64,000 nucleotides of DNA from Isoetes taiwanensis (Eukaryota; Streptophyta; Lycopodiopsida; Isoetales; Isoetaceae). Positions 1-64,000 of this stretch are shown piece after piece. Location of the stretch: assembly GCA_021234155.1 (NCBI GenBank), contig JAJEKV010000225.1, positions 310,001-374,000 on the forward strand, in the 5' to 3' direction. A program made the position numbers and the translations under genes. Within the stretch, counting starts at the first letter, position 1. Each line of letters opens with the position of its first letter. The notes below the pieces were generated by a model that was not told the origin of the DNA, made no database searches, and saw only the letters and a program-made list of their open reading frames with translations.

Positions 1-530
1 GATTGCATTTAAGTTTTAATTATAAAAATTGAACAGCTTATTTTTAATTAATTTTATCAATAATAAACTATTCAATATTTGCTATTAAAATATAAACTTC
101 TATCTTTAAAACAAAACTTCTATATATCTTTTAAAGAATTTTGAACTAACACTTTTTTAAAGTATTTTTAAAGTTCTAAGAGTTTGTAAATTGTGAAGTT
201 CTCTCATATAGTTTCAAGTCAATCACTTATCAAACCATCATATTTCATTTACAAATTATCCTGATTCACAAATTTTAAATTTGTTAAGAAATCACTAAAA
301 GTTAAAATTTTATATTCTTGAAATGTCTAATTCTAAATAGATTCTCATGAAAATTAGTATAGAAAGCAATTTTATGCCTTTATAACAAGTATATTTTAAA
401 TTTAAAGATAAAGTTATATAATTAGAACATATAAAAATTATAAGAATCAAGAAGAATTAAACATGACATATAATTTTAAAATATTATTCCTGTTTATTAT
501 ATCTGAATAAGTTCAAGTTTTGTTGAATAT
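1..530 (+). repeat. AT-rich arm of the foldback family
   Basis: This stretch is a third copy of the foldback arms found at 29269-29885 (reverse complement) and 30545-31130 (same sense). It is very AT-rich and has no open frame. The partner arm would lie to the left of the window. Confidence 0.8.
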
Positions 531-3500
531 GCCATTTTGGTCCACGGCTGAAAACAACAGTAAAAATAGAATACGGATTGTTTTTTTGAAGATTTGAAAA
601 AAAACTACATGTAGTTATATGGAGCCGTAGCTTCTTAGGGAGCCGTAGCTTTTTTTTTTTAAGAATGTGTGGTTTCTTAAGGAGGTGTAGTCTCTTTTTT
701 TAAGATGTGTTGTTTTCTCAGGCCCTATGGTTTTTTGAAGGGATTTTTTTTTTAAAGCGGTGTTTTTTAAGGTAGTGTTTTTTGAGGTATAGTTCTTTAT
801 GGCTTTCTAAGATCCATGTATGACCAAGTTATCCACATGCCATTACTGCCACAAAATGGCAGCATAAAAGAGCTGTATGCATGCTTGACACATTCACTAG
901 CATTTGACTTCATACATGTGTGTGCGTGTGAGCTTGTAGAGCGTGAAACTTGAAGACATCCATCACTTGGCAACTTGTAGAAGACACATTGATACGAAGA
1001 ACCAAAGATTGCCACTGGTTTGGCATCATATAGGCATTTCTTGAAGGATTCAAACATGCCACCCCACTCTAACATGCCATGTGGGCTCCAACATGCCAAG
1101 GTGGCTCAAACATGCCACGTGGGCTCCAACATGTCACCTAGGCTCTAACATGCCAAGGTGGCTCAAACATGCCACGTGGGCTTCAACATGCCACCTAGAC
1201 TCCAACATGCCACGTGGGATTCAACATGCCACGTGGGTTCCAACACGCCACCTAGGTTCCAACATGCCACCTAGGCTTCAACATGCCAAGGTGGCTCAAA
1301 CATGTCACCTAGGCTCTGACATGCCACCTAGACTCAAACATGCCAAGGTAGCTCAAAGATGCCACGTGGGCTTCAACATGCCACCTAGGCTCCAACAAGC
1401 CAAGGTGGCTCACAACATGCCACCTAGGCTCCAACATGCCAAGGTGGATCAAATGTGACACCTAGGCTGCAACATGCCACCTAGGCTCCAACATGCCAAG
1501 GTGGCTCAAACATGTCAAGCTGGCTCAAACATGCCACGTGGGCTCCAACATGCCACCTAGGCTCCAACACACCAATGTGGCTCAAACATGACAGCTAGGC
1601 TCCAACATGCCACCTAAGCTCAAATATGCCATGTGGGCTCCAACATGCGACCTAGGCTCCAAAACACCAATGTGGCTCAAACTTGCCAGCTAGGCTCCAA
1701 CATGCCACCTAAGCTCAAACATGCCATGTGGGCTCCAACATGCCACCTAGGCTCCAACATGCCAAGGTCCCAACATGCCAAGGTGGCTCAAACATGCCAC
1801 ATAGGCTCCAACATGTCACCTAGGCTCCAACATGTCAAGGTGGCTCAAACATGCCACCTAGGCTCCAATATGCCACCTAGGCTCAAACATGTCAAGGTGG
1901 CTCAAACATGCCAAGTGTGCCCCAACATACATGCCACCTAGGCTCAAACATGTCAAGATAGCTCAAACATGCCACGTGGTTTCCAATATACCACCTAGGC
2001 TTCCACATGCCAAGGTGGCTCAAACATGCCACCTAAGCTCCAACATACCACCTGGGCTCCAACATGCCAAGGTGGCTTCAACCTGCCACCTGGGCTCCAA
2101 CATGCCAAGGTGGCTCAAACATGCCACGTAACATGTCACCTTGGCTGCAACATGCCAAGCTCAAATATGCCACCTAGGCTCTAGCATGCCACCTAGTCTC
2201 AAACATGCCAAGGTGGCCCAAACATGCCACGTGGGCTCCAACATGCCACCTAGTCTCAAACATGCCACCTAGGCTCCAACATGCGAAGGTGGCTCAAACA
2301 TGCCAAGGTGCTCAAACATGCCACCTAGGCTCCAACATGCCACCTAAGCTCAAACATGCCACGATGGTTCAAACATGCCACGTGGTTTCCAACATGCCAC
2401 CTAGGCTGCAACATGCCAAGGTGGCTCAAACATGCCACCTAGGCTCCAACATACCCCCGAGGCTCCAACATGCCAAGGTGGCTCAAACATGCCACCTAGG
2501 CTCCAACATACCACCGAGGCTCCAACATGCCAAGGTGGCTCCAACCTGCCACCTAGGCTCAAAGATGCCAAGGTGGCTCAAACATGCCACCTAGGCCACC
2601 TAGGCTCAAACATGCCAAGGTGGCTCAAACATGCCACCTAGGCTCAGGACATGCCAAGTTGGCTCAAACATGCCACCTAGGCTCCAACATGCCAACTAGG
2701 TTTAAACACGCCAAGGTGGCTCAAACATGCCAAGGTGGCTCAAACATGCCACGCGAGCTCCAAGGCCACCTAGGCTCCAACATGCCAAGTTGGCTCAAAC
2801 ATGGCACGTGGGCTCAAACATGTCACCTAGGCTCTAAGATGCCAAAGTGGCTCAAACATGCCACCTAGGATCCAATATGCCAAGGTGGCTCAAACATGCC
2901 ATCTAGGCTCAAACATGCCAAGGTGGCTCAAACATGCCACATGTGCTCCAACATGCCAAGGTGGCTCAAACATGCCAAGGTGCTCAAACATGCCACCTAG
3001 GCTCCCAACATGCCACCTAAGCTCAAACATGCCCGCGATGGATCAAGCATGCCACGTGGTTTCCAACATGCCACCTAGGCTCCAACATGCCAAGGTGGCT
3101 CAAACATGCCACCTAGGCTCCAACATACCACCGAGGCTCCAACATGCCAAGGTGCCTCCAACCTGCCACCTAGGCTCAAAGATGCCAAGGTGGCTCAAAC
3201 ATGCCACCTAGGCTCAAACATGCCACCTAGGCTCAAACATGCCAAGGTGGGCTCAAACATACCACCTAGGCTCCAACATACTCAAACATGCCACCTAGGC
3301 TCCAACATGCCACCTAGGCTCCAACATGCCAACTAGGGCTTAAACATGCCAAGGTGGCTCAAACATGCCACTGAAGCTCCAAGGCCACCTAGGCTCCAAC
3401 ATGCCAAGGTGGCTCAAACTTGCCAAGGTGGCTCAAACATGGCACGTGGGCTCCAACATGTCACCTAGGCTCCACGATGCCAAGGTGGCTCAAACATGCC

Positions 3501-3900
3501 ACCTAGGCTCAAACATGCCACCTAGGCTCAAACATGCCAAGGTGGCTCAAACATGCCACATGTGCTCCAACATGCCACCTAGGCTCCAACATGCCAAGGT
3601 GGCTCAAACATGGCACGTGGGCTCAGACATGACACCTAGGCTCCAACATGCCAAGGTGGCTCAAAAATGCCACATAGGCTCCAAAATGCCAACTGGGCTC
3701 AAACATGCTAAGGTGCTTAAAACATGCCACCTAGGCTCCAACATGCCACCTAAGCTCAAACATGCCAAGGTGGCTCAAACATGCCACCTAGGCTCCAACA
3801 TACCACCGAGGCTTCAACATGCCAAGGTGGCTCTAACATGCCAAGGTGGCTCAAACATGCTACCTAGGCCACCTAGGCTTAAACATGCCAAGGTGGCTCA
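1..3900 (+). repeat. 3.9-kb duplicated block, copy 1
   Basis: The window opens at a point that matches position 30624, and the two stretches stay nearly identical to about 34525. The shared order is an AT-rich arm (1-530), a T-rich zone with GTGTAGTTTT-like words (540-800), a short unique zone (800-1050) and a 19-bp minisatellite. Differences are mostly small indels; for instance copy 1 keeps a 9-bp stretch near 445-455 that copy 2 lacks. Copy 1 continues as minisatellite to 4475, whereas copy 2 stops abruptly at about 34530. These are probably two copies of one long element rather than a local tandem duplication. Confidence 0.85.
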
Positions 3901-4362
3901 AACATGCCACGTGGGCTCCAACATGCCACCTACTCTGGAACATGCCACCTAGGCTCCAACATGCCAAGGTGGCTCAAACATGCCATGTGGTTTCCAATAT
4001 GCCACCTAGGCTCCAACATGCCAAGGTGGCTCAAACATGCCACCTAGGCTTCAACATGCCAAGGTGGCTCCAACATGCCACCTAGACTCAATCATGCCAA
4101 GGTGGCTCAAACATGCCACCTAGGCCACCTAGGCTTAGACATGTCAAGGTGGCTCAAACATGCCACGTGGGTTCCAACATTCCACCTAGTCTCTCCAACA
4201 TGCCAAGGTGGCTCAAACATGCCACCTAGATTCCAACATGCCACCTAAGCTCTAATATGCCAGGTGGCTCGGGACATGCCATATGGGCTCCAACATGCCA
4301 CCTAGGCTCCAACATGCCAAGGTGTCTCAAACATGCCAAGGTGGCTCGAACATGCCAAGGTG
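1050..4362 (+). repeat. 19-bp minisatellite array, copy 1
   Basis: The unit is 19 bp, for example GGCTCAAACATGCCAAGGT or GGCTCCAACATGCCACCTA. A fixed core (CAACATGCCA) alternates with variable joints that read CCTAGG, CCACGTGG or CCAAGG. No unit variant carries a stop codon in the common forms, and 19 is not a multiple of 3, so long open frames appear in all three frames; these are artefacts, not genes. Many joints create a CACGTG G-box. Units are diverged and irregularly ordered, as in an old array. Confidence 0.95.
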
Positions 4363-4475
4363 GCATGTTGGGCCTAGGTGGTATGTTTGAGCCACCTGGC
4401 ATGTTGAGCCTAGGTGGTGTGTTTGAGCCATATTGGCATGCCTGAGTCCATGTGGCATGGTTGAGCCTCCTTGGC
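4363..4475 (-). repeat. Inverted tail of the minisatellite
   Basis: At about 4363 the array flips orientation. The same unit now reads as its reverse complement (GCATGTTGGGCCTAGGTGG and similar) for five or six units before unrelated DNA begins. The flip makes a small head-to-head palindrome. Confidence 0.85.
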
Positions 4476-4479
4476 CAAA

Positions 4480-5013
4480 ATGGACGACCTAGATTTTGAT
4501 CCGGGTCCTATCATTCTATTGGTCGATTTCAAATTGGCCGGGCATGTTCCCTTGCCCACCTCCATCATTCTTGACCGCCTATTACGCTTGAATGCTCCGG
4601 TATGGCGATGAATGCTGCTTCATCGACGCTTGCTTCACCGGAGCCCTAAAGCTATCTTGAGAAGCGGTGTATTGCCTTTTTCCTACCGAAGCTCAACGCA
4701 CCACCAAGTATTTGGCTATAGGTATTATGGGCGAAGCAGCCTTGGTGCGAAATCAGCGATCTTGGTGCCGCGCAACGGGTTACGCAACAATTTGTTTCTC
4801 CTTGAGACGTCCGATCTCCTAGGTTCAATGCGGGGAGGTATAGCGAGGTGCTACAATGGGTGCTATAACAGTCTTTGGATCAAGTGCTACGGTACCTTCA
4901 TGTGTCTTTGGACTCCCCACGAAAGGAACCAACCCGCTCATGGACCATAGGGGCAGTGGAATTGGGATCATCCCGCGCCACTACCCCGGGCAAATGCGAG
5001 TTCTTTGGAGAAA
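4480..5013 (+). pseudogene. Unrecognised decayed protein gene, possibly viral in origin
   Basis: An open frame starts at ATG 4480 and reads to a stop at 4609. A frame shifted by one base then continues from about 4598 to 5013, broken only by one TGA and two TAG codons before its final TAG. Between the stops the translation is protein-like (segments such as AGHVPLPTS, ATGYATICFSLRRP and GIIPRHYP). The stops could come from C-to-T changes of CGA or CAG codons. The layout faintly recalls a 30K-type plant virus movement protein, but no diagnostic residue settles this. I do not recognise the family. It lies between the minisatellite and a minus-strand copia fragment. Confidence 0.35.
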
Positions 5014-5104
5014 CCACTAGAGAGGGAGAGAAAGGTCTACTAGCAACCGCTATCGGATCTCCAACATCAAAGCTGTCATTGTGAACTGCTTGGGACAATC
5101 ACTT

Positions 5105-5620
5105 TCGAAGATATACCATCATACCATGACATCTTCAACAAACCGAATCGACACCGCACAATAACCTCGCTTGTTGGAAGGATCATACAACTTGTAACCT
5201 TTACGATTTTCTGGATACCCAATGAAGATGGCTTTGATGTTTTCGTCATGCAACTTCCCATACTTTTTCAAATTTTCTCAACAGGTATGGAAGCATAAGC
5301 CAAGCATCCAAACACCCTCAAATGAGATACATGGTTTCATTCTCCAAAATGCTTCATAAGGAGTCACATCCTGGATTGCCTTAGTAAGCGACCTATTTGC
5401 CAAATATGCTCCTGTCACTACTACCTCTCCCCAAAAAGATTCAGGCAGTTGCTTGTGACTCATCATAGATCTTGTCAAATCAAGCAAAGATCTATTCCTT
5501 CTTTCAGCTAAACCATTTTGTGGATGAGCATAAGGAATGATTTCAATACCTTCTTCCATGAGAAACTCATCAAAGGCATTAGAAACATATTCGCCTCCAT
5601 TGTCACTTCTCAACTTTTTT
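5105..5620 (-). pseudogene. Ty1/copia integrase C-terminal fragment
   Basis: On the minus strand the frame 5613-5278 begins with the integrase core motif RSDNGGEY (the second catalytic Asp), followed by GLAERRNRSLLDLTRSM (with the conserved catalytic Glu) and SFWGEVVVTGAYLANR, all typical of copia integrase. It continues past an in-frame TGA into KYGKLHDEN and FIGYPENRKGYKLYDP at about 5245-5185, which is the standard copia post-core segment. The sequence to the right of 5620 no longer matches integrase, so the N-terminal zinc-binding part and first catalytic Asp are absent. It is a dead fragment. Its position relative to the other copia pieces (13.2-29.2 kb) does not suit one minus-strand element, so it is probably a separate copy. 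Confidence 0.9.
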
Positions 5621-5852
5621 TATTACCTCTCTGTCCTGTGTGTTGTTTACTGTGATCTTACCGATGAAAAAGCAAAGATCATTGCCAACACTCACAATCT
5701 TGCGATAAACAGTATAAATTGAAGATGAGCTTTGTCGATAATATCAGGTTTATGCACAAGGAATATGTCATTTTAAGGAAAAGTACGGTGATGACTTGAA
5801 GAAGCCAAAGATACTCCTTGGAGCTTAGGAGGCGCGTGCGCCATTGAATCCG

Positions 5853-6262
5853 CTTGAAATATGACGGCTTAACAAAAGGGATCACTCATTGGCCACGACA
5901 ACTAGTTCCAATTGGCTTTCAGAGATGGCAAGGTATGCACATTCCGTATTCCGGAATAACAAGTCGTACTAATGTTTTGTTAAGATTTTTTGTGTTTAGT
6001 TTTACTTGTCCACAAAGTCACGTAAAATTTTCCTGAACAAATATGGGAACTCCAAGACGAAATATTTACTATGTTCGAACGCGGGGAGTTGAAGAGCAAA
6101 GGCAAGGAGACAGCCAAGAAGATAACCTCTGACGTGCCTAGGAAAGAAATGACCATTACCGATGCGGAGGGAAATGCAGGCTTCTCCGACACCGAAGCTA
6201 CTAGGAGCGCATCGCCGGAAGGTTGTCGACAAGGAGTTTAGCCTTGAAAAAATGTCCAAGGA
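5853..6262 (+). pseudogene. Exons of an unknown spliced gene (5' part)
   Basis: A frame around 5853-5935 (including GITHWPRQLVPIGFQRWQ) ends at a GTATGC donor. A second protein-like stretch starts near 6028 (EQIWELQDEIFTMFERGELK) and runs with one frameshift near 6215 into KVVDKEFSLEKMSKELHK, ending at a good donor, CAA^GTAAGTCG, near 6262. The segment is rich in Lys and Glu and looks helical. The likely next exon is at 8488-8578, beyond an intron holding a LINE. I do not recognise the family. TATTCCGGAATA palindromes lie in the intron-like parts, as they do upstream of the DUF7869-like gene at 35 kb, so this may be another gene of that kind of element. Confidence 0.35.
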
Positions 6263-6413
6263 ATTGCACAAGTAAGTCGTCTGTCAAGATTAATTGTTTG
6301 GTTGTTGTTGGTTTAATAGCATCGGTGTATTCTGGAATATATTTTGTGTAAACTGTGTATTCTAGAATACACATGCTTTATTGTAGTCGAGCAATGTATA
6401 TTCCGGAATACAC
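5947..6413. repeat. Dispersed TATTCCGGAATA palindromes
   Basis: Perfect or near-perfect palindromes occur at 5947-5958 (TATTCCGGAATA), about 6326-6341 (centre CTGG), about 6355-6375 (TGTGTATTCTAGAATACACA) and about 6398-6413 (TATTCCGGAATACA). The same core forms the tight cluster at 34546-34677. Confidence 0.75.
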
Positions 6414-6606
6414 AATAGTGTATTCGAGCAGAAAAAGCTTTTAAAACTTAAAATTTGTGTTTGAACAAACACTCACTAAAAGCGACTAATTAAAAGATTC
6501 CGTAATACACAATCATTTCCTTGAAGCAAAGCATATTTATTTTCAAGGTAGCAATACAGATGGATCGGTTGTGTATTACAAATACAACTTGCTTTATCGC
6601 GAATTG

Positions 6607-8413
6607 TTTTTTTTTTAAGAACTGTGTCATCAATATATTAAAGAATGGTAATGTTACAAAGCAAGTGAGGAGGAAGGAGGCGCCCCAAAGAGGGCGGCGA
6701 TACCTCGACACTCCACAACAAACTCACGGAAAAACCGCAACTCTCTTCTTTGTACAAACCGACCATCACCATCTACAACACCCAAGAAGTCCCATCAAAT
6801 GGCAAACTTCCGCTCTACTACTCCCTGGGAATACCAAAAAGCTTTGAAATAGCTTGTACGAAGTCGAGGAATCGAGAGGCTGCAGTCGGCTGAATCGCCT
6901 GAAAGATCCACAACAACCGCCGCTTCCAAATCAACCACACCAACCAAGCCACGACGGATGCAAGGTTTGCTGCCGCAAGAGCGCCAAGCACCAGATACAC
7001 ATGAAGCAAAGAAGCTGGCGGCTAGTCAATCTCACTGAAACAAAGCCCTAACCCAATCCTGGCAGACGCAAGTGAGGGCATAAAACCGCATAATGCTCCA
7101 CGCCTCACGACGAAGGCCACAACAAGGGCAGAGAGGGCTCACACCCGCCTAAACCGACTCACAAGGGCATTCACTCGACATCTGCCGTGCACCACCCGCC
7201 ACGAAGCACCCTAACCTTCGGTGGGGAAGTGAGCTCCATGTCCACGCCCAAACCGAGCGCCATCGAGAACCCGGAAGCCGCAGAGACCACTTGCACGAAG
7301 GGGGCAAAGGGTCATGAATAGCCAGACTCCAAGAAGAAGACCGCACAAAGCAAGAAGACACAACATCCGGATGAACCTTCCAAACTCGCACCACCACATC
7401 ATCCCGAGGGACTATAGGTATGTGTAGGAATACTCCCCACCACGTGTTCCCGGGATAGCTTGGCCACGCCCCTCGTGAAAGCGAGCTCGAAAGAACTCCC
7501 ACCTAAGCTAGCTGACCACCCCAATACCAATCCTCCAAGGTGAGCACAAAGAGCTCGCTTCCAACGGGCTCAAGGCCCCGAAAGCATGCACGCAGTGGTA
7601 GCCAAGGGCAAGTGCGCAGGGGGTAGAGGAACCCACAAGAAAGGAGAAGAGTGGTGATAAACCGAGGCATAATCTAGCCGAAAAAGAGCACACGACATGA
7701 TCCCAAGCCCGCAACACTCCCGTGAGAAAAGGGAATGCATGTGGGAAAGGCCGAGACCATACAACAAAGGCCTGAGGCAACTCCACATGCACAGATGGCT
7801 TCCCAAATGCCACACAATGGCGAAGAGATCGCAATAACAAACGGCCAAGCACCGGGGAGAAGATGCTCCATCCTGAGAATGCTCCAAACAAACTTGGAGA
7901 CCAACACCTTACTATGCGGCGCCAAATCCAGAATGGCCAAGCCCCCATCCTCCGGGGGAGACACTTCCACCAAGCCACTTTAACAACCGCCCTTCATCAT
8001 CCCCCCCACACAAAATTTGAACAATCTTATCCAAAGCCCAGATCTTACCCTCGGGAGCTAGCATCGCAGATCTTTGATATACATGAGTGCTACAAAGTCT
8101 TGACTTGGCAATAGTGATCCTCCCACCGCCATGGACGACTTGCTACCCTTCCACCAATTGAGGTGTTTAAGAACCCCGCAGAAAATCTCATCCCACACCC
8201 TCCCCATGGAAACATCCCTCCAAAGGGAATACCCAATGACTTAGTACACACATTACCCGGAAGCACCTTCCAAGGGAATAGAGCCAAACAAGGGGAGGCT
8301 GAGTCACCTGGGCCCATAATGCGGAGCACTTACCCCAATTGAGGAAAGAATGCACGAGGCCAAGGAGAAAGTATCCAACAAACCCTTCACATTCTACGCA
8401 AATTCCTCTCTTA
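6607..8413 (-). pseudogene. 5'-truncated L1-type LINE, ORF2 C-terminal part
   Basis: On the minus strand, fragments in shifting frames match the region after the RT of plant LINEs: KSLGIPFGG near 8235, GGLAILDLAPHSKVLVSKF near 7920 and LVWLIWKRRLLWIFQ near 6930. The 3' end is an A-run (T-run 6607-6616 on the plus strand). The direct repeat GCGAATTG flanks the insert at 6599-6606 and 8414-8421, the expected target-site duplication. Endonuclease and RT core are missing, so this is a dead, 5'-truncated insert of about 1.8 kb. It sits inside the probable intron between the exons at 5853-6262 and 8488-8578. Confidence 0.85.
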
Positions 8414-8487
8414 GCGAATTGTTTTTCTTGTGTCTTGTTGTGTTTTTTTCTTTTTATTTTTTAACACAGTGTTTTCTGAATGTCTTG

Positions 8488-8578
8488 CAGCCAAAAGAAC
8501 GTCCTAACATGTCAAACATGTTTGATGGAGCAGTTAAACGTTGAAACATGGGACAGGTGCAAGGAGCTCTACCCTATT
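8488..8578 (+). pseudogene. Probable later exon of the unknown spliced gene
   Basis: A pyrimidine-rich tract and the acceptor TGTCTTGCAG end at about 8490. The frame that follows gives TCQTCLMEQLNVETWDRCKE and ends at TAA near 8578. Together with the donor at 6262 it fits one gene whose intron was enlarged by the LINE. The family is unknown. Confidence 0.3.
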
Positions 8579-8579
8579 G

Positions 8580-10080
8580 CCATCTCCGACGAGCGCATTG
8601 TATAATACGCTCCAAATTTATGATTCTTTGATAGTGTTGGAAAAGACTTCATTCTTTAAAATGCTTTCCTCCCAGATCATATCCAACCTAGCTTTCAAAT
8701 CCAATAAGCATGAACTCATATCCTTATCTTTTTTCTTCATCCATTGCTATGTTGTGTCCAGTAACTTTAATATATACATTAAGTGACTGCCTCAACAATT
8801 CCAAAGCATTCACTCATGCAAACAATGTCTAATTTCGATGTAGATCTAACACACAGTTTGCATCCATGAGCATGCTTGTCAGCATTAGTTTCATAGACAC
8901 AAAGCAGGTTTTCCTTGTTAAGGGCAGGGCCAAATAGTTTTATTTTCTTATTGCTTTCTTTTATATATTGGTGGCTTATAGCAGGACAAAATCCTTAGCA
9001 GCTTGAGAGAAGATACAACATCATTATTGTTGCCTTGGCTCTTTATTTAGAGACATGCAAGTATGGCAAGAAACAGAGATAGATGGAGGCAAAGATCTAA
9101 ATTTCAAAATGGTAAGCCAATTTCAAAGAGGTATATGGAGGCTAGCTATTGTTGGCTATCCTTACTCAAATCAACAAGAATATGTAAATCTGTTTTACTT
9201 TTATTGCTTCCATTCTTATTGTGCTGGCTAGTCAAAAGAAGAATAGAGCAAAAAATTTCATACCTCCGCAAAAAGCTCCAACTCATAGATTCTTCTGCTA
9301 AAATATGGCCATCTTGTTTTGCTTTGACAAACCTCTGATACACCACCATTCCTCGAACACATTTTGCACTTCAAATGATATTCTAAAGATGCACATTGCA
9401 TCATAACTTGGTACCGCAGCCCCCTTGATCTAAATATATGCCAGCAAAGTGTTGCTTTCTCGCAATGCCCCCCAAAACATGTTAGCTTGATCAACGCAAC
9501 CAAGGCAAACTGAAGATCAAGAGCTAACGACAAGAACCAAAGCAAATCTCAAAGTATATGACAGGCTAAGCCTCACTCTACTGGCATCATACATCACCAC
9601 ATAATCATTCCATCATAAATTTTTGCACCAAATCATATCATAAACTTAACTTCATTTGAGATTAGAGAAATTGAGATAAAGTTCATCAGAATCACATAAT
9701 CATACTCAAAATATCATATTTCAACATAATAATATTCAACTGATCAAGAAAGATACTCACAACTTCAAGAACTTTGCCCAGATGTGATCTTCCAAAATTG
9801 GGCTTCTCTTCTACGCGAATTTTGGCTATCTTATACAAAACTGCACTTGATCCTAGCGAGTGTAAATTTATACAGGGTCTTTTTTCATGGGCACTTTGGT
9901 TTTTTTTTATCCATATCGAAATTTTAAACGAAGTTAAGAATAATAAACAAGTTGGTATTAAGGAACATAACTACATAATAAAATGAATAAGTCATTATGT
10001 ATCATGAATACACAGACACATAGAATGGCCTTTCATATAGATACCAAAGTTGTAATGAACATAAAGCTTTTATAAACCTT
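8580..10080. other. No recognisable gene
   Basis: AT-rich DNA. The open frames of 60-95 codons on both strands (for example 9063-9338 plus and 9258-9545 minus) show no motif I can name and overlap each other. I see no terminal repeats or RNA gene. Confidence 0.5.
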
Positions 10081-10081
10081 A

Positions 10082-12211
10082 CTATGCGAGCAACTTTGCT
10101 AAAGTAGTATCAGATAGAATTGGTTGAATCAAGGTCAAATCAGCCGTTGGATCTTTTCCTAATATCTTCATCAGAACATAGAACATATGTTTGCAAGGAG
10201 TATAATTGTTCTTCAATGCCTTGCTTCGAAACTCAGGGCAAGTGCAAGCAGGTTCTTTCTTGATGCTGACAGTATATGTTTGCGACTCCCTCTCCAAAAG
10301 AAAATCAACATGCCGATTTACCTGTAGCACATACGGAGTTACATTAATGTTACCCATATCTTTGCTTCTTTCCAAGTTCACTTCACACTGCCTACTTAAT
10401 TTTGACCTCCTCTTAACCCGTTTACCATCTCGTCGCATTGATATTCCTGAACGCATGATGCTTGCCTCTTCTGTGTAGGATCCAGGGCTAGGCTCCATAA
10501 CAGTCCTGTGTAAGCCCTCTAAGTTATACCCACCATTTTGAAGAACTTGAAGTTCATCCTGTGTCATGCATGTATCTGTTGCAACTGGCCACAGAATAGG
10601 TCTTGGTGGGACCTCTTGTAAACTAGGATGTGGATACCATGTGCACTTTAAGTTATCTCCACGAACGGAAGAAGAAGCGCTCCAATTACCACCCCTAAAT
10701 GTTACGATACCATAAAATGAAGGAGCATTGTAGATGCTATACCCTTGTTGACAAGCTTGTCACATTTTTTTCCATTTATGCTTGTCCTCCCTTGACATCG
10801 ACTTTTTCTTTGCTGTAGTCCCCGAATAGCCAGGTTAGTGTTTGCAACTTTGCCTTTCTCTTATTACAATGTCTTTACTATTGAGCAGATTTCTTACAAG
10901 GGATCATCCCTAGCTACGAGGTATGTTAATAGCTTCCTTATCCGGTCTATGTGCTCCTTTTCAGCGTGACTCTTTGCGCTCACGTCCAAATTCTTTCTTT
11001 TTCGGTATAATTTGATCGTTTCCTCACGATTTCCCATGCTATGTATGGGCATCCCTTGCCTTATAGCTTCCTTATTTACAAAAAAGCTTGCCTCGAGAAG
11101 GTTTTATACCACTATTAAGTCTACCTTGTAGCCTTGAAAATAGCGTAGAGAGTCGGGACCCGGTCCTACATAATTGTGATCTAGATATGATTTGTACTTT
11201 GCACTCGGTAAAATAGCTTACGTCAAATCAAATAAAACGGCATCATACAATGATAGGGTCTTCTTGTAACCGATTCGCGACCATCCAAGTCCCATGTCCG
11301 GATTGAGAGAGATTTGTGTCCGGAATATGTATTGCATTTTGCTATACTTTGTTTGGCCTTCATAAAATTCCCCATCTAACGACCCTTTGATGCCACCATG
11401 ATAACCATGAGGATAGTGCCATTGCATCAGTTTTGTTGTATTTTCGGGAAGCCACTGAAGAATAGATCGATATTGATTTTACGCATCTTCATGGCTACCT
11501 GGCGAGCCTCCGGCACGCATTGGTCTAAGAAATATTGTCTACTCACGGGCTTAGATGCTTCTTTGTTTGCCTTTGCAAACATTGTTCAAAGTGGAAAACA
11601 CATGATCTTTCCTTTTCTAAATTTGGCTGCGCCTCAGAAGAAGACTTCTCGGGACGGACATTCCAATTTGCCTGGGCCTCGTCGACCATAAATCCATGAA
11701 ATTGTCTTTGGTGGAAAGCCCCTTTTTTAGCACTTTATTCATTTTTCTCCAAAACTTCTTTTGAGATTCTACATCCTCCGTCTTCATTTCGCATACAACA
11801 ATTGTTTGTAGACCTCGTATCCTAGTAAACAATATAGATACAATGGATATCTTTGTGCAATAAATATATTTTATAATTAGGTGTAGAAAGTATACTTACA
11901 TGGGATCATATACATGACAGGCCATTGTTGTCCACCCATTTATTCGCTTAACATGATCAAAATGCAACCATGATGTTGCCAGATCTCCTGACGGACGCAT
12001 TCGGTTCACCAAATCCACGCCCGAACCAGCCCCAATAGTTGACATCTTAAAGAAATAGCACCTCTCATATTGAGCATTATGCAATCGGTGGGAAACTTTG
12101 AACCATGGAAGAACTTCAGAACAACATCTCCTTTTTAAATACAATATGCTACTTAGCTCATCTTGGCATTGGCGATTTCTTTTTCTTGCATCATCAATCC
12201 ACTTCCTCGAC
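10082..12211 (-). pseudogene. MULE-like transposase gene with SWIM zinc finger, decayed
   Basis: Read on the minus strand, an exon from 12211 (after acceptor GTGCTAG) runs to 11900 and includes GRINGWTT-like DHVKRINGWTTMACHVYDP. A GT-AG intron of 78 bp (11899-11822) splices in frame to IRGLQTIVVCEMKTEDVESQ. A one-base shift near 11710 then gives FMVDEAQANW and RSCVFHFEQCLQRQTKKH, which resemble the catalytic core of Mutator-like transposases (conserved Asp, then Cys-x2-His). Frames continue to 10082 with several stops and shifts. The last part (10567-10082) keeps a SWIM finger, CTCPEF...CKHMF (CxC then CxH), normal for MULE C-termini. No terminal inverted repeats were found. The assignment is by motif pattern. 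Confidence 0.7.
11822..11899 (-). other. Intron of the MULE-like gene
   Basis: The intron begins GTAAGTATAC and ends TTTACTAG on the minus strand. It joins ...YDP(M) to IRGLQTIVV in frame, with the split codon AT^G. Its survival shows the gene was spliced like a resident plant gene. Confidence 0.7.
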
Positions 12212-12299
12212 CTAGCACATACAAAAAAAGGAAGCTTAGTTTACAACAATGGAGAAAATCCACACCTTAAAGCACACCTTCTTTGATTGCATAGTGGTT

Positions 12300-13224
12300 C
12301 CAGTCGTAGCAATAGAACATCTACTTGTTCAGTGGTCATTTTGTTTATGTCTTCAACATTCCTCTCGTGAATGACTTCATACCTTTACCCTTGCAGTGTC
12401 CTTCCATCTTATGCAGAGGACATAGCTCAGAGGATGTCATTAATTTCTTCTCCGACGCATAAACAGCGAAAGCAGCGAAGATGTTTATTTATAGATGATG
12501 AAGCTATAGTTGATTAGTGTTCTTGTCTTTTGGTCTCTTCTCCAACAATAATAATTTTCCTTATGTGTTACTTTTTAAGTGGTTATTAGATCTCCTTATA
12601 TATTACTATGCACATTTACATAAAGCTATACTTTTTGGAACTTCTACATATTTTGCTATACTACTGTAGTTGTATTGCATGGAAGCACGTCTCAAGTTGC
12701 CTTTTTTTTTTCGCATTTCTTTTATTTTTAATTTCATTACAACACTACCCTAATTTCTATATATTAAAAGATGTAATAGTTGACACCACAAAATATCATT
12801 GAAATTTCACTAGTTGACCCCACAATCTTAAGCCATTGATATGAGGTTTATTGGTTTACAGACAAGACAATGTTAAAGAAAAAAAACCAAAGTGCCCAAC
12901 CAAAAAGACCCTAGAAATTTTTTTTCCCGATCCTAGCCACTATAACTCTATTGAGAAAGCAATGGGAAATACAATCTCTACTTCTGAGCATTTTATAGTA
13001 CATAACGTACAATCAATATATACAACCCGGTGAGACTAAGAATAGTAGTCTCTGGATTTAACCGAATCCACTAATTACGAAAGCGATTTAGGATTCCGTT
13101 CTTTCGGTCTTGACAAAGTGCTACCTTATGTACATTACATCACCTTTCAAAGACATGTGTGCTAAGTCTTTGAACCATCTTTTTGTTAAAGACATTATGC
13201 TTAGTCGACATATTTATATTCCAA
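12300..13224 (-). repeat. Probable 3' LTR of the copia element, boundaries unclear
   Basis: A purine tract on the minus strand (AAGGGAGAGT, near 13240-13225) precedes TGGAATATAAATATG, the expected layout of polypurine tract and LTR start. The DNA to the left has no gene. I cannot place the LTR's far end, and no second LTR copy is visible, so only the right edge is supported. Part of 12300-12450 may instead belong to the MULE-like gene. Confidence 0.4.
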
Positions 13225-14310
13225 CTCTCCCTTAAATGTTGGCGACTAAGCAGAAGAAAATTTGAAACCAAGGTAATCCTTCTATCCCTTCACTGCAATT
13301 TCTTCATGCCCAAGCTCTCCTTCACATTGACAAGCGTAGATCCAACTAATGGTTTAGTAAAGCCATCAACAAACCGATCCTATGAGGAGGAATGAACAAG
13401 TTGAGAGGATCCCATTTGAATGCGCTCCCGGACAAAACACAAATGGGTGTCAAGGTATTTTGTCTTTTGGGTGGTACTTAGCATCCTTGGCAAGATGGAT
13501 GGTACTTGTGTTGTCGCACAAATATAATGTAGAGGATGGAGGTACCGCAGATCTGTCCACAAATGTTTAAGCTACAACAATTCCTCGCATCCCAACACCG
13601 AGTGCTTTGAATTACGCCTCCGTGGTCTTTGATTGACATGAGACCGCTGTCTTTTGGACAACCATGTCAAGCGTTAGGCCCTATGAATGTGACCATTCTT
13701 GTTGTGGACCTCCCGCTATCATGACCGGTTAGCATGATCCGCATCAACAAAGACTTTGTTTGGAAATCGAGGACCTCGATAAAAGAGACCTTCTGTGAAG
13801 TCCCCTTCGGATATGCCAGCCAGATCTTTTAGCGACCTTCCGGCGACCGGTGTCGAGATTGCTCATGAATCTGCAAAGGCCTCCCACAAACAAAAGAGAT
13901 ATCAGGTCTAGTGGACCGTGAGATATATCAACGCCCTACCAAGCTTCCGATAAAGTGTGGGATCACCTCCTCACCATCGAAATCAAGCTCAAGCCTTGTG
14001 GTGGATCAAAAGGACTTGCCACTGACTTTATGATCTTGCATACGATATCTTTGTAACATTTCTTTGATATATTTTTCTGAGAAATATAGATGCCATCGAG
14101 TCTTTGCCACACTTCTACACCTAAACAAGAATGCATAAGGCCAAGGTCAGTCATCTCAAAGGACAAAGATAACTTCAACTTCAATCTAGAAATCAGCATA
14201 TCAGCATCTCCTGTGATGATCAAATCATCAACATACAAAACCATAACGCACATTCGGCCTTCATGTGATTTGTAATAAAGATTGGGGTCCCTTGCGCCTG
14301 GCGAACCCCT
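13225..14310 (-). pseudogene. copia RT C-terminal half plus RNase H
   Basis: The minus-strand frame 14310-13963 begins GSPGARDPNLYYKSHEGR and carries the RT catalytic block VLYVDDLIITG, then LGLMHSCLGVEV and YISQKN, all classic copia RT. Further left, in broken frames, TRPDISFV (about 13880) and KTKYLDTHLCFVRERIQ (about 13455) mark the tether and RNase H, followed by DRFVDGFTKPL near 13375. The upstream edge is exactly at a CACTATAACCCC terminus (14311). The missing N-terminal RT half is on the plus strand at 18018-18313 and 28947-29249, and the two join in frame with normal spacing. Several stops and shifts make it inactive. Confidence 0.9.
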
Positions 14311-14600
14311 CACTATAACCCCAAAATTTGCTCTATGTGTTTTTTTTTTTTTTTTTTTGCAAAAAAAACAACATATAAAGACCATAGCGTTGTAATGTTC
14401 AGAAAATGCTAGAAACAAGGCGTACTTTTTGTGTGGTTTTTCACACAAAAAAAAATGCATAGTTTTCATGTGTAGTTTTTTGACAAAAACTATGCGTAAT
14501 TTTTATGTGTGGTTTTCACCATAGCTTTTAAACAAAACTACACCTAAATTTTATGTGTGCTTCTACGTGTGGCAAAGTCCTAGGCGCTTTCACGGTTTTT
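14311..14600 (+). mobile_element. One end of a CACTA-type element (TIR and subterminal repeats)
   Basis: CACTATAACCCCAAAATTTG at 14311-14330 matches CACTATAACCCCAACATTTG at 29250 with one difference. Behind it lie T-rich words repeated at short intervals (TGTGTAGTTTTTT, TATGTGTGGTTTTCAC), as expected of CACTA subterminal transposase-binding repeats. The element's interior lies to the right, but its far end is not visible here. The end abuts copia RT at codon level. Confidence 0.7.
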
Positions 14601-14789
14601 CCGGTCAAAAATGATTTTCCTGGTTCAAAAAAATATAGCGGGATATCACGGCCGATCAAAAAAGGTATAAGGATTTACCGACTCATAATTATATGTGTAG
14701 GATTTTTTCCGGTTAAAAAAAAAAAAGTTATAGGATTTTTTTTATAAGGGTAGCTAGTATATATTTTCTTTATGGCTTATATTCCTACC

Positions 14790-15254
14790 TTATATACCTT
14801 ATGGGTTATCTGAAGCAAAAGAGTTGGCAGAGTTCTATGGAATGCACCAAGAAGTAGATGGAATTATGGTGAGAGGAATTGTGGACAGTTCTGCATTTAT
14901 GGAGGAGTTCCAAAGGTGGAAGTCTTGCTTGTGAAGAGTGGAGAGGTCGCACTTTCCTTGACATGTGGAGTATTATAAGTGCTCATTCAAATTGGGTAGA
15001 GAAATTTCCAAACCTGTTACGAGTTGCTTTTATTGGCATGGTGCAATGTTGTAGCAATCGCGAGTTGTGAGCGTGGTTTTGTGAGAATTAACTTCATGAA
15101 GAATAAGTTTAGGAACCAGCTCAACACGGACACTCTTGATGCACTTGTTCGCATCTCATTGGAGGGACCTAGTATGGAAGACTTTAACTTTGCTGCAACA
15201 GCTACTCATTGGCGAAATGCTGCCAATTACAGGCACATTTTCATAGGATTATGA
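14790..15254 (+). pseudogene. hAT-type transposase C-terminal remnant
   Basis: The plus-strand translation in shifting frames gives AELAEFYG, GIVDSSAFMEEFQRWK near 14855-14915, then ASCERGFVRINFMKNKFRNQ (15057-15116) and DTLDALVRISLEGP near 15130-15170. The CERGF-N-KNK-RN pattern followed by RI-EGP is the hAT C-terminal dimerisation region as seen in zinc-finger-protein-862-like plant copies. Only this tail is present, with stops and shifts before 15050. It is separate from the hAT-type termini at 18314-28938, although such a source could have mobilised that element. Confidence 0.7.
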
Positions 15255-15399
15255 CTTGTTTATGTTAATTTTGTTGCAATTTAATAGGAAAATCAACTAT
15301 TCTTTGTAGGCTATAAATTTGTTTTTAATATCCTTTTATTTTTGAGATTTGAAGGAAATTTTCCGAACCAAAATTTTATTACTAGGATAAATCCCATTC

Positions 15400-15720
15400 A
15401 AATTTGTAGATGCCCGTTCATCCCACGCCTAGTAGGAAATTTTCCTGTTCGTTTAAAATACTTTGCCATACACTGGTGTGCTTTTTGCTCCAAAAACAAA
15501 GACAATGCATTGTTTTAGGTGTTCTTTTAACCCAAAGACAATGTATGGTTTTCATATGTGAATTTTTTTGGCATAGTTTTCCTTCAAATATCCACATGTT
15601 CTTTACATTATTTGTAGTGCAACTACATGTTGTTTTTCGTACAATAACACACGTTTTTTTTTTTTTTGTGTGTGTAGTTTTTAGTACAATAACACATAAT
15701 TTTTTAGTGTAGTTTTAAAG
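15400..15720. repeat. T-rich zone resembling CACTA subterminal repeats
   Basis: Words such as GTGTGCTTTTTG, ACATGTTGTTTTTCG, GTGTGTAGTTTTTAGTAC and AGTGTAGTTTTAAAG recur. They resemble the repeats at 14350-14560, 540-800 and 18720-19600. The zone is non-coding and may be the far side of the element that starts at 14311. Confidence 0.4.
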
Positions 15721-15723
15721 AAA

Positions 15724-17860
15724 TTGTATTGGAGTAAAAGAAACATAGGAAACTTAAGAATAGCGATTGTTTTCCATTGTAATGAGGAAAGGGAATTACA
15801 TGATTGCAATAGTAAACAAAGAGAGTATCCTTCTGAAAGTATCATCTTATTTTCAGATAATAAAACCAAACTTTTTAATTACAAACATCTCAATTCAAGC
15901 GCATCAGCACTATGATTTTTATATCAGCTAGTGCAAGAGAAATTTTTTCTTTTATATAGTTATCCAAGTTTTTCTGCTTGGCCAGAATACACCATAATAT
16001 TTAAAGCATTTGTGAGTTTAAGAAATCTCTCACCACATCATTTACAAGCATCATATTGTAACCACCATTATACTCTCGGATATTGCCTCGTTACCTCAAA
16101 TAAGTATGCTTGAATAGGCCATTCCCAACATCGCTTGAACCACGCTATATTTAATGTTTGCCAACTAGATGGTAGTATATTTACTTCCCTCTTGTTTGAT
16201 CTTGGCATACTTGCTAATAAACACAACCATGCATTTCCATGCAACAGGGAGTTCAAAGTGGTCCACATATGTCACACCGGATTGAAATATTATTACAGGC
16301 GATTGTCGATGGCTTCCCCTTTGCGAAAGACCCAGATTGCCCGCATCACCCATACCGATTTAGCCCTAAAGCAAAAAAGCATATTTGATTCTACTTTTTT
16401 TATTTAACGAAGTGGAACACGCTTCTTTGAAGCTCGTTTTGCCGAAGCAATGATGCAATATATGAAAACAAAAATGGTTACTTATCGTACAATCCGGACA
16501 GCCCAAGCTTGGGCGAAAATGATAGTTGTTTTCAGATATTCCATCAAGTATTATATAAAAAATTATTACCAAGCCATCTCTTTCCGGTTCGCTGATACAC
16601 CTAGTGCTCGGTACTTGCTTGTATGGAAACCTATGTTAACAATGTCAAACATTTAGAAGAGATAAGCACACTACAAATAGATCAATATGTGTAGGATCAA
16701 AAGCCGAAGCAAGAAGAAACATTTACAAATGAAGGACCGAAAAGAAGAAAAAAAACCTTTTCACTTGACCTATTCGCTGCCAGATTCGAATTTTTGCAAG
16801 AGAGAAGGAATTTTACAAGGATCACCTGGAGAGATTCGCAAAAAGGAACCCGGAGAGTCTAGATTACCCGGATATGGTCTTCTCGACTAACAATCGGGGG
16901 CTTGACCAAGAATGCAAGCGATGCCTCCCTGTTCCGTTGAATCGCGTCGCCGATGTTACCTGTTGCAAAGGTACTCGGATCCGCTCGAACCACGACACCA
17001 CCGCTAAGGGGGAATAAACGCCGGGATGGACAAAGCGGAAATAGAAAGAGGCGAGATTCAAAATAGAAAGGGGATGGAATGGGCGCGGATCGATGATGTG
17101 TCCCCCCCAAAAAAACATATTTTAAGTATTGGTCCGTCATTTTTAGGGGCTTAAATAGCCCGACTATGAACAAAGTTAGTTATTTCTGTTTCATTCCAAA
17201 TTTTATTCATCCTTTCTTTGCTGCGAGCTTGTCATTTCATCGCAAATTCGCCTCCAAATCCTTGTTTGCCTCTATCCACCTTGTTTCGGTGCCTCCATAC
17301 TCCATGTTTGCCTTCGGACAAAAGAAAACAGGCGTAAGCAAAAGATCATACGCTCGAGAAAAATAATATGAAAAGCGAAGATCAATAGTAGAACATGGGT
17401 CTATTTATTGCACCGTCGGGGACCGCTGCAACTAATCTTCTCTTCATTCTATTGCAGTGCCCATTTGAGTATCGAGGCCCGAGTTGGATCCGGAAGGAGG
17501 GCCTCGAAGGGTTTGAGAATATAGGGTTGAAGAGTATAGATAGAGAATATACATCCATTTGCATTTGAAATTTATCCACGCCCATTGGTGGAAGGGAGGC
17601 GGGATAATTTGAATGGAAGTTTTCGAATGTTTATTGCTTGCTTTCGAAATTCATTTGTTAAAGAAAGGAGATGAGAAAAAGAACACAATCTTGGACATAT
17701 TATCTGTGGCAACAAGAAGCGGAAATAAGATCGGACATGAAGGATAAGCTTTACTTAATATTCTAAGAAGAACCGCGCTCAAGAATCTTTCGCGGCAACA
17801 AGAAGATTTGCAATAAGATCCGGCAAAAGCTGCAATAGATCCGGCAAGAAGGTTCAAAAT
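15724..17860. other. No recognisable gene
   Basis: Several open frames of 60-117 codons overlap on both strands without recognisable motifs. The part after 16800 is richer in G/C than its surroundings. An inversion or mis-join breakpoint is expected somewhere between about 14600 and 18018, because the copia halves on either side face opposite ways. Confidence 0.4.
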
Positions 17861-17875
17861 AGGAAGCTTGAGAAA

Positions 17876-17990
17876 GACCACTTGCTTGGGAGATGGGAAG
17901 AACATGGTCCAGGGAGTTTGGATTGGGGAACCAAGGGACCACTTGCTTGGGAGATGGGAAGAACATGGTCCAGGGAGTTTGGATTGGGAA
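17876..17990 (+). repeat. Two-copy tandem repeat of about 61 bp
   Basis: The stretch GACCACTTGCTTGGGAGATG and onward to GTTTGGATTGGG occurs twice in a row, just upstream of the copia RT fragment. Confidence 0.85.
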
Positions 17991-18017
17991 CCGATTCTTT
18001 GCATGTCAATACTTGTT

Positions 18018-18313
18018 GAACCTAGGAGATCAGCACGTCTGATGGAGAAACAGGAGAAGTCTACTGGATCATGTAACCTTGCCTTAATGGCAAAGGTCCA
18101 GGATCATGTTGATCCACAAACCTTTCATGAAGCAGCTAGTGATCCGCAGTGGCAGCATGCAATGGAAGAAGAATACTCTCAATTGTTGAAGCAAGGCACA
18201 TGGGAATTGGTTGAACTTCCAGCTGATAAGCAAGTTATTGGCTGTAAATGGGTGTTTAGAACCAAATTTCATGCTGATGGGACAGTGTCAAAACACAAAG
18301 CTAGACTTGTAGC
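18018..18313 (+). pseudogene. copia RT N-terminal part, first piece
   Basis: The frame carries EPRRSARLMEKQEK (the linker before RT), then DPQTFHEAASDPQWQHAMEE, GTWELVELP, GCKWVFRTKFHADG and KHKARLVA, the standard start of copia RT. It is cut after the codons for Leu-Val-Ala by a transposon. The same codons reappear at 28939 and RT resumes in frame. Upstream of 18018 the frame is not copia-like. Confidence 0.93.
18306..18313 (+). repeat. 8-bp target-site duplication CTTGTAGC, left
   Basis: CTTGTAGC precedes the terminal inverted repeat. It is identical to 28939-28946. Removing one copy and the insert restores the RT frame. Confidence 0.92.
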
Positions 18314-18719
18314 CAGTGATGATTTTAGTGGTACTATGTCGTAATATGGGTATCACTATTTTGGCGATAATCTTGTATTCGAAACTTTTTTGGAAGGCGA
18401 TAAATTTTGTCCCTTCAAGAATTTCTGTAGTGCATGTGGCGATAAATATTAATCACAAAAGTATTTGTTTAGTATTTATCACGATGTCTAAAATCTTACC
18501 ATAGTATTCTTGTCATGAGTGCGACATAATGACATACATAAGAGCCACTAATTGATGTCGTAAGCCCCCATTACTTTTACTTTTGTATATGAGAATACTA
18601 TTTTCTCAAATGTGATTGTATCCCATGGTAAAGACATCAAATGGTATGGCTTTATCATGTTCTATAGACATTTAAGGCATAGGTAAATAAAAGTTCAAAA
18701 CCTTCACACTGACCCCAAT

Positions 18720-19620
18720 TTTTGGTCCACAGTTGTTTTTTCCTTGTACGGAAGTGTTGTTTTATGCCAAAAACAACACCAAAATGGCCCCAAAAGTCCA
18801 CGTGGCCCGTTTATCCGGATTTGCACAAAGAGACAGTGGTTTTTGGCAGAAATTTTCCACGGTGGTCTTTTGGCCATTTTTGTCAATGTGTCCTTTTTTT
18901 TCACTATTGTTTTTATGGGTTTTTTTTTTCACGTGTGGTTTTTTTGTTGTCCTTTGTTTTGTAAGAAGTCATCGTTGTTTTTTTGAAAAGTACACGCCAG
19001 AGATTTACATATTACTACTAATGAAGAAGTAAAAAAATATATCTTTTTATTTTTTCTATCGTTTTTTTTTTTCCTCTACTTGTAGTTTTTAAAAGTTGAC
19101 ATTGTTTTCTTAGAGAAAGATGTGTAGTTTTTAAAAGAAATTCACATGTTGCATTTAAAATAATTACTATTTTCAAATATTGTTTTCCTCAATATTATAT
19201 GTAGCTATTAAAAGTACGACCACGTTATTTCTTAAATTGGTTGTTTACAAGTGTTGTTTTTGCAAGAAAATCAAAATAAAATATCCGTGGACTTTTTTAA
19301 CTTTACAAAAACAACATGTTTGGTTTTTACGTAGACATGTTTTTAAGCAATCAAATCTTGACCGCGTGGCACTCATTCTTATATGTGGATATGTGGCAAT
19401 GTAATTTTCAAAAATAGGTGTTGTCTTTTAGTATTATTTACATAAAATGCACATGTTGTTTTATAGAATTTTCAATAAACAACATGTCAAATAAATATTT
19501 TTAAGTGTTGTTTTCTTCAATAAACAACATGGTTAAATGCCATGGTTAAATGACAAGTTTTTTTTAAGTATTGTTTTCGATTACAATCAATTGCTATTTT
19601 CAAGAAATTGTTCATGCAAG
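18720..19620. repeat. Left subterminal repeats of the CACTA-like element
   Basis: Short words recur in both orientations: GTGTTGTTTT, TGTAGTTTTTAAAAG, ACAACATG and CACATGTTG. This is the usual pattern of transposase-binding sites at CACTA ends. Open frames here are T-rich artefacts. Confidence 0.7.
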
Positions 19621-21960
19621 TTTTGCAATTTATAACTTGTCATTCCTTCAAAGTGGAAAGAAACATTTCATCTATTGAATTTGTTCAAAATAACCCAATG
19701 CATGTATTTCAAGTATAAGAAGCTGATTCAAAAATCACATTTTCCAATTACTAAAACCATGATTTTCATATCCTCACTCTATCTCGCCTATTCAATTCAT
19801 GGGAAATCCTTTTTCTGCCCTATTCAATTCATGGGATTTTGAAATCTTGGAGGTTGCAAAACTAGTTTGCTTGTAATAATTGCTTGTAATGTACTCTTTA
19901 GGAGCAAACCATAATTTGAGGAAGCATATTTAGCCAAAAGCAGACCCGGTTACAATATTTTGCGAGCAGATCTTTGTCTATCTTTGTATTCTAGCTATAA
20001 ACTTTGTCAAACCTGCCAAAGAATTATAAAGAATAGTGGTCAAGTGTATGCAAGATTAAGCACCATATTGAAAACCATATGCAAGACTTGAACTACACCA
20101 TATTTATCGTAACTTTCTAATTGAGTTAGGGTTCTAATAGACAATGTAACCCAGGGCGGCTCTCATGCTTCCGGCTTTAAATAAATTAATAAGAAAAGAT
20201 AGCATCATACCATGATATACAAAAGCATCTCCGTCTTATCCAACATCATTAGAGGGCAGTTCCATAGTAATAGATCTGGCCCCGCGGAATATCAGCCCAA
20301 CACATAAAATTTTTTGCGGGCCAAAAACACATTTGGGCATCCCTAGACAACCAAGTTTTAGTTAAAACACAAATCCAACTACCATTTCCAAGCAAAAATG
20401 TAGATGTTTAAGGAAATCAACCCAAACTGTATGTAGGCCAAGATTATTTGACCTCTTTGAAATGTTACCTTATGGATTCGGCGGTTTAGAGCTCGGGCAA
20501 ATTCACGCGAGGCATGGTACAAGCAATCCATCATAAAAGCAATCACGAGCCTGTTATGGTCTTGAGCAGGCCGACCGGCATATCTTTGGTAAATAGATTC
20601 AAAACTGTATTTCTAGCAAAGCTTATCTCTGCCCTGTAGATTAGGAAACAAAGGATTATGCAGACGCCAAATGCACTATCTGTCACAAGCCGACACATCT
20701 TCGGCAACAAATCCGGTAGCATAGCAATATGCATATCGAAGCTGTGTTTTAGCGGGTAGCGAATCCGGCGACTACAAATCATGAAGCGACATTTGTGTAT
20801 GCGAGCTTCAAATCCGACATTTTCTGTGGGCCGGTTTAGGTGCCTCGTCTATTAGATTGGCTAGCAATCCAATCCGCCAAAAATTTGAGCTCCATGTATT
20901 CATCGGTGGCGGGCTAGGGCGACTCATTTGCTCATTTCATCTTGCATTGCTTTGGAGAGCTGCAATCTCAATCTCAAGGCTGCAAGATAATCATGCAAAG
21001 GAGCACAAAAAAGAAACAAAGAAAGGCAAAGCCGCAAAAAACGTAAGGAAGAAACAAAGGGCGAAAAAGCGCCAAAATCGACGTGGGAAAAAATTTTTTT
21101 AACCTAAACCAATAGGATGATCAGGACCAGGATCAAGATCTTGGCCCTTCATCTCTGCCTCATCTCTGCCGTTAAAATAAACCAATAGGATGTTAGGGCC
21201 CAAGATCTTAATCTTGGCCCTTCATCTCTGACCACCTTTATATTTTTTAGCTTAATCATTTTCTTTCACCTTCATTGTGCTTCTTTTGCCTTATATTTAG
21301 TGTTTAAATATTTTTGCCTAGCCAATATTTACATTTCCACCCATGCCCTTTATTAAAATTTTACCACCATTGCCTTTGTCCAAATACTCTTGTACCTAGT
21401 TCTTGTACCACGCATTTGTAAAAATGGCATTTCCAACACACCATTTCCTATTGCCCCCGTGTGATCTTTTCCTTTTATGATCTTTTCCTTTTATTTACCC
21501 TTCACTTATTACCCACCTTGGTCTTCAAGCCCTTTGTTCAAGCTAAGTGACCATTATTGCTCCACCATGGTTCTAAGCCTTTGGGTTTTCTTGCTTTTTA
21601 AAAAGGATGGACTTGTGCTAATCACTCTTTTTGAAAAACAAAATTTGGAACCAAAAGGGTTTAATTTGTGATATTTACCATATGATTGGCATTCTGATTG
21701 TTAAACAATACATTTGTTTGGCGATGGATGCACATTGAGCGATCCTTGTGAAGTGTTGTTTCTTGAAATCTAGGTCTAGTGTGATCCTATATTGTGCTAC
21801 TTATGTGATAATATTGGAAAGATAGATTTGGTGACTTGATTGGTCACAAATGGCTACTTGTAACGATACGGTATTAATGCATGATAAGATTTTAATGTCA
21901 CATTGTGGGTTGTTGGAGCATAGTGTTATGCACATTAAGTTAATAAGTGATGTTACATTT
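19620..21960. other. No recognisable gene (interior of the CACTA-like element)
   Basis: Open frames at 20543-20782 (minus), 20857-21102 (plus, very Lys-rich at its end) and 21477-21671 have no motifs I can name. A short near-direct repeat (AACCTAAACCAATAGGATG and AATAAACCAATAGGATG) occurs at about 21101 and 21176. Confidence 0.5.
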
Positions 21961-21999
21961 TGTAAGCTAATAAAGATCAAAGGGATATATATGGTACAT

Positions 22000-24900
22000 C
22001 TACTTTGTCGACCATGAGGCTTGGCGTTTTGATAAGTTCTCTGGACCCGATCTTGGATTTTTGAACCTGCTTTCGAAGCAAGTTACTTGAATGCGGATTC
22101 AAGCGCCGGATAGGGAAACCAGAGCTCGGGAGGGAGGGGGACATTGGCATTTGCCCTACAATAACGGCAAGGCCGCGAGGGGGTTTGCGTTTTGGAGGCC
22201 ATACCCTAGCCAGATTGGACGGGATCTTGCACAATGTCATGAGGTAGTGGGAGGCATTGGCCGGAAGGCGGAGCCCTAAAACCTTCGAGGAAGAAGTTCG
22301 TCCCAAAGATCCCTCACGGAGGGTCCTTGGCCCGCGGACGGGCAACTCTCCCACCCGGGGCGTGATCGACTCTTCCAGCGGACTCGAAACATCGACATTA
22401 CCACGGAGACCAAGTTTAGGTGGGCGAAGACCACCCTGCTCCGGAAGTGCCAAAGTAGCTCATGTCCAACACATTAAGTAGTGAATTGGCCTTAGCGGAG
22501 GGTGCGAGAATCTTTTGCCATGTAGAGGGTTAGTGTTTTCTTTTGCTGCAAAAATGACCATGTAACTTAGTCCCTAGGGTAATTTCGCTGGCCCCGGACG
22601 ACATGGCGAAGTCAAATCTCCATTAGAGCCTTTATCTTGCCCCGAACGACAAAACACTTGGATTTCTACGATTCATTGCGGGGACACTTCTTGGAGGATA
22701 TGTTCTCGGGACAGATTTTGAATTTTCTTGAGCCTGCTTTCGAAGCAAGTTACTTGAATGGAGAATTCAGCGGTGGGATAGGAAACGAGGTTCGGGAAGG
22801 GAGGCATTGGCATTTGCCCTCCCGGAGGAGCTGCTGGTAGGAAAGCTTTTGCCTCGGTAAATCCAAACCCTATTTAAATGGGTTTCTATTGCTTCTTGTT
22901 TTCAAGCTGCGGCTTCCGACCATGTCTCAAGTGCAACTAAATAAAACTTCGACCTCCATAGCGTAAACCCTACAATAACCTAGCAACGCATACGGGGTTT
23001 ACGTTTTGGGGCCATACCTAGCCATTGGACCCGGGGATCTTGCACAATGTCATGAAGTAGTGGGAGGCGTTGGCCTTGAAAGGCGAGCCCTAAAACCTTC
23101 GAGGAAGAAGTTCGTCCCAAAGGTCCTCTGCGGAGGGTCCTTGGCGGGCGGGCAACTCTCCCACCCGGGAATGTGATCGACTCTTCCAGCGGTCTCGAAA
23201 CATCGACATTACCCTAGAGACCAAGTTTAGGTGGGCGAAGACCACCCCCGCTCCGGAAGCGCCAAAGTAGCTCATGTCCAACATGTTAAGTAGTGAATTG
23301 GCCTTAGCGGAGGTGCGAGGGAATCTTGCCATGTAGAGGGTTCGTGTATCTTTGCTGCAAAAATGGCCGTGTAACTTGGTCCCTAGGGTAATTTATTTGT
23401 TTGGACGACATGGCGAAGTCAAATCTCCATTCAGAGCCTTTGTACTGCCCTAGGAACGACAAAACACTTGGGTTTCTACGGTCGATTCAATTGCCGGGGA
23501 CACTTTCTTGGAGGGATATGTTCTCCGGACGGATCTTGAATTATCTTGAGCTGCTTTCGAAGCAAGTTACTTGAATGGAGAATTCAGCGGTCGGGAGACT
23601 CCCCTTCGGGAAGGGAAGCCCCTTTGCCGGTGAAGGGAGGTAGGAAAGCATCTTTGGGGGATTTGACCCCATCTCGGGCATGGTCCCAGGCATACAGAGA
23701 GAACTCCATGCAAAGTTTTAGGATGTGTTAGTCTCTCTTGGCGTAGGCCCGAGATGTAAACCCTACCAAACCCTAGGGTTTGGACCGGGCTTGTCCAAGT
23801 GGGCTCCAACATGCCAACGATCAAGAGGGCCGTGGAACTTGTCCCTAGGGTAATTTAGGTTCGGATGACATGGAGAGGTCGGATCGCATGCCCGGGGGGC
23901 CTCCTCCATGCCCCAAAATCAAAACGTGCCACCTAAATGCCACTCCAAAGTGGTGAGCGGTGGCCATCCCAATCAAAAATCGAGGGCCTAAAGCTCACCC
24001 GGAAATGTTGGCAAATTTTTTGACATGGCTTCGGGGCCACTTGGCAAGCCAGGCTGGCTGAAAACCATGATTTTTCCCACCCATGCATTAATCATGAATT
24101 TGGATCATAAACACAAAGAAAATCTTGGAGATAAAGCCCCTTTCGAAAAAAGGTGAAATCTTGGCGGGGATGACCCCATCTCGGGCATGTCCCCGGCATA
24201 CTAGCGAGAGAACTCCATGCAAAGTTTGGATGAGAAAATGTAAACCCCGCAATAGAAGCTTGAATGGAGAAAGGAGAGGCATGAGGCGATGGCCCGAGCC
24301 AACCCCTTAGGATTACCGGTAGCGTCCCCTCTTGAAGAGTGGAGCTAGCTTTTGCTTCTCGGGTGGTCACATGTATACCACCTAGCAGTCCTAGTCTTTG
24401 CTATTCTCCTTCGATCTTCTACTATGGGGCCTCGGGGTGACCCCAAGTATCTTGTTTCTTGAGGCTAGTCCAAGTGAAGGGGCCCGGGGCGGGCTGGACC
24501 CCACTCGGAGGCGAGAATTTCCGATGGCTCGCCAATGGACCGGAACATCCCCATTACCTAGGAGACCAAGTTTAGGTGAGGGGAGGAAGACCATCCCTTC
24601 TCCAAGAAACGCCAAAGTAGGTGGTTTACTACACACTTGTAGTCAATTGGCATGGAGGTGGATCTTTGAATACCTCCTAGTGGGGGTAAGTGATTGATCC
24701 CACAGGGGAAAACTGGTAGTGGAACTTGTCCTCTAGGGTAATTTCGGCGTTCAGATGATGTGGATAGTCGGATCGCCAATCCGGGGGCCTCCTCCATGCT
24801 CCAAAATAAAAAACGTGGTCTAAACCACATTCGGGGCCAGCGGTGGCCATCCCAATCAAAATCGAGGGTCTAAAGCTCAGCCCGAAAATACGGGGGATTT

Positions 24901-26700
24901 TCCTGTCTTTCGGGACCACTTGGCAAGCCAGCTGGCTGAAAATCAGGATTTTTCCCGCCCCATGCATTAATTATGAATTTCCGACATAAACACAAAAAAA
25001 ACCAGGATAAAAATCGGGTCTCGAAAAAGGTGAAATCTTGGCGGGATATGCAACATGGCCTTTGCACATGCAAGAGAAAATGCACCGGCAATAGAAGCAC
25101 AAGCAGAGGCATGAGGCGAGCTTCGAGCCAACCCCCTTTACCGGAGGCCACTTGGTCGATAACGTCCCACCGAGCGGTGGAGCTAGCTTTTTTCTTCTCG
25201 TGGTCACATCCTAGTGCTCCTATTGTCACTTCAATCTTCTACGGGGCCTCGGGGTGAACCCCAAGTATCTTGTTCTTGCCAGGCTAATCCAAAGGCTGAG
25301 GGCCGAGGGCGGGCTGGACCCCCACTCCGGGCGGAGGCTGGCTCCGCCAATGGACCGGAACATCCCCATTACCTAGGGGACCAAGTTTAGTGGTGAAGAC
25401 CACCCCTCTCAAAGCGCCAAAGTAGGTGGTTTACTACACACGTGTAGTCAATTGGCATGGAGGTGGATCTTTGAATACCTCCTAGTGAGGGGTAAGTGAT
25501 TGATCCCACAGGAAAACTCGGCCAGTGGAACTTGTCCCCTAGGGTAATTTCGCCGTAAGGGACGGACAGCGGCGAGGTCGGATCGCCAATCCGGGGGCCT
25601 CCTCCATGCCCCAAAATCGAAAGCGTGGTCTAAACCTTGTCCAAGGCCAGCGGTGGCCATCCCAATCAAAAATCGAGGTCTAAAACTCATCCGAAATACC
25701 GGGGATTTTCCTATACTCTCGAGGGCCACTTGACAAGCCAGCTGGCTGAAAACCAGGATTTTTCCTGCCCCATGCATTAATTATGAATTTCGAACATAAA
25801 CACACAAAAAAGCCACAGGATAAAAATTCGGGTCTCGAAAAAGGTGAAATCTTGGCGCGGGATGTGCAACATGACATTTGCACATACCTTGAAAAATGTA
25901 CCGCACAATAGAAACCACAGCAGAGGCATGAGGCGAGCTTAGAGCCAACCCCTTCCAGGAGACCAGGGTCATTAGCGTCCCTACTAGGTAGTGGGCTAGC
26001 TTTGCTTCTCCGTGGTCACATGTATACCACCTAGCAGTCCTAGTCTTGCTATTCTCACTTCAATCTTCTACCCGGGGGCCTCGGGGTGAACCCCAAGTAT
26101 CTTGTTCTCATGAGGCTAGTCCAAGGCAGGGGGGGGAGGGGGCTCCCTGGACCCCACTCGGGAGGCAGAGGCTGGCTCCGCCAATGGACCCGGAACATCC
26201 CCATTACCTAGGGGACCAAGTTTAGGTGGGCAGAAGACCACCCCTCTCCAAAAAGCGCCAAAGTAGGTGGGTTTACTACACACTTGTAGTCAATTGGCAT
26301 GGAGGTGGCTCCTAGTGAGGGGTAAGTGATTGATCCCACAGGAAAACTTCGTGAGTGGAACTTGTCCCCTAGGGTAATTTCGCCGTTCGGACGACCTTGG
26401 CACAGGTCGGATCGCCAATCCGGGGCCTCCTCCATGCCCCAAAATCAAAACGTGGTCTAAACCTTGTCGGGGAAGCTGGCCAGCCATCCCAAAAAAATCG
26501 AGGGTCTAAAACTCATCCCGGAAATACTGGGGATTTTCCTATACTCCGAGGGGCTACTTGGCAAACCAGCTGGCTGAAAACCAGGATTTTTCCCTGCCCC
26601 ATGCATTAATTATGAATTTAGAGCATAAACACAAAGAAAAGCCACGGATAAAAATCGGGTCTCGAAAAAGGTGAAATCTTGGCGGGGATGTGCTGACATG
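22000..26700 (+). repeat. Tandem array with units of about 0.8 kb
   Basis: Landmark CCAAGTTTAGGTGGGCGAAG recurs near 22409, 23220, 24567, 25381 and 26215 with small changes, giving spacings near 811, 1347, 814 and 834. CATGCATTAATTATGAATTT recurs near 24083 (variant), 24961, 25770 and 26600. Units also share GGTAATTTCG and GCCTCGGGGTGA blocks. The first two units form an older or different subtype. Many differences are small G/C indels. Open frames on both strands repeat with the unit and look fortuitous. Confidence 0.85.
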
Positions 26701-26935
26701 GCTGCATCATGAGAGAAAATGCACCAGCATATATACCTTCGAGGAGACTCCCCTTCACAAGAAAGGGACCACCCGTCGAGGTGCACGGTGTTTGCTACCA
26801 GTGATCACATCCAAGGTCCATGTCACCATCATCTAGCCATGTCACCTAAAAATTTGCCAACATCACCCAATGAAAAAGACCAAAGATGGACATCTTTGGT
26901 TTTTAACCTAGTCAAAACTTAACCTTGCTTACTTG

Positions 26936-27870
26936 GCATGCCATGTCACCACTTGGGGTGCCTAGGTGGCATGCTTGAGACTAGGTGGCATGCCCGAGCC
27001 ACCTTGGCATGTTGGAGCTGCATGGCATGTTGGGACCACCTTGGCATGTGGAGCCCCGTGGCATTATGGAGTCCCATTGGCATGTTTGAGCCACCTTGGC
27101 ATGTTGGAGCCTAGGTGGCATGTTTGAGCCCACCTTGGCATGTTTGAGCCACGGCATGTTTGAGCACGGGTGGCATGTTGGAGCCTAGATGGCATGTTTG
27201 AGCCACCTAGGAATGTTGGAGCCTAGGTGGCATGTTGGAGCCGGATGTGGCATATTTGAGCCACCTTGGCAAGTTGGACATAGGGTGGTATGTTGGGCCC
27301 AGCTTGGCATGTTTTGAGCCGCGTTGGAGCCTAGGTGGCATGTTTGAGCCATTTTGTCATATTTGCGACCCTAGGTGGCATGTTTGAGCCACCTTGGCAT
27401 GTTTGAGCCTAGGTGGCATGTTGGAGCCTAGGTGGCATGTTTGAGCCCACCTTGGCATGTTTGAGCCACATGGCATGTTTGAGCCTAGGTGGCATGTTGG
27501 GAGCCTAGGTGGCATGTTTGAGCCACATTGGAATGTTTGAGCCTAGGTGGCATGTTGGAGCCACCTTGGCATGTTGGAGCCTAAGTGAGCCTGCATGGCA
27601 TGTTTGAGCCTATGTGGCATGTTTGAGCCACCTAGGAATGTTGGAGCCTAGGTGGCATGTTGGAGCCCACGTGGCATTTTTGAGCCACCTTGGCAAGTTG
27701 GAGCATAGGTGGCATGTTGGAGCCTGCGTGGCATGTTTGAGCACGTTGGAGCCTAGGTGGCATGTTTGAGCCATTTTGTCATGTTGGAGCCTAGGTGGCA
27801 TGTTGGAGCCACCTTGGCATGTTTGAGCCTAGGTGGCATGTTAGAGCCACCTTGGCATGTTGGTGCCCAC
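26936..27870 (-). repeat. 19-bp minisatellite, inverted copy in the CACTA-like element
   Basis: This is the same unit as at 1050-4362 and 31690-34525 but in reverse complement (GAGCCTAGGTGGCATGTTG, GAGCCACCTTGGCATGTTT). It abuts the right subterminal repeats of the CACTA-like element, so the minisatellite is element cargo here. Confidence 0.93.
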
Positions 27871-27879
27871 GTTATGCAA

Positions 27880-28640
27880 AAATAGGTGTTAAGTAATTGA
27901 AGTAGTTGAAGTAACTTGTGTTACATGGAATACTAGTATAAGAACATGTGATCGTTGTAGCGTGCATCACATGTAGCAAAATCAAGTACTACGTCCCTAC
28001 CACTATAAAGACCCTCGTGATATGGAAGGATAGGACATGTAGAGAATCAAGTACTCTTTTCCTACTTCTATAAAGACATGTGAGAATAGAAGTATTACAC
28101 ATGTCGTATAATTCATGTATTCTTTTTCTACAATGCCTTAGCAAATAAAGTACTACGTCCTACTACTATAAAGACATGTGACATGGAAGCATATGACATG
28201 TAGAGAATCAAGTATTCTTTTCGACTTCTATAAAGACATGTGACAATAGAAGTATTACACATGTCGTAATTCATGTATTCTTTCCTACAATGCCTTAGCA
28301 AAAAAAAGTACTTTGTCCTACTACTATAAAGACATGTGAATGGAAGTATAGGACATGTAGAGAATCAAATATTCTTTCCTACATCTATAAAGACATGTGA
28401 CAATAGAATTATTAGACATGTAGAAATTCAAGTACTCTTTCCTACAGTGGATTGTATTATAAAATGACATGTCACAATAGAAGAAACTACAAAACAACAG
28501 TGGATGTTTTAGTCCACTGAAAAAAGAACACCATTATCGAACAAAACCATACCTTCACAAATCCACATGTAGGATTCTTTGAAAACAGGACATGTAGACC
28601 TACCAAAACTGATGTTTTCAACAGTGGACCAAAAACCGGG
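27880..28640. repeat. Right subterminal repeats of the CACTA-like element
   Basis: Diverged blocks of about 120-170 bp repeat words such as ATAAAGACATGTGA, GACATGTAGAGAATCAAGTA and ACACATGTCGTA. The final 150 bp (ACAACAGTGGATG, AACAGTGGACC) mirror the left end. Confidence 0.75.
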
Positions 28641-28938
28641 GTGAGTGTGCTTCGTCTCTATACTCCCCGACTATATAAAATTGGTAACTCTATGTTCTTT
28701 AAGTAGGCCATATGTTTGAGATTTATGAATTGAGATTATTGATAGAGAGGCGAAAAAACTCCTTCACTGAGTCCATATAGTTGGCGAATGTGGTAGAAGA
28801 GGGAAAGCTTCTCTAAAAAAATTTGGCGAATTAATCTCACTATTTTACTAAAGGAAACCTACTAAGCATAGTGGCAATTTTTTCAAAAGTCCAAAAATAT
28901 AGCAATTTTGCGATAAATAACCACTAAAATCAACACTG

Positions 28939-28946
28939 CTTGTAGC
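28939..28946 (+). repeat. 8-bp target-site duplication CTTGTAGC, right
   Basis: It is identical to 18306-18313 and directly follows the right inverted repeat ending CAACACTG. Confidence 0.92.
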
Positions 28947-29249
28947 CAAGGGTTTTGCACAGAAAAAAGGCTTAGATTATGATGAAGTCTTTGCTCCCGT
29001 AGCCAGAATGTCCACTATCAGATCAGTTATAGTTCTTGCTGCAATGAAAGGTTGGTTAATGTTTCAAATGGACACTAAATCTGTTTTTTTGAATGGTCAT
29101 TTGGAGGAAGAGGTCTATATGACACAACCCCCAGGATTTATTGTTCAAGGGAAGGAGCAGGTTTGTCATTTGAAGAAAAGCATTTATGGCTTGAAGCAGG
29201 CTCCAAGATGTTGGCATGCGAAAATTAATGTTTTCTTTCTTGGCTTGAG
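28947..29249 (+). pseudogene. copia RT N-terminal part, second piece
   Basis: RT resumes with KGFAQKKGLDYDEVFAPVAR, then FQMDTKSVFLNGHLEEEVYM (the first catalytic Asp motif QMDxKxAFLxG, here with Ser for Ala), GKEQVCHLKKSIYGLKQAPR and CWHAKINVFFLGL. It stops at a CACTATAACCCC terminus (29250). The missing remainder begins on the minus strand at 14310. Joined there, the spacing from the KI to the DPNLY block equals that of intact copia RT. Confidence 0.93.
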
Positions 29250-29268
29250 CACTATAACCCCAACATTT
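29250..29268 (+). mobile_element. CACTA-type terminus at the copia break
   Basis: CACTATAACCCCAACATTTG is nearly the same as the terminus at 14311, and both have the element's interior to the right. The flank is GAG here and, in copia sense, AGG at 14308-14310, consistent with a 2-3-bp duplication allowing for overlap. Confidence 0.7.
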
Positions 29269-29885
29269 GATGGCATATTCAACAAAACTTAGACTTATTA
29301 GGATATAATAAAAGCAGGGAATAACATTTTAAAATTATATGTCATGTTTAATTCTTCTTGATTCTTATAATTTTTATATGTTCTAATTATATAACTTTAT
29401 CTTTAAATTTAAAATATACTTGTTATAAAGGCATAAAATTGCTTTCTATACTAGTTTTCATGCGAATCTATTTAGAATTAGACATTTCAAGAATATAAAA
29501 TTTTAATTTTTAGTGATTTCTTAACAAATTTAAAATTTGTGAATCAGGATAATTTGAAAATGAAATATGATGGTTTGATAAGTGATTGACTTGAAATTAT
29601 ATGAGAGAATTTCACAATTTACAAACTCTTAGAACATTAAAAATATTTTAAAAGAGTGTTAGTTCAAAATTCTTTAAAAGATAGAAGTTTTGTTTTAAAG
29701 ATAGAAGTTTATATTTTAATAGCAAATATTGAATAGTTTATTATTGATAAAATTAATTAAAAATAAGCTGTACAATTTTTATAATTAAAACTTAAATGCA
29801 ATCATTTGATTCATTTCATCTAAACCTACATTTTAGAAAAATAACATTTTAATCATATAAAGTTTATTTTAGATGAAAAAAATTT
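29269..29885 (-). repeat. Left arm of a large foldback
   Basis: The reverse complement matches 30545-31130 at an estimated 95% or more. The arm is very AT-rich and non-coding. It begins directly behind the CACTA-type terminus. Confidence 0.9.
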
Positions 29886-30013
29886 CAGAGGCCATCTTCA
29901 GGGGACTGTAGAAGTTTTTATATCACCAAATCTACCAAATCAGTTTTTTGTATCACAATCCCCCTGAAAACTCCTACAGAAAACTCCTACAGTCCTCCTG
30001 AAGATGGCCTCTG
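29886..30013. mobile_element. 128-bp MITE, hAT-like
   Basis: The ends CAGAGGCCATCTTCAGG and its complement form inverted repeats that continue to about 34 bp with a 2-base gap. The flanks AAAAATTT and AAAATTTT resemble an 8-bp duplication with one mismatch, and the CAGNG start fits hAT. It is non-coding and lies at the edge of the foldback loop. Confidence 0.7.
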
Positions 30014-30544
30014 AAAATTTTAAGGTTAAAAGTTAAAATATTAAATTAAAAAAAAAAAGGACAAGAAAAATTGCTTACCTAGACTCCAAATCAAGAAGCC
30101 TAATCTCCATTCTACAAAAATCATACATTCTTGTATTTATAAGAATGTCTAAAAAGTAGATGATCGAGGAGATATACCATACAAAGAATATCACTCTTCT
30201 CAAGATCACAACCTTTCTCGCTAGAACTAGCATGCCTGAAAGAAAGACAAATATTATGATATAACTTGGGAAAAAAGAAAAAAATTAATCTTTCATAGTC
30301 TAGACAACATTATAGAAAAAACTTTGATAGAATTTAAGGAACAAGAAGAAGCAAGAGGAGAAGAAAAAATTCAAACTCTAAATTGTTGGAATAACATTGT
30401 TAACATTGTCAGATTATATATATTTTTATTTTTGTTGATTTTTATAAAATTTTCAGTTTATCTTTATATAAGAAGTATAACAGTTATAAAAATTTAAAAC
30501 TACTTTCTAAACTAACTATTACTTTAATCTATTTAAATTTAAAA

Positions 30545-31130
30545 CTTTCATCTAAAATGAACTTTATATGATTAAAATGTTATTTTTTCTAAAATGTAAG
30601 TTTAGATGAAATGAATCAAACGATTGCATTTAAGTTTTAATTATAAAAATTGAACAGCTTATTTTTAATTAATTTTATCAATAATAAACTATTCAATATT
30701 TGCTATTAAAATATAAACTTCTATCTTTAAAACAAAACTTCTATCTTTTAAAGAATTTTGAACTAACACTTTTTTTAAAGTATTTTTAAAGTTCTAAGAG
30801 TTTGTAAATTGTGAAGTTCTCTCATATAGTTTCAAGTCAATCACTTATCAAACTATCATATTTCATTTACAAATTATCCTGATTCACAAATTTTAAATTT
30901 GTTAAGAAATCACTAAAAGTTAAAATTTTATATTCTTGAAATGTCTAATTCTAAATAGATTCGCATGAAAATTAGTATAGAAAGCAATTTTATGCCTTTA
31001 TAACAAGTATATTTTAAATTTAAAGATAAAGTTATATAATTAGAACATATAAAAATTATAAGAATTAAACATGACATATAATTTTAAAATATTATTCCTA
31101 TTTATTATATCTGAATAAGTCCAAGTTTTG
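30545..31130 (+). repeat. Right arm of the foldback
   Basis: This is the reverse complement of 29269-29885 and the same sense as 1-530. The 30014-30545 loop has no gene. Confidence 0.9.
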
Positions 31131-34100
31131 TGGAATATGCCATTTTGGTCCACGGCTGAAAAAACAAGATAAAAATAGAATACTGATTGTTTTTGAAGAT
31201 TTGAAAAAAAAACCTACATGTAGTTATATGGAGGTGTGGTTTTTCAAGGATATGATGTAGTTTTTCTTAGGGAGCCAGTAGCTTTTTTTTTTTAAGAATG
31301 TTGTGGTTTCTTAAGGAGGTGTAGTCTCTTTTTTAAGATGTGTTGTTTTTTTCAGGGCCCTATGGTTTTTGAAGGGATTTTTTTTTTTTTAAGGTGGTGT
31401 TTTTAAGGTAGTGTTTTTTTGAGGTGTAGTTCTTTATGGCTTTCTAAGATCCATGTATGACCAAGTTATCCGCATGCCATTACTGCCACAAAATGGCGGC
31501 ATAAAAGAGCTGTATGCATGCTTGACACACTCACTAGCATTTGACTTCAGACATGTGTGTGCGTGTGAGCTTGTAGAGCGTGAAACTTGAAGACATCCAT
31601 CACTTGGCAACTTGTAGAAGACACATTGATACGAAGAACCAAAGATTGCCACTGGTTTGGCATCATATAGGCATTTCTTGAAGGATTCAAACATGCCACA
31701 CCCACTCTAACATGCCATGTGGGCTCCAACATGCCAAGGTGGCTCAAACATGCCACGTGGGCTCCAACATGTCACCTAGGCTCCAACATGCCAAGGTGGC
31801 TCAAACATGCCACGTGGGCTTCAACATGCCACCTAGACTCCAACATGCCACGTGGGTTCCAACACGCCACCTAGGTTCCAACATGCCACCTAGGCTTCAA
31901 CATGCCAAGGTGGCTCAAACATGTCACCTAGGCTCTGACATGCCACCTAGACTCAAATATGCCAAGGTAGCTCAAAGATGCCACGTGGGCTTCAACATGC
32001 CACCTAGGCTCCAACAAGCCAAGGTGGCTCACAACATGCCACCTAGGCTCCAACATGCCAAGGTGGATCAAATGTGACACCTAGGCTGCAACATGCCACC
32101 TAGGCTCCAACATGCCAAGGTGGCTCAAACATGTCAAGTGGCTCAAACATGCCCGTGGGCTCCAACATGCCACCTAGGCTCCAACACACCAATGTGGCTC
32201 AAACATGGCGGCTAGGCTCCAACATGCCACCTAAGCTCAAACATGCCATGTGGGCTCCAATATGCGACCTAGGCTCCAAAACACCAATGTGGCTCAAACA
32301 TGCCAGCTAGGCTCCAACATGCCACCTAAGCTCAAACATGCCATGTCGGCTCCAACATGCCACCTAGGCTCCAACATGCCAAGGTCCCAACATGCCAAGG
32401 TGGCTCAAACATGCCACATAGGCTCCAACATGTCACCTAGGCTCCAACATGCCAAGGTGGCTCAAACATGCCACCTAGGCTCCAATATGCCACCTAGGCT
32501 CAAACATGTCAAGGTGGCTCAAACATGCCAAGTGTGCCCCAACATGCCACCTAGGCTCCATCATGCCAAGGTGGCAGAAACATGCCAAGGTGCTCAAACA
32601 TGCCACCTAGGCTCAAACATGTCAAGATAGCTCAAACATGCCACGTGGTTTCCAATATGCCACCTGGGCTTCCACATGCCAAGGTGGCTCAAACATGCCA
32701 CCTAAGCTCCAACATACCACCTTGGCTCCAACATGCCAAGGTGGCTTCAACCTGCCACCTGGGCTCCAACATGCCAAGGTGGCTCAAACATGCCACGTAA
32801 CATGTCACCTTGGCTGCAACATGCCAAGCTCAAACATGCCACCTAGGCTCAAAGATGCCACCTAGTCTCAAACACACGTGGCGGCTCCAACATGCCACCT
32901 AGTCTCAAACATGCCACCTAGGCTCCAACATGCCAAGGTGGCTCAAACATGCCAAGGTGCTCAAACATGCCACCTAGGCTCCAACATGCCACCTAAGCTC
33001 AAACATGCCACGATGGCTCAAACATGCCACATGGTTTCCAACATGCCACCTAGGCTGCAACGTGCCAAGGTGGCTCAAACATGCCACCTAGGCTCCAACA
33101 TACCCCCAAGGCTCCAACATGCCAAGGTGGCTCAAACATGCCACCTAGGCTCCAACATACCACCGAGGCTCCAACATGCCAAGGTGGCAGATGTTAAGGT
33201 GGCTCAAACATGCCACCTAGGCCACCTAGGCTCAAACATGCCAAGGTGGCTCAAACATGCCACCTAGGCTCAAACATGCCAAGGTGGCTCAAACATGCCA
33301 CTTAGGCTCAAACATGCCAAGGTGGCTCAAACATGCCACCTAGGCTCCAACATGCCAACTAGGTTTAAACACGCCAAGGTGGCTCAAACATGCCACGCGA
33401 GCTCCAAGGCCACCTAGGCTCCAACATGCCAAGTTGGCTCAAACATGGCACGTGGGCTCAAACATGTCACCTAGGCTCTAAGATGCCAAAGTGGCTCAAA
33501 CATGCCACCTAGGATCCAATATGCCAAGGTGGCTCAAACATGCCATCTAGGCTCAAACATGCCAAGGTTGCTCAAACATGCCACATGTGCTCAAACATGC
33601 CAAGGTGGCTCAAACATGCCAAGGTGCTCAAACATGCCACCTAGGCTCCCAACATGCCACCTAAGCTCAAACATGCCACGATTGATCAAGCATGCCACGT
33701 GGTTTCCAACATGCCACCTAGGCTCCAACATGCCAAGGTGGCTCAAACATGCCACCTAGGCTCCAACATACCACCGAGGCTCCAACATGCCAAGGTGCCT
33801 CCAACCCCGCCACCTGGGCTCAAAAGATGCCAAGGTGGCTCAAACATGCCACCTAGGCTCAAACATGCCACCTAGGCTCAAACATGCCACCTAGGCTCAA
33901 ATATGCCAAGGTGGCTCAAACATACCACCTAGGCTCCAACATACTCAAACATGCCACCTAGGCCACCTAGGCTCCAACATGCCAACTAGGCTTAAACATG
34001 CCAAGGTGGCTCAAACATGCCACGCGAGCTCCAAGGCCACCTAGGCGCCAACATGCCAAGGTGGCTCAAACATGGCACGTGGGCTCCAACATGTCACCTA

Positions 34101-34525
34101 GGCTCCACGATGCCAAGGTGGCTCAAACATGCCACCTAGGCTCAAACATGCCACCTAGGCTCAAACATGCCAAGGTGGCTCAAACATGCCACATGTGCTC
34201 CAACATGCCACCTAGGCTCCAACATGCCAAGGTGGCTCAAACATGGCACGGGTCTGGACATGTCACCTAGGCTCCAAGATGCCAAGGTGGCTCAAATATG
34301 CCACCTAGGCTCCAATATGCCACCTGGGCTCAAACATGCTAAGGTGCGCAAACATGCCACCTAGGCTCCAACATGCCACCTAAGCTCAAACATGCCAAGG
34401 TGGCTCAAACATGCCACCTAGGCTCCAACATACCACCGAGGCTTCAACATGCCAAGGTGGCTCTAACATGCCAAGGTGGCTCAAACATGCTACCTAGGCC
34501 ACCTAGGCTTAAACATGCCAAGGTG
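30624..34525 (+). repeat. 3.9-kb duplicated block, copy 2
   Basis: It is the counterpart of 1-3900. It ends abruptly within a minisatellite unit at about 34525-34530, where the palindrome cluster starts. Confidence 0.85.
31690..34525 (+). repeat. 19-bp minisatellite array, copy 2
   Basis: The units and even their order match copy 1 (1050-3900) closely. The long open frames are artefacts of a stop-free 19-bp unit. Confidence 0.95.
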
Positions 34526-34545
34526 GCCCAAACACAAAAGGCAAA

Positions 34546-34677
34546 GTGTATTCCGGAATACACGTTTGCTTTTGTCGTGTATTCCGGAATACACTTTGCC
34601 TTTTGTGTTTGGGCAAAGTGTATTCCGGAATACACTTTGCCTTCTTTATGAAGGGCAAAGTGTATTTCGGAATACAC
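34546..34677. repeat. Cluster of four 18-bp palindromes
   Basis: GTGTATTCCGGAATACAC occurs at 34546-34563, 34577-34594 and 34618-34635, with a one-base variant (TTTCGG) at 34660-34677. The third copy extends into a 30-bp perfect palindrome through flanking GGCAAA and TTTGCC. The first two are also arms of a larger inverted repeat. Looser relatives follow near 35020-35055. The cluster could be a recognition site for the transposase-like gene next door. Confidence 0.9.
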
Positions 34678-34689
34678 TTTAGCCCTCGA

Positions 34690-35105
34690 TAAAGTTCTAA
34701 ATTCCTATTCTGGAATAAGAAGTAAAATCTAACATATCTAAAAGACGTACTATGTACTTCACATGCTAATCTGTCCATATTTTTCGCTATGTGAACTGGA
34801 ATACAGCAACTCTGAATAGAATAAAAGGCGCTCGGGCTGGTGACTGAAGCTCTAGAATCAGAATACGCAACTGAGGCGCTAAATTTTCCTTTTTAAAGGT
34901 ATACTATGGTCCGCTCTCTTTTTCTATGTAAAGTGGAATACGACTTGTCCAGACAGACTGGACTAGTATATTCTAGTAGGTTTCGTGGACTTACACAGCA
35001 AATGCATCACACCAAACAGTATTCCGGAATAGCTATTTGTATTCTCGAATAGGAATTGCACAACCGACCACTGAGTTACTTACATGTCCCCATTGTTTTG
35101 CAGTT
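34690..35105. promoter_or_regulatory. Leader or first intron of the DUF7869-like gene
   Basis: No clear coding frame is present. It ends with CATTGTTTTGCAG at about 35103, a good acceptor just before the start ATG at 35114, so an upstream non-coding exon is likely. More CCGGAATA-like half sites occur near 35022. Confidence 0.35.
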
Positions 35106-35113
35106 GTTTAAGA

Positions 35114-38100
35114 TGGTTAACCGCGTTGTGAACAAACTACCACCACCTTTTGTTTCCCCTAGTACCTCTACTTCAGCTGGAACATGTGACGCAGATGCTT
35201 CTCTGACTCCTACCTCGTCAAAGTCCTTGTTACTCCTCGAAGACACTCCGAGTCCAGTAACTAGTAGACTACTACCACCTTTCCAACCCTCTCCAAGTGC
35301 TACCTCCTTTCATTGCCTCACCTGTTGCACGTAGCAATCTTGCACCACCTTTTGTACCATCCCCCGACACTACAGAGGCTCGACCTCAGCAAGTTTTTTG
35401 GAACAGACTACCCCAACCACTTGTAGTTTCTCCTTCTTCACTTAGACAAACAAGGAATGCAGCACGCTCAGAAGACTGCGAGATTCTCCACTGCTTCTCC
35501 CACCACGACTTCACTACAAATGAAGACGACCTTGCAGCATCTACTCCTCTTCACACAACTGTGGTGACACATGGGTTTGCAGAATTTCAGTTGGCTCTAA
35601 GGGGCATGTTTGAACGAACTCCTCTTGAAGAAGCTGCAACAACTTTTGCTGGCATGGCGTCTTATGGCCCATCTCCTTCATTCAACACTGTACCTCCGCC
35701 TTATCTGGGTACATCTTCACGTGGTTTGTTTTCCTCTACAAGCACACCACTAAGGGCAGAGGAGGTCACCCCTAGAGTAGAACTCTCATCAGAAGATGAA
35801 GACACCAACGAGATGCAACGAGATTACACATTCTCCAGCCAGTCCTCCAAGAAATTTAAGGTGGATTTTAGTTCGAGAGCATGCTCCTCTGTAAGAAGAA
35901 GAAACCTTATGGACGAGCACAAAATGAGGAGACTTTTAAGAACTAAATGCTGCTCATTGGGTTGCATCAATAAATTTAATATGTCTAAATTACGAGCAAT
36001 TAGAGACAACTACAGTTCAATGACATTGGCAGACCAGAATGCCTACTTGGCTTATCATGTAAGATCAAACTGCAACACCTTCTTGCACTACATTAATCGT
36101 GCAGAAGTCTGCCAGAAATGCTTTACGGATGTCCACCGTTTAGGGTCCACCAAAATGTCTAGAGTACACAAAAGACTGGATAAAAACCCAGCAATTGATG
36201 ATCATTGTGGACCAAGAAGAGTTGTAACCATGCATGCCCTTGTTATTGTGTCATGGATGGAGAAATATTTTAGAGAAACATATGAGAAGTTGCCTAACAG
36301 CAACATGTATCATTTGACAGATAACATCACCAAAAAGGATGTTTTTAACGAATACAAAAAGACTTGCATTCAGTTTCAGCACATCTCTTACTCACACTTC
36401 ACTGGACTGTGGAAAAATGAATTCGGTCTTGTAAAAACTCCCAGGAGACACCAAATGTCTGTTTGCTCAAGGTGTGCAGAATTAAAGAGTCAACGAGAAA
36501 CTGCAAAGACAGAGGTCGAAAGAAGTAAGCTCAAGTTCTTTTCTCTCTCACTTGTTTAAAGAAATGTTTTGACCTGATTTCTTCAACAAATAATGTGCAA
36601 CAGAACTTTACCAGACATCGTGAACAACAAGAAGCAGAGAGAAGAAAGCTTGCCAAGCAGGAAAAAAAAAGCTCGAGCATGCGAAATATATATACGTTCT
36701 AATTGATGGAATGGATAAAAAAAAACTATTCTACCCCATTCCTTGAATATTCCTAAAGATGTGCCAGAGGAATGTTCTATTAAGGTCCACCTTATAGGAG
36801 CTATGGTCTTCAAAGGAAGTCTAAAGTGCAAAGTATTTTGGCGTATCAAACTTGCATGGTGACCGAACCTCACAATTACAATTCTTAACAAGGTCCACAA
36901 TGAGCAAGAGCAATTACCACCCCGTGCTCTACCTGCAACTTGACAATACTATAAGGGAGAACAAGAATCAAACACTCTTTGCTTACTGTGTTATGTTAGT
37001 GGAGCTAGGCATCTTTAGAAAAGTGAAGCTCGGATTCTTACTTGTAGGTCACACTCATGATCAGATTGATCAAATGATCAGGAGATTTTTTGTGCGCCTT
37101 AGAAGAAAGAAGGCTTTTTCTCTTCCTACTTTAGTTCGAATTATTGAAGATTCGTACACTTATTGAAGATTTGTACACTCCTGTTCCAGTGATTGAGCTT
37201 CTTAAAGAGACTGCTGACTTCAGAGAGTTTTTTTTCTCTCAATGTTCGACAGAACAAGGTCGCGGAACAAGTTGAATGATCTCACCTTTCAACATCACAT
37301 CAAGTTCTACTTGAAGGATGGACAAAGCTTCTTCTACAGGGGAAGAAGTACACCACAACTAAGTACTGGAGTCCACCAGAGGGATTGCGCTTCCTTAAAT
37401 ATATTCCAGACACTTGCGTCATAGAACGTGCTGAGCAACTTCCTCTCAAAAATCCTAAGGAGTCCAAGTAGAAGAAAAGTACCCCAGTGACATCCTTAAA
37501 AGCCATTAAAAATAGAATTTCCTCAGGTTAAGTACTTCTTAGAAGAAGATCGGATGTGGTGGAGAAATTTCTTTCTTGAACAGAAAATTGTTATGCAAAA
37601 CCTAGCTCTAAGGTAGTTGCAAGAACCATTTCAATGGCCTAACACCTTTCATCAACTCCAGCACCAGGCAGGTCCAAGCAATGATACAATAGCACCTGCA
37701 GTAGAAGAAGACGAGGATCGAGTCATATACCTCGGACCAAGACGCAGGAATGAGCCTCAAGGTAATATCACAGAAATTGCCAAAGGTATGCTGATTTCTC
37801 TTCCAACTGAGGAGGATGACAAAGGTCGACCTTTCTGGGTAGCAAAAGTACTTGATACAGTCAAGGAGGAAGGCTTAGTCACTAAACTCAAGATTCATTG
37901 GCTTGCACTACGCTTAAAAAATGCTTTTGAAGGTAGATATGAGTTAGAAATGAGAAGCAAAGGAAAAGAGAGAAAGTCCAAGAAAGTGGGTTGTAGGGAT
38001 GAGTTGAACTAAGTGACGTGATTATATTGTGCTATGATTTCAAATTGAAATCTGACAATCGTCTACGTCAGAGGACTATCAATTTGCTTAAAAAGGCTTG

Positions 38101-38296
38101 TAATTACGAGGAAGAGGATGAAGAAGGGAGTGGTGGTGGCAATGCTTCACCATCTGTTGATAGTTACGAGGAAGACAACTCAAGCACTTCCTCGAGTGAC
38201 AGTGAAAAAAGTGAAGGTGATGAGGATGGCATAAATGAACATGATGACGTGCTGGATCCCTCTCTCATCACTCCTCACACTTTTGTACATAACTGA
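35114..38296 (+). pseudogene. DUF7869-like, transposase-like multi-exon gene
   Basis: From ATG 35114 there is a Pro/Ser/Thr-rich leader, a one-base shift near 35285-35300, and a long frame to 36559. This includes a basic Cys-rich domain (CCSLGCINKFNMSKLRAIRD), then CQKCFTDVHRLGSTKMSRVH, a middle helical region and CSRCAELKSQRETAKTE. A donor-like GTAAGC near 36527 and acceptor GCAACAG near 36600 bound an intron. After it come VLIDGMD (about 36695), GAMVF, VLYLQLDNTIRENKN (about 36925) and LLVGHTHDQIDQMIRRF (about 37040-37090). These acidic and His motifs are what I associate with DUF7869, and they suggest an RNase-H-fold nuclease. A later block reads GRPFWVAKVLD (about 37823), and the end is a Glu/Asp/Ser-rich acidic tail (38100-38296). 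Several shifts and stops suggest a pseudogene or sequence errors. Confidence 0.6.
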
Positions 38297-38299
38297 GTA

Positions 38300-39500
38300 A
38301 AAGACTGTAAATTTTGCATGTGAATATGAAGATTTTATCTTCACATCTTGAGAATACTACAATTTCAGATTACAGACTTTACTTCAATTTCTTGTTAAAT
38401 ATTATACCCTCTTAAATTAGTGGCTTTTCTCGAAAACATACTTGAAGAAAATTCTATTTGCGAGGGAAAAGTGTGCCACTTTCATTTCTATCGTTGCATA
38501 AAAAATTAGTCATTTGGGGATCAAAAACAATTTCATGCACTTTTTTTTTTTTTTAATAACCTCATTTTATCCCCCTTTTTTGTAAAAATAAGGGAATCTT
38601 TAAGGAATATTCCTTTTGCTCTCGTTTCGATGATTCACTCTCGTTTATTACGCAATCTTGTTATTGAACCAAAAGGAACAGCAAAGCAAAATAACTGTTC
38701 TTGTGCTTACACAACCACAAGTCTGAACCTAGATCTGATATCTTATTGTTGATGTATGTTGCAGTTGATTCTGATATTATCTTATTTAAGGTGATCCCAA
38801 CCTGTGTTGGTGAGCATGTGCTGACAAGAGATAATCTCAAAGGTACATTTCATTATCAAGGTTATTAGAAACTTCATTGGGGAGGGGGGGGGTAATGGGG
38901 GGGTGGGGGAACAAAGGAGGAATGTCAAAGTCGGTTAGGCAAAGTGTATGTTGCCAAAGTATTTTTGGCTTGCCTTGGGATGATTAATTTTCTTTTGCAG
39001 AGCAAAGCGGTGATTTCTAATTTTATTTGGAAAACTTTTAATAATGTGGACGAGTCTTCAGGCTTCCATATTGTTTATCAGTCTTTGCATCTCTTTTGTG
39101 TGTCCATCTATTAGGTCACTTCTCCCTTGATCCACTAACAATATACCCTAACGCTTCTTCATTTTTCGGAGCATGAAAAAATGTACGATCTCTATTTCAT
39201 TTTTACCATCTTGCACACACTAGCACTGTTGCGAGTTGTTGGTAGATCCCCTTAGATAGTGGTCCTCTAGTATCTTCAGTCCATCTATTGATGCAACATC
39301 GATGGAAATTGGCAAGTGTACATATGGTTTCTGATTGGTATCTGATATGGTACATATGAGATGCGGTTGCTGACATGGGAAGAGTTTAGAACTAATTTCC
39401 TCCTTTTAAGATTGGATTAGGCTATTTGTTAGAAGGTGTTTTTAGTTCTTCCTCCAATAGCAGAAGCCCCCTCTCCCCCCTCCCCTCCAACGGTGCTACT
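38300..39500. other. No recognisable gene
   Basis: AT-rich DNA with a G-rich run (38881-38910) and no motif-bearing frame. Confidence 0.5.
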
Positions 39501-39539
39501 TGAGCTTGTCAAAGCAAATAAGTTGGTGAATTTCATATA

Positions 39540-40285
39540 CAAGATCTTGCTTGTTGCTGATGTCATGCCTCCTGGATGATAAAAAACTATTCTTATTCTT
39601 ATTCTTATTCTTCAGCAAAGTGGTCTTTAATCATCCCTAAGTACCAGCAGAAAGCAATATGGAAGTGGCTATCAGATAAACTACTCATCTCATAGTATCT
39701 ATTTTGTGGTGACAAATCATTCATCGCTGTGTGGACGCCAATATTTAGGTTCATGGATTTTGCCCTGAGGTGTCTGCAATTTGTCCTTTATGTGTGGAGA
39801 CTCAGGGACGAGACTTGCTTCTTCCTGTTTCAGCATGTCAGGCATGCTTGGTTATGGCTTCAAGGCCTCTTTCACTGTAATATGAATAGCGAGCAGGTGT
39901 TATTAACAGTCTATCCAGATGGCTTGAAAAATTTAGCAAAAAGGGCTTTTCTTTTGGCTTCTGCATGGATCATCTGGTCCATTCAAAAAAGAGGAAATCT
40001 CCATATGTTCAAAGATCATGTTTGTTCTGATGCACATGTTCTTGTCGAGGCTCAATAATGAATTGTCAAAGTATGCTCATCAATTGCTAATAATGTAAAG
40101 AGCTGTATTTGGGAGCACTACCTTCACATTCACACTTCTTATGAGCTTTTACTTCCTCTTCACATTGTTTAGATGTTTCAATGGGATGGATTTGCTTTAG
40201 TAACATTTTTTTTCGCTGAGTTTTTAGTCCCCATTGTACTAACTTTCTCTGAATATAATAAAAGCTCGCATCCTTCAAAAAACAG
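39540..40285 (+). pseudogene. 3' tail of an L1-type LINE (zf-RVT region)
   Basis: The frame 39729-40058 has ETCFFLFQHVRHAWLWLQ (normally the C-x2-C...H-x3-C zinc-binding end, here degraded) and ASAWIIWSIQKRGNLHMF, the conserved end of plant LINE ORF2. Downstream, GAATATAATAAAAGCTC followed by CTTCAAAAAA is a typical LINE 3' end. The RT is absent. A (TTCTTA)n microsatellite lies at about 39590-39613. Confidence 0.65.
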
Positions 40286-40295
40286 AAAAAATGTT

Positions 40296-41160
40296 AGATG
40301 ATGATAATGATATTCCTTATAAAAATGTAGAGATGATGGCCTCAATGGAGGTGTAATGAAGGTAAGTGAAGCTGGTGATTTTAGTCTCAGTTCTTATTTT
40401 CTATTCTATAAGGCAGATAAACTAACAGTATTCAGGTCATTAAGGAGCTAAGCTTGATAGAAAGTTCCAGAAGACATGATGGGATCTTAAGAATGACGTT
40501 TTCATGCGGGGCATGAACAATGAACTATGATAATCATGAAGGTACAGTATTCTAATTTGCTACAATTTCCTACCAATTGGTAGATTGTCTAGTAGTAGAC
40601 CACGCTGGCAAATCACTTTAAAGTAGACCATGTGCAAGGTGTTGCAAGTTGTCAAGGACAAGTCTCTGTGTGGACAATGGAAGTGAAGTATAATATTGGG
40701 ATGGCTTGCTTGTATTTTTATTACAAATAGAAGAACAAGTTTCTAGAAGTTGAGATTTAAGAGCTTGTAGATAAGCATTGGCATACCTGAATATGAGATA
40801 AGCATGTGCCCATTGAGATGGTTGCAAATAGGCTATGCTTGGATTAAGTCACAACAATACAGTTGTGGAACAAGCTTGAAGCTAAAATCAAGTATACTTG
40901 AAATCATTTGATATTATTATGATTCAAGTGGCAAAATGGATAGTTTTGGGAATCTGCATTGATACTAGCAGTATTGACATATAAAAAAGTCATGCAATTC
41001 CTACCAAGATAAATTATTGGAACATGGATATATACTAGGGACCTGAAGAAAGTTAGAAGAGGATCATTTAACAATGTGAAGTGCCATGTTTGAAACTCTA
41101 GTTCATGGTACTAGTAATGACTAAAGCTTGAGATATACCTAGGTACATTGTAGTATCCTA
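40296..41160 (+). repeat. Fragment of a non-coding LTR element
   Basis: GAGATGATGGCCTC and several following blocks (AAGGCAGATAAACTA, GGAGCTAAGCTTGA) match the internal region just after the primer site of the LTR element at 54955-60434 (56700 onward). It is diverged and non-coding. Confidence 0.65.
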
Positions 41161-41178
41161 TTTTATTGTTTTGGTTGA

Positions 41179-42724
41179 TGTGATGTCCCCTGCTCGTATA
41201 TGATGCCCCGCACGTATAGAGCTGAAGTTCATCCCTTCTGTCAGTGCAAGCCCCCTGATACGAGGCCATCTACCTATCATCGGGCTCTTGATGGTGAACA
41301 AGAATCCGACGGAAAAGAATAGACGTGTCATTCGTCCCGTCTCCTTTGGAATCTGCCCAGTTGCGGAAGTGCATAAACATAAGCACAAGCCATCACAGCA
41401 CATCAAATACATAACCACCTCAAAGGGTGGGATCACCATAATATAACATCTGAAATAACAACATCAGTAGCATCAACAAAGAGGGGAAATCCTACCCAAG
41501 GCTCAGCCTCATAGGAATCGACTGATGGCTGGGGCCTCCAGAAGTTGATGCAGACAGAACTCATGGCAAATGGATTTGGCTGGCATAAGAACATGATCGT
41601 TGGATAGTCCACTCCATCCGCCCCTCCTGTGCATACTTTGCAGGTAGGCTGAAATGTGTTGCCGATGTGACTGTAACCTGCCGGGTGCATAGTCAGAGGG
41701 ACTATTCCCGAGTTGCATCTCTCTAGTCTCGATAAGGCAAGAGGGGATCACTCCCCTCCAGAAGGTCCATGCCAACTACATACGAGCTAGAGAGCCATTG
41801 CTCATCTAGGACTGAACTCCACTGAGGCGACGCATGATCTAAGAGGTGTCGAGCCCATACCTTGCCCGCACTTAGTGGCAAGCTATTAGACCTAGCCCAC
41901 AATGTTCTCCAGCCATTGCTATGCACTAGAGGGATCAACTGTAGCTGGACAAGGCTTCCTTATCAGCCGGTCTAACCCTGCCGCTCACAGCCAGACGGGC
42001 TCCTATGCACAGGCTACATTGATTGGGTACTAATGAAGCTACCTAGGAACATCATCTACGAAGGCTCTAGATCTCTAGCCCCCTTCCAATACACAAGAAG
42101 TGCGCACAGAGCAATACAATATCATCCAATAAACTGAAATAACAGAGTAAAGATCTAATCTATCTACTCTAATCATACATGGTTAGGTTCATTCGTTAGT
42201 GACTAAGGTTGTTAGGCTCTAGAGGTCATCTACAGCTAAGAATCGATGCACTAGTCGGGAGGCTGCGGCATTGCATAACAGATCAACCGCATACTGGAAC
42301 CTTCTTGCTCCAAGTCCTCGGAATGTGTCCATGCTATCGGAATGGGCTAAGATGCTGGAGTCTTGACGATCCGCTTCAGAACGCGAGCTTCACTGCTGTT
42401 GTGAGGCCGGAATGAGTCAGGCATTTGAACAATGCATGCTCTTGAGGCTGAAATCCAAAAAGGGGGCACTTTTCCTGCCTCTTTATGCCAATGTTTTAGG
42501 GTTAGAGTTTAATGGGCCATATGGCTCATATGGGGTATTCCCATGTGGCAATATAGAATATATTCACATGTTGCATAACATGTGCAATATAATGGGTTCT
42601 AATGGTGTGCCCCATGGTACAACCCTTTACGGTTGTCGTGTACAAGTCGTCGTAGTCGACATGTACTAGTGACATGGTAGTATAATATATGTATTTATAC
42701 CGTAAGTTATACTGGAACATCACA
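41179..42724 (-). repeat. LTR of a second retrotransposon, minus strand
   Basis: Read on the minus strand, the LTR starts TGTGATGTTCC, right after a polypurine tract (GCAAGGTGGGGAGAA), and ends GGGGACATCACA. The ends thus form the inverted repeat TGTGATGT/ACATCACA. Its length is about 1.55 kb. The tract and start are typical of Ty3/gypsy-group elements. No second LTR copy was seen. Confidence 0.7.
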
Positions 42725-44986
42725 TTCTCCCCACCTTGCATTGAGTCTGTCCGCAACATCGCGAGTCTTATCACCTTGAAATCCTGCATTAACTTTACAA
42801 TATATTTTACGTCTTAACGCGATTATACAATAACGTTACATAGATAAGATTTTAATATCATTCACAAGAATTAGACATAAGGAGTTACATCCTTACCACG
42901 GTTTAGTTAACATCTTAAATAAGCATTTATACCTTGGAACCCTGCATGATCTGGCTCCTTTAATGCATGTAATTAATTACCTTAAGGTAAGATTCCCACG
43001 TTAACATTATAGTAATATTGGATATATTGGTTCCAGTCGTATTATATTTAACTGATGGTTCTATGATAACTTTAAGGCCTTTAAAATATACCTTCCCACA
43101 ATTATATCAAGGCAATAATTCTAATATTTTAATTATTTATTATATAGTTAGGGTTCTTTATCGTCAGATCCAAGTGTTAAGCGTGTGACTCTCGTTCGCC
43201 ACTTGTTGGTGCTTGAACCTTAAAGGTATATGCTTTACATTGCTATACTTAAAATAAGACAAATTCTTATTATATTTACAAGGACCTTCAAGGTTATTTA
43301 CATGCCTTTGAAAGGAATTACATCCTTACGAAGGTTTAGTTAACATGTTATGTAAACATTATCTTACTTATCCCAATACCAAGATATCTACACAAGACAA
43401 AACTTTGTGTAATTATTGCATTAACATTTAACTTATCTTAATGAGATATATTAAAGATTGCAACACATTTTCTCATGTGGATTGCCCTAAATGCATGCCA
43501 CAATGATGTACTTTTAGTTTATATATTTTATGTGTTTTTAAGGGGTCCACATCCTTGCTTTATTTAACTAAAAGCTAGGCTACTAGCTCATTCCTAGGTA
43601 TGAATGCATGCATTTGATCATGGCGTAAAGAAATTATGCTTTCCCATCATGGCCGATGATTTCCAGCGTCCTATCATGCCTACCCGATTATACCCTTCTA
43701 GAATTCCTACATCTGTTACTGAGACAACGTGAGGAATGACAAGATTCCTGTCATGGCCATTGGTATAGGTGCATTTTCTATCATGCATCCTATGACAATT
43801 ACTAGATGATTTCTCTCTCCCCACCTTGGCTCACTGGACTCCTACAGGTAGAATGCACCTATTTATCGAGCCTGCGTCGACTATTTGAAGGTGACCTGGC
43901 CGTTGCATTGCCTCTGGGAATTCCGATGGTGGAGCTTGCCTATGATGTCGATTAACTTAATGTCGATTAACTTAATGTCAATTTGTCCTTAAGATGCAGG
44001 TATGTTCAATCATAATATTGAGCCGCCACTTTCTTTGAAAGGAGAATGATCCTGCACCCCTTCAATGGCGTTATCCAACGCACCCTATCCCCTCAATTGA
44101 TGTTGAACCCAACATCGTAGCTATTCTCTTCCCTTAAGAGGTTACACGCTTCTTACTTAAAATGTTTAATTTATTAGCCTTAGTTAAACGTATTTAACTG
44201 CCTTACATGATGGATGAAGCCATCATGTTTAACATATCTATCCCTAAAGCGATGGGTTACCAAATTATTAGAGTTAACCCGTGAGGTTTTGTCATCACGA
44301 CAATTCCTTTTGTCTCCAAAGACTGTGATTAATATACTTCTTATTTTATATGTACCTTATATGAATTATTCAATTTCGATTCTAGAGATTTACCCTCCCT
44401 TAGTTAATTACTCTCTTGGAATAATCCTACCAATTGAATTGATGCCATCGTAACAAGTTGACTGGACTTGTTAGATTACTTCTTTTCTTTCGGTTGGATT
44501 ATTCCTTGGAGGTACTAGATAGATACATAGTTAACAATTACCCTAGTATTGATTTCTTCTTAGCGAGATGACCAATCTCACCAAGTGGTTTCAATATGTT
44601 GGATGTGTGTTAACAATTGTGTATAATTTTAATTACTCCTATGCATTTCCTTCCCAATCCTTGACGCTTAGCTCAATCTTGGGACAATCCTTTCAACAAG
44701 AATATCTAAAAATGCCTTCTAATCCCATTATGGATATTATCATCCGTATATTTATCCTACTAGTCTATATGATGTTAGATCCCCGAGCTTGCTAGAAGCT
44801 CATCCACTCATTTCCTGCCTGAAGCAGCAAGGTGACATTCTTCCGAGTTGCTCAAGACTCTGGGCTCCTCCTGGATGTAGAGGTTGATCTTCATTAGAGG
44901 CCTCCCATTGCTGGTGGTTTTGATGATGTACTTGATGACTTAAAGTCTTATATATTCCTTCCCAAAGTCTAAAGATGGTGCCTTTG
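42725..44986 (-). mobile_element. Internal region of the minus-strand LTR element, part 1
   Basis: Non-coding as far as I can see; frames are short and motif-free. A second purine-tract-like stretch (complement of CTCTCTCCCCACCTTGG) lies near 43812. The L1 at 45000-53879 is inserted at its right edge. Confidence 0.4.
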
Positions 44987-44999
44987 AAAAACATCCGTC
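44987..44999 (+). repeat. LINE target-site duplication, left
   Basis: AAAAACATCCGTC is identical to 53880-53892 after the poly-A tail. Confidence 0.9.
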
Positions 45000-45110
45000 G
45001 AGGGCATGGGGAAAAGTAGCCAAGGAGGCGCTGCTGTGCGCGCCGTTTTGGCGACCGAATGTCATGGCTGCCAGGCTCGATCCTGAGTGAGCTCTACTAA
45101 GCTCCTCTAC

Positions 45111-45330
45111 ATCGGCCTATCTAGAGCAGAGCAGGGAAGATGGAGTTGAGCAATATTGCTCCTCCTGGCTTCCTCCTTTTCTAAGCAACTCTAAAGGCAG
45201 AGGGCAGAGCTAGTGTGCTAACTCTGCCATATCTGATATTAAGCGAGCTCTCATGAGCCCCTCTACATCGCTATACACAGCACACTAAGAAGGAGTTGAG
45301 CTATGCTGCTCCTCCTGACCTATTATCCAT
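45111..45330 (+). repeat. Two-copy repeat in the LINE leader
   Basis: Blocks with CTCTACATCG ... GGAGTTGAGC ... GCTCCTCCTG occur at about 45111-45172 and 45256-45320, a period near 145 bp. Repeated 5' leaders in L1 elements often act as promoter modules; that role is inferred. Confidence 0.7.
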
Positions 45331-45354
45331 CTAAACAGGGAAACAGCAGCCGGA

Positions 45355-45672
45355 ATGAGCAGTCCACATCTATCTAGGCACAGAAGCTATTCTAGTGCTA
45401 GGTTCTTCACCATAATCACTTATGGAGATCTCTATATGTGTGGCTGGTTGGAGGGCGAATTCAGCCAACTCTGGGAAGCCCTTGTTTTGGATAGAATCTT
45501 TCCTGGTCATCTCTTTCAAGCAGAAGCCTGGCTCACTCCACAAATCCCAGTCCAACTAATCGACTATTGGCTGGGCGACTATATGGGAGACAGGAATATC
45601 TCGGCTGCTGGCATTTTCCATGTTTACTGCCACTGGGCCCCCGGCAAAATCATTGTTAAAATCTATACTTAG
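45355..45672 (+). CDS. LINE small ORF a (105 aa)
   Basis: ATG 45355 opens a 105-codon frame. Its core reads YGDLYMCGWLEGEFSQLWEA, then RIFPGHLFQAEAW, IDYWLGDYMGD and a final FHVYCHWAPGKI. The pattern GWLxG-x4-LW-x2-L-x3-R, a hydrophobic block, and FxVxxxW near the end is shared with small ORFs b and c, so the three are paralogues made by tandem duplication inside the LINE. I know no named family with this pattern. It has no signal peptide or evident membrane span. It could be an RNA-binding or regulatory accessory protein; that is a guess. Confidence 0.6.
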   Translation: MSSPHLSRHRSYSSARFFTIITYGDLYMCGWLEGEFSQLWEALVLDRIFPGHLFQAEAWLTPQIPVQLIDYWLGDYMGDRNISAAGIFHVYCHWAPGKIIVKIYT

Positions 45673-45972
45673 CTGCTAGTTTTGCTTGGATGCTGATAGA
45701 TCCAAAGCTCTTGCAGTCAACTCTTGACCAGTCTGTCCTTCCTCTTGGGACCTCTTGCATGAAAGGTCAATTTGTCCCTTTGCTGCCGGGTTAGCTAGCT
45801 GCCTCATGAAACCTTTAGCCTCTGCAACTTTCATAAATTCATATGTGTTTGCTGAATCCACATTATGCTTTACAATCATTTCTCTGGCTCGGCTTGGGCT
45901 CTATATAAGCCCCTTTGCTGAATCTGCAGCACACAACTCCAGCCACAAGTGCCTGCATCTTCCGATGTCTCA

Positions 45973-46356
45973 ATGGGACTACCCCTGCCGCTCTTCTTAA
46001 ACTCCCCACCCTCTCCAGCAAACTATTCTCCATCCCCCTCTGATATTGAGATCTCAAGATATTTCGTCACCATCGAGGGTTCCCAACAGCTAGCCTGTGG
46101 ATGGTTGGAAGGTCCTGCTGCAGAGCTGTGGACATACTTAGTTGACGAGAGGCTGGTCCCAGAGATTTATTTTGTTGGTGAGAGTGGCACGCCTGCTGTT
46201 AATCCAGAGGAAACACTGAGGCTTTGGAGGCTCGAGTTTCTTGGAATTGATCGTCCGGCTTTTGCCACCTTCTACGTTCACAGTGCCTGGATGATAGATT
46301 CAGTCAAGCTAGATTTGCACAAGGTGCCTCTCCCATTTGAGATCATATCTGATTGA
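45973..46356 (+). CDS. LINE small ORF b (127 aa)
   Basis: From ATG 45973 (the frame is open from at least 45949) a Pro/Ser-rich leader is followed by ACGWLEGPAAELWTYLVDER, EIYFVGESG, LRLWRLEFLGID and FATFYVHSAWMIDSVKLD. It is the longest and clearest member of the three-paralogue set. It ends TGA at 46354-46356, and the next member starts 30 bases later. Uniform reading through about 380 bp without a stop, together with similarity to its neighbours, argues that it is real. Confidence 0.65.
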   Translation: MGLPLPLFLNSPPSPANYSPSPSDIEISRYFVTIEGSQQLACGWLEGPAAELWTYLVDERLVPEIYFVGESGTPAVNPEETLRLWRLEFLGIDRPAFATFYVHSAWMIDSVKLDLHKVPLPFEIISD

Positions 46357-46385
46357 AACTTCTAGAATGGTTTCTCGAGATCTCA

Positions 46386-46736
46386 ATGGATCAAAGCCCC
46401 TCTGTTACATCGCTGCACTCATCTTCCTCTGATCCTAGTTCGGTTCATCTGCACTATTCCCCGCCATACATAGTCCGCACAGCCATTCTTGCTAATCATA
46501 ACTATATCTGGTGGGGCTGGCTCAGAGGGGATCTGGAGGATATCTGGACATCCTTGATTGATAGGCAAATCCTTTTTCTAGATCAATTCTATTGTGTTGG
46601 TGGACTGCAACTTTTGGGAGATCTTCACAATACAAGGAGGGTGGTTAGACTGCTTGCCCGGGGATCACTCACAGCCTTACCTCTTCAAGCTTTTCTTGTT
46701 AAGCGTACATGGTTGAATGATACCCTTTTGGGTTGA
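46386..46736 (+). CDS. LINE small ORF c (116 aa)
   Basis: ATG 46386 opens a Ser-rich leader, then NYIWWGWLRGDLEDIWTSLI, RQILFLDQFYCVGG, RRVVRLLARGS and LQAFLVKRTWLNDTLLG. It shares the GWLxG...W...L...R and F.V..W..D patterns with ORFs a and b. The stop at 46734-46736 lies 12 bases before the ORF1 start at 46748, so the four ORFs sit almost head to tail, as if translated from one transcript by reinitiation or ribosome shunting. Confidence 0.65.
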   Translation: MDQSPSVTSLHSSSSDPSSVHLHYSPPYIVRTAILANHNYIWWGWLRGDLEDIWTSLIDRQILFLDQFYCVGGLQLLGDLHNTRRVVRLLARGSLTALPLQAFLVKRTWLNDTLLG

Positions 46737-46747
46737 GCTATACTAAG

Positions 46748-48535
46748 ATGGAGATCAATCAAACTAGCTATGCAGAGGCGGCTGGTCTTCTCACACAGAT
46801 AGACTGCCCGCAGATGAACTGCCCGGAGGATACTCAATCAAGAGGGCTTATCTCTGTCCATACTCAAGAAGTGGCTAACAGGATTCGGTTTCTACAGATC
46901 CACTGTCTGATTGGTAAGCTGCTTCGTGGATCCCCCAAGATGGGTGAGATCCGAAGGACCCTGGGAATTATCTGTAGATCCAGAACCCCGCCAAAGGTGC
47001 AAGCTTTAGGGAACTCCTACTTCGCAATCATTGTCAATCTACCTAAGGAAGCTGAGATTCTGTTTAGAAGGGGGATCATATCCACCATGCATGGGCAATT
47101 CTTCGTGCAGAAATGGCGGCCAGGCTTCAACCCCATGCTCCCAGACGCTCTTTTCTACCCAGTTTGGGTCTCTCTAGAGGGGCTGCAGTTTGAACTCTGG
47201 ACAGAGAGAACTCTCAAAACTTTGACGTCCTCTATTGGAGAGTATGTCTGTTTTGACAACAGAAGTGAAGATGTGCCCAGACTATGTGTGGCAATGGATC
47301 TACTCAAACCCATCCCCAAAGCTATTGAGTTTGAGGGTTTCTACAAAGAAAGCGTTGTGTTCCCTTTGACATCTCTGAGTCTGCCCCCAATCTGCGCTGG
47401 ATGTGGTCTTAGAGTCCACCCAAATGCTATGTGCCCATCAATAAAGGAATGCGACAAAGGAAAGGGGCCCATGGCTGAATGCATCTCTGATGTACCTGAT
47501 CAAATCTCAGCCCAACGGCTGTTCTTTAAAGGGGAATGTTCTACTGCCACTCCTGACAACAATGACTCTGTTAAACCTCAGAAGGAACCAGAGGTATCGG
47601 GCCTTGTTGACCTTGTCGACCTTCAAAAGATGGATCCATCACATCCTCCTGAGCAAGCGGACCTGCTGGAGCTATCCAATGAGCACGACAGGGCTGCATG
47701 TAATACCCCTGTTGCAGATTTGTATGTATCTGCCCCCTCTATTACAGATTTGCATGTCTTTGCTCCCCCTGTTACAGATCTGCAGCCCTCTGCCCCCTCC
47801 ACGTCTCCTGATCTCAATGCTGGCTCTATCTCTGTTGCTTCTCCCACATTGGCACATATAAAGAAGACACCTCATAAAGTCAAATGGGCAGATATGGTGG
47901 AAGACTCGGTGGTCGTCTATGCTGATCACCCGGCCATTCAGGCCTCAGCCACCACTAATGAAGGGCAGGTAACATCGGCCCCTGGCCAAGATGATTTTCA
48001 GCCCGCAAATCTGCCGGACTGTCATGAACTAGAGAAGCCCCATAAGCCCACAAACCCAATCTCGGGTCAGGGAAGAAGAGCAATGGAGATAGAGGGAGAT
48101 CTGATTGCTGGGGAGAATGGATCTGATATGCCTGGGAAGCAGCCAGGATTTAACAGCCTATCTGGCCAGGACATACTAGCAACCAATGAACAAGACTTGT
48201 ATGCAGCCAGAAATCTCATTGAAGACATCAGGAAGAATCCCCTCTATGCTGAGATAGAATTTGCTAACCAGTTCATTAGGGAGAAAATCCCAGGTGTTGC
48301 TGCTGATCCAATTGCCACAACAGAGGCAGCCTATGTTACAATGGATGCTTTGCTCGTTGACTCAATCGGTAATGGTACCCCTCGGGCTACACAGGAGAAG
48401 ATCAAAGGAATTGAGTTACAGGAGACCCCCCCCTCTGCCTTAGTGGAAAAAAAGAAACGTAGAAGGGGTAGACGTAGTACAAGGAGAACGCAATTGGAAG
48501 ACCTCGTCATGGACGAGGCTGGTAGCCCTGGATGA
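46748..48535 (+). CDS. LINE ORF1, gag-like RNA-binding protein
   Basis: This is an open frame of about 595 codons from ATG 46748. Residues about 35-200 resemble the DUF4283-type N-terminal domain of plant LINE ORF1 (GKLLRGSPKMGEIRRTLG, then FVQKWRPGFNP). A perfect CX2CX4HX4C zinc knuckle (CAGCGLRVHPNAMC) lies at about residues 216-229. The middle is Pro/Ser/Asp-rich with three imperfect 11-12-residue repeats (DLYVSAPSIT, DLHVFAPPVT, DLQPSAPS). Near the end is a strongly basic patch (EKKKRRRGRRSTRRTQ). The protein should coat LINE RNA and help form the ribonucleoprotein. It is intact. Confidence 0.88.
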   Translation: MEINQTSYAEAAGLLTQIDCPQMNCPEDTQSRGLISVHTQEVANRIRFLQIHCLIGKLLRGSPKMGEIRRTLGIICRSRTPPKVQALGNSYFAIIVNLPKEAEILFRRGIISTMHGQFFVQKWRPGFNPMLPDALFYPVWVSLEGLQFELWTERTLKTLTSSIGEYVCFDNRSEDVPRLCVAMDLLKPIPKAIEFEGFYKESVVFPLTSLSLPPICAGCGLRVHPNAMCPSIKECDKGKGPMAECISDVPDQISAQRLFFKGECSTATPDNNDSVKPQKEPEVSGLVDLVDLQKMDPSHPPEQADLLELSNEHDRAACNTPVADLYVSAPSITDLHVFAPPVTDLQPSAPSTSPDLNAGSISVASPTLAHIKKTPHKVKWADMVEDSVVVYADHPAIQASATTNEGQVTSAPGQDDFQPANLPDCHELEKPHKPTNPISGQGRRAMEIEGDLIAGENGSDMPGKQPGFNSLSGQDILATNEQDLYAARNLIEDIRKNPLYAEIEFANQFIREKIPGVAADPIATTEAAYVTMDALLVDSIGNGTPRATQEKIKGIELQETPPSALVEKKKRRRGRRSTRRTQLEDLVMDEAGSPG

Positions 48536-48706
48536 AGGATGATAAGTAATTTTTGTGATGGATCGTGCTACATACATATCGGATAAGATAAACTTTTTGT
48601 ATGGCGTGGGATGCAGTAGAGTATGCCTAAAGCAAACGTTGATGGTCGTGGAAGCTAAAGGGGGTAAGATCTCACCTTATGCTCCCAATCTCCGATTGCT
48701 ATTTGC

Positions 48707-49339
48707 ATGATCCTATATCCCCCTACCCCCTGGTTTATGAGCTATTTTCAACTTGCTTGTATAATGATAAGTATGTTTCCCTCTCGTAAGTGGTTGTCTT
48801 TTTATTGTTGCTTCATGAAAAGACTAATGTTAGTAAGGAAGCCATATAATTTTGGGATTGATCATATTGAAAATGGGGTTGGGCAACAACAAGCCATGCC
48901 CAATAGCATCGATGGAGGTCATTGCAACCTCAAGCTGTGGAATAGCGGGGTGCAGGATGCTATTGAATTTGTCAATAGCAACCTCGTGACTCGGGAATAT
49001 ATAGGTCTAGACATCGATATGTCACCTTGTGAGGGTCAACTTAAGAAAACTTTAGGGGGCTCCCCTATCATTTTCACCAAAAGGAGGGAATGTCACACAA
49101 AACGACAAAGAGGAGCATCACTTATCCATATTTTATACGGATACTATAGGATGGGTTATGGTTTTGGATGGGCCGTCGATCTATGGTTACCACAATTATG
49201 CAATAGGTACCCAACCTATAGGTACCCAACCTGCCCGTGTAAAGATGAAAGACAAGCATTCATATCTAAGGCGAGCTGGTCTATTGGAAAGGGTTTGCAT
49301 TCATATCTAAGGCGAGCTGGTCTATTGGAAAGGGTTTGA
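48707..49339 (+). CDS. Spacer ORF between LINE ORF1 and ORF2
   Basis: A 210-codon frame fills the unusually long gap between the main ORFs. Its start is hydrophobic (CIMISMFPSRKWLSFYCCFM) and the rest is mixed. Two tandem 42-bp copies (about 49257-49339) add SYLRRAGLLER-like repeats at the C-terminus, and GGTACCCAACCTATA is doubled near 49207. No family is recognised. It may be chance coding in a long spacer or captured sequence; 49336-49605 continues open in another frame. Confidence 0.3.
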   Translation: MILYPPTPWFMSYFQLACIMISMFPSRKWLSFYCCFMKRLMLVRKPYNFGIDHIENGVGQQQAMPNSIDGGHCNLKLWNSGVQDAIEFVNSNLVTREYIGLDIDMSPCEGQLKKTLGGSPIIFTKRRECHTKRQRGASLIHILYGYYRMGYGFGWAVDLWLPQLCNRYPTYRYPTCPCKDERQAFISKASWSIGKGLHSYLRRAGLLERV

Positions 49340-49609
49340 ATCATTATTGGCAATCATATGCAATGCCTCTTGGGAAGAAGCCGAGTTCAGAGTACACCAA
49401 TGTACCAATGTTGGGTGGTATGAATTGGCAATCATATACCATGTCCCCTGGGGAGAGGCCGCGTCTAGCATCAATGATAGTGGAATATGAGACAAATGAG
49501 CATGGGGAGTTAGGAACCCGAGGAGAGATGGGCTCAGGAATCTATGCTATGGGACAAACACCCTCTATGGTGGTAGGTGCTATTTTGAGCCCTTTCTTAT
49601 ACTAAATAT

Positions 49610-50908
49610 ATGAAGATAGTTTCCTGGAATTTACGTGGTATTAAGGGCACTCTCAAGAGGGCTAGGGTCCTTGCTGCTATTAGATCTATGAAAGCTGACA
49701 TCATCCTTCTGCAAGAGCATAGACTCCCAACTTTTGAAGCGACATGCCTTGGTAAATGGGTTAGTGATAGCTATGATTCAGTTACATGCCCTGCGCATGG
49801 TACTAAAGGGGGAACAGGCATCTTGTGGAAGGGTCAGTCACCCATAGGCTCGTACTGTAGTAGGGGTGGTAGGTGGCAAGCAGTATTATTTGATACCTTA
49901 GAAGTTAAGTGGGGAATTATTAATATCTATGCATCCAATAAGCCCGCTGAGAGAGCTGCCCTATGGCTAGAAATAGAGACATGGATTCTACACCAGCATC
50001 ATGAGATTAAGAACTGGATATTGGGAGGTGATCTTAATATGACGGATGTATGGGATCAAAAGATAGGATTGCATAGGAACTTGACAGGAGAGGAGCAAAG
50101 GACTTGGCAATCTCTCATTAACAATGTTGGATTTACCCCATCCAATGTATCCTTCTCCTGGTCAAATAAACAGAAGGGACAAGACCGAGTATATTGTTTG
50201 CTGGATAGATTTTACATGGCTAATCCTTCTGCTCCCTTTATGGACAGAAGTTATGTTACTGGTGACTTGGCATTCTCTCATTCTGACCATGTCCCGCAAC
50301 ACTTGACTATTGAGGGAATTGCTGTTATGGGGGAGAGAAAGAATATCCCCTTTAAATTTAATACTGCATGGCTGGGTAAAGAGGCCTTCTGTAAACCATT
50401 TAAGGAATACCTTCTCTCCATTGAAGTCAGTGAGTCACCTAGTATGAAAACTTGGGCTAAGTTGCTCCGTATGATGAAAGACTGGGCGAAAGAGTGGGGG
50501 AAGAACAGAGCTTTGGAGTTTAAAAAGAATAAGAATGAGGTCTACAATATGCTTAAAATAGTAAGGCAAGGTCTTCTGGTGGATCCATACTGCGAGGCAA
50601 GTCAAAAGCTGGAGGAAGAACTGGAGGCCAAAGCAAAGGCTATCGAGGAGGATGAAGCTAGAGGGGCAGCAGTCCGTTCTAAAACTAAATGGTATGCGGA
50701 GCTGGACCATGAAAACTCTAAGTGCTTCTTTCGCTTAGCAGGTGCGAGATTGGGTGAAAATAGCATCACATCTATGCTTGACGACAAAGGAGTAATTCTG
50801 CAGGATCAGAAGGAGATCTCTGCTTATGTCAGAAACAGTTTCCACGATATGTTCAAGGAGGACACTATGCCCCCTCTAAACGGCTTTTGCGGTGTCCCAG
50901 ATGGATAA
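49610..50908 (+). CDS. LINE ORF2, endonuclease domain
   Basis: The frame starts MKIVSWNLRGIKG and shows the apurinic-endonuclease motifs in order: LLQEHR (catalytic Glu, residue about 36), a GTKGGTGILWKG block, IINIYAS, GGDLNMT (Asp-Asn, about 143-148), LDRFYMA and SHSDHVP (catalytic Asp-His, about 225-230). A coiled, Lys/Glu-rich linker follows (EELEAKAKAIEEDEARG) leading to RT. All catalytic residues seem present. The frame ends at a TGA at 50908, where RT continues in another frame. The enzyme nicks target DNA to prime reverse transcription. Confidence 0.92.
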   Translation: MKIVSWNLRGIKGTLKRARVLAAIRSMKADIILLQEHRLPTFEATCLGKWVSDSYDSVTCPAHGTKGGTGILWKGQSPIGSYCSRGGRWQAVLFDTLEVKWGIINIYASNKPAERAALWLEIETWILHQHHEIKNWILGGDLNMTDVWDQKIGLHRNLTGEEQRTWQSLINNVGFTPSNVSFSWSNKQKGQDRVYCLLDRFYMANPSAPFMDRSYVTGDLAFSHSDHVPQHLTIEGIAVMGERKNIPFKFNTAWLGKEAFCKPFKEYLLSIEVSESPSMKTWAKLLRMMKDWAKEWGKNRALEFKKNKNEVYNMLKIVRQGLLVDPYCEASQKLEEELEAKAKAIEEDEARGAAVRSKTKWYAELDHENSKCFFRLAGARLGENSITSMLDDKGVILQDQKEISAYVRNSFHDMFKEDTMPPLNGFCGVPDG

Positions 50909-51835
50909 ATTAGACTGGAGTAGTGGTATCACTGCAGAGGATAATTTGCGCCTCATGGGTGATCCCACCGAGGAGGAAATATATAAAACCTTATGCTCCC
51001 TTGCCCATGGAAAGTCTCCGGGTCCAGATGGGTTCCCGCCTGAGTTCTTTGTGGAATTCTGGGAAGTGCTAGGTCCATTCTTTATAAGAGCAGTTAAGGG
51101 AGCATGGTCCACAAGGTGTCTTCGTTCCTCCCTAACATCGGGATTCATTACATTAGTTCCTAAGGTTGATAGACCCCAGCACCTAGGGGAGTGGAGGCCC
51201 ATAGCTCTAACAAATGTATTATATAAGGTTATTGCTAAAACTATAGCCAATAGATTGAAGCCTATCCTAAATAGGCTCATTGGCAATGAGCAATCGACAT
51301 TCTTGCCGGGGAAGATCCATACTTGATAACTATTTGGCTGTAGAGAAGGTCTCCATTGGGCCAAAAGATCACAACAAAAATGTATTCTACTCAAGCTGGA
51401 CTTTCGGAAAGCATATGACACTTTGAGGTGGTCGGGACTAAGGGAAGTTATGGCTAGGCTGGGGTTCGATCCTCAGTTTATCAAGGCGGCTTTTGGTGCG
51501 AATAAGTTCGCAGCAGCTTGATTACGGTTAATGGGCAACCATCAGGACTCTTCCACCTAAGAAAGGGAATCAGACAAGGTTGCCCATTAGCACCCTACCT
51601 ATTTCTACTAATGGCTAGTCTCTTAAGCAAAATTATCGAGTAAAGTTGTGGGCCGGTTCTCTTAATGGGCTTGACTTCCTCTAAGCGAGGAGAGATTGAC
51701 AATAATGCAATATGCGGACGATACCTTTGTCTTCCTAAGGTATGATGATATGAGTTTTCTTTGCCTTTAAAGATTGTCTCCTGCTCTTTGCTGTTTTTGC
51801 GAGGATCGGGCTCAATGCACGTAAATGCGCAATTA
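50892..51835 (+). pseudogene. LINE ORF2, reverse transcriptase domain, frameshifted
   Basis: The frame 50892-51326 carries GKSPGPDGFPPEFFVEFWE, LVPKVDRPQHLGEWRPIALT and YKVIAKTIANRLKPIL, RT motifs 0-2. After shifts near 51325 the catalytic block LDFRKAYDTL (first Asp, 51399) appears, then LRKGIRQGCPLAPYLFLLMA (about 51560-51620), and YADD at 51711-51722 in yet another frame. All RT active-site residues survive, but at least three shifts and several stops break the frame. It overlaps the endonuclease frame by 17 bases, so the first shift is likely a single-base error or mutation. Confidence 0.9.
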
Positions 51836-53448
51836 TGTGGCCATTCGAGGAGGAGGTAGATGCCAGGGTTAATTCTTTAGGTTTCCAGATCATTAAAGCA
51901 GGGGAAGCTACCAAGCTGCTTGGGTTACCACTTGTGGTATCAGATAATCTTAAAGGTCTATGGACTCCGATTCTTGATAAACTGCGGAAAAAGGTAGGAC
52001 TATGGTCTTCTAAAGGCCTTTCCATTCTTTGGAAGAATAACGATTGGCTAATCTTTGTACTAGCCTCCTCCCATGTATACTACTCCTCAATTATACTAGC
52101 TCAAAAAGGGGTATATAATCAAATTCAAGCTATTATCAGGAAGTTTATCTGGGGTGGCATGCACTTGGTTGCCTGGTCAGAGATATGCAGGGATAGGAAA
52201 AATGGAGGCCTAGGTTGCAAAGATATCTTGACCACGAGGCCCAAATTCTATCAGCCAAATATGTCGGAGAGCAATCGGGGAGGTGCCCCCGCTCGGACGA
52301 GTTTTGTTCGATACTGGCTTGGCCTATGTAAACTGAAAGGGAAGCCCTCTCTCCCCAGAGACGAAGCAGGTGCCATGTTCTTTAGATATAGGATAGCTCC
52401 TGGGACCTCTCCAGTGATGCGGAAGATTCTACAGGCCTGGTGTGAAATACAGCAACTTTTCTCCCCTATGGAGCCTGTACTAGATTCAGGAAACCTTAGC
52501 ATCTTCTGGAATACTCATATCTGGAGAAGGGGTGATCTCCCCCTTGCTCTATCTCATCCCCGTATCTTCACCAAATGGAAGGATGCAGGCATCACTAAAT
52601 TGCACCACCTATGGAGGAACGATAGGTGGACATCATGGTCCAGGTTCAAAACTCTAATCAGAAATCCAGGTGAGGCTGATAGAAAGGTCTTTAAGGAAGT
52701 CATAAAGAATGTACATGTCCTTACTGGTAAATGCGGCCCAGGAGAAAAATGGTTATGTCATGGTTCAGAAAAGTTTGAAGTTGGTAAGATATACCGCCTG
52801 CTTGTTCAACCAAGCCCTCTTAAAGCTACTAATACTCTTCGGCTGAGCGAAAGAGAAGTGATCAAGCTCCTAGGTGATTCCTGGACTACCCTTTGCTCGA
52901 GAAGGATTCAATATTTCAGATGGTTAGCCCTACAAGGTGGCCTTAATACGCGTGTCAGGCTAATCGAAAGAGGCACTGCTGTTCCATTGGAGTGCCCACT
53001 TGGCCATTCTACGCCCGAGAGGATCTGACACATCTCTTCTTACATCCCACGTATTATATGCTTCTGGCGTTGGGTTGCCCCCATTATTGGGCTAGAAGAT
53101 GCCAGTCTAGATTGGCCCCAGATAATCACCTCCAGCGAAAACGACAAAATATCTGCAACGCTAGTCAATATTGCCTTGTGGGTAGTATGGAAGCATAGAT
53201 GTGAGGTTGCTCTTGGAGGGAAAGCTATCTCCTTAGCAAAACTAAAGAACTGGTTCAACTACGAAGTTGCATTAATGGCCCTTGCACACCACAAGAAAAT
53301 GGGGAGTGCATATCACAAGGATTTGGATAGGATTGGAAGACTCGAAGGGTTCTATACATTCTTCAGGTGCAACTGGGATGGAAAAAAGGAAGATGAACAT
53401 GCTCTAACCGGGGTACTGGAAGCAGGTGAGGAGAACATTGGCTCGTAA
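51835..53448 (+). pseudogene. LINE ORF2, thumb and zf-RVT C-terminus
   Basis: The long frame 51835-53028 has EATKLLGLPLVVSDNLKG, KGLSILWKNNDWL, KFIWGG and GGLGCKDIL, the usual post-RT region. It then has VGKIYRLLVQ and CSRRIQYFRWLALQGGLNTR, the zf-RVT start. The zinc-binding CPLGH-type block lies near 52990, where the frame shifts to EDLTHLFLHPTYYMLL. A second shift near 53180 gives VVWKHRCEVALGG and a tail to 53448. Two shifts separate otherwise good protein. Confidence 0.88.
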
Positions 53449-53857
53449 TGGTGATGGAGTTTATATGGTCTCCTCCTCTCTGAGATGATCATGGCATGGG
53501 GACCTGGAATGCTGAGGTCATACTCCTATAGTACCATCAATAAGGCAAAGGTGACTTCATATAGTTGCACAATCCCCATAGTACTGTGCTGATGTGGAAG
53601 AGGTAGAGGAAGCCAACCAGGTGGTACTTCCATAGTACTCATCATCACGGGAAGACGTGTGATCCTGCGACCCCTGAGGTACTTGTGCCTTATTAACAGG
53701 GAAGAAGTTGAGGTAACCTCACCAAAGTACAAGAACCCCTACTGTGATTCACCCTCAAGACTGGAGTGATTTGACCCTGTGCGGTTTTTTCTTCAAGCTG
53801 ATCCATGGGGATCATGTACTATATTTATAAATTAATAGAGTTTCAACCTTACACTCA

Positions 53858-53879
53858 AAAAAAAAAAAAAAAAAAAAAA
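53858..53879 (+). terminator. LINE poly-A tail
   Basis: An uninterrupted A-run follows ATTTATAAATTAATAGAGTT and CACTC. It marks the 3' end used in target-primed reverse transcription. The last A residues merge with the duplication. Confidence 0.9.
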
Positions 53880-53892
53880 AAAAACATCCGTC
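53880..53892 (+). repeat. LINE target-site duplication, right
   Basis: AAAAACATCCGTC matches 44987-44999. Confidence 0.9.
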
Positions 53893-54360
53893 ACACTGGA
53901 TTCTTCATTTTAGCGGCTAAAGGATGACTCTGGATCTGATATTATTGTGTTAACTCCATCAACGTCTCTCATGTCGAGTCCGCTTGTCGATATCGTGTTG
54001 AAACTCCTCATTTAGCTGGAGGAATTGTTGTTCCAAAGGTTCCTCAGTTGTATTATTCTGCACCTGAGGGATTTCCACAGAGAGATTTATGTTACTTTAC
54101 TGAGGTTCTCCTCCTCGAGGATCACCTTCCATAGTAACCACCTCCTGAGGTTCATTTATGGTGCCATCTTCCCTGGCCGCCTCAAGCTCTGCTTTGAATT
54201 CAAATCTAGGCAAATCATAATCCAAGTGGATGCCCTGCAAAGCTGACAGTAGGCCATCATGTTGGGGGTGAACCGACATACCATCCATTGGCTGCGCACC
54301 GCTATACGGAACATTCTCGAGGTCCCTATCGCCATTACGCTCGATACCAAAATGTCAAGC
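53893..54360 (-). mobile_element. Internal region of the minus-strand LTR element, part 2
   Basis: This continues the DNA interrupted by the LINE. A minus-strand frame at 54288-54097 (HLDYDLPRFEFKAELEAARE) is acidic and may be a gag remnant, but it has no diagnostic motif. Confidence 0.35.
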
Positions 54361-54520
54361 GTGAATTAAGCTTCCCAAACAATGGAGAATGGCCAATGGT
54401 CTACCGCTCACAACTGTTGGGATTAGTCTTCCGGAGAACTAAGCAGTAAGTCTAGCTTCCTCTTGATTCTTTCCAAAGGAATTGAATGGCCTTTCAACAC
54501 AAAGGCCAGTGAATTATTGT

Positions 54521-54952
54521 AACGTTCCTAACCGACATGCCCTTAACCAACTGGGCAAAACCGTCTAGGCGTTTATGAGTAGTCGCTTCTACCCATTTAT
54601 GCGGTGTCACCGGGGAACGCCTACGAGGCACATTCAAGGTTGAATACTCGGCGGTCTACCATGGGCCCGTTCTGATCTCTCCCACTAGAACTATGCTTGT
54701 CCTCGAGCATCCAAGCCTATACCAAGTCTTTGCAAATTACCCATGCATATAGGTACCCATGGAGACTCGAACTCGAGACCCTTTCGATACCAAGCTATGC
54801 GTTCCTAACCGACATGCCCTTAACCAAGCCGGGCAAAAACCGTCTAGGCGTTTATGAGTAGTCGCTTCTACCCATTTTTATGCGGTGTCACCGGGAACGC
54901 CCTACAGGCACATTCAAGGTTGAATACTCGGCGGTCTACCATGGGCCCGTTA
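54521..54952 (-). repeat. Duplicated tRNA-like (SINE-like or primer-site) unit
   Basis: About 150 bp at 54521-54671 recur at 54803-54951, a period near 281 bp. On the minus strand the unit reads CTTGGTTAAGGGCATGTCGG and, for the right-hand copy, continues to TTGGTATCGAAAGGGTCTCG and GAGTTCGAGTCTC. These resemble pol III A and B boxes, as in a tRNA-derived SINE. The TTGGTATCGAAAGG segment could alternatively be a retrotransposon primer-binding site for initiator tRNA. No intact cloverleaf was found, so I do not call a tRNA gene. Confidence 0.45.
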
Positions 54953-54954
54953 AA

Positions 54955-56616
54955 TAACGGACCTAGCAACCCTAGCACCAACATTGAGATGTAAGTAACG
55001 TTGCCATTATATAAGAGTGCATTTTCAAGGTAAAATAAATGATTATGTGCTAGGAATACATGCATGCAATGTGTCCATGCATGCGATTGTGTGCATGCAT
55101 GCATGCAAGGGCATTGCTAGGTTATATAAGTGCAACAATATTATTCTTGATTTCTTGGGGAAGGAGTTTTCCATGGGGAAAGAAGTCTTTTATGTGATGG
55201 TGAAGCATCGGAAGGAGATAGATTGCGGATGGATTGTTGAAGGAGCGAGTTGTGTGCGAGAGATCGGGGGGCGTTCTTTGGGAGCCTGGAGGAAGCAAAG
55301 CGGGATTCAGGTGGGGATCAAGCCTTACACACAGGGTTTTCTAGTGTTTGTATAGTTTGTGTTGATTTAATAATGATTGCTTTGAACATAGTATAAACTT
55401 GGAGTTAAATCATATGAGCATGGTCATGAATAGGCATGCATGGTTAATGGATAGCGAGCATATTAACCAATTCAATAAACTAGTTAGCAGGGTTATGGAA
55501 GCCACCGTCATTAAGGTTATAAGTAGTAATTTGAAGGAAGTTGATCTAGTTAAAAGTAATAAGATATTAGTGAAGATTGTATTTTGCTTAAGCAGGGCAT
55601 TGCATGTTGCATGGTAGAGATAGTAATGTTTATATGAGGATTTCCTTTGTTGCATGAGGTGTAAATTATGGAATTTCTAAGGTAAATTTGATATGGAAAT
55701 GTGCCTAGTTGATATTGGGTGGAATTCATAGTATTGTGATCTATGTGTAGTATAATTCTTTGATATAGACCTCGGGGCGGAGTCTAGGTGCGATGGTCTA
55801 GACTCGCGGTTATTACCTGAGTGCTATGTAATGGTATTATTTGAACATCGGGCGTTGGTGCCGTATGGTACAAGCGTCATGCTGATTAAGTGGTCCTCAA
55901 TCTTTGGCCTTAGCGTGGATGGGTGTGTACACTGCGTGGTTACCCGCCTCTATGTCCTTGGCCCGATCGGCCCGAGTTGACCTTGCTCGGACCAGGAGGA
56001 ATATTGGTTGCAATGTTGATGCTATGATTGCTTGGTTATTGTATATGTGTTTTTAATGTTGGAATTAACTTGCAATGGTCATGCTTGGTGTAATTATGCA
56101 TTGTGATTATGCTTGTTGGACTAAGTAACCTAGGTTGCAGGCGCAGGCTACGGTAAGGCTAAGTTATTGTTCTAAGTTAAGGCTTTGTAGTGATTGTTTT
56201 AAGATATATCCTAGATCCCCGATCCCCACTTAGTCCAGGTGTGACTAACCCCGTGGTTGATGGTGTAGCAGAGGTGTGAGATGCTCTAGGGAAAGTAGCC
56301 AAGCTTGGAGAGAGTAGAAGTGTGTGGATTGCTATTCAATAAACTTGATTATTATTACTATTATTATTATTATATATGGGCTTGAAGTTACAATTATTAA
56401 GCTCATTCATAGTGTCTTGAGGGATATTCTTTGAGTAATGGGCAAGTACATGTTTGGAACCTTAGAATATGTACAAAGATTAGATTCTTTACCTAAGTGT
56501 TATTGTTGCAGATGCATGAGTTAATTTCTTAAGTTTTTAAGCTTAAGTAGATCAATGGTCGAGATTGATGGGATCTCCGGTTACCATAAAGGTTAAGCGG
56601 CGGGCCAAAATCGTCA
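54955..56616 (+). repeat. 5' LTR
   Basis: It starts TAACGGACCTAGCAACC and ends near CGTCA. It includes a run of ATGCATGC repeats (55065-55110) and an (ATT)n stretch at about 56350-56375. It matches 58774-60434 closely, with differences mainly in G/C indels, so insertion was fairly recent or the sequence has errors. Confidence 0.9.
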
Positions 56617-56618
56617 GT

Positions 56619-56632
56619 TGGTATCGAGCATA
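56619..56632 (+). promoter_or_regulatory. Primer-binding site
   Basis: TTGGTATCGAGC lies 2-3 bases behind the 5' LTR and resembles the TGGTATCAGAGC site that pairs with the 3' end of initiator tRNA-Met. Confidence 0.65.
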
Positions 56633-58758
56633 GTTGGATCCTTGGATGTATGATGGCGAAGTCTAGATTCAAGTTGAAATTGTTGGATTATGCTAATAGT
56701 ATTATGTGGAGATGATGGCCTCAGAGGAGGCGTGACAAATTGTTTTATGAAGGTATGTGAAATTGATTACATGGTATTTCTATAATCTTGGTTGATTTTC
56801 TATCCTGCAAAGCAGATAAGCTAGAAAAATGTACTTCATCAAGGGGCTAACTTTGATTTAGGGTTGCCAATGTGCGCATAGCATGGAAGTGATGCTTGAG
56901 GGAGATTAAGTTTACGGTGTGCGTTTCACTTTGGTAACCACTTCTTATAGTGTAGATGTGATCTCATAGTAGTATACTCTGGTGGCAAGAAAATTTGGAA
57001 TAAGCAGTGCATGATATATAATGCCTATGATATTCAGGGAAGGTTCATCTCACCATATCGGATGAATAAGATTCTTGATGTGATGTTAGGTGCATCCTTT
57101 TGAAGCTAAAAATTGAGAAAAACGAGGTGACATCTATATATTGCTATCCAGTGGTGAAATAACAATAAGTTGCTAAGTTGATAGCATTCAGGCTATGGTG
57201 GGATAAGGTTACAACACGGTGGTTGTAAGACAAGTTTTGAGAATGCTTAGATATGCTTATAAAATAAGATTGGCGTGATAGTCAGATTGAAGCTCATGTG
57301 TAAATAGCAGATGTGTGACATAGAAGGAAATGTCATGATTACATCATGGTCCTACTTGAGATCTATAAAGTTGTTGGCCTTAGGGTTATGGCTAGAATAG
57401 TCGGTGATAGCCTTGAAAAAGTTCTTGGCCTTGAAAAAAACTTCTTGAAGTATAAAAGCGCTTAATGGAACAAAGTGGTCAGGTTACGCATTTATATTTA
57501 GAGAATGATATACATTTAAATTATGGCAGATTGAAGAATTGATTGGCCAAGATTGAACAATGTTATCTATCTTATGGATAAGGAAGAAGAAGATGATGAA
57601 TAGAGGAATAACATATTTAATCGTGGTAGTAGGTGAACCATGAAATTGAGCGAAAGAGTTGTCGGATAAAGGCCGGACATGAGATAAAGGCAGGAGGGAA
57701 TGTATAGACATGGGGAAGTGCCATTTTGAAAATCTTAGAACGTAACAAAAGAGTTGTAAGCACATCTAGTAATGGTGCTTCCATGTATTGTAATTATTTG
57801 GCATGCTAGAAGTGATTGTAAATTAATGGAGGGATGGTGATTGCATTACTTGATTAAGGATACAGTCAAAGGATTGAAGTTGTGAACGAAATACATGAAG
57901 TAAGAGCTTCATTGAAATTAACGGCAATTGATGCCTATAAAATCTTGTTGAAAGACTAACCAGTGTGATGGGGTAATATGTATGGAAGTAGGCTAAATAT
58001 AGAGGCCAAGTGTATAGCCTAGGATACTTCAATGTCATTGGATGAACTCGTAGAGGAATTCTCTGTACCATGGGTTATAATTCTTATGGGATCCCTTGTA
58101 TCAACTAAAGTATGTTACCTAGCTATAAGATACCCAGACTGGGGGGACTTGATTATGTATTTTGCTTGTTACTTTTTGGATTTGGCCACCCAAGAAGTCT
58201 CGAGAGATTACATATCTAGTTTGACCTGAGTATCTCTTTGGAATGGTGGGTTTTTTTTTTTCTATGGCACGTACCTTCTTTATGAAAAGTTGCGTTAACT
58301 GCATTATGTTTATTATATTGAATTGGATATGTAGTATACTCATAATATTTGAGTTAGTTCTAGACTTGGCGGTATGTTAAATTGAATCTTAGAAGGGTCC
58401 TGCATTGGAGCTATCTAATATGTATCTTTCCTTTAGCTTAAATTACTTGTATGAAGCTAGCTTTGAATTTTCAAGTTTGGAGATGCATCATCTTGGATTG
58501 GAAGGCTAAGCAATTGTGTTTGACAAGGATGGGTCAGTTCTAAGGGACAAAATTGTATTCATTTGGGAGTATGTTGAATTGAGGATTAAGATGTGGAGGC
58601 ATAAAGGGAAGAGACCCGAGGAATTAAGGAGGCAGACTATAAAAAAAAAAAATTTAGATCAATGGTTGAGTTTGTTCCAATGAAGATGTCACAAAGGGAG
58701 ATACAAACTAGATTTTCATGAGTGCTCTAAGATGCACCCATGAGGACATGGGTTGAAT
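56633..58758 (+). other. Non-coding interior of the LTR element
   Basis: All frames are short and motif-free on both strands. Words from the start of this interior recur at 40.3 kb. Confidence 0.7.
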
Positions 58759-58773
58759 TTTTGGAGGAGGAGA
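58759..58773 (+). promoter_or_regulatory. Polypurine tract
   Basis: TTTTTGGAGGAGGAGA directly precedes the 3' LTR start ATAACGGACC, the expected place for plus-strand priming. Confidence 0.7.
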
Positions 58774-60434
58774 TAACGGACCTAGCAACCTAGCACCAAC
58801 ATTGAGATGTAAGTAACGTTGCCATTATATAAGAGTGCATTTTCAAGGTAAAATAAATGATTATGTGCTAGGAATACATGCATGCAATGTGTCCATGCAT
58901 GCAGTGTGTGCATGCATGCATGCAAGGGCATTGCTAGGTTATATAAGTGCAACAATATTATTCTTGATTTCTTGGGGGGAAGGAGTTTTCCATGGGGAAA
59001 GAAGTCTTTTATGTGATGGTGAAGCATTCGGAAGGAGATAGATTGCAGATGGATTGTTGAAGGAGCGAGTTGTGTCACGGAGATGCGGGGGCGTTCTTTG
59101 GGGAGCCTGAGAGGAAGCAAAGCGGGATTCGGTGGGGATCAAGCCTTACACCTGGGGTTTTCTAGTGTTTGTATAGCTGTGTTGATTTAATAATGATTGC
59201 TTTGAACATAGTATAAACTTGGAGTTAAATCATATGAGCATGGTCATGAATAGGCATGCATGGTTAATGGATAGCGAGCATATTAACCAATTCAATAAAC
59301 TAGTTAGCAGGGTTATGGAAGCCACCGTCATTAAGGTTATAAGTAGTAATTTGAAGGAAGTTGATCTAGTTAAAAGTAATAAGATATTAGTGAAGGTTGT
59401 ATTTTGCTTAAGCACCGGGCATTGCATGTTGCATGGTAGAGATAGTAATGTTTATATGAGGATTTCCTTTGTTGCATGAGGTGTAAATTATGGAATTTCT
59501 AAGGTAAATTTGATATGGAAATGTGCCTAGTTGATATTGGGTGGAATTCATAGTATTGTGATCTATGTGTAGTATAATTCTTTGATATAGACCTCTGGGG
59601 CCGGAGTCTAGGTGCGATGGTCTAGACTCGCGGTTATTGCACAGTGCTATGTAATGGTATTATTTGAACATCGGGCGTTGGTACCGTATGGTACAACGTC
59701 ATGCTGATTAAGTGGTCCTCCAATCTTTGGGCCTTGGCGTGGATGGGTGTGTACACGTGGTTACCCCGCCTCTATGTCACTGGCCTGATCAGCCGAGTTG
59801 ACCTTGCTCAGACCCAGAGGAATATTGGTTGCAATGTTGATGCTATGATTGCTTGGTTATTGTATATGTGTTTTTAATGTTGGAATTAAGTTGCAATGGT
59901 CATGCTTGGTGTAATTATGCATTGTGATTATGCTTGTTGGACTAAGTAACCTAGGTTGCGAGGCGAGGGCTACGGTAAGGCTAAGTTATTGTTCTAAGTT
60001 AAGGCTTTGTGGTGATTGTTTTAAGATATATCCTAGATCCCCGATCCCCACTTAGTCCAGGTGTGACTAACCCCGTGGTTGATGGTGTGCTGCGAGAGGT
60101 GTGAGATGCTCGGGAAAGTAGCCAAGCCTGAGGGCGAGTAGAAGTGTGTGGATTGCTATTCAATAAACTTGATTATTATTACTATTATTATTATTATATA
60201 TGGGCTTGAAGTTACAATTATTAAGCTCATTCATAGTGTGCAGGGATATTGCTGAGTAATGGGCAAGTACATGTTTGGAACCTTAGAATATGTACAAAGA
60301 TTAGATTCTTTACCTAAGTGTTATTGTTGCAGATGCATGAGTTAATTTCTTAAGTTTTTAAGCTTAAGTAGATCCAATGGTCGAGATTGATGGGATCTCC
60401 AGTTACCATAAAGGTTAACTGGCCAGGCCCGTCA
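58774..60434 (+). repeat. 3' LTR
   Basis: It is the direct repeat of 54955-56616 and ends GGCCCGTCA. The next bases (CAATTATCTC) are unrelated to the element. Confidence 0.9.
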
Positions 60435-62020
60435 CAATTATCTCCCTGAGATAATTCCTATGGTGGAAGCATCAATCTTGTACCAATTGCCAATACTGCA
60501 ATCAAACAAACAGGAGTCTTGTATCTCAAATACAAGAGACTATTGCTTGCGATTTTTACAAGCAATCAGCCCCAGAATTCCTTCTGCTATCAAGCCACCA
60601 CCCAAGTGCTTCAGAGGCCAAAACTGTGCTGAAAGGGATCAAATTTTGCTGGAGGATATCAAGAATTCCCTTGTCTGGTCTGTAACAGAGCTAGAGAAAA
60701 TTGGATGCCTTCACAATCCATGGATCTCCTCTACTACCAATTTCCAGGCCTTAAATAAGACCGAAACCCCCTCTTGCATGCTTTCTCATTCAATTTTGAG
60801 CCTATCCAGGTGCTTAACATGCCTTGGCATGCGAAATCTGCGAACAGATCGAACCTGTTGTTAATCAATATGATATCAGAGATTCCAGAAAGCTTCGAGC
60901 TTTTCTTGGCTTTTTTCCTTATTGGTTTAATCTAAGCCAACCACAAGGCGCCACTTAGCCCCTCTAACATTAATATTAATGTTTCAAGAAATCCCATCGA
61001 TCCGAGCCATCGGATCGAGATTCTAGAGAGGGCAAGCATGCATCTCTCGCACGCATGCATTGCATGCTTTCTTCGCTATATTAGGCGAGGTTCTTCATCA
61101 ACATCTCATCGGCGTCAGCAGTACCTTATTCTCTATGCTTTGAAATCCACCCTTTCCCCCTTAATTGTTTAATATATTTGTCGCCTGACACGCGTGACCA
61201 ACCCCTCTATTTGACGAGGTTTTTCTTTTGTTGTCGCGTGGCACGCGTGATCAGCTCCTCCACTTTGAGAGATTTGTGTCTTCACATTTGTTGTAGTGTT
61301 GGTGATGTGCAGGTATAGGTTGGCAAGCGACAACAGCTTCAACTTCTCCATTCGTGGATGTTTTGGGAGCAATTTTTCAGTCTTATGTTTGTCCAAGCCC
61401 CTTGCCGAAGACTTATCACTAGGGTTTTTCCTCGAAAACCTGAAAGGGCGGGGATTTTTAATCCCGGTGATAAGCTTTCAGCAGGTACACAAACCAAACA
61501 TCTATTAGCATTGTATTTTTTGGGGTCCAAGTTATATAATTGGACAATCGCTTTATTTTTTTGTGGGTAGTTTGCATGTGTACGGCTACCCACTATCTAC
61601 TATTATAGAAATTCTACTGAGATGAATGAGAAGCCTATGTATCCTCTTCTCTCTCAGCAGTACCTTATTCTCTATTCTTTACAACCATGCAGGGGAGGGG
61701 CTTCTCCTTGCTTGGATTGACCAATTTGGCATTTCTTTCATGCTGTTGCTTCTTTGGTCATAACCCTTTGACCTTTCGCCCTCGATCCCATTTTTGATAA
61801 GGAAGTTCTCTTCTATTCGGGAGGTTTTTGTCATTTTCATGCAAGCCCCATTCTAGAATCATAGTTAATGTTTATTTCATAATCATAAAAAATCTGGCCT
61901 CTAAGGCCAACTTTGGCTAACCCTGATATGTTCCTATAGCCCAACTATGGGCTTATGGTCCACCATAGAGAAACTATGCCCCCCCGGCATGCTATCGGTG
62001 GTATTGCCGTGTTCATGGAA
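60435..62020. other. No recognisable gene
   Basis: A 134-codon frame at 60460-60864 has no motif I can name; it lies just after the LTR and may be chance or an old fragment. ACCTTATTCTCTAT with nearby words occurs at about 61121 and 61661. No terminal repeats were found. Confidence 0.45.
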
Positions 62021-62025
62021 TGCCA

Positions 62026-63316
62026 TCAGGAGTTCATTATCAGTCGTACCTCTGGAAGCACCTGTAACATCCAGGGCCTAAATCCTGTTTGTGTGAGGGC
62101 CCGTACCTTTGCTTCCTCCACCCATATAGTCAATTGTTGCTTGAGAATGTCAGCCAGCAGTTTTGCAAACAATGAACTAACCATGATTGTTTGGTAATTG
62201 GATGGGCAGTGAAGGTCACCAGGCTTGTAGATGGGAACAACCCTGCTAGTGGTCCACCGTGGGAGAAAGCATTGTAACGCCCTGTTGAACAATGTAGCTA
62301 GGATGGGCACTATGGGTGGCCCTCCATTTGAGCAGCTCTACTTGCATGTTGTTTAAGTTTGCTACCTTTCCATTGGCAAGATGCTCTAAGCTTTGTGACC
62401 TCAACCTCTGTAATTTCTAGTGCTGAGCACATCTATATAGGTACTGCTGCTCAAACTTCTAGAAGATCATAAAACTGCTGCAAGTATTGTGCCCACAACT
62501 TAGAAGTGACATTCCCCGTATGCTGTAGATGCTTCCTTAGTACCTTTCACCAGAAGGTCATGGGATGACAGTCTAGGAGATAGAACATTATCCTTTGATG
62601 CTTTAAAATATACATGGCTTTCTTTTCCTTGAGAAAAGTGCGGTACTGACTGATCGCATATGGAGGCAAAGCGGGACCAGTGACCTGTCGAATCTAGCAT
62701 TTAAGTTCTTTACATTCACATCAAACCATTGGTTACGAGGGAAGATTGTTGCTCTTGAAGTACTTCATGGGCAGCTTCTCCGAAAGCATCTCTCGGCAGC
62801 AACCATAAGCACATCAACCAATTGGCCAGTCTGTTGTTGTAGCGTGGGAAGCTGCAGAATTCCAGCTGGATCATATGTGAGCATCTGGACATAAGCCTCT
62901 ACATGGTCATAATCCAAGCGCAGCTGAGGCATGCGAGGAGTTTTAGCACAGGGGATCCAAACAGTCTGCCAAGCCAGCTACAGGAAAAGTGGTTGGCAGT
63001 CTGGGTCCACTTCTTCGTCCTTACTGTATGTTCCAACGGGAAGGTTGTAAACTAGGTGCATATCCCGCTCAGTTATGAGCACATAAGCCACAACACTGGA
63101 GCCGCGCCCCTGGTTCTCCTGCCTACAAGTGTAGCTGGCAGAGGATGGCCATTGCGCTAAAGCATTGCAAATAACCAAGTAAAAGATGTTGTACATCTTT
63201 AGCAATTGTCTACCATAGTGCATGACCAGATGCGATCTTTCATCCGACGCCCCTGGCCAAGCAGTCTCTATATTTTCAAAATTATCAAATGCCCTATGCC
63301 ATTTATATGATCCCAA
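62026..63316 (-). pseudogene. Decayed LINE, endonuclease and RT fragments
   Basis: On the minus strand 63316-62978 reads GRQLLKMYNIFYLVICNALA, SSASYTCRQ, GRGSSVVAYVLI and ending DPDCQPLF. This is the C-terminal half of a LINE endonuclease, with the catalytic His of the S/D-D-H motif replaced by Cys. A broken linker follows, and 62310-62026 reads LFNRALQCFLPRWTTSRVVP, IYKPGDLHCPSNYQTIMV and KLLADILKQQLTIWVEE with QTGFRP, RT motifs 1-2a. The YADD region is absent. Its sequence type differs from the L1 at 45-54 kb, being closer in style to RTE/Jockey/I-like LINEs. Confidence 0.75.
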
Positions 63317-63758
63317 ATTTATATACCTCCACCAATTCTTCGGATGCCGCTGATTCTGGATGTCAAAATGGAGCTGCTTATTCCCAAAAGAAAGCCACGA
63401 AAGATGTAACAGCCGCTGCTATGCAACAATAAAAGCATGCAGGCACTCTGCGAATTCGCCCCTCCTCTTATTCTAAAGATTCTAAACCTTGGAGCCAGCA
63501 CTTTGCATGATCTACAAACATGAGAGATCTACGGCAACTCAGGGGTATGCGGTGAAATTCATTAATACATATGAGTATATTGTAGTTTTTCCCACGGAAA
63601 TATAGAGGTATTTTCATAAATACATAAAAATACAAGGGCATATTTTTATTTTCATTTTTATTTTTCAAAAAGAAAAATTGATACCAAAAGAAAAACCTTG
63701 GCTAACTTTCTCCTTTGCATTTTTTGTAACTTCTCCAATTTTCCTTTTGGCCCCTCTT

Positions 63759-64000
63759 TCATTTCTCCTGCATGTTTTGTATCTGTTTAGCCCCCTCTTT
63801 CATTTCTTTTGCACATTCCATGACTTCCCCATCTTTCTGTTTAGCTTCCTCTTTCATCTCTTTAACGTCTTCCTTGGCCAAACCTGCCTTTCCCTTGACA
63901 GCATCCGGACCAATTACCTGGACGATCATGGTCGATTCGGTATTTGCCAAAGCTGTTCGGCATTCTCGGCAGCGGTTGACCCCCGGGCGAGCGGCGGCGG
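63759..64000 (-). CDS. Charged partial ORF at the window edge
   Basis: The minus-strand frame is open from the edge (64000) to a stop at 63759. It ends in a highly charged helical stretch (KEDVKEMKEEAKQKDGEVME) with an internal near-repeat (EMKEEAKQ, EMKEGAKQ). No family can be named, and the start lies outside the window. It could be a repeat-rich fragment or a real exon. Confidence 0.25.
   Translation of the reverse strand, partial: AAARPGVNRCRECRTALANTESTMIVQVIGPDAVKGKAGLAKEDVKEMKEEAKQKDGEVMECAKEMKEGAKQIQNMQEK

Follow-up and report, generated by a model that had tools for sequence, protein, structure and literature searches.

An L1 LINE in the genome of Isoetes taiwanensis carries three small open reading frames (a, b, and c) ahead of ORF1 that almost certainly are genuine genes belonging to a clade of plant L1 LINEs. 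Sequence comparison identifies a, b, and c as ancient tandem paralogues of one small domain, which we name the GWLEG domain, and indicates that they are under purifying selection and conserved across divergent subfamilies of the same genome. We consider it about an even bet (probability ~0.5) that these ancient paralogous LINE genes supply an accessory factor, produced by reinitiation, that would assemble with the RNP or with a host factor.

The earlier note on this DNA had described three open frames of 105, 127, and 116 codons upstream of ORF1, with coordinates that proved exact. They lie in the window, by which we mean the whole 64,000-nt stretch analysed here, within a full-length L1 LINE insertion of ~8.9 kb that has a 13-bp target-site duplication and an (A)28 tail (Table 1). 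The target-site duplications occur on both sides, and a, b, and c are therefore inside the LINE. The element displays the traits of a plant L1: an APE-type endonuclease (EN) and an RT (PF03372 and PF00078, both above cut-off), an ORF1 with a DUF4283 domain, poly(A), and a target-site duplication. It departs from the two-ORF layout, which we took as a usual trait of plant L1s rather than as a condition of membership, with three further conserved ORFs in the window and one to three in its relatives. ORF2 of the window copy is broken, with the EN, RT, and C-terminal pieces in differing frames. The earlier note had recognized this break; its companion statement, that all three small frames remain open, needs a correction for c, which is not fully intact because its end is frame-shifted. 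Long spacers between ORF1 and ORF2 are also found at loci L023 and L025, and in L021 the ORF1 and ORF2 frames meet. At the 5′ end, homology to the window extends up to 45031-45068 in eight of ten compared copies of the window subfamily. The 5′ UTR contains imperfect direct repeats ~150 nt apart (45068-45317), with more repeated matches there in related copies, and by analogy these repeats recall monomer-type L1 promoters.

Table 1. Features of the L1 LINE insertion in the window, and ORF d of a second LINE clade.
Feature	Position	Strand	Details
Left target-site duplication AAAAACATCCGTC	44987..44999	.	exact 13-nt direct repeat with 53880-53892
5′ UTR, two imperfect repeat units ~150 nt apart	45000..45354	+	pairs 45068/45224 and 45137/45287
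ORF a, 105 aa, GWLEG-family protein	45355..45672	+	
ORF b, 127 aa, GWLEG-family protein	45973..46356	+	MGxPLP start
ORF c, 116 aa, GW-family protein	46386..46736	+	final codons out of relatives' frame in window copy
ORF1, 595 aa, DUF4283 domain	46748 (ATG)..48535	+	PF14111, E 2.1e-17
Inter-ORF spacer, 1,074 nt	48536..49609	+	exact 41-bp tandem duplication at 49256-49338
ORF2, endonuclease part	49610..50908	+	PF03372, E 3.1e-12
ORF2, start of RT domain, different frame	50892..51326	+	PF00078, E 4.5e-7
ORF2, C-terminal part, different frame	51835..53028	+	PF13966, E 1.5e-4, below curated cut-off
Poly(A) tail, (A)28	53857..53884	+	
Right target-site duplication AAAAACATCCGTC	53880..53892	.	first bases merge with poly(A)
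ORF d of L027	L027 872-1261		

The motifs through which the resemblance of the three frames had been noticed are largely as described, with GWL(E/R)G-x4-(L/I)W and FxVxxxW present in all three, and L-x3-R present in a and b but replaced by L-x2-R in c. Pairwise local alignment gave scores of 109 for a and b, 50 for a and c, and 66 for b and c, each reached by none of 1000 shuffles. In profile comparison with hhalign, a and b matched at 99.2%, b and c at 95.9%, and a and c at 92.1%, with E-values that are those of single comparisons and hence flattering. The GWLEG domain has a core of ~90 residues and is mostly acidic. The last strand in all three families follows the pattern (V/L)-x-(K/E/D)-x-(Y/H), an end that c of the window loses by the frame shift: tails resembling YWVELY, WLEIY, or LLELY close 14 of 16 c frames, the frame of L010 terminates early, and the ending ..WLNDTLLG is confined to L001, which is the window locus itself. 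The open frame of c in L023 contains no ATG.

We searched the genome (1.66 Gb in 1110 contigs) with a, b, and c, which yielded 2244, 1547, and 284 first candidates, respectively, and at least 150 matches for each. Among the matches listed, and as read by eye from the tables, the aligned stretch is free of stop codons in 131 of 150 for a, 94 of 150 for b, and 121 of 150 for c, where some b matches are counted with a stop codon that terminates the ORF itself, as in L013. The proposal that an L1 LINE carries tandemly duplicated accessory genes is thereby borne out: other copies of the LINE in the same genome contain the ORFs, mostly stop-free among the matches listed, and dN/dS among copies is non-neutral and mostly far below 1 (mostly 0.05-0.33 for a, b, and c together, open copies only). 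Estimated by NG86, dN/dS spans 0.05-0.32 in the eight pairs that yielded a value for a. For b it spans 0.08-0.23 in 14 of 15 such pairs (L003-L009 gives 0.54), and for c it spans 0.09-0.48 in 13 (the two highest being 0.35 and 0.48). These values come from chosen pairs rather than from all pairs, seven inside the window subfamily and 19 between elements, and from open ORFs only, with a of L006, L007, and L011, b of L006 and L011, and c of L007, L008, L011, L014, L015, and L018 excluded; dS is saturated in many distant pairs, which consequently have no ratio. Between the window (L001) and L003, NG86 ratios are 0.18 for a, 0.08 for b, 0.15 for c, and 0.13 for ORF1, and between L023 and L024 they are 0.08 for a, 0.12 for b, and 0.25 for ORF1. 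For a of L021 and L022, dN is 0.061 at a dS of 1.17. YN00 ratios lie above those of NG86 in most pairs with a YN00 estimate, and reach 0.47 for a and 0.65 for b. Third codon positions carry the most substitutions in all 13 pairs tested.

For a, dN is lower than for ORF1 in 11 of the 13 pairs with both values (the exceptions are L003-L009 and L003-L005), although the ORF1 rows are open frames truncated at stops or at the ends of loci, some of them with termini that are unaligned or non-coding, and this can inflate the dN of ORF1 relative to a. The divergence of b and c is similar to that of ORF1 (dN between the window and L012 of 0.63 for b, 0.60 for c, and 0.62 for ORF1). Identity in a exceeds identity in EN-RT, for which the rows include decayed copies, in seven of eight pairs with L021 as the query and five of eight with L027 as the query; between the window and L021, a is 53% identical, EN-RT 43%, and ORF1 21%. 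Judged by sequence identity, which in most of these pairs is higher for a, the pace at which a evolves is about as slow as that of EN-RT.

The arrangement of the small ORFs differs among elements. In a sample of 20 loci taken at even rank steps, 12 from the a list (every 12th) and eight from the c list (every 16th), ORF1 lies downstream of 10 of the 12 a matches, with a second GW domain in between in three of the 12, and downstream of all eight c matches, with b upstream in five. No ORF1 match was found within ~2.9 kb downstream of the remaining two sampled a matches, L042 and L049, which are either broken copies or stand-alone genes. Four layouts occur ahead of ORF1: a alone (L021 and L022), a-c′ (L026, the second ORF of which is denoted c′), b-c (L012-L020 and L025, where the close pairs that were compared share 424-432 nt ahead of b), and a-b-c (the window, L023, and L024). 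Within ~1.1-1.5 kb before b, no a was found in b-c elements. The existence of lineages with one, two, and three copies, and of b-c elements without a, means that no single member is needed by all. In two RT trees, seven GW-bearing elements form one group with a support of 1.0, apart from six elements (L027-L032) of a second set described below. Inside the GW clade L021/L022 split first and then L026, and the two trees disagree on which of the window element and L025 branches first. In a domain tree of 26 sequences, b groups across subfamilies with a UFBoot of 79 and c with 94, and c joins c′, on a very long branch, with 80. Because b and c each group across subfamilies, the GWLEG duplications are most likely older than the split between subfamilies. 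One reading, which we infer only tentatively because the trees have no root and the base of the domain tree is poorly supported, is growth from one to three copies followed by loss of a.

In the window, a and b are separated by 300 nt, b and c by 29 nt, and c and ORF1 by 11 nt. Across copies in which both ends can be placed, these gaps are 249-300 nt, 9-31 nt, and 1-24 nt, respectively; in L026, a overlaps c′ by 37 nt, and 44 nt lie between a and ORF1 in L021. The short b-c and c-ORF1 gaps recur in divergent subfamilies, which lends support to the polycistronic layout that the earlier note had suggested, and their length suggests coupled translation. In five of the six other placeable copies of the window subfamily (L002, L003, L004, L006, L009, and L010) the stop codon of c (TAA or TAG) lies 1 nt before the ATG of ORF1, and in L010 it lies 16 nt before it; the 11-nt gap in the window is due to the frame shift in c. 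Given the 249-300 nt between a and b and the 44 nt between a and ORF1 in L021, coupling cannot account for every junction.

Start contexts are only medium in a and in most b, so some leaky scanning is possible. However, five b-c elements have 5-10 ATGs within the 424 nt before b, and within a and b out-of-frame ATGs show no clear depletion relative to synonymous shuffles, which makes plain leaky scanning hard to sustain. Termination-reinitiation would be a more likely route to c and ORF1. Within c of six b-c elements (L012, L013, L016, L017, L019, and L020), a thin set that includes the close pairs L012/L019 and L013/L016, an out-of-frame ATG is absent from five (expected 0.8-2.2 each) and L016 has one (expected 1.1). 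An ATG-free c could help ribosomes to pass on to ORF1. Reviews record the dependence of a downstream LINE cistron on an upstream one for SART1 and human L1 (PMC2881922, PMC5972666).

The impression that the three ORFs belong to no named family withstood database searches. Pfam gave no match above its curated cut-off for the window ORFs or for eight sequences from each of the a, b, and c alignments (best E 0.2, 12 bits), a profile search of PDB chains gave nothing significant (best E 0.31 for a, none for b, and 0.5 for c), and none of the 30 pattern matches to the a family in IMG/VR was confirmed. AlphaFold models, made for a and b only, are weak (mean pLDDT of 46 and 58.7) and have in common the order strand-strand-helix-strand-helix-strand-strand. 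A fold search with the weak b model returned no trusted match (best PDB E 0.67, best viral E 0.044), and VIA-align with the same model, used to compare it with the KCTD C-terminal / GFRP-like fold, gave a kinetoplastid protein at Z 4.7, KCTD1 at Z 4.6, and GFRP at Z 3.3, with all rows below Z 5. The pI is 4.2-4.7 for b, 4.8-7.0 for a (6.2 in the window), and 4.3-7.2 for c (7.0 in the window). These mostly acidic values speak weakly against plain RNA or DNA binding, and so against the nucleic-acid-binding role that had been put forward for the proteins.

A different small ORF occupies the same place in another LINE clade. We assembled a second set of 14 DUF4283 loci (L027-L040), selected by visual inspection because they did not occur in the a, b, or c lists and therefore non-random, and found a, b, or c domains in none of the 14. 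Like the GW-bearing elements, LINEs of this set such as L027 have a small, mostly acidic ORF, here called d, before a DUF4283 ORF1, in 10 of the 14 loci (L027, L028, L029, L030, L032, L033, L034, L035, L037, and L038). The sequence of d has no detectable relation to a, b, or c (hhalign probability 0.06-0.23%). It encodes ~130 aa with an MDE(S/A)LLE start and spans 128-138 codons in nine loci and 78 in L038, where it is broken. Variation in d is greatest at third positions in seven of seven pairs. In the near-identical L027, L033, and L034, d ends 7 nt before the ATG of ORF1, and in five others the distance is 212-268 nt. In L027, d, ORF1 (a 662-codon frame), and ORF2 (a 1201-codon frame) are all open. 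At L036, the DUF4283 match falls in or near a 924-codon open frame that starts with a gag-like stretch, as judged by eye, and this locus is perhaps not a LINE.

In the reading that we prefer, one element RNA would serve for the translation of a, b, and c, and ribosomes would reach c and ORF1 by termination-reinitiation. Their products would assemble with each other and with the element RNP (ORF1p/ORF2p), or with one conserved host factor, and this GWLEG assembly would act as an accessory factor required for retrotransposition, in which the duplicates probably took different positions in a hetero-oligomer. Considered for its function alone, a role as an accessory factor of the LINE RNP falls somewhat short of an even chance; we favour it because an arms race accounts less well than a fixed partner for how strongly a is conserved. 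A broader and slightly more tentative proposal is a multi-cistron RNA encoding up to five proteins (a, b, c, ORF1p, and ORF2p), where the paralogous trio would be hetero-oligomeric, needed for retrotransposition, and made serially by stop-start coupling, and where small 'ORF0-like' proteins before ORF1 would perhaps be general in plant L1s. Such proteins may be a general and overlooked trait because the unrelated d fills the same place in a second clade.

Many plant virus accessory proteins counter host RNA silencing or chromatin repression, and the GWLEG proteins could act on the host in this way, with duplication widening the range of host targets. We regard this as unlikely, even though it would suit small accessory proteins without a recognised fold and a copy number that differs among lineages. 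The conserved GW in each window ORF (one each in a and b, and WWGW in c) is also reminiscent of AGO-hook motifs. AGO-hook GW/WG proteins have several GW/WG motifs in a disordered region. Against the host-directed explanation, the GW closes a predicted strand, and the core to which it belongs is predicted, weakly, to be folded. Moreover, arms-race proteins are usually fast-evolving, and the low dN/dS, together with a dN that in 11 of the 13 pairs is lower for a than for ORF1, disfavours both this explanation and the suggestion in the earlier note of a host-defence factor, if understood as an arms race.

Another explanation would make the ORFs mainly upstream ORFs that set the amount of ORF1p, with peptides that matter little. 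Their position right before ORF1 with short gaps, and the unrelated d at the same place in another LINE clade, are in keeping with it, but amino-acid conservation extends over the whole core with few non-synonymous changes, neither of which a plain regulatory uORF needs, and we consider it improbable. Very little weight falls on a captured host gene that still serves the host with the LINE as its carrier: the two of 12 sampled a matches without a nearby ORF1 (L042 and L049) would agree with such a gene, but LINE ORF1 follows in 18 of the 20 sampled matches and the ORFs have no Pfam family match. Chance open frames without function, for which short length alone might argue, have a negligible probability and are ruled out by conservation, the third-position excess, and dN/dS.

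The primate L1 ORF0 is an extra small ORF in the 5′ part of L1 that is antisense and primate-specific. The GWLEG ORFs likewise are extra small ORFs in the 5′ part of an L1, but they are sense, duplicated, and common to divergent subfamilies. Subclades of plant LINEs have reportedly been treated by Heitkam et al. in 2014. LINEs are generally described as elements with one or two ORFs (PMC2881922), and the poplar element Celine is described as a plant L1 LINE with two ORFs after a 635-bp 5′ UTR (PMC11288735). As in Celine, the elements studied here have a DUF4283 ORF1, an endonuclease-RT ORF2, poly(A), and a target-site duplication, but compared with the description of Celine they carry between one and three additional GWLEG cistrons upstream of ORF1 (PMC11288735). 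In the silkworm LINE SART1, UAAUG translational coupling joins ORF1 to ORF2, as reviewed (PMC2881922, PMC5972666). Close stop and start codons are found here too, with TA(A/G)-G-ATG at the c-ORF1 junction in five of six placeable window-subfamily copies other than the window, but the putative coupling would join small cistrons to each other and to ORF1 rather than ORF1 to ORF2. We found no description of extra cistrons before ORF1 in plant LINEs in the literature, as judged by the titles and abstract openings of top-ranked results, with Repbase and most subscription papers outside this scope, and their status as unreported holds within that scope.

A conserved accessory family that was duplicated in place, and kept while EN-RT fell to ~40% identity, implies that part of the replication cycle of these L1s is still unknown. 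The elements also offer two things that can be tested: a natural series of one, two, and three copies, and what may be a naturally occurring example of serial coupled translation in a plant RNA. A further arrangement is seen at G000:C947:1745313-1745933 (-), where the b and c matches both fall in one 263-aa open frame, which perhaps represents a fused b-c copy.
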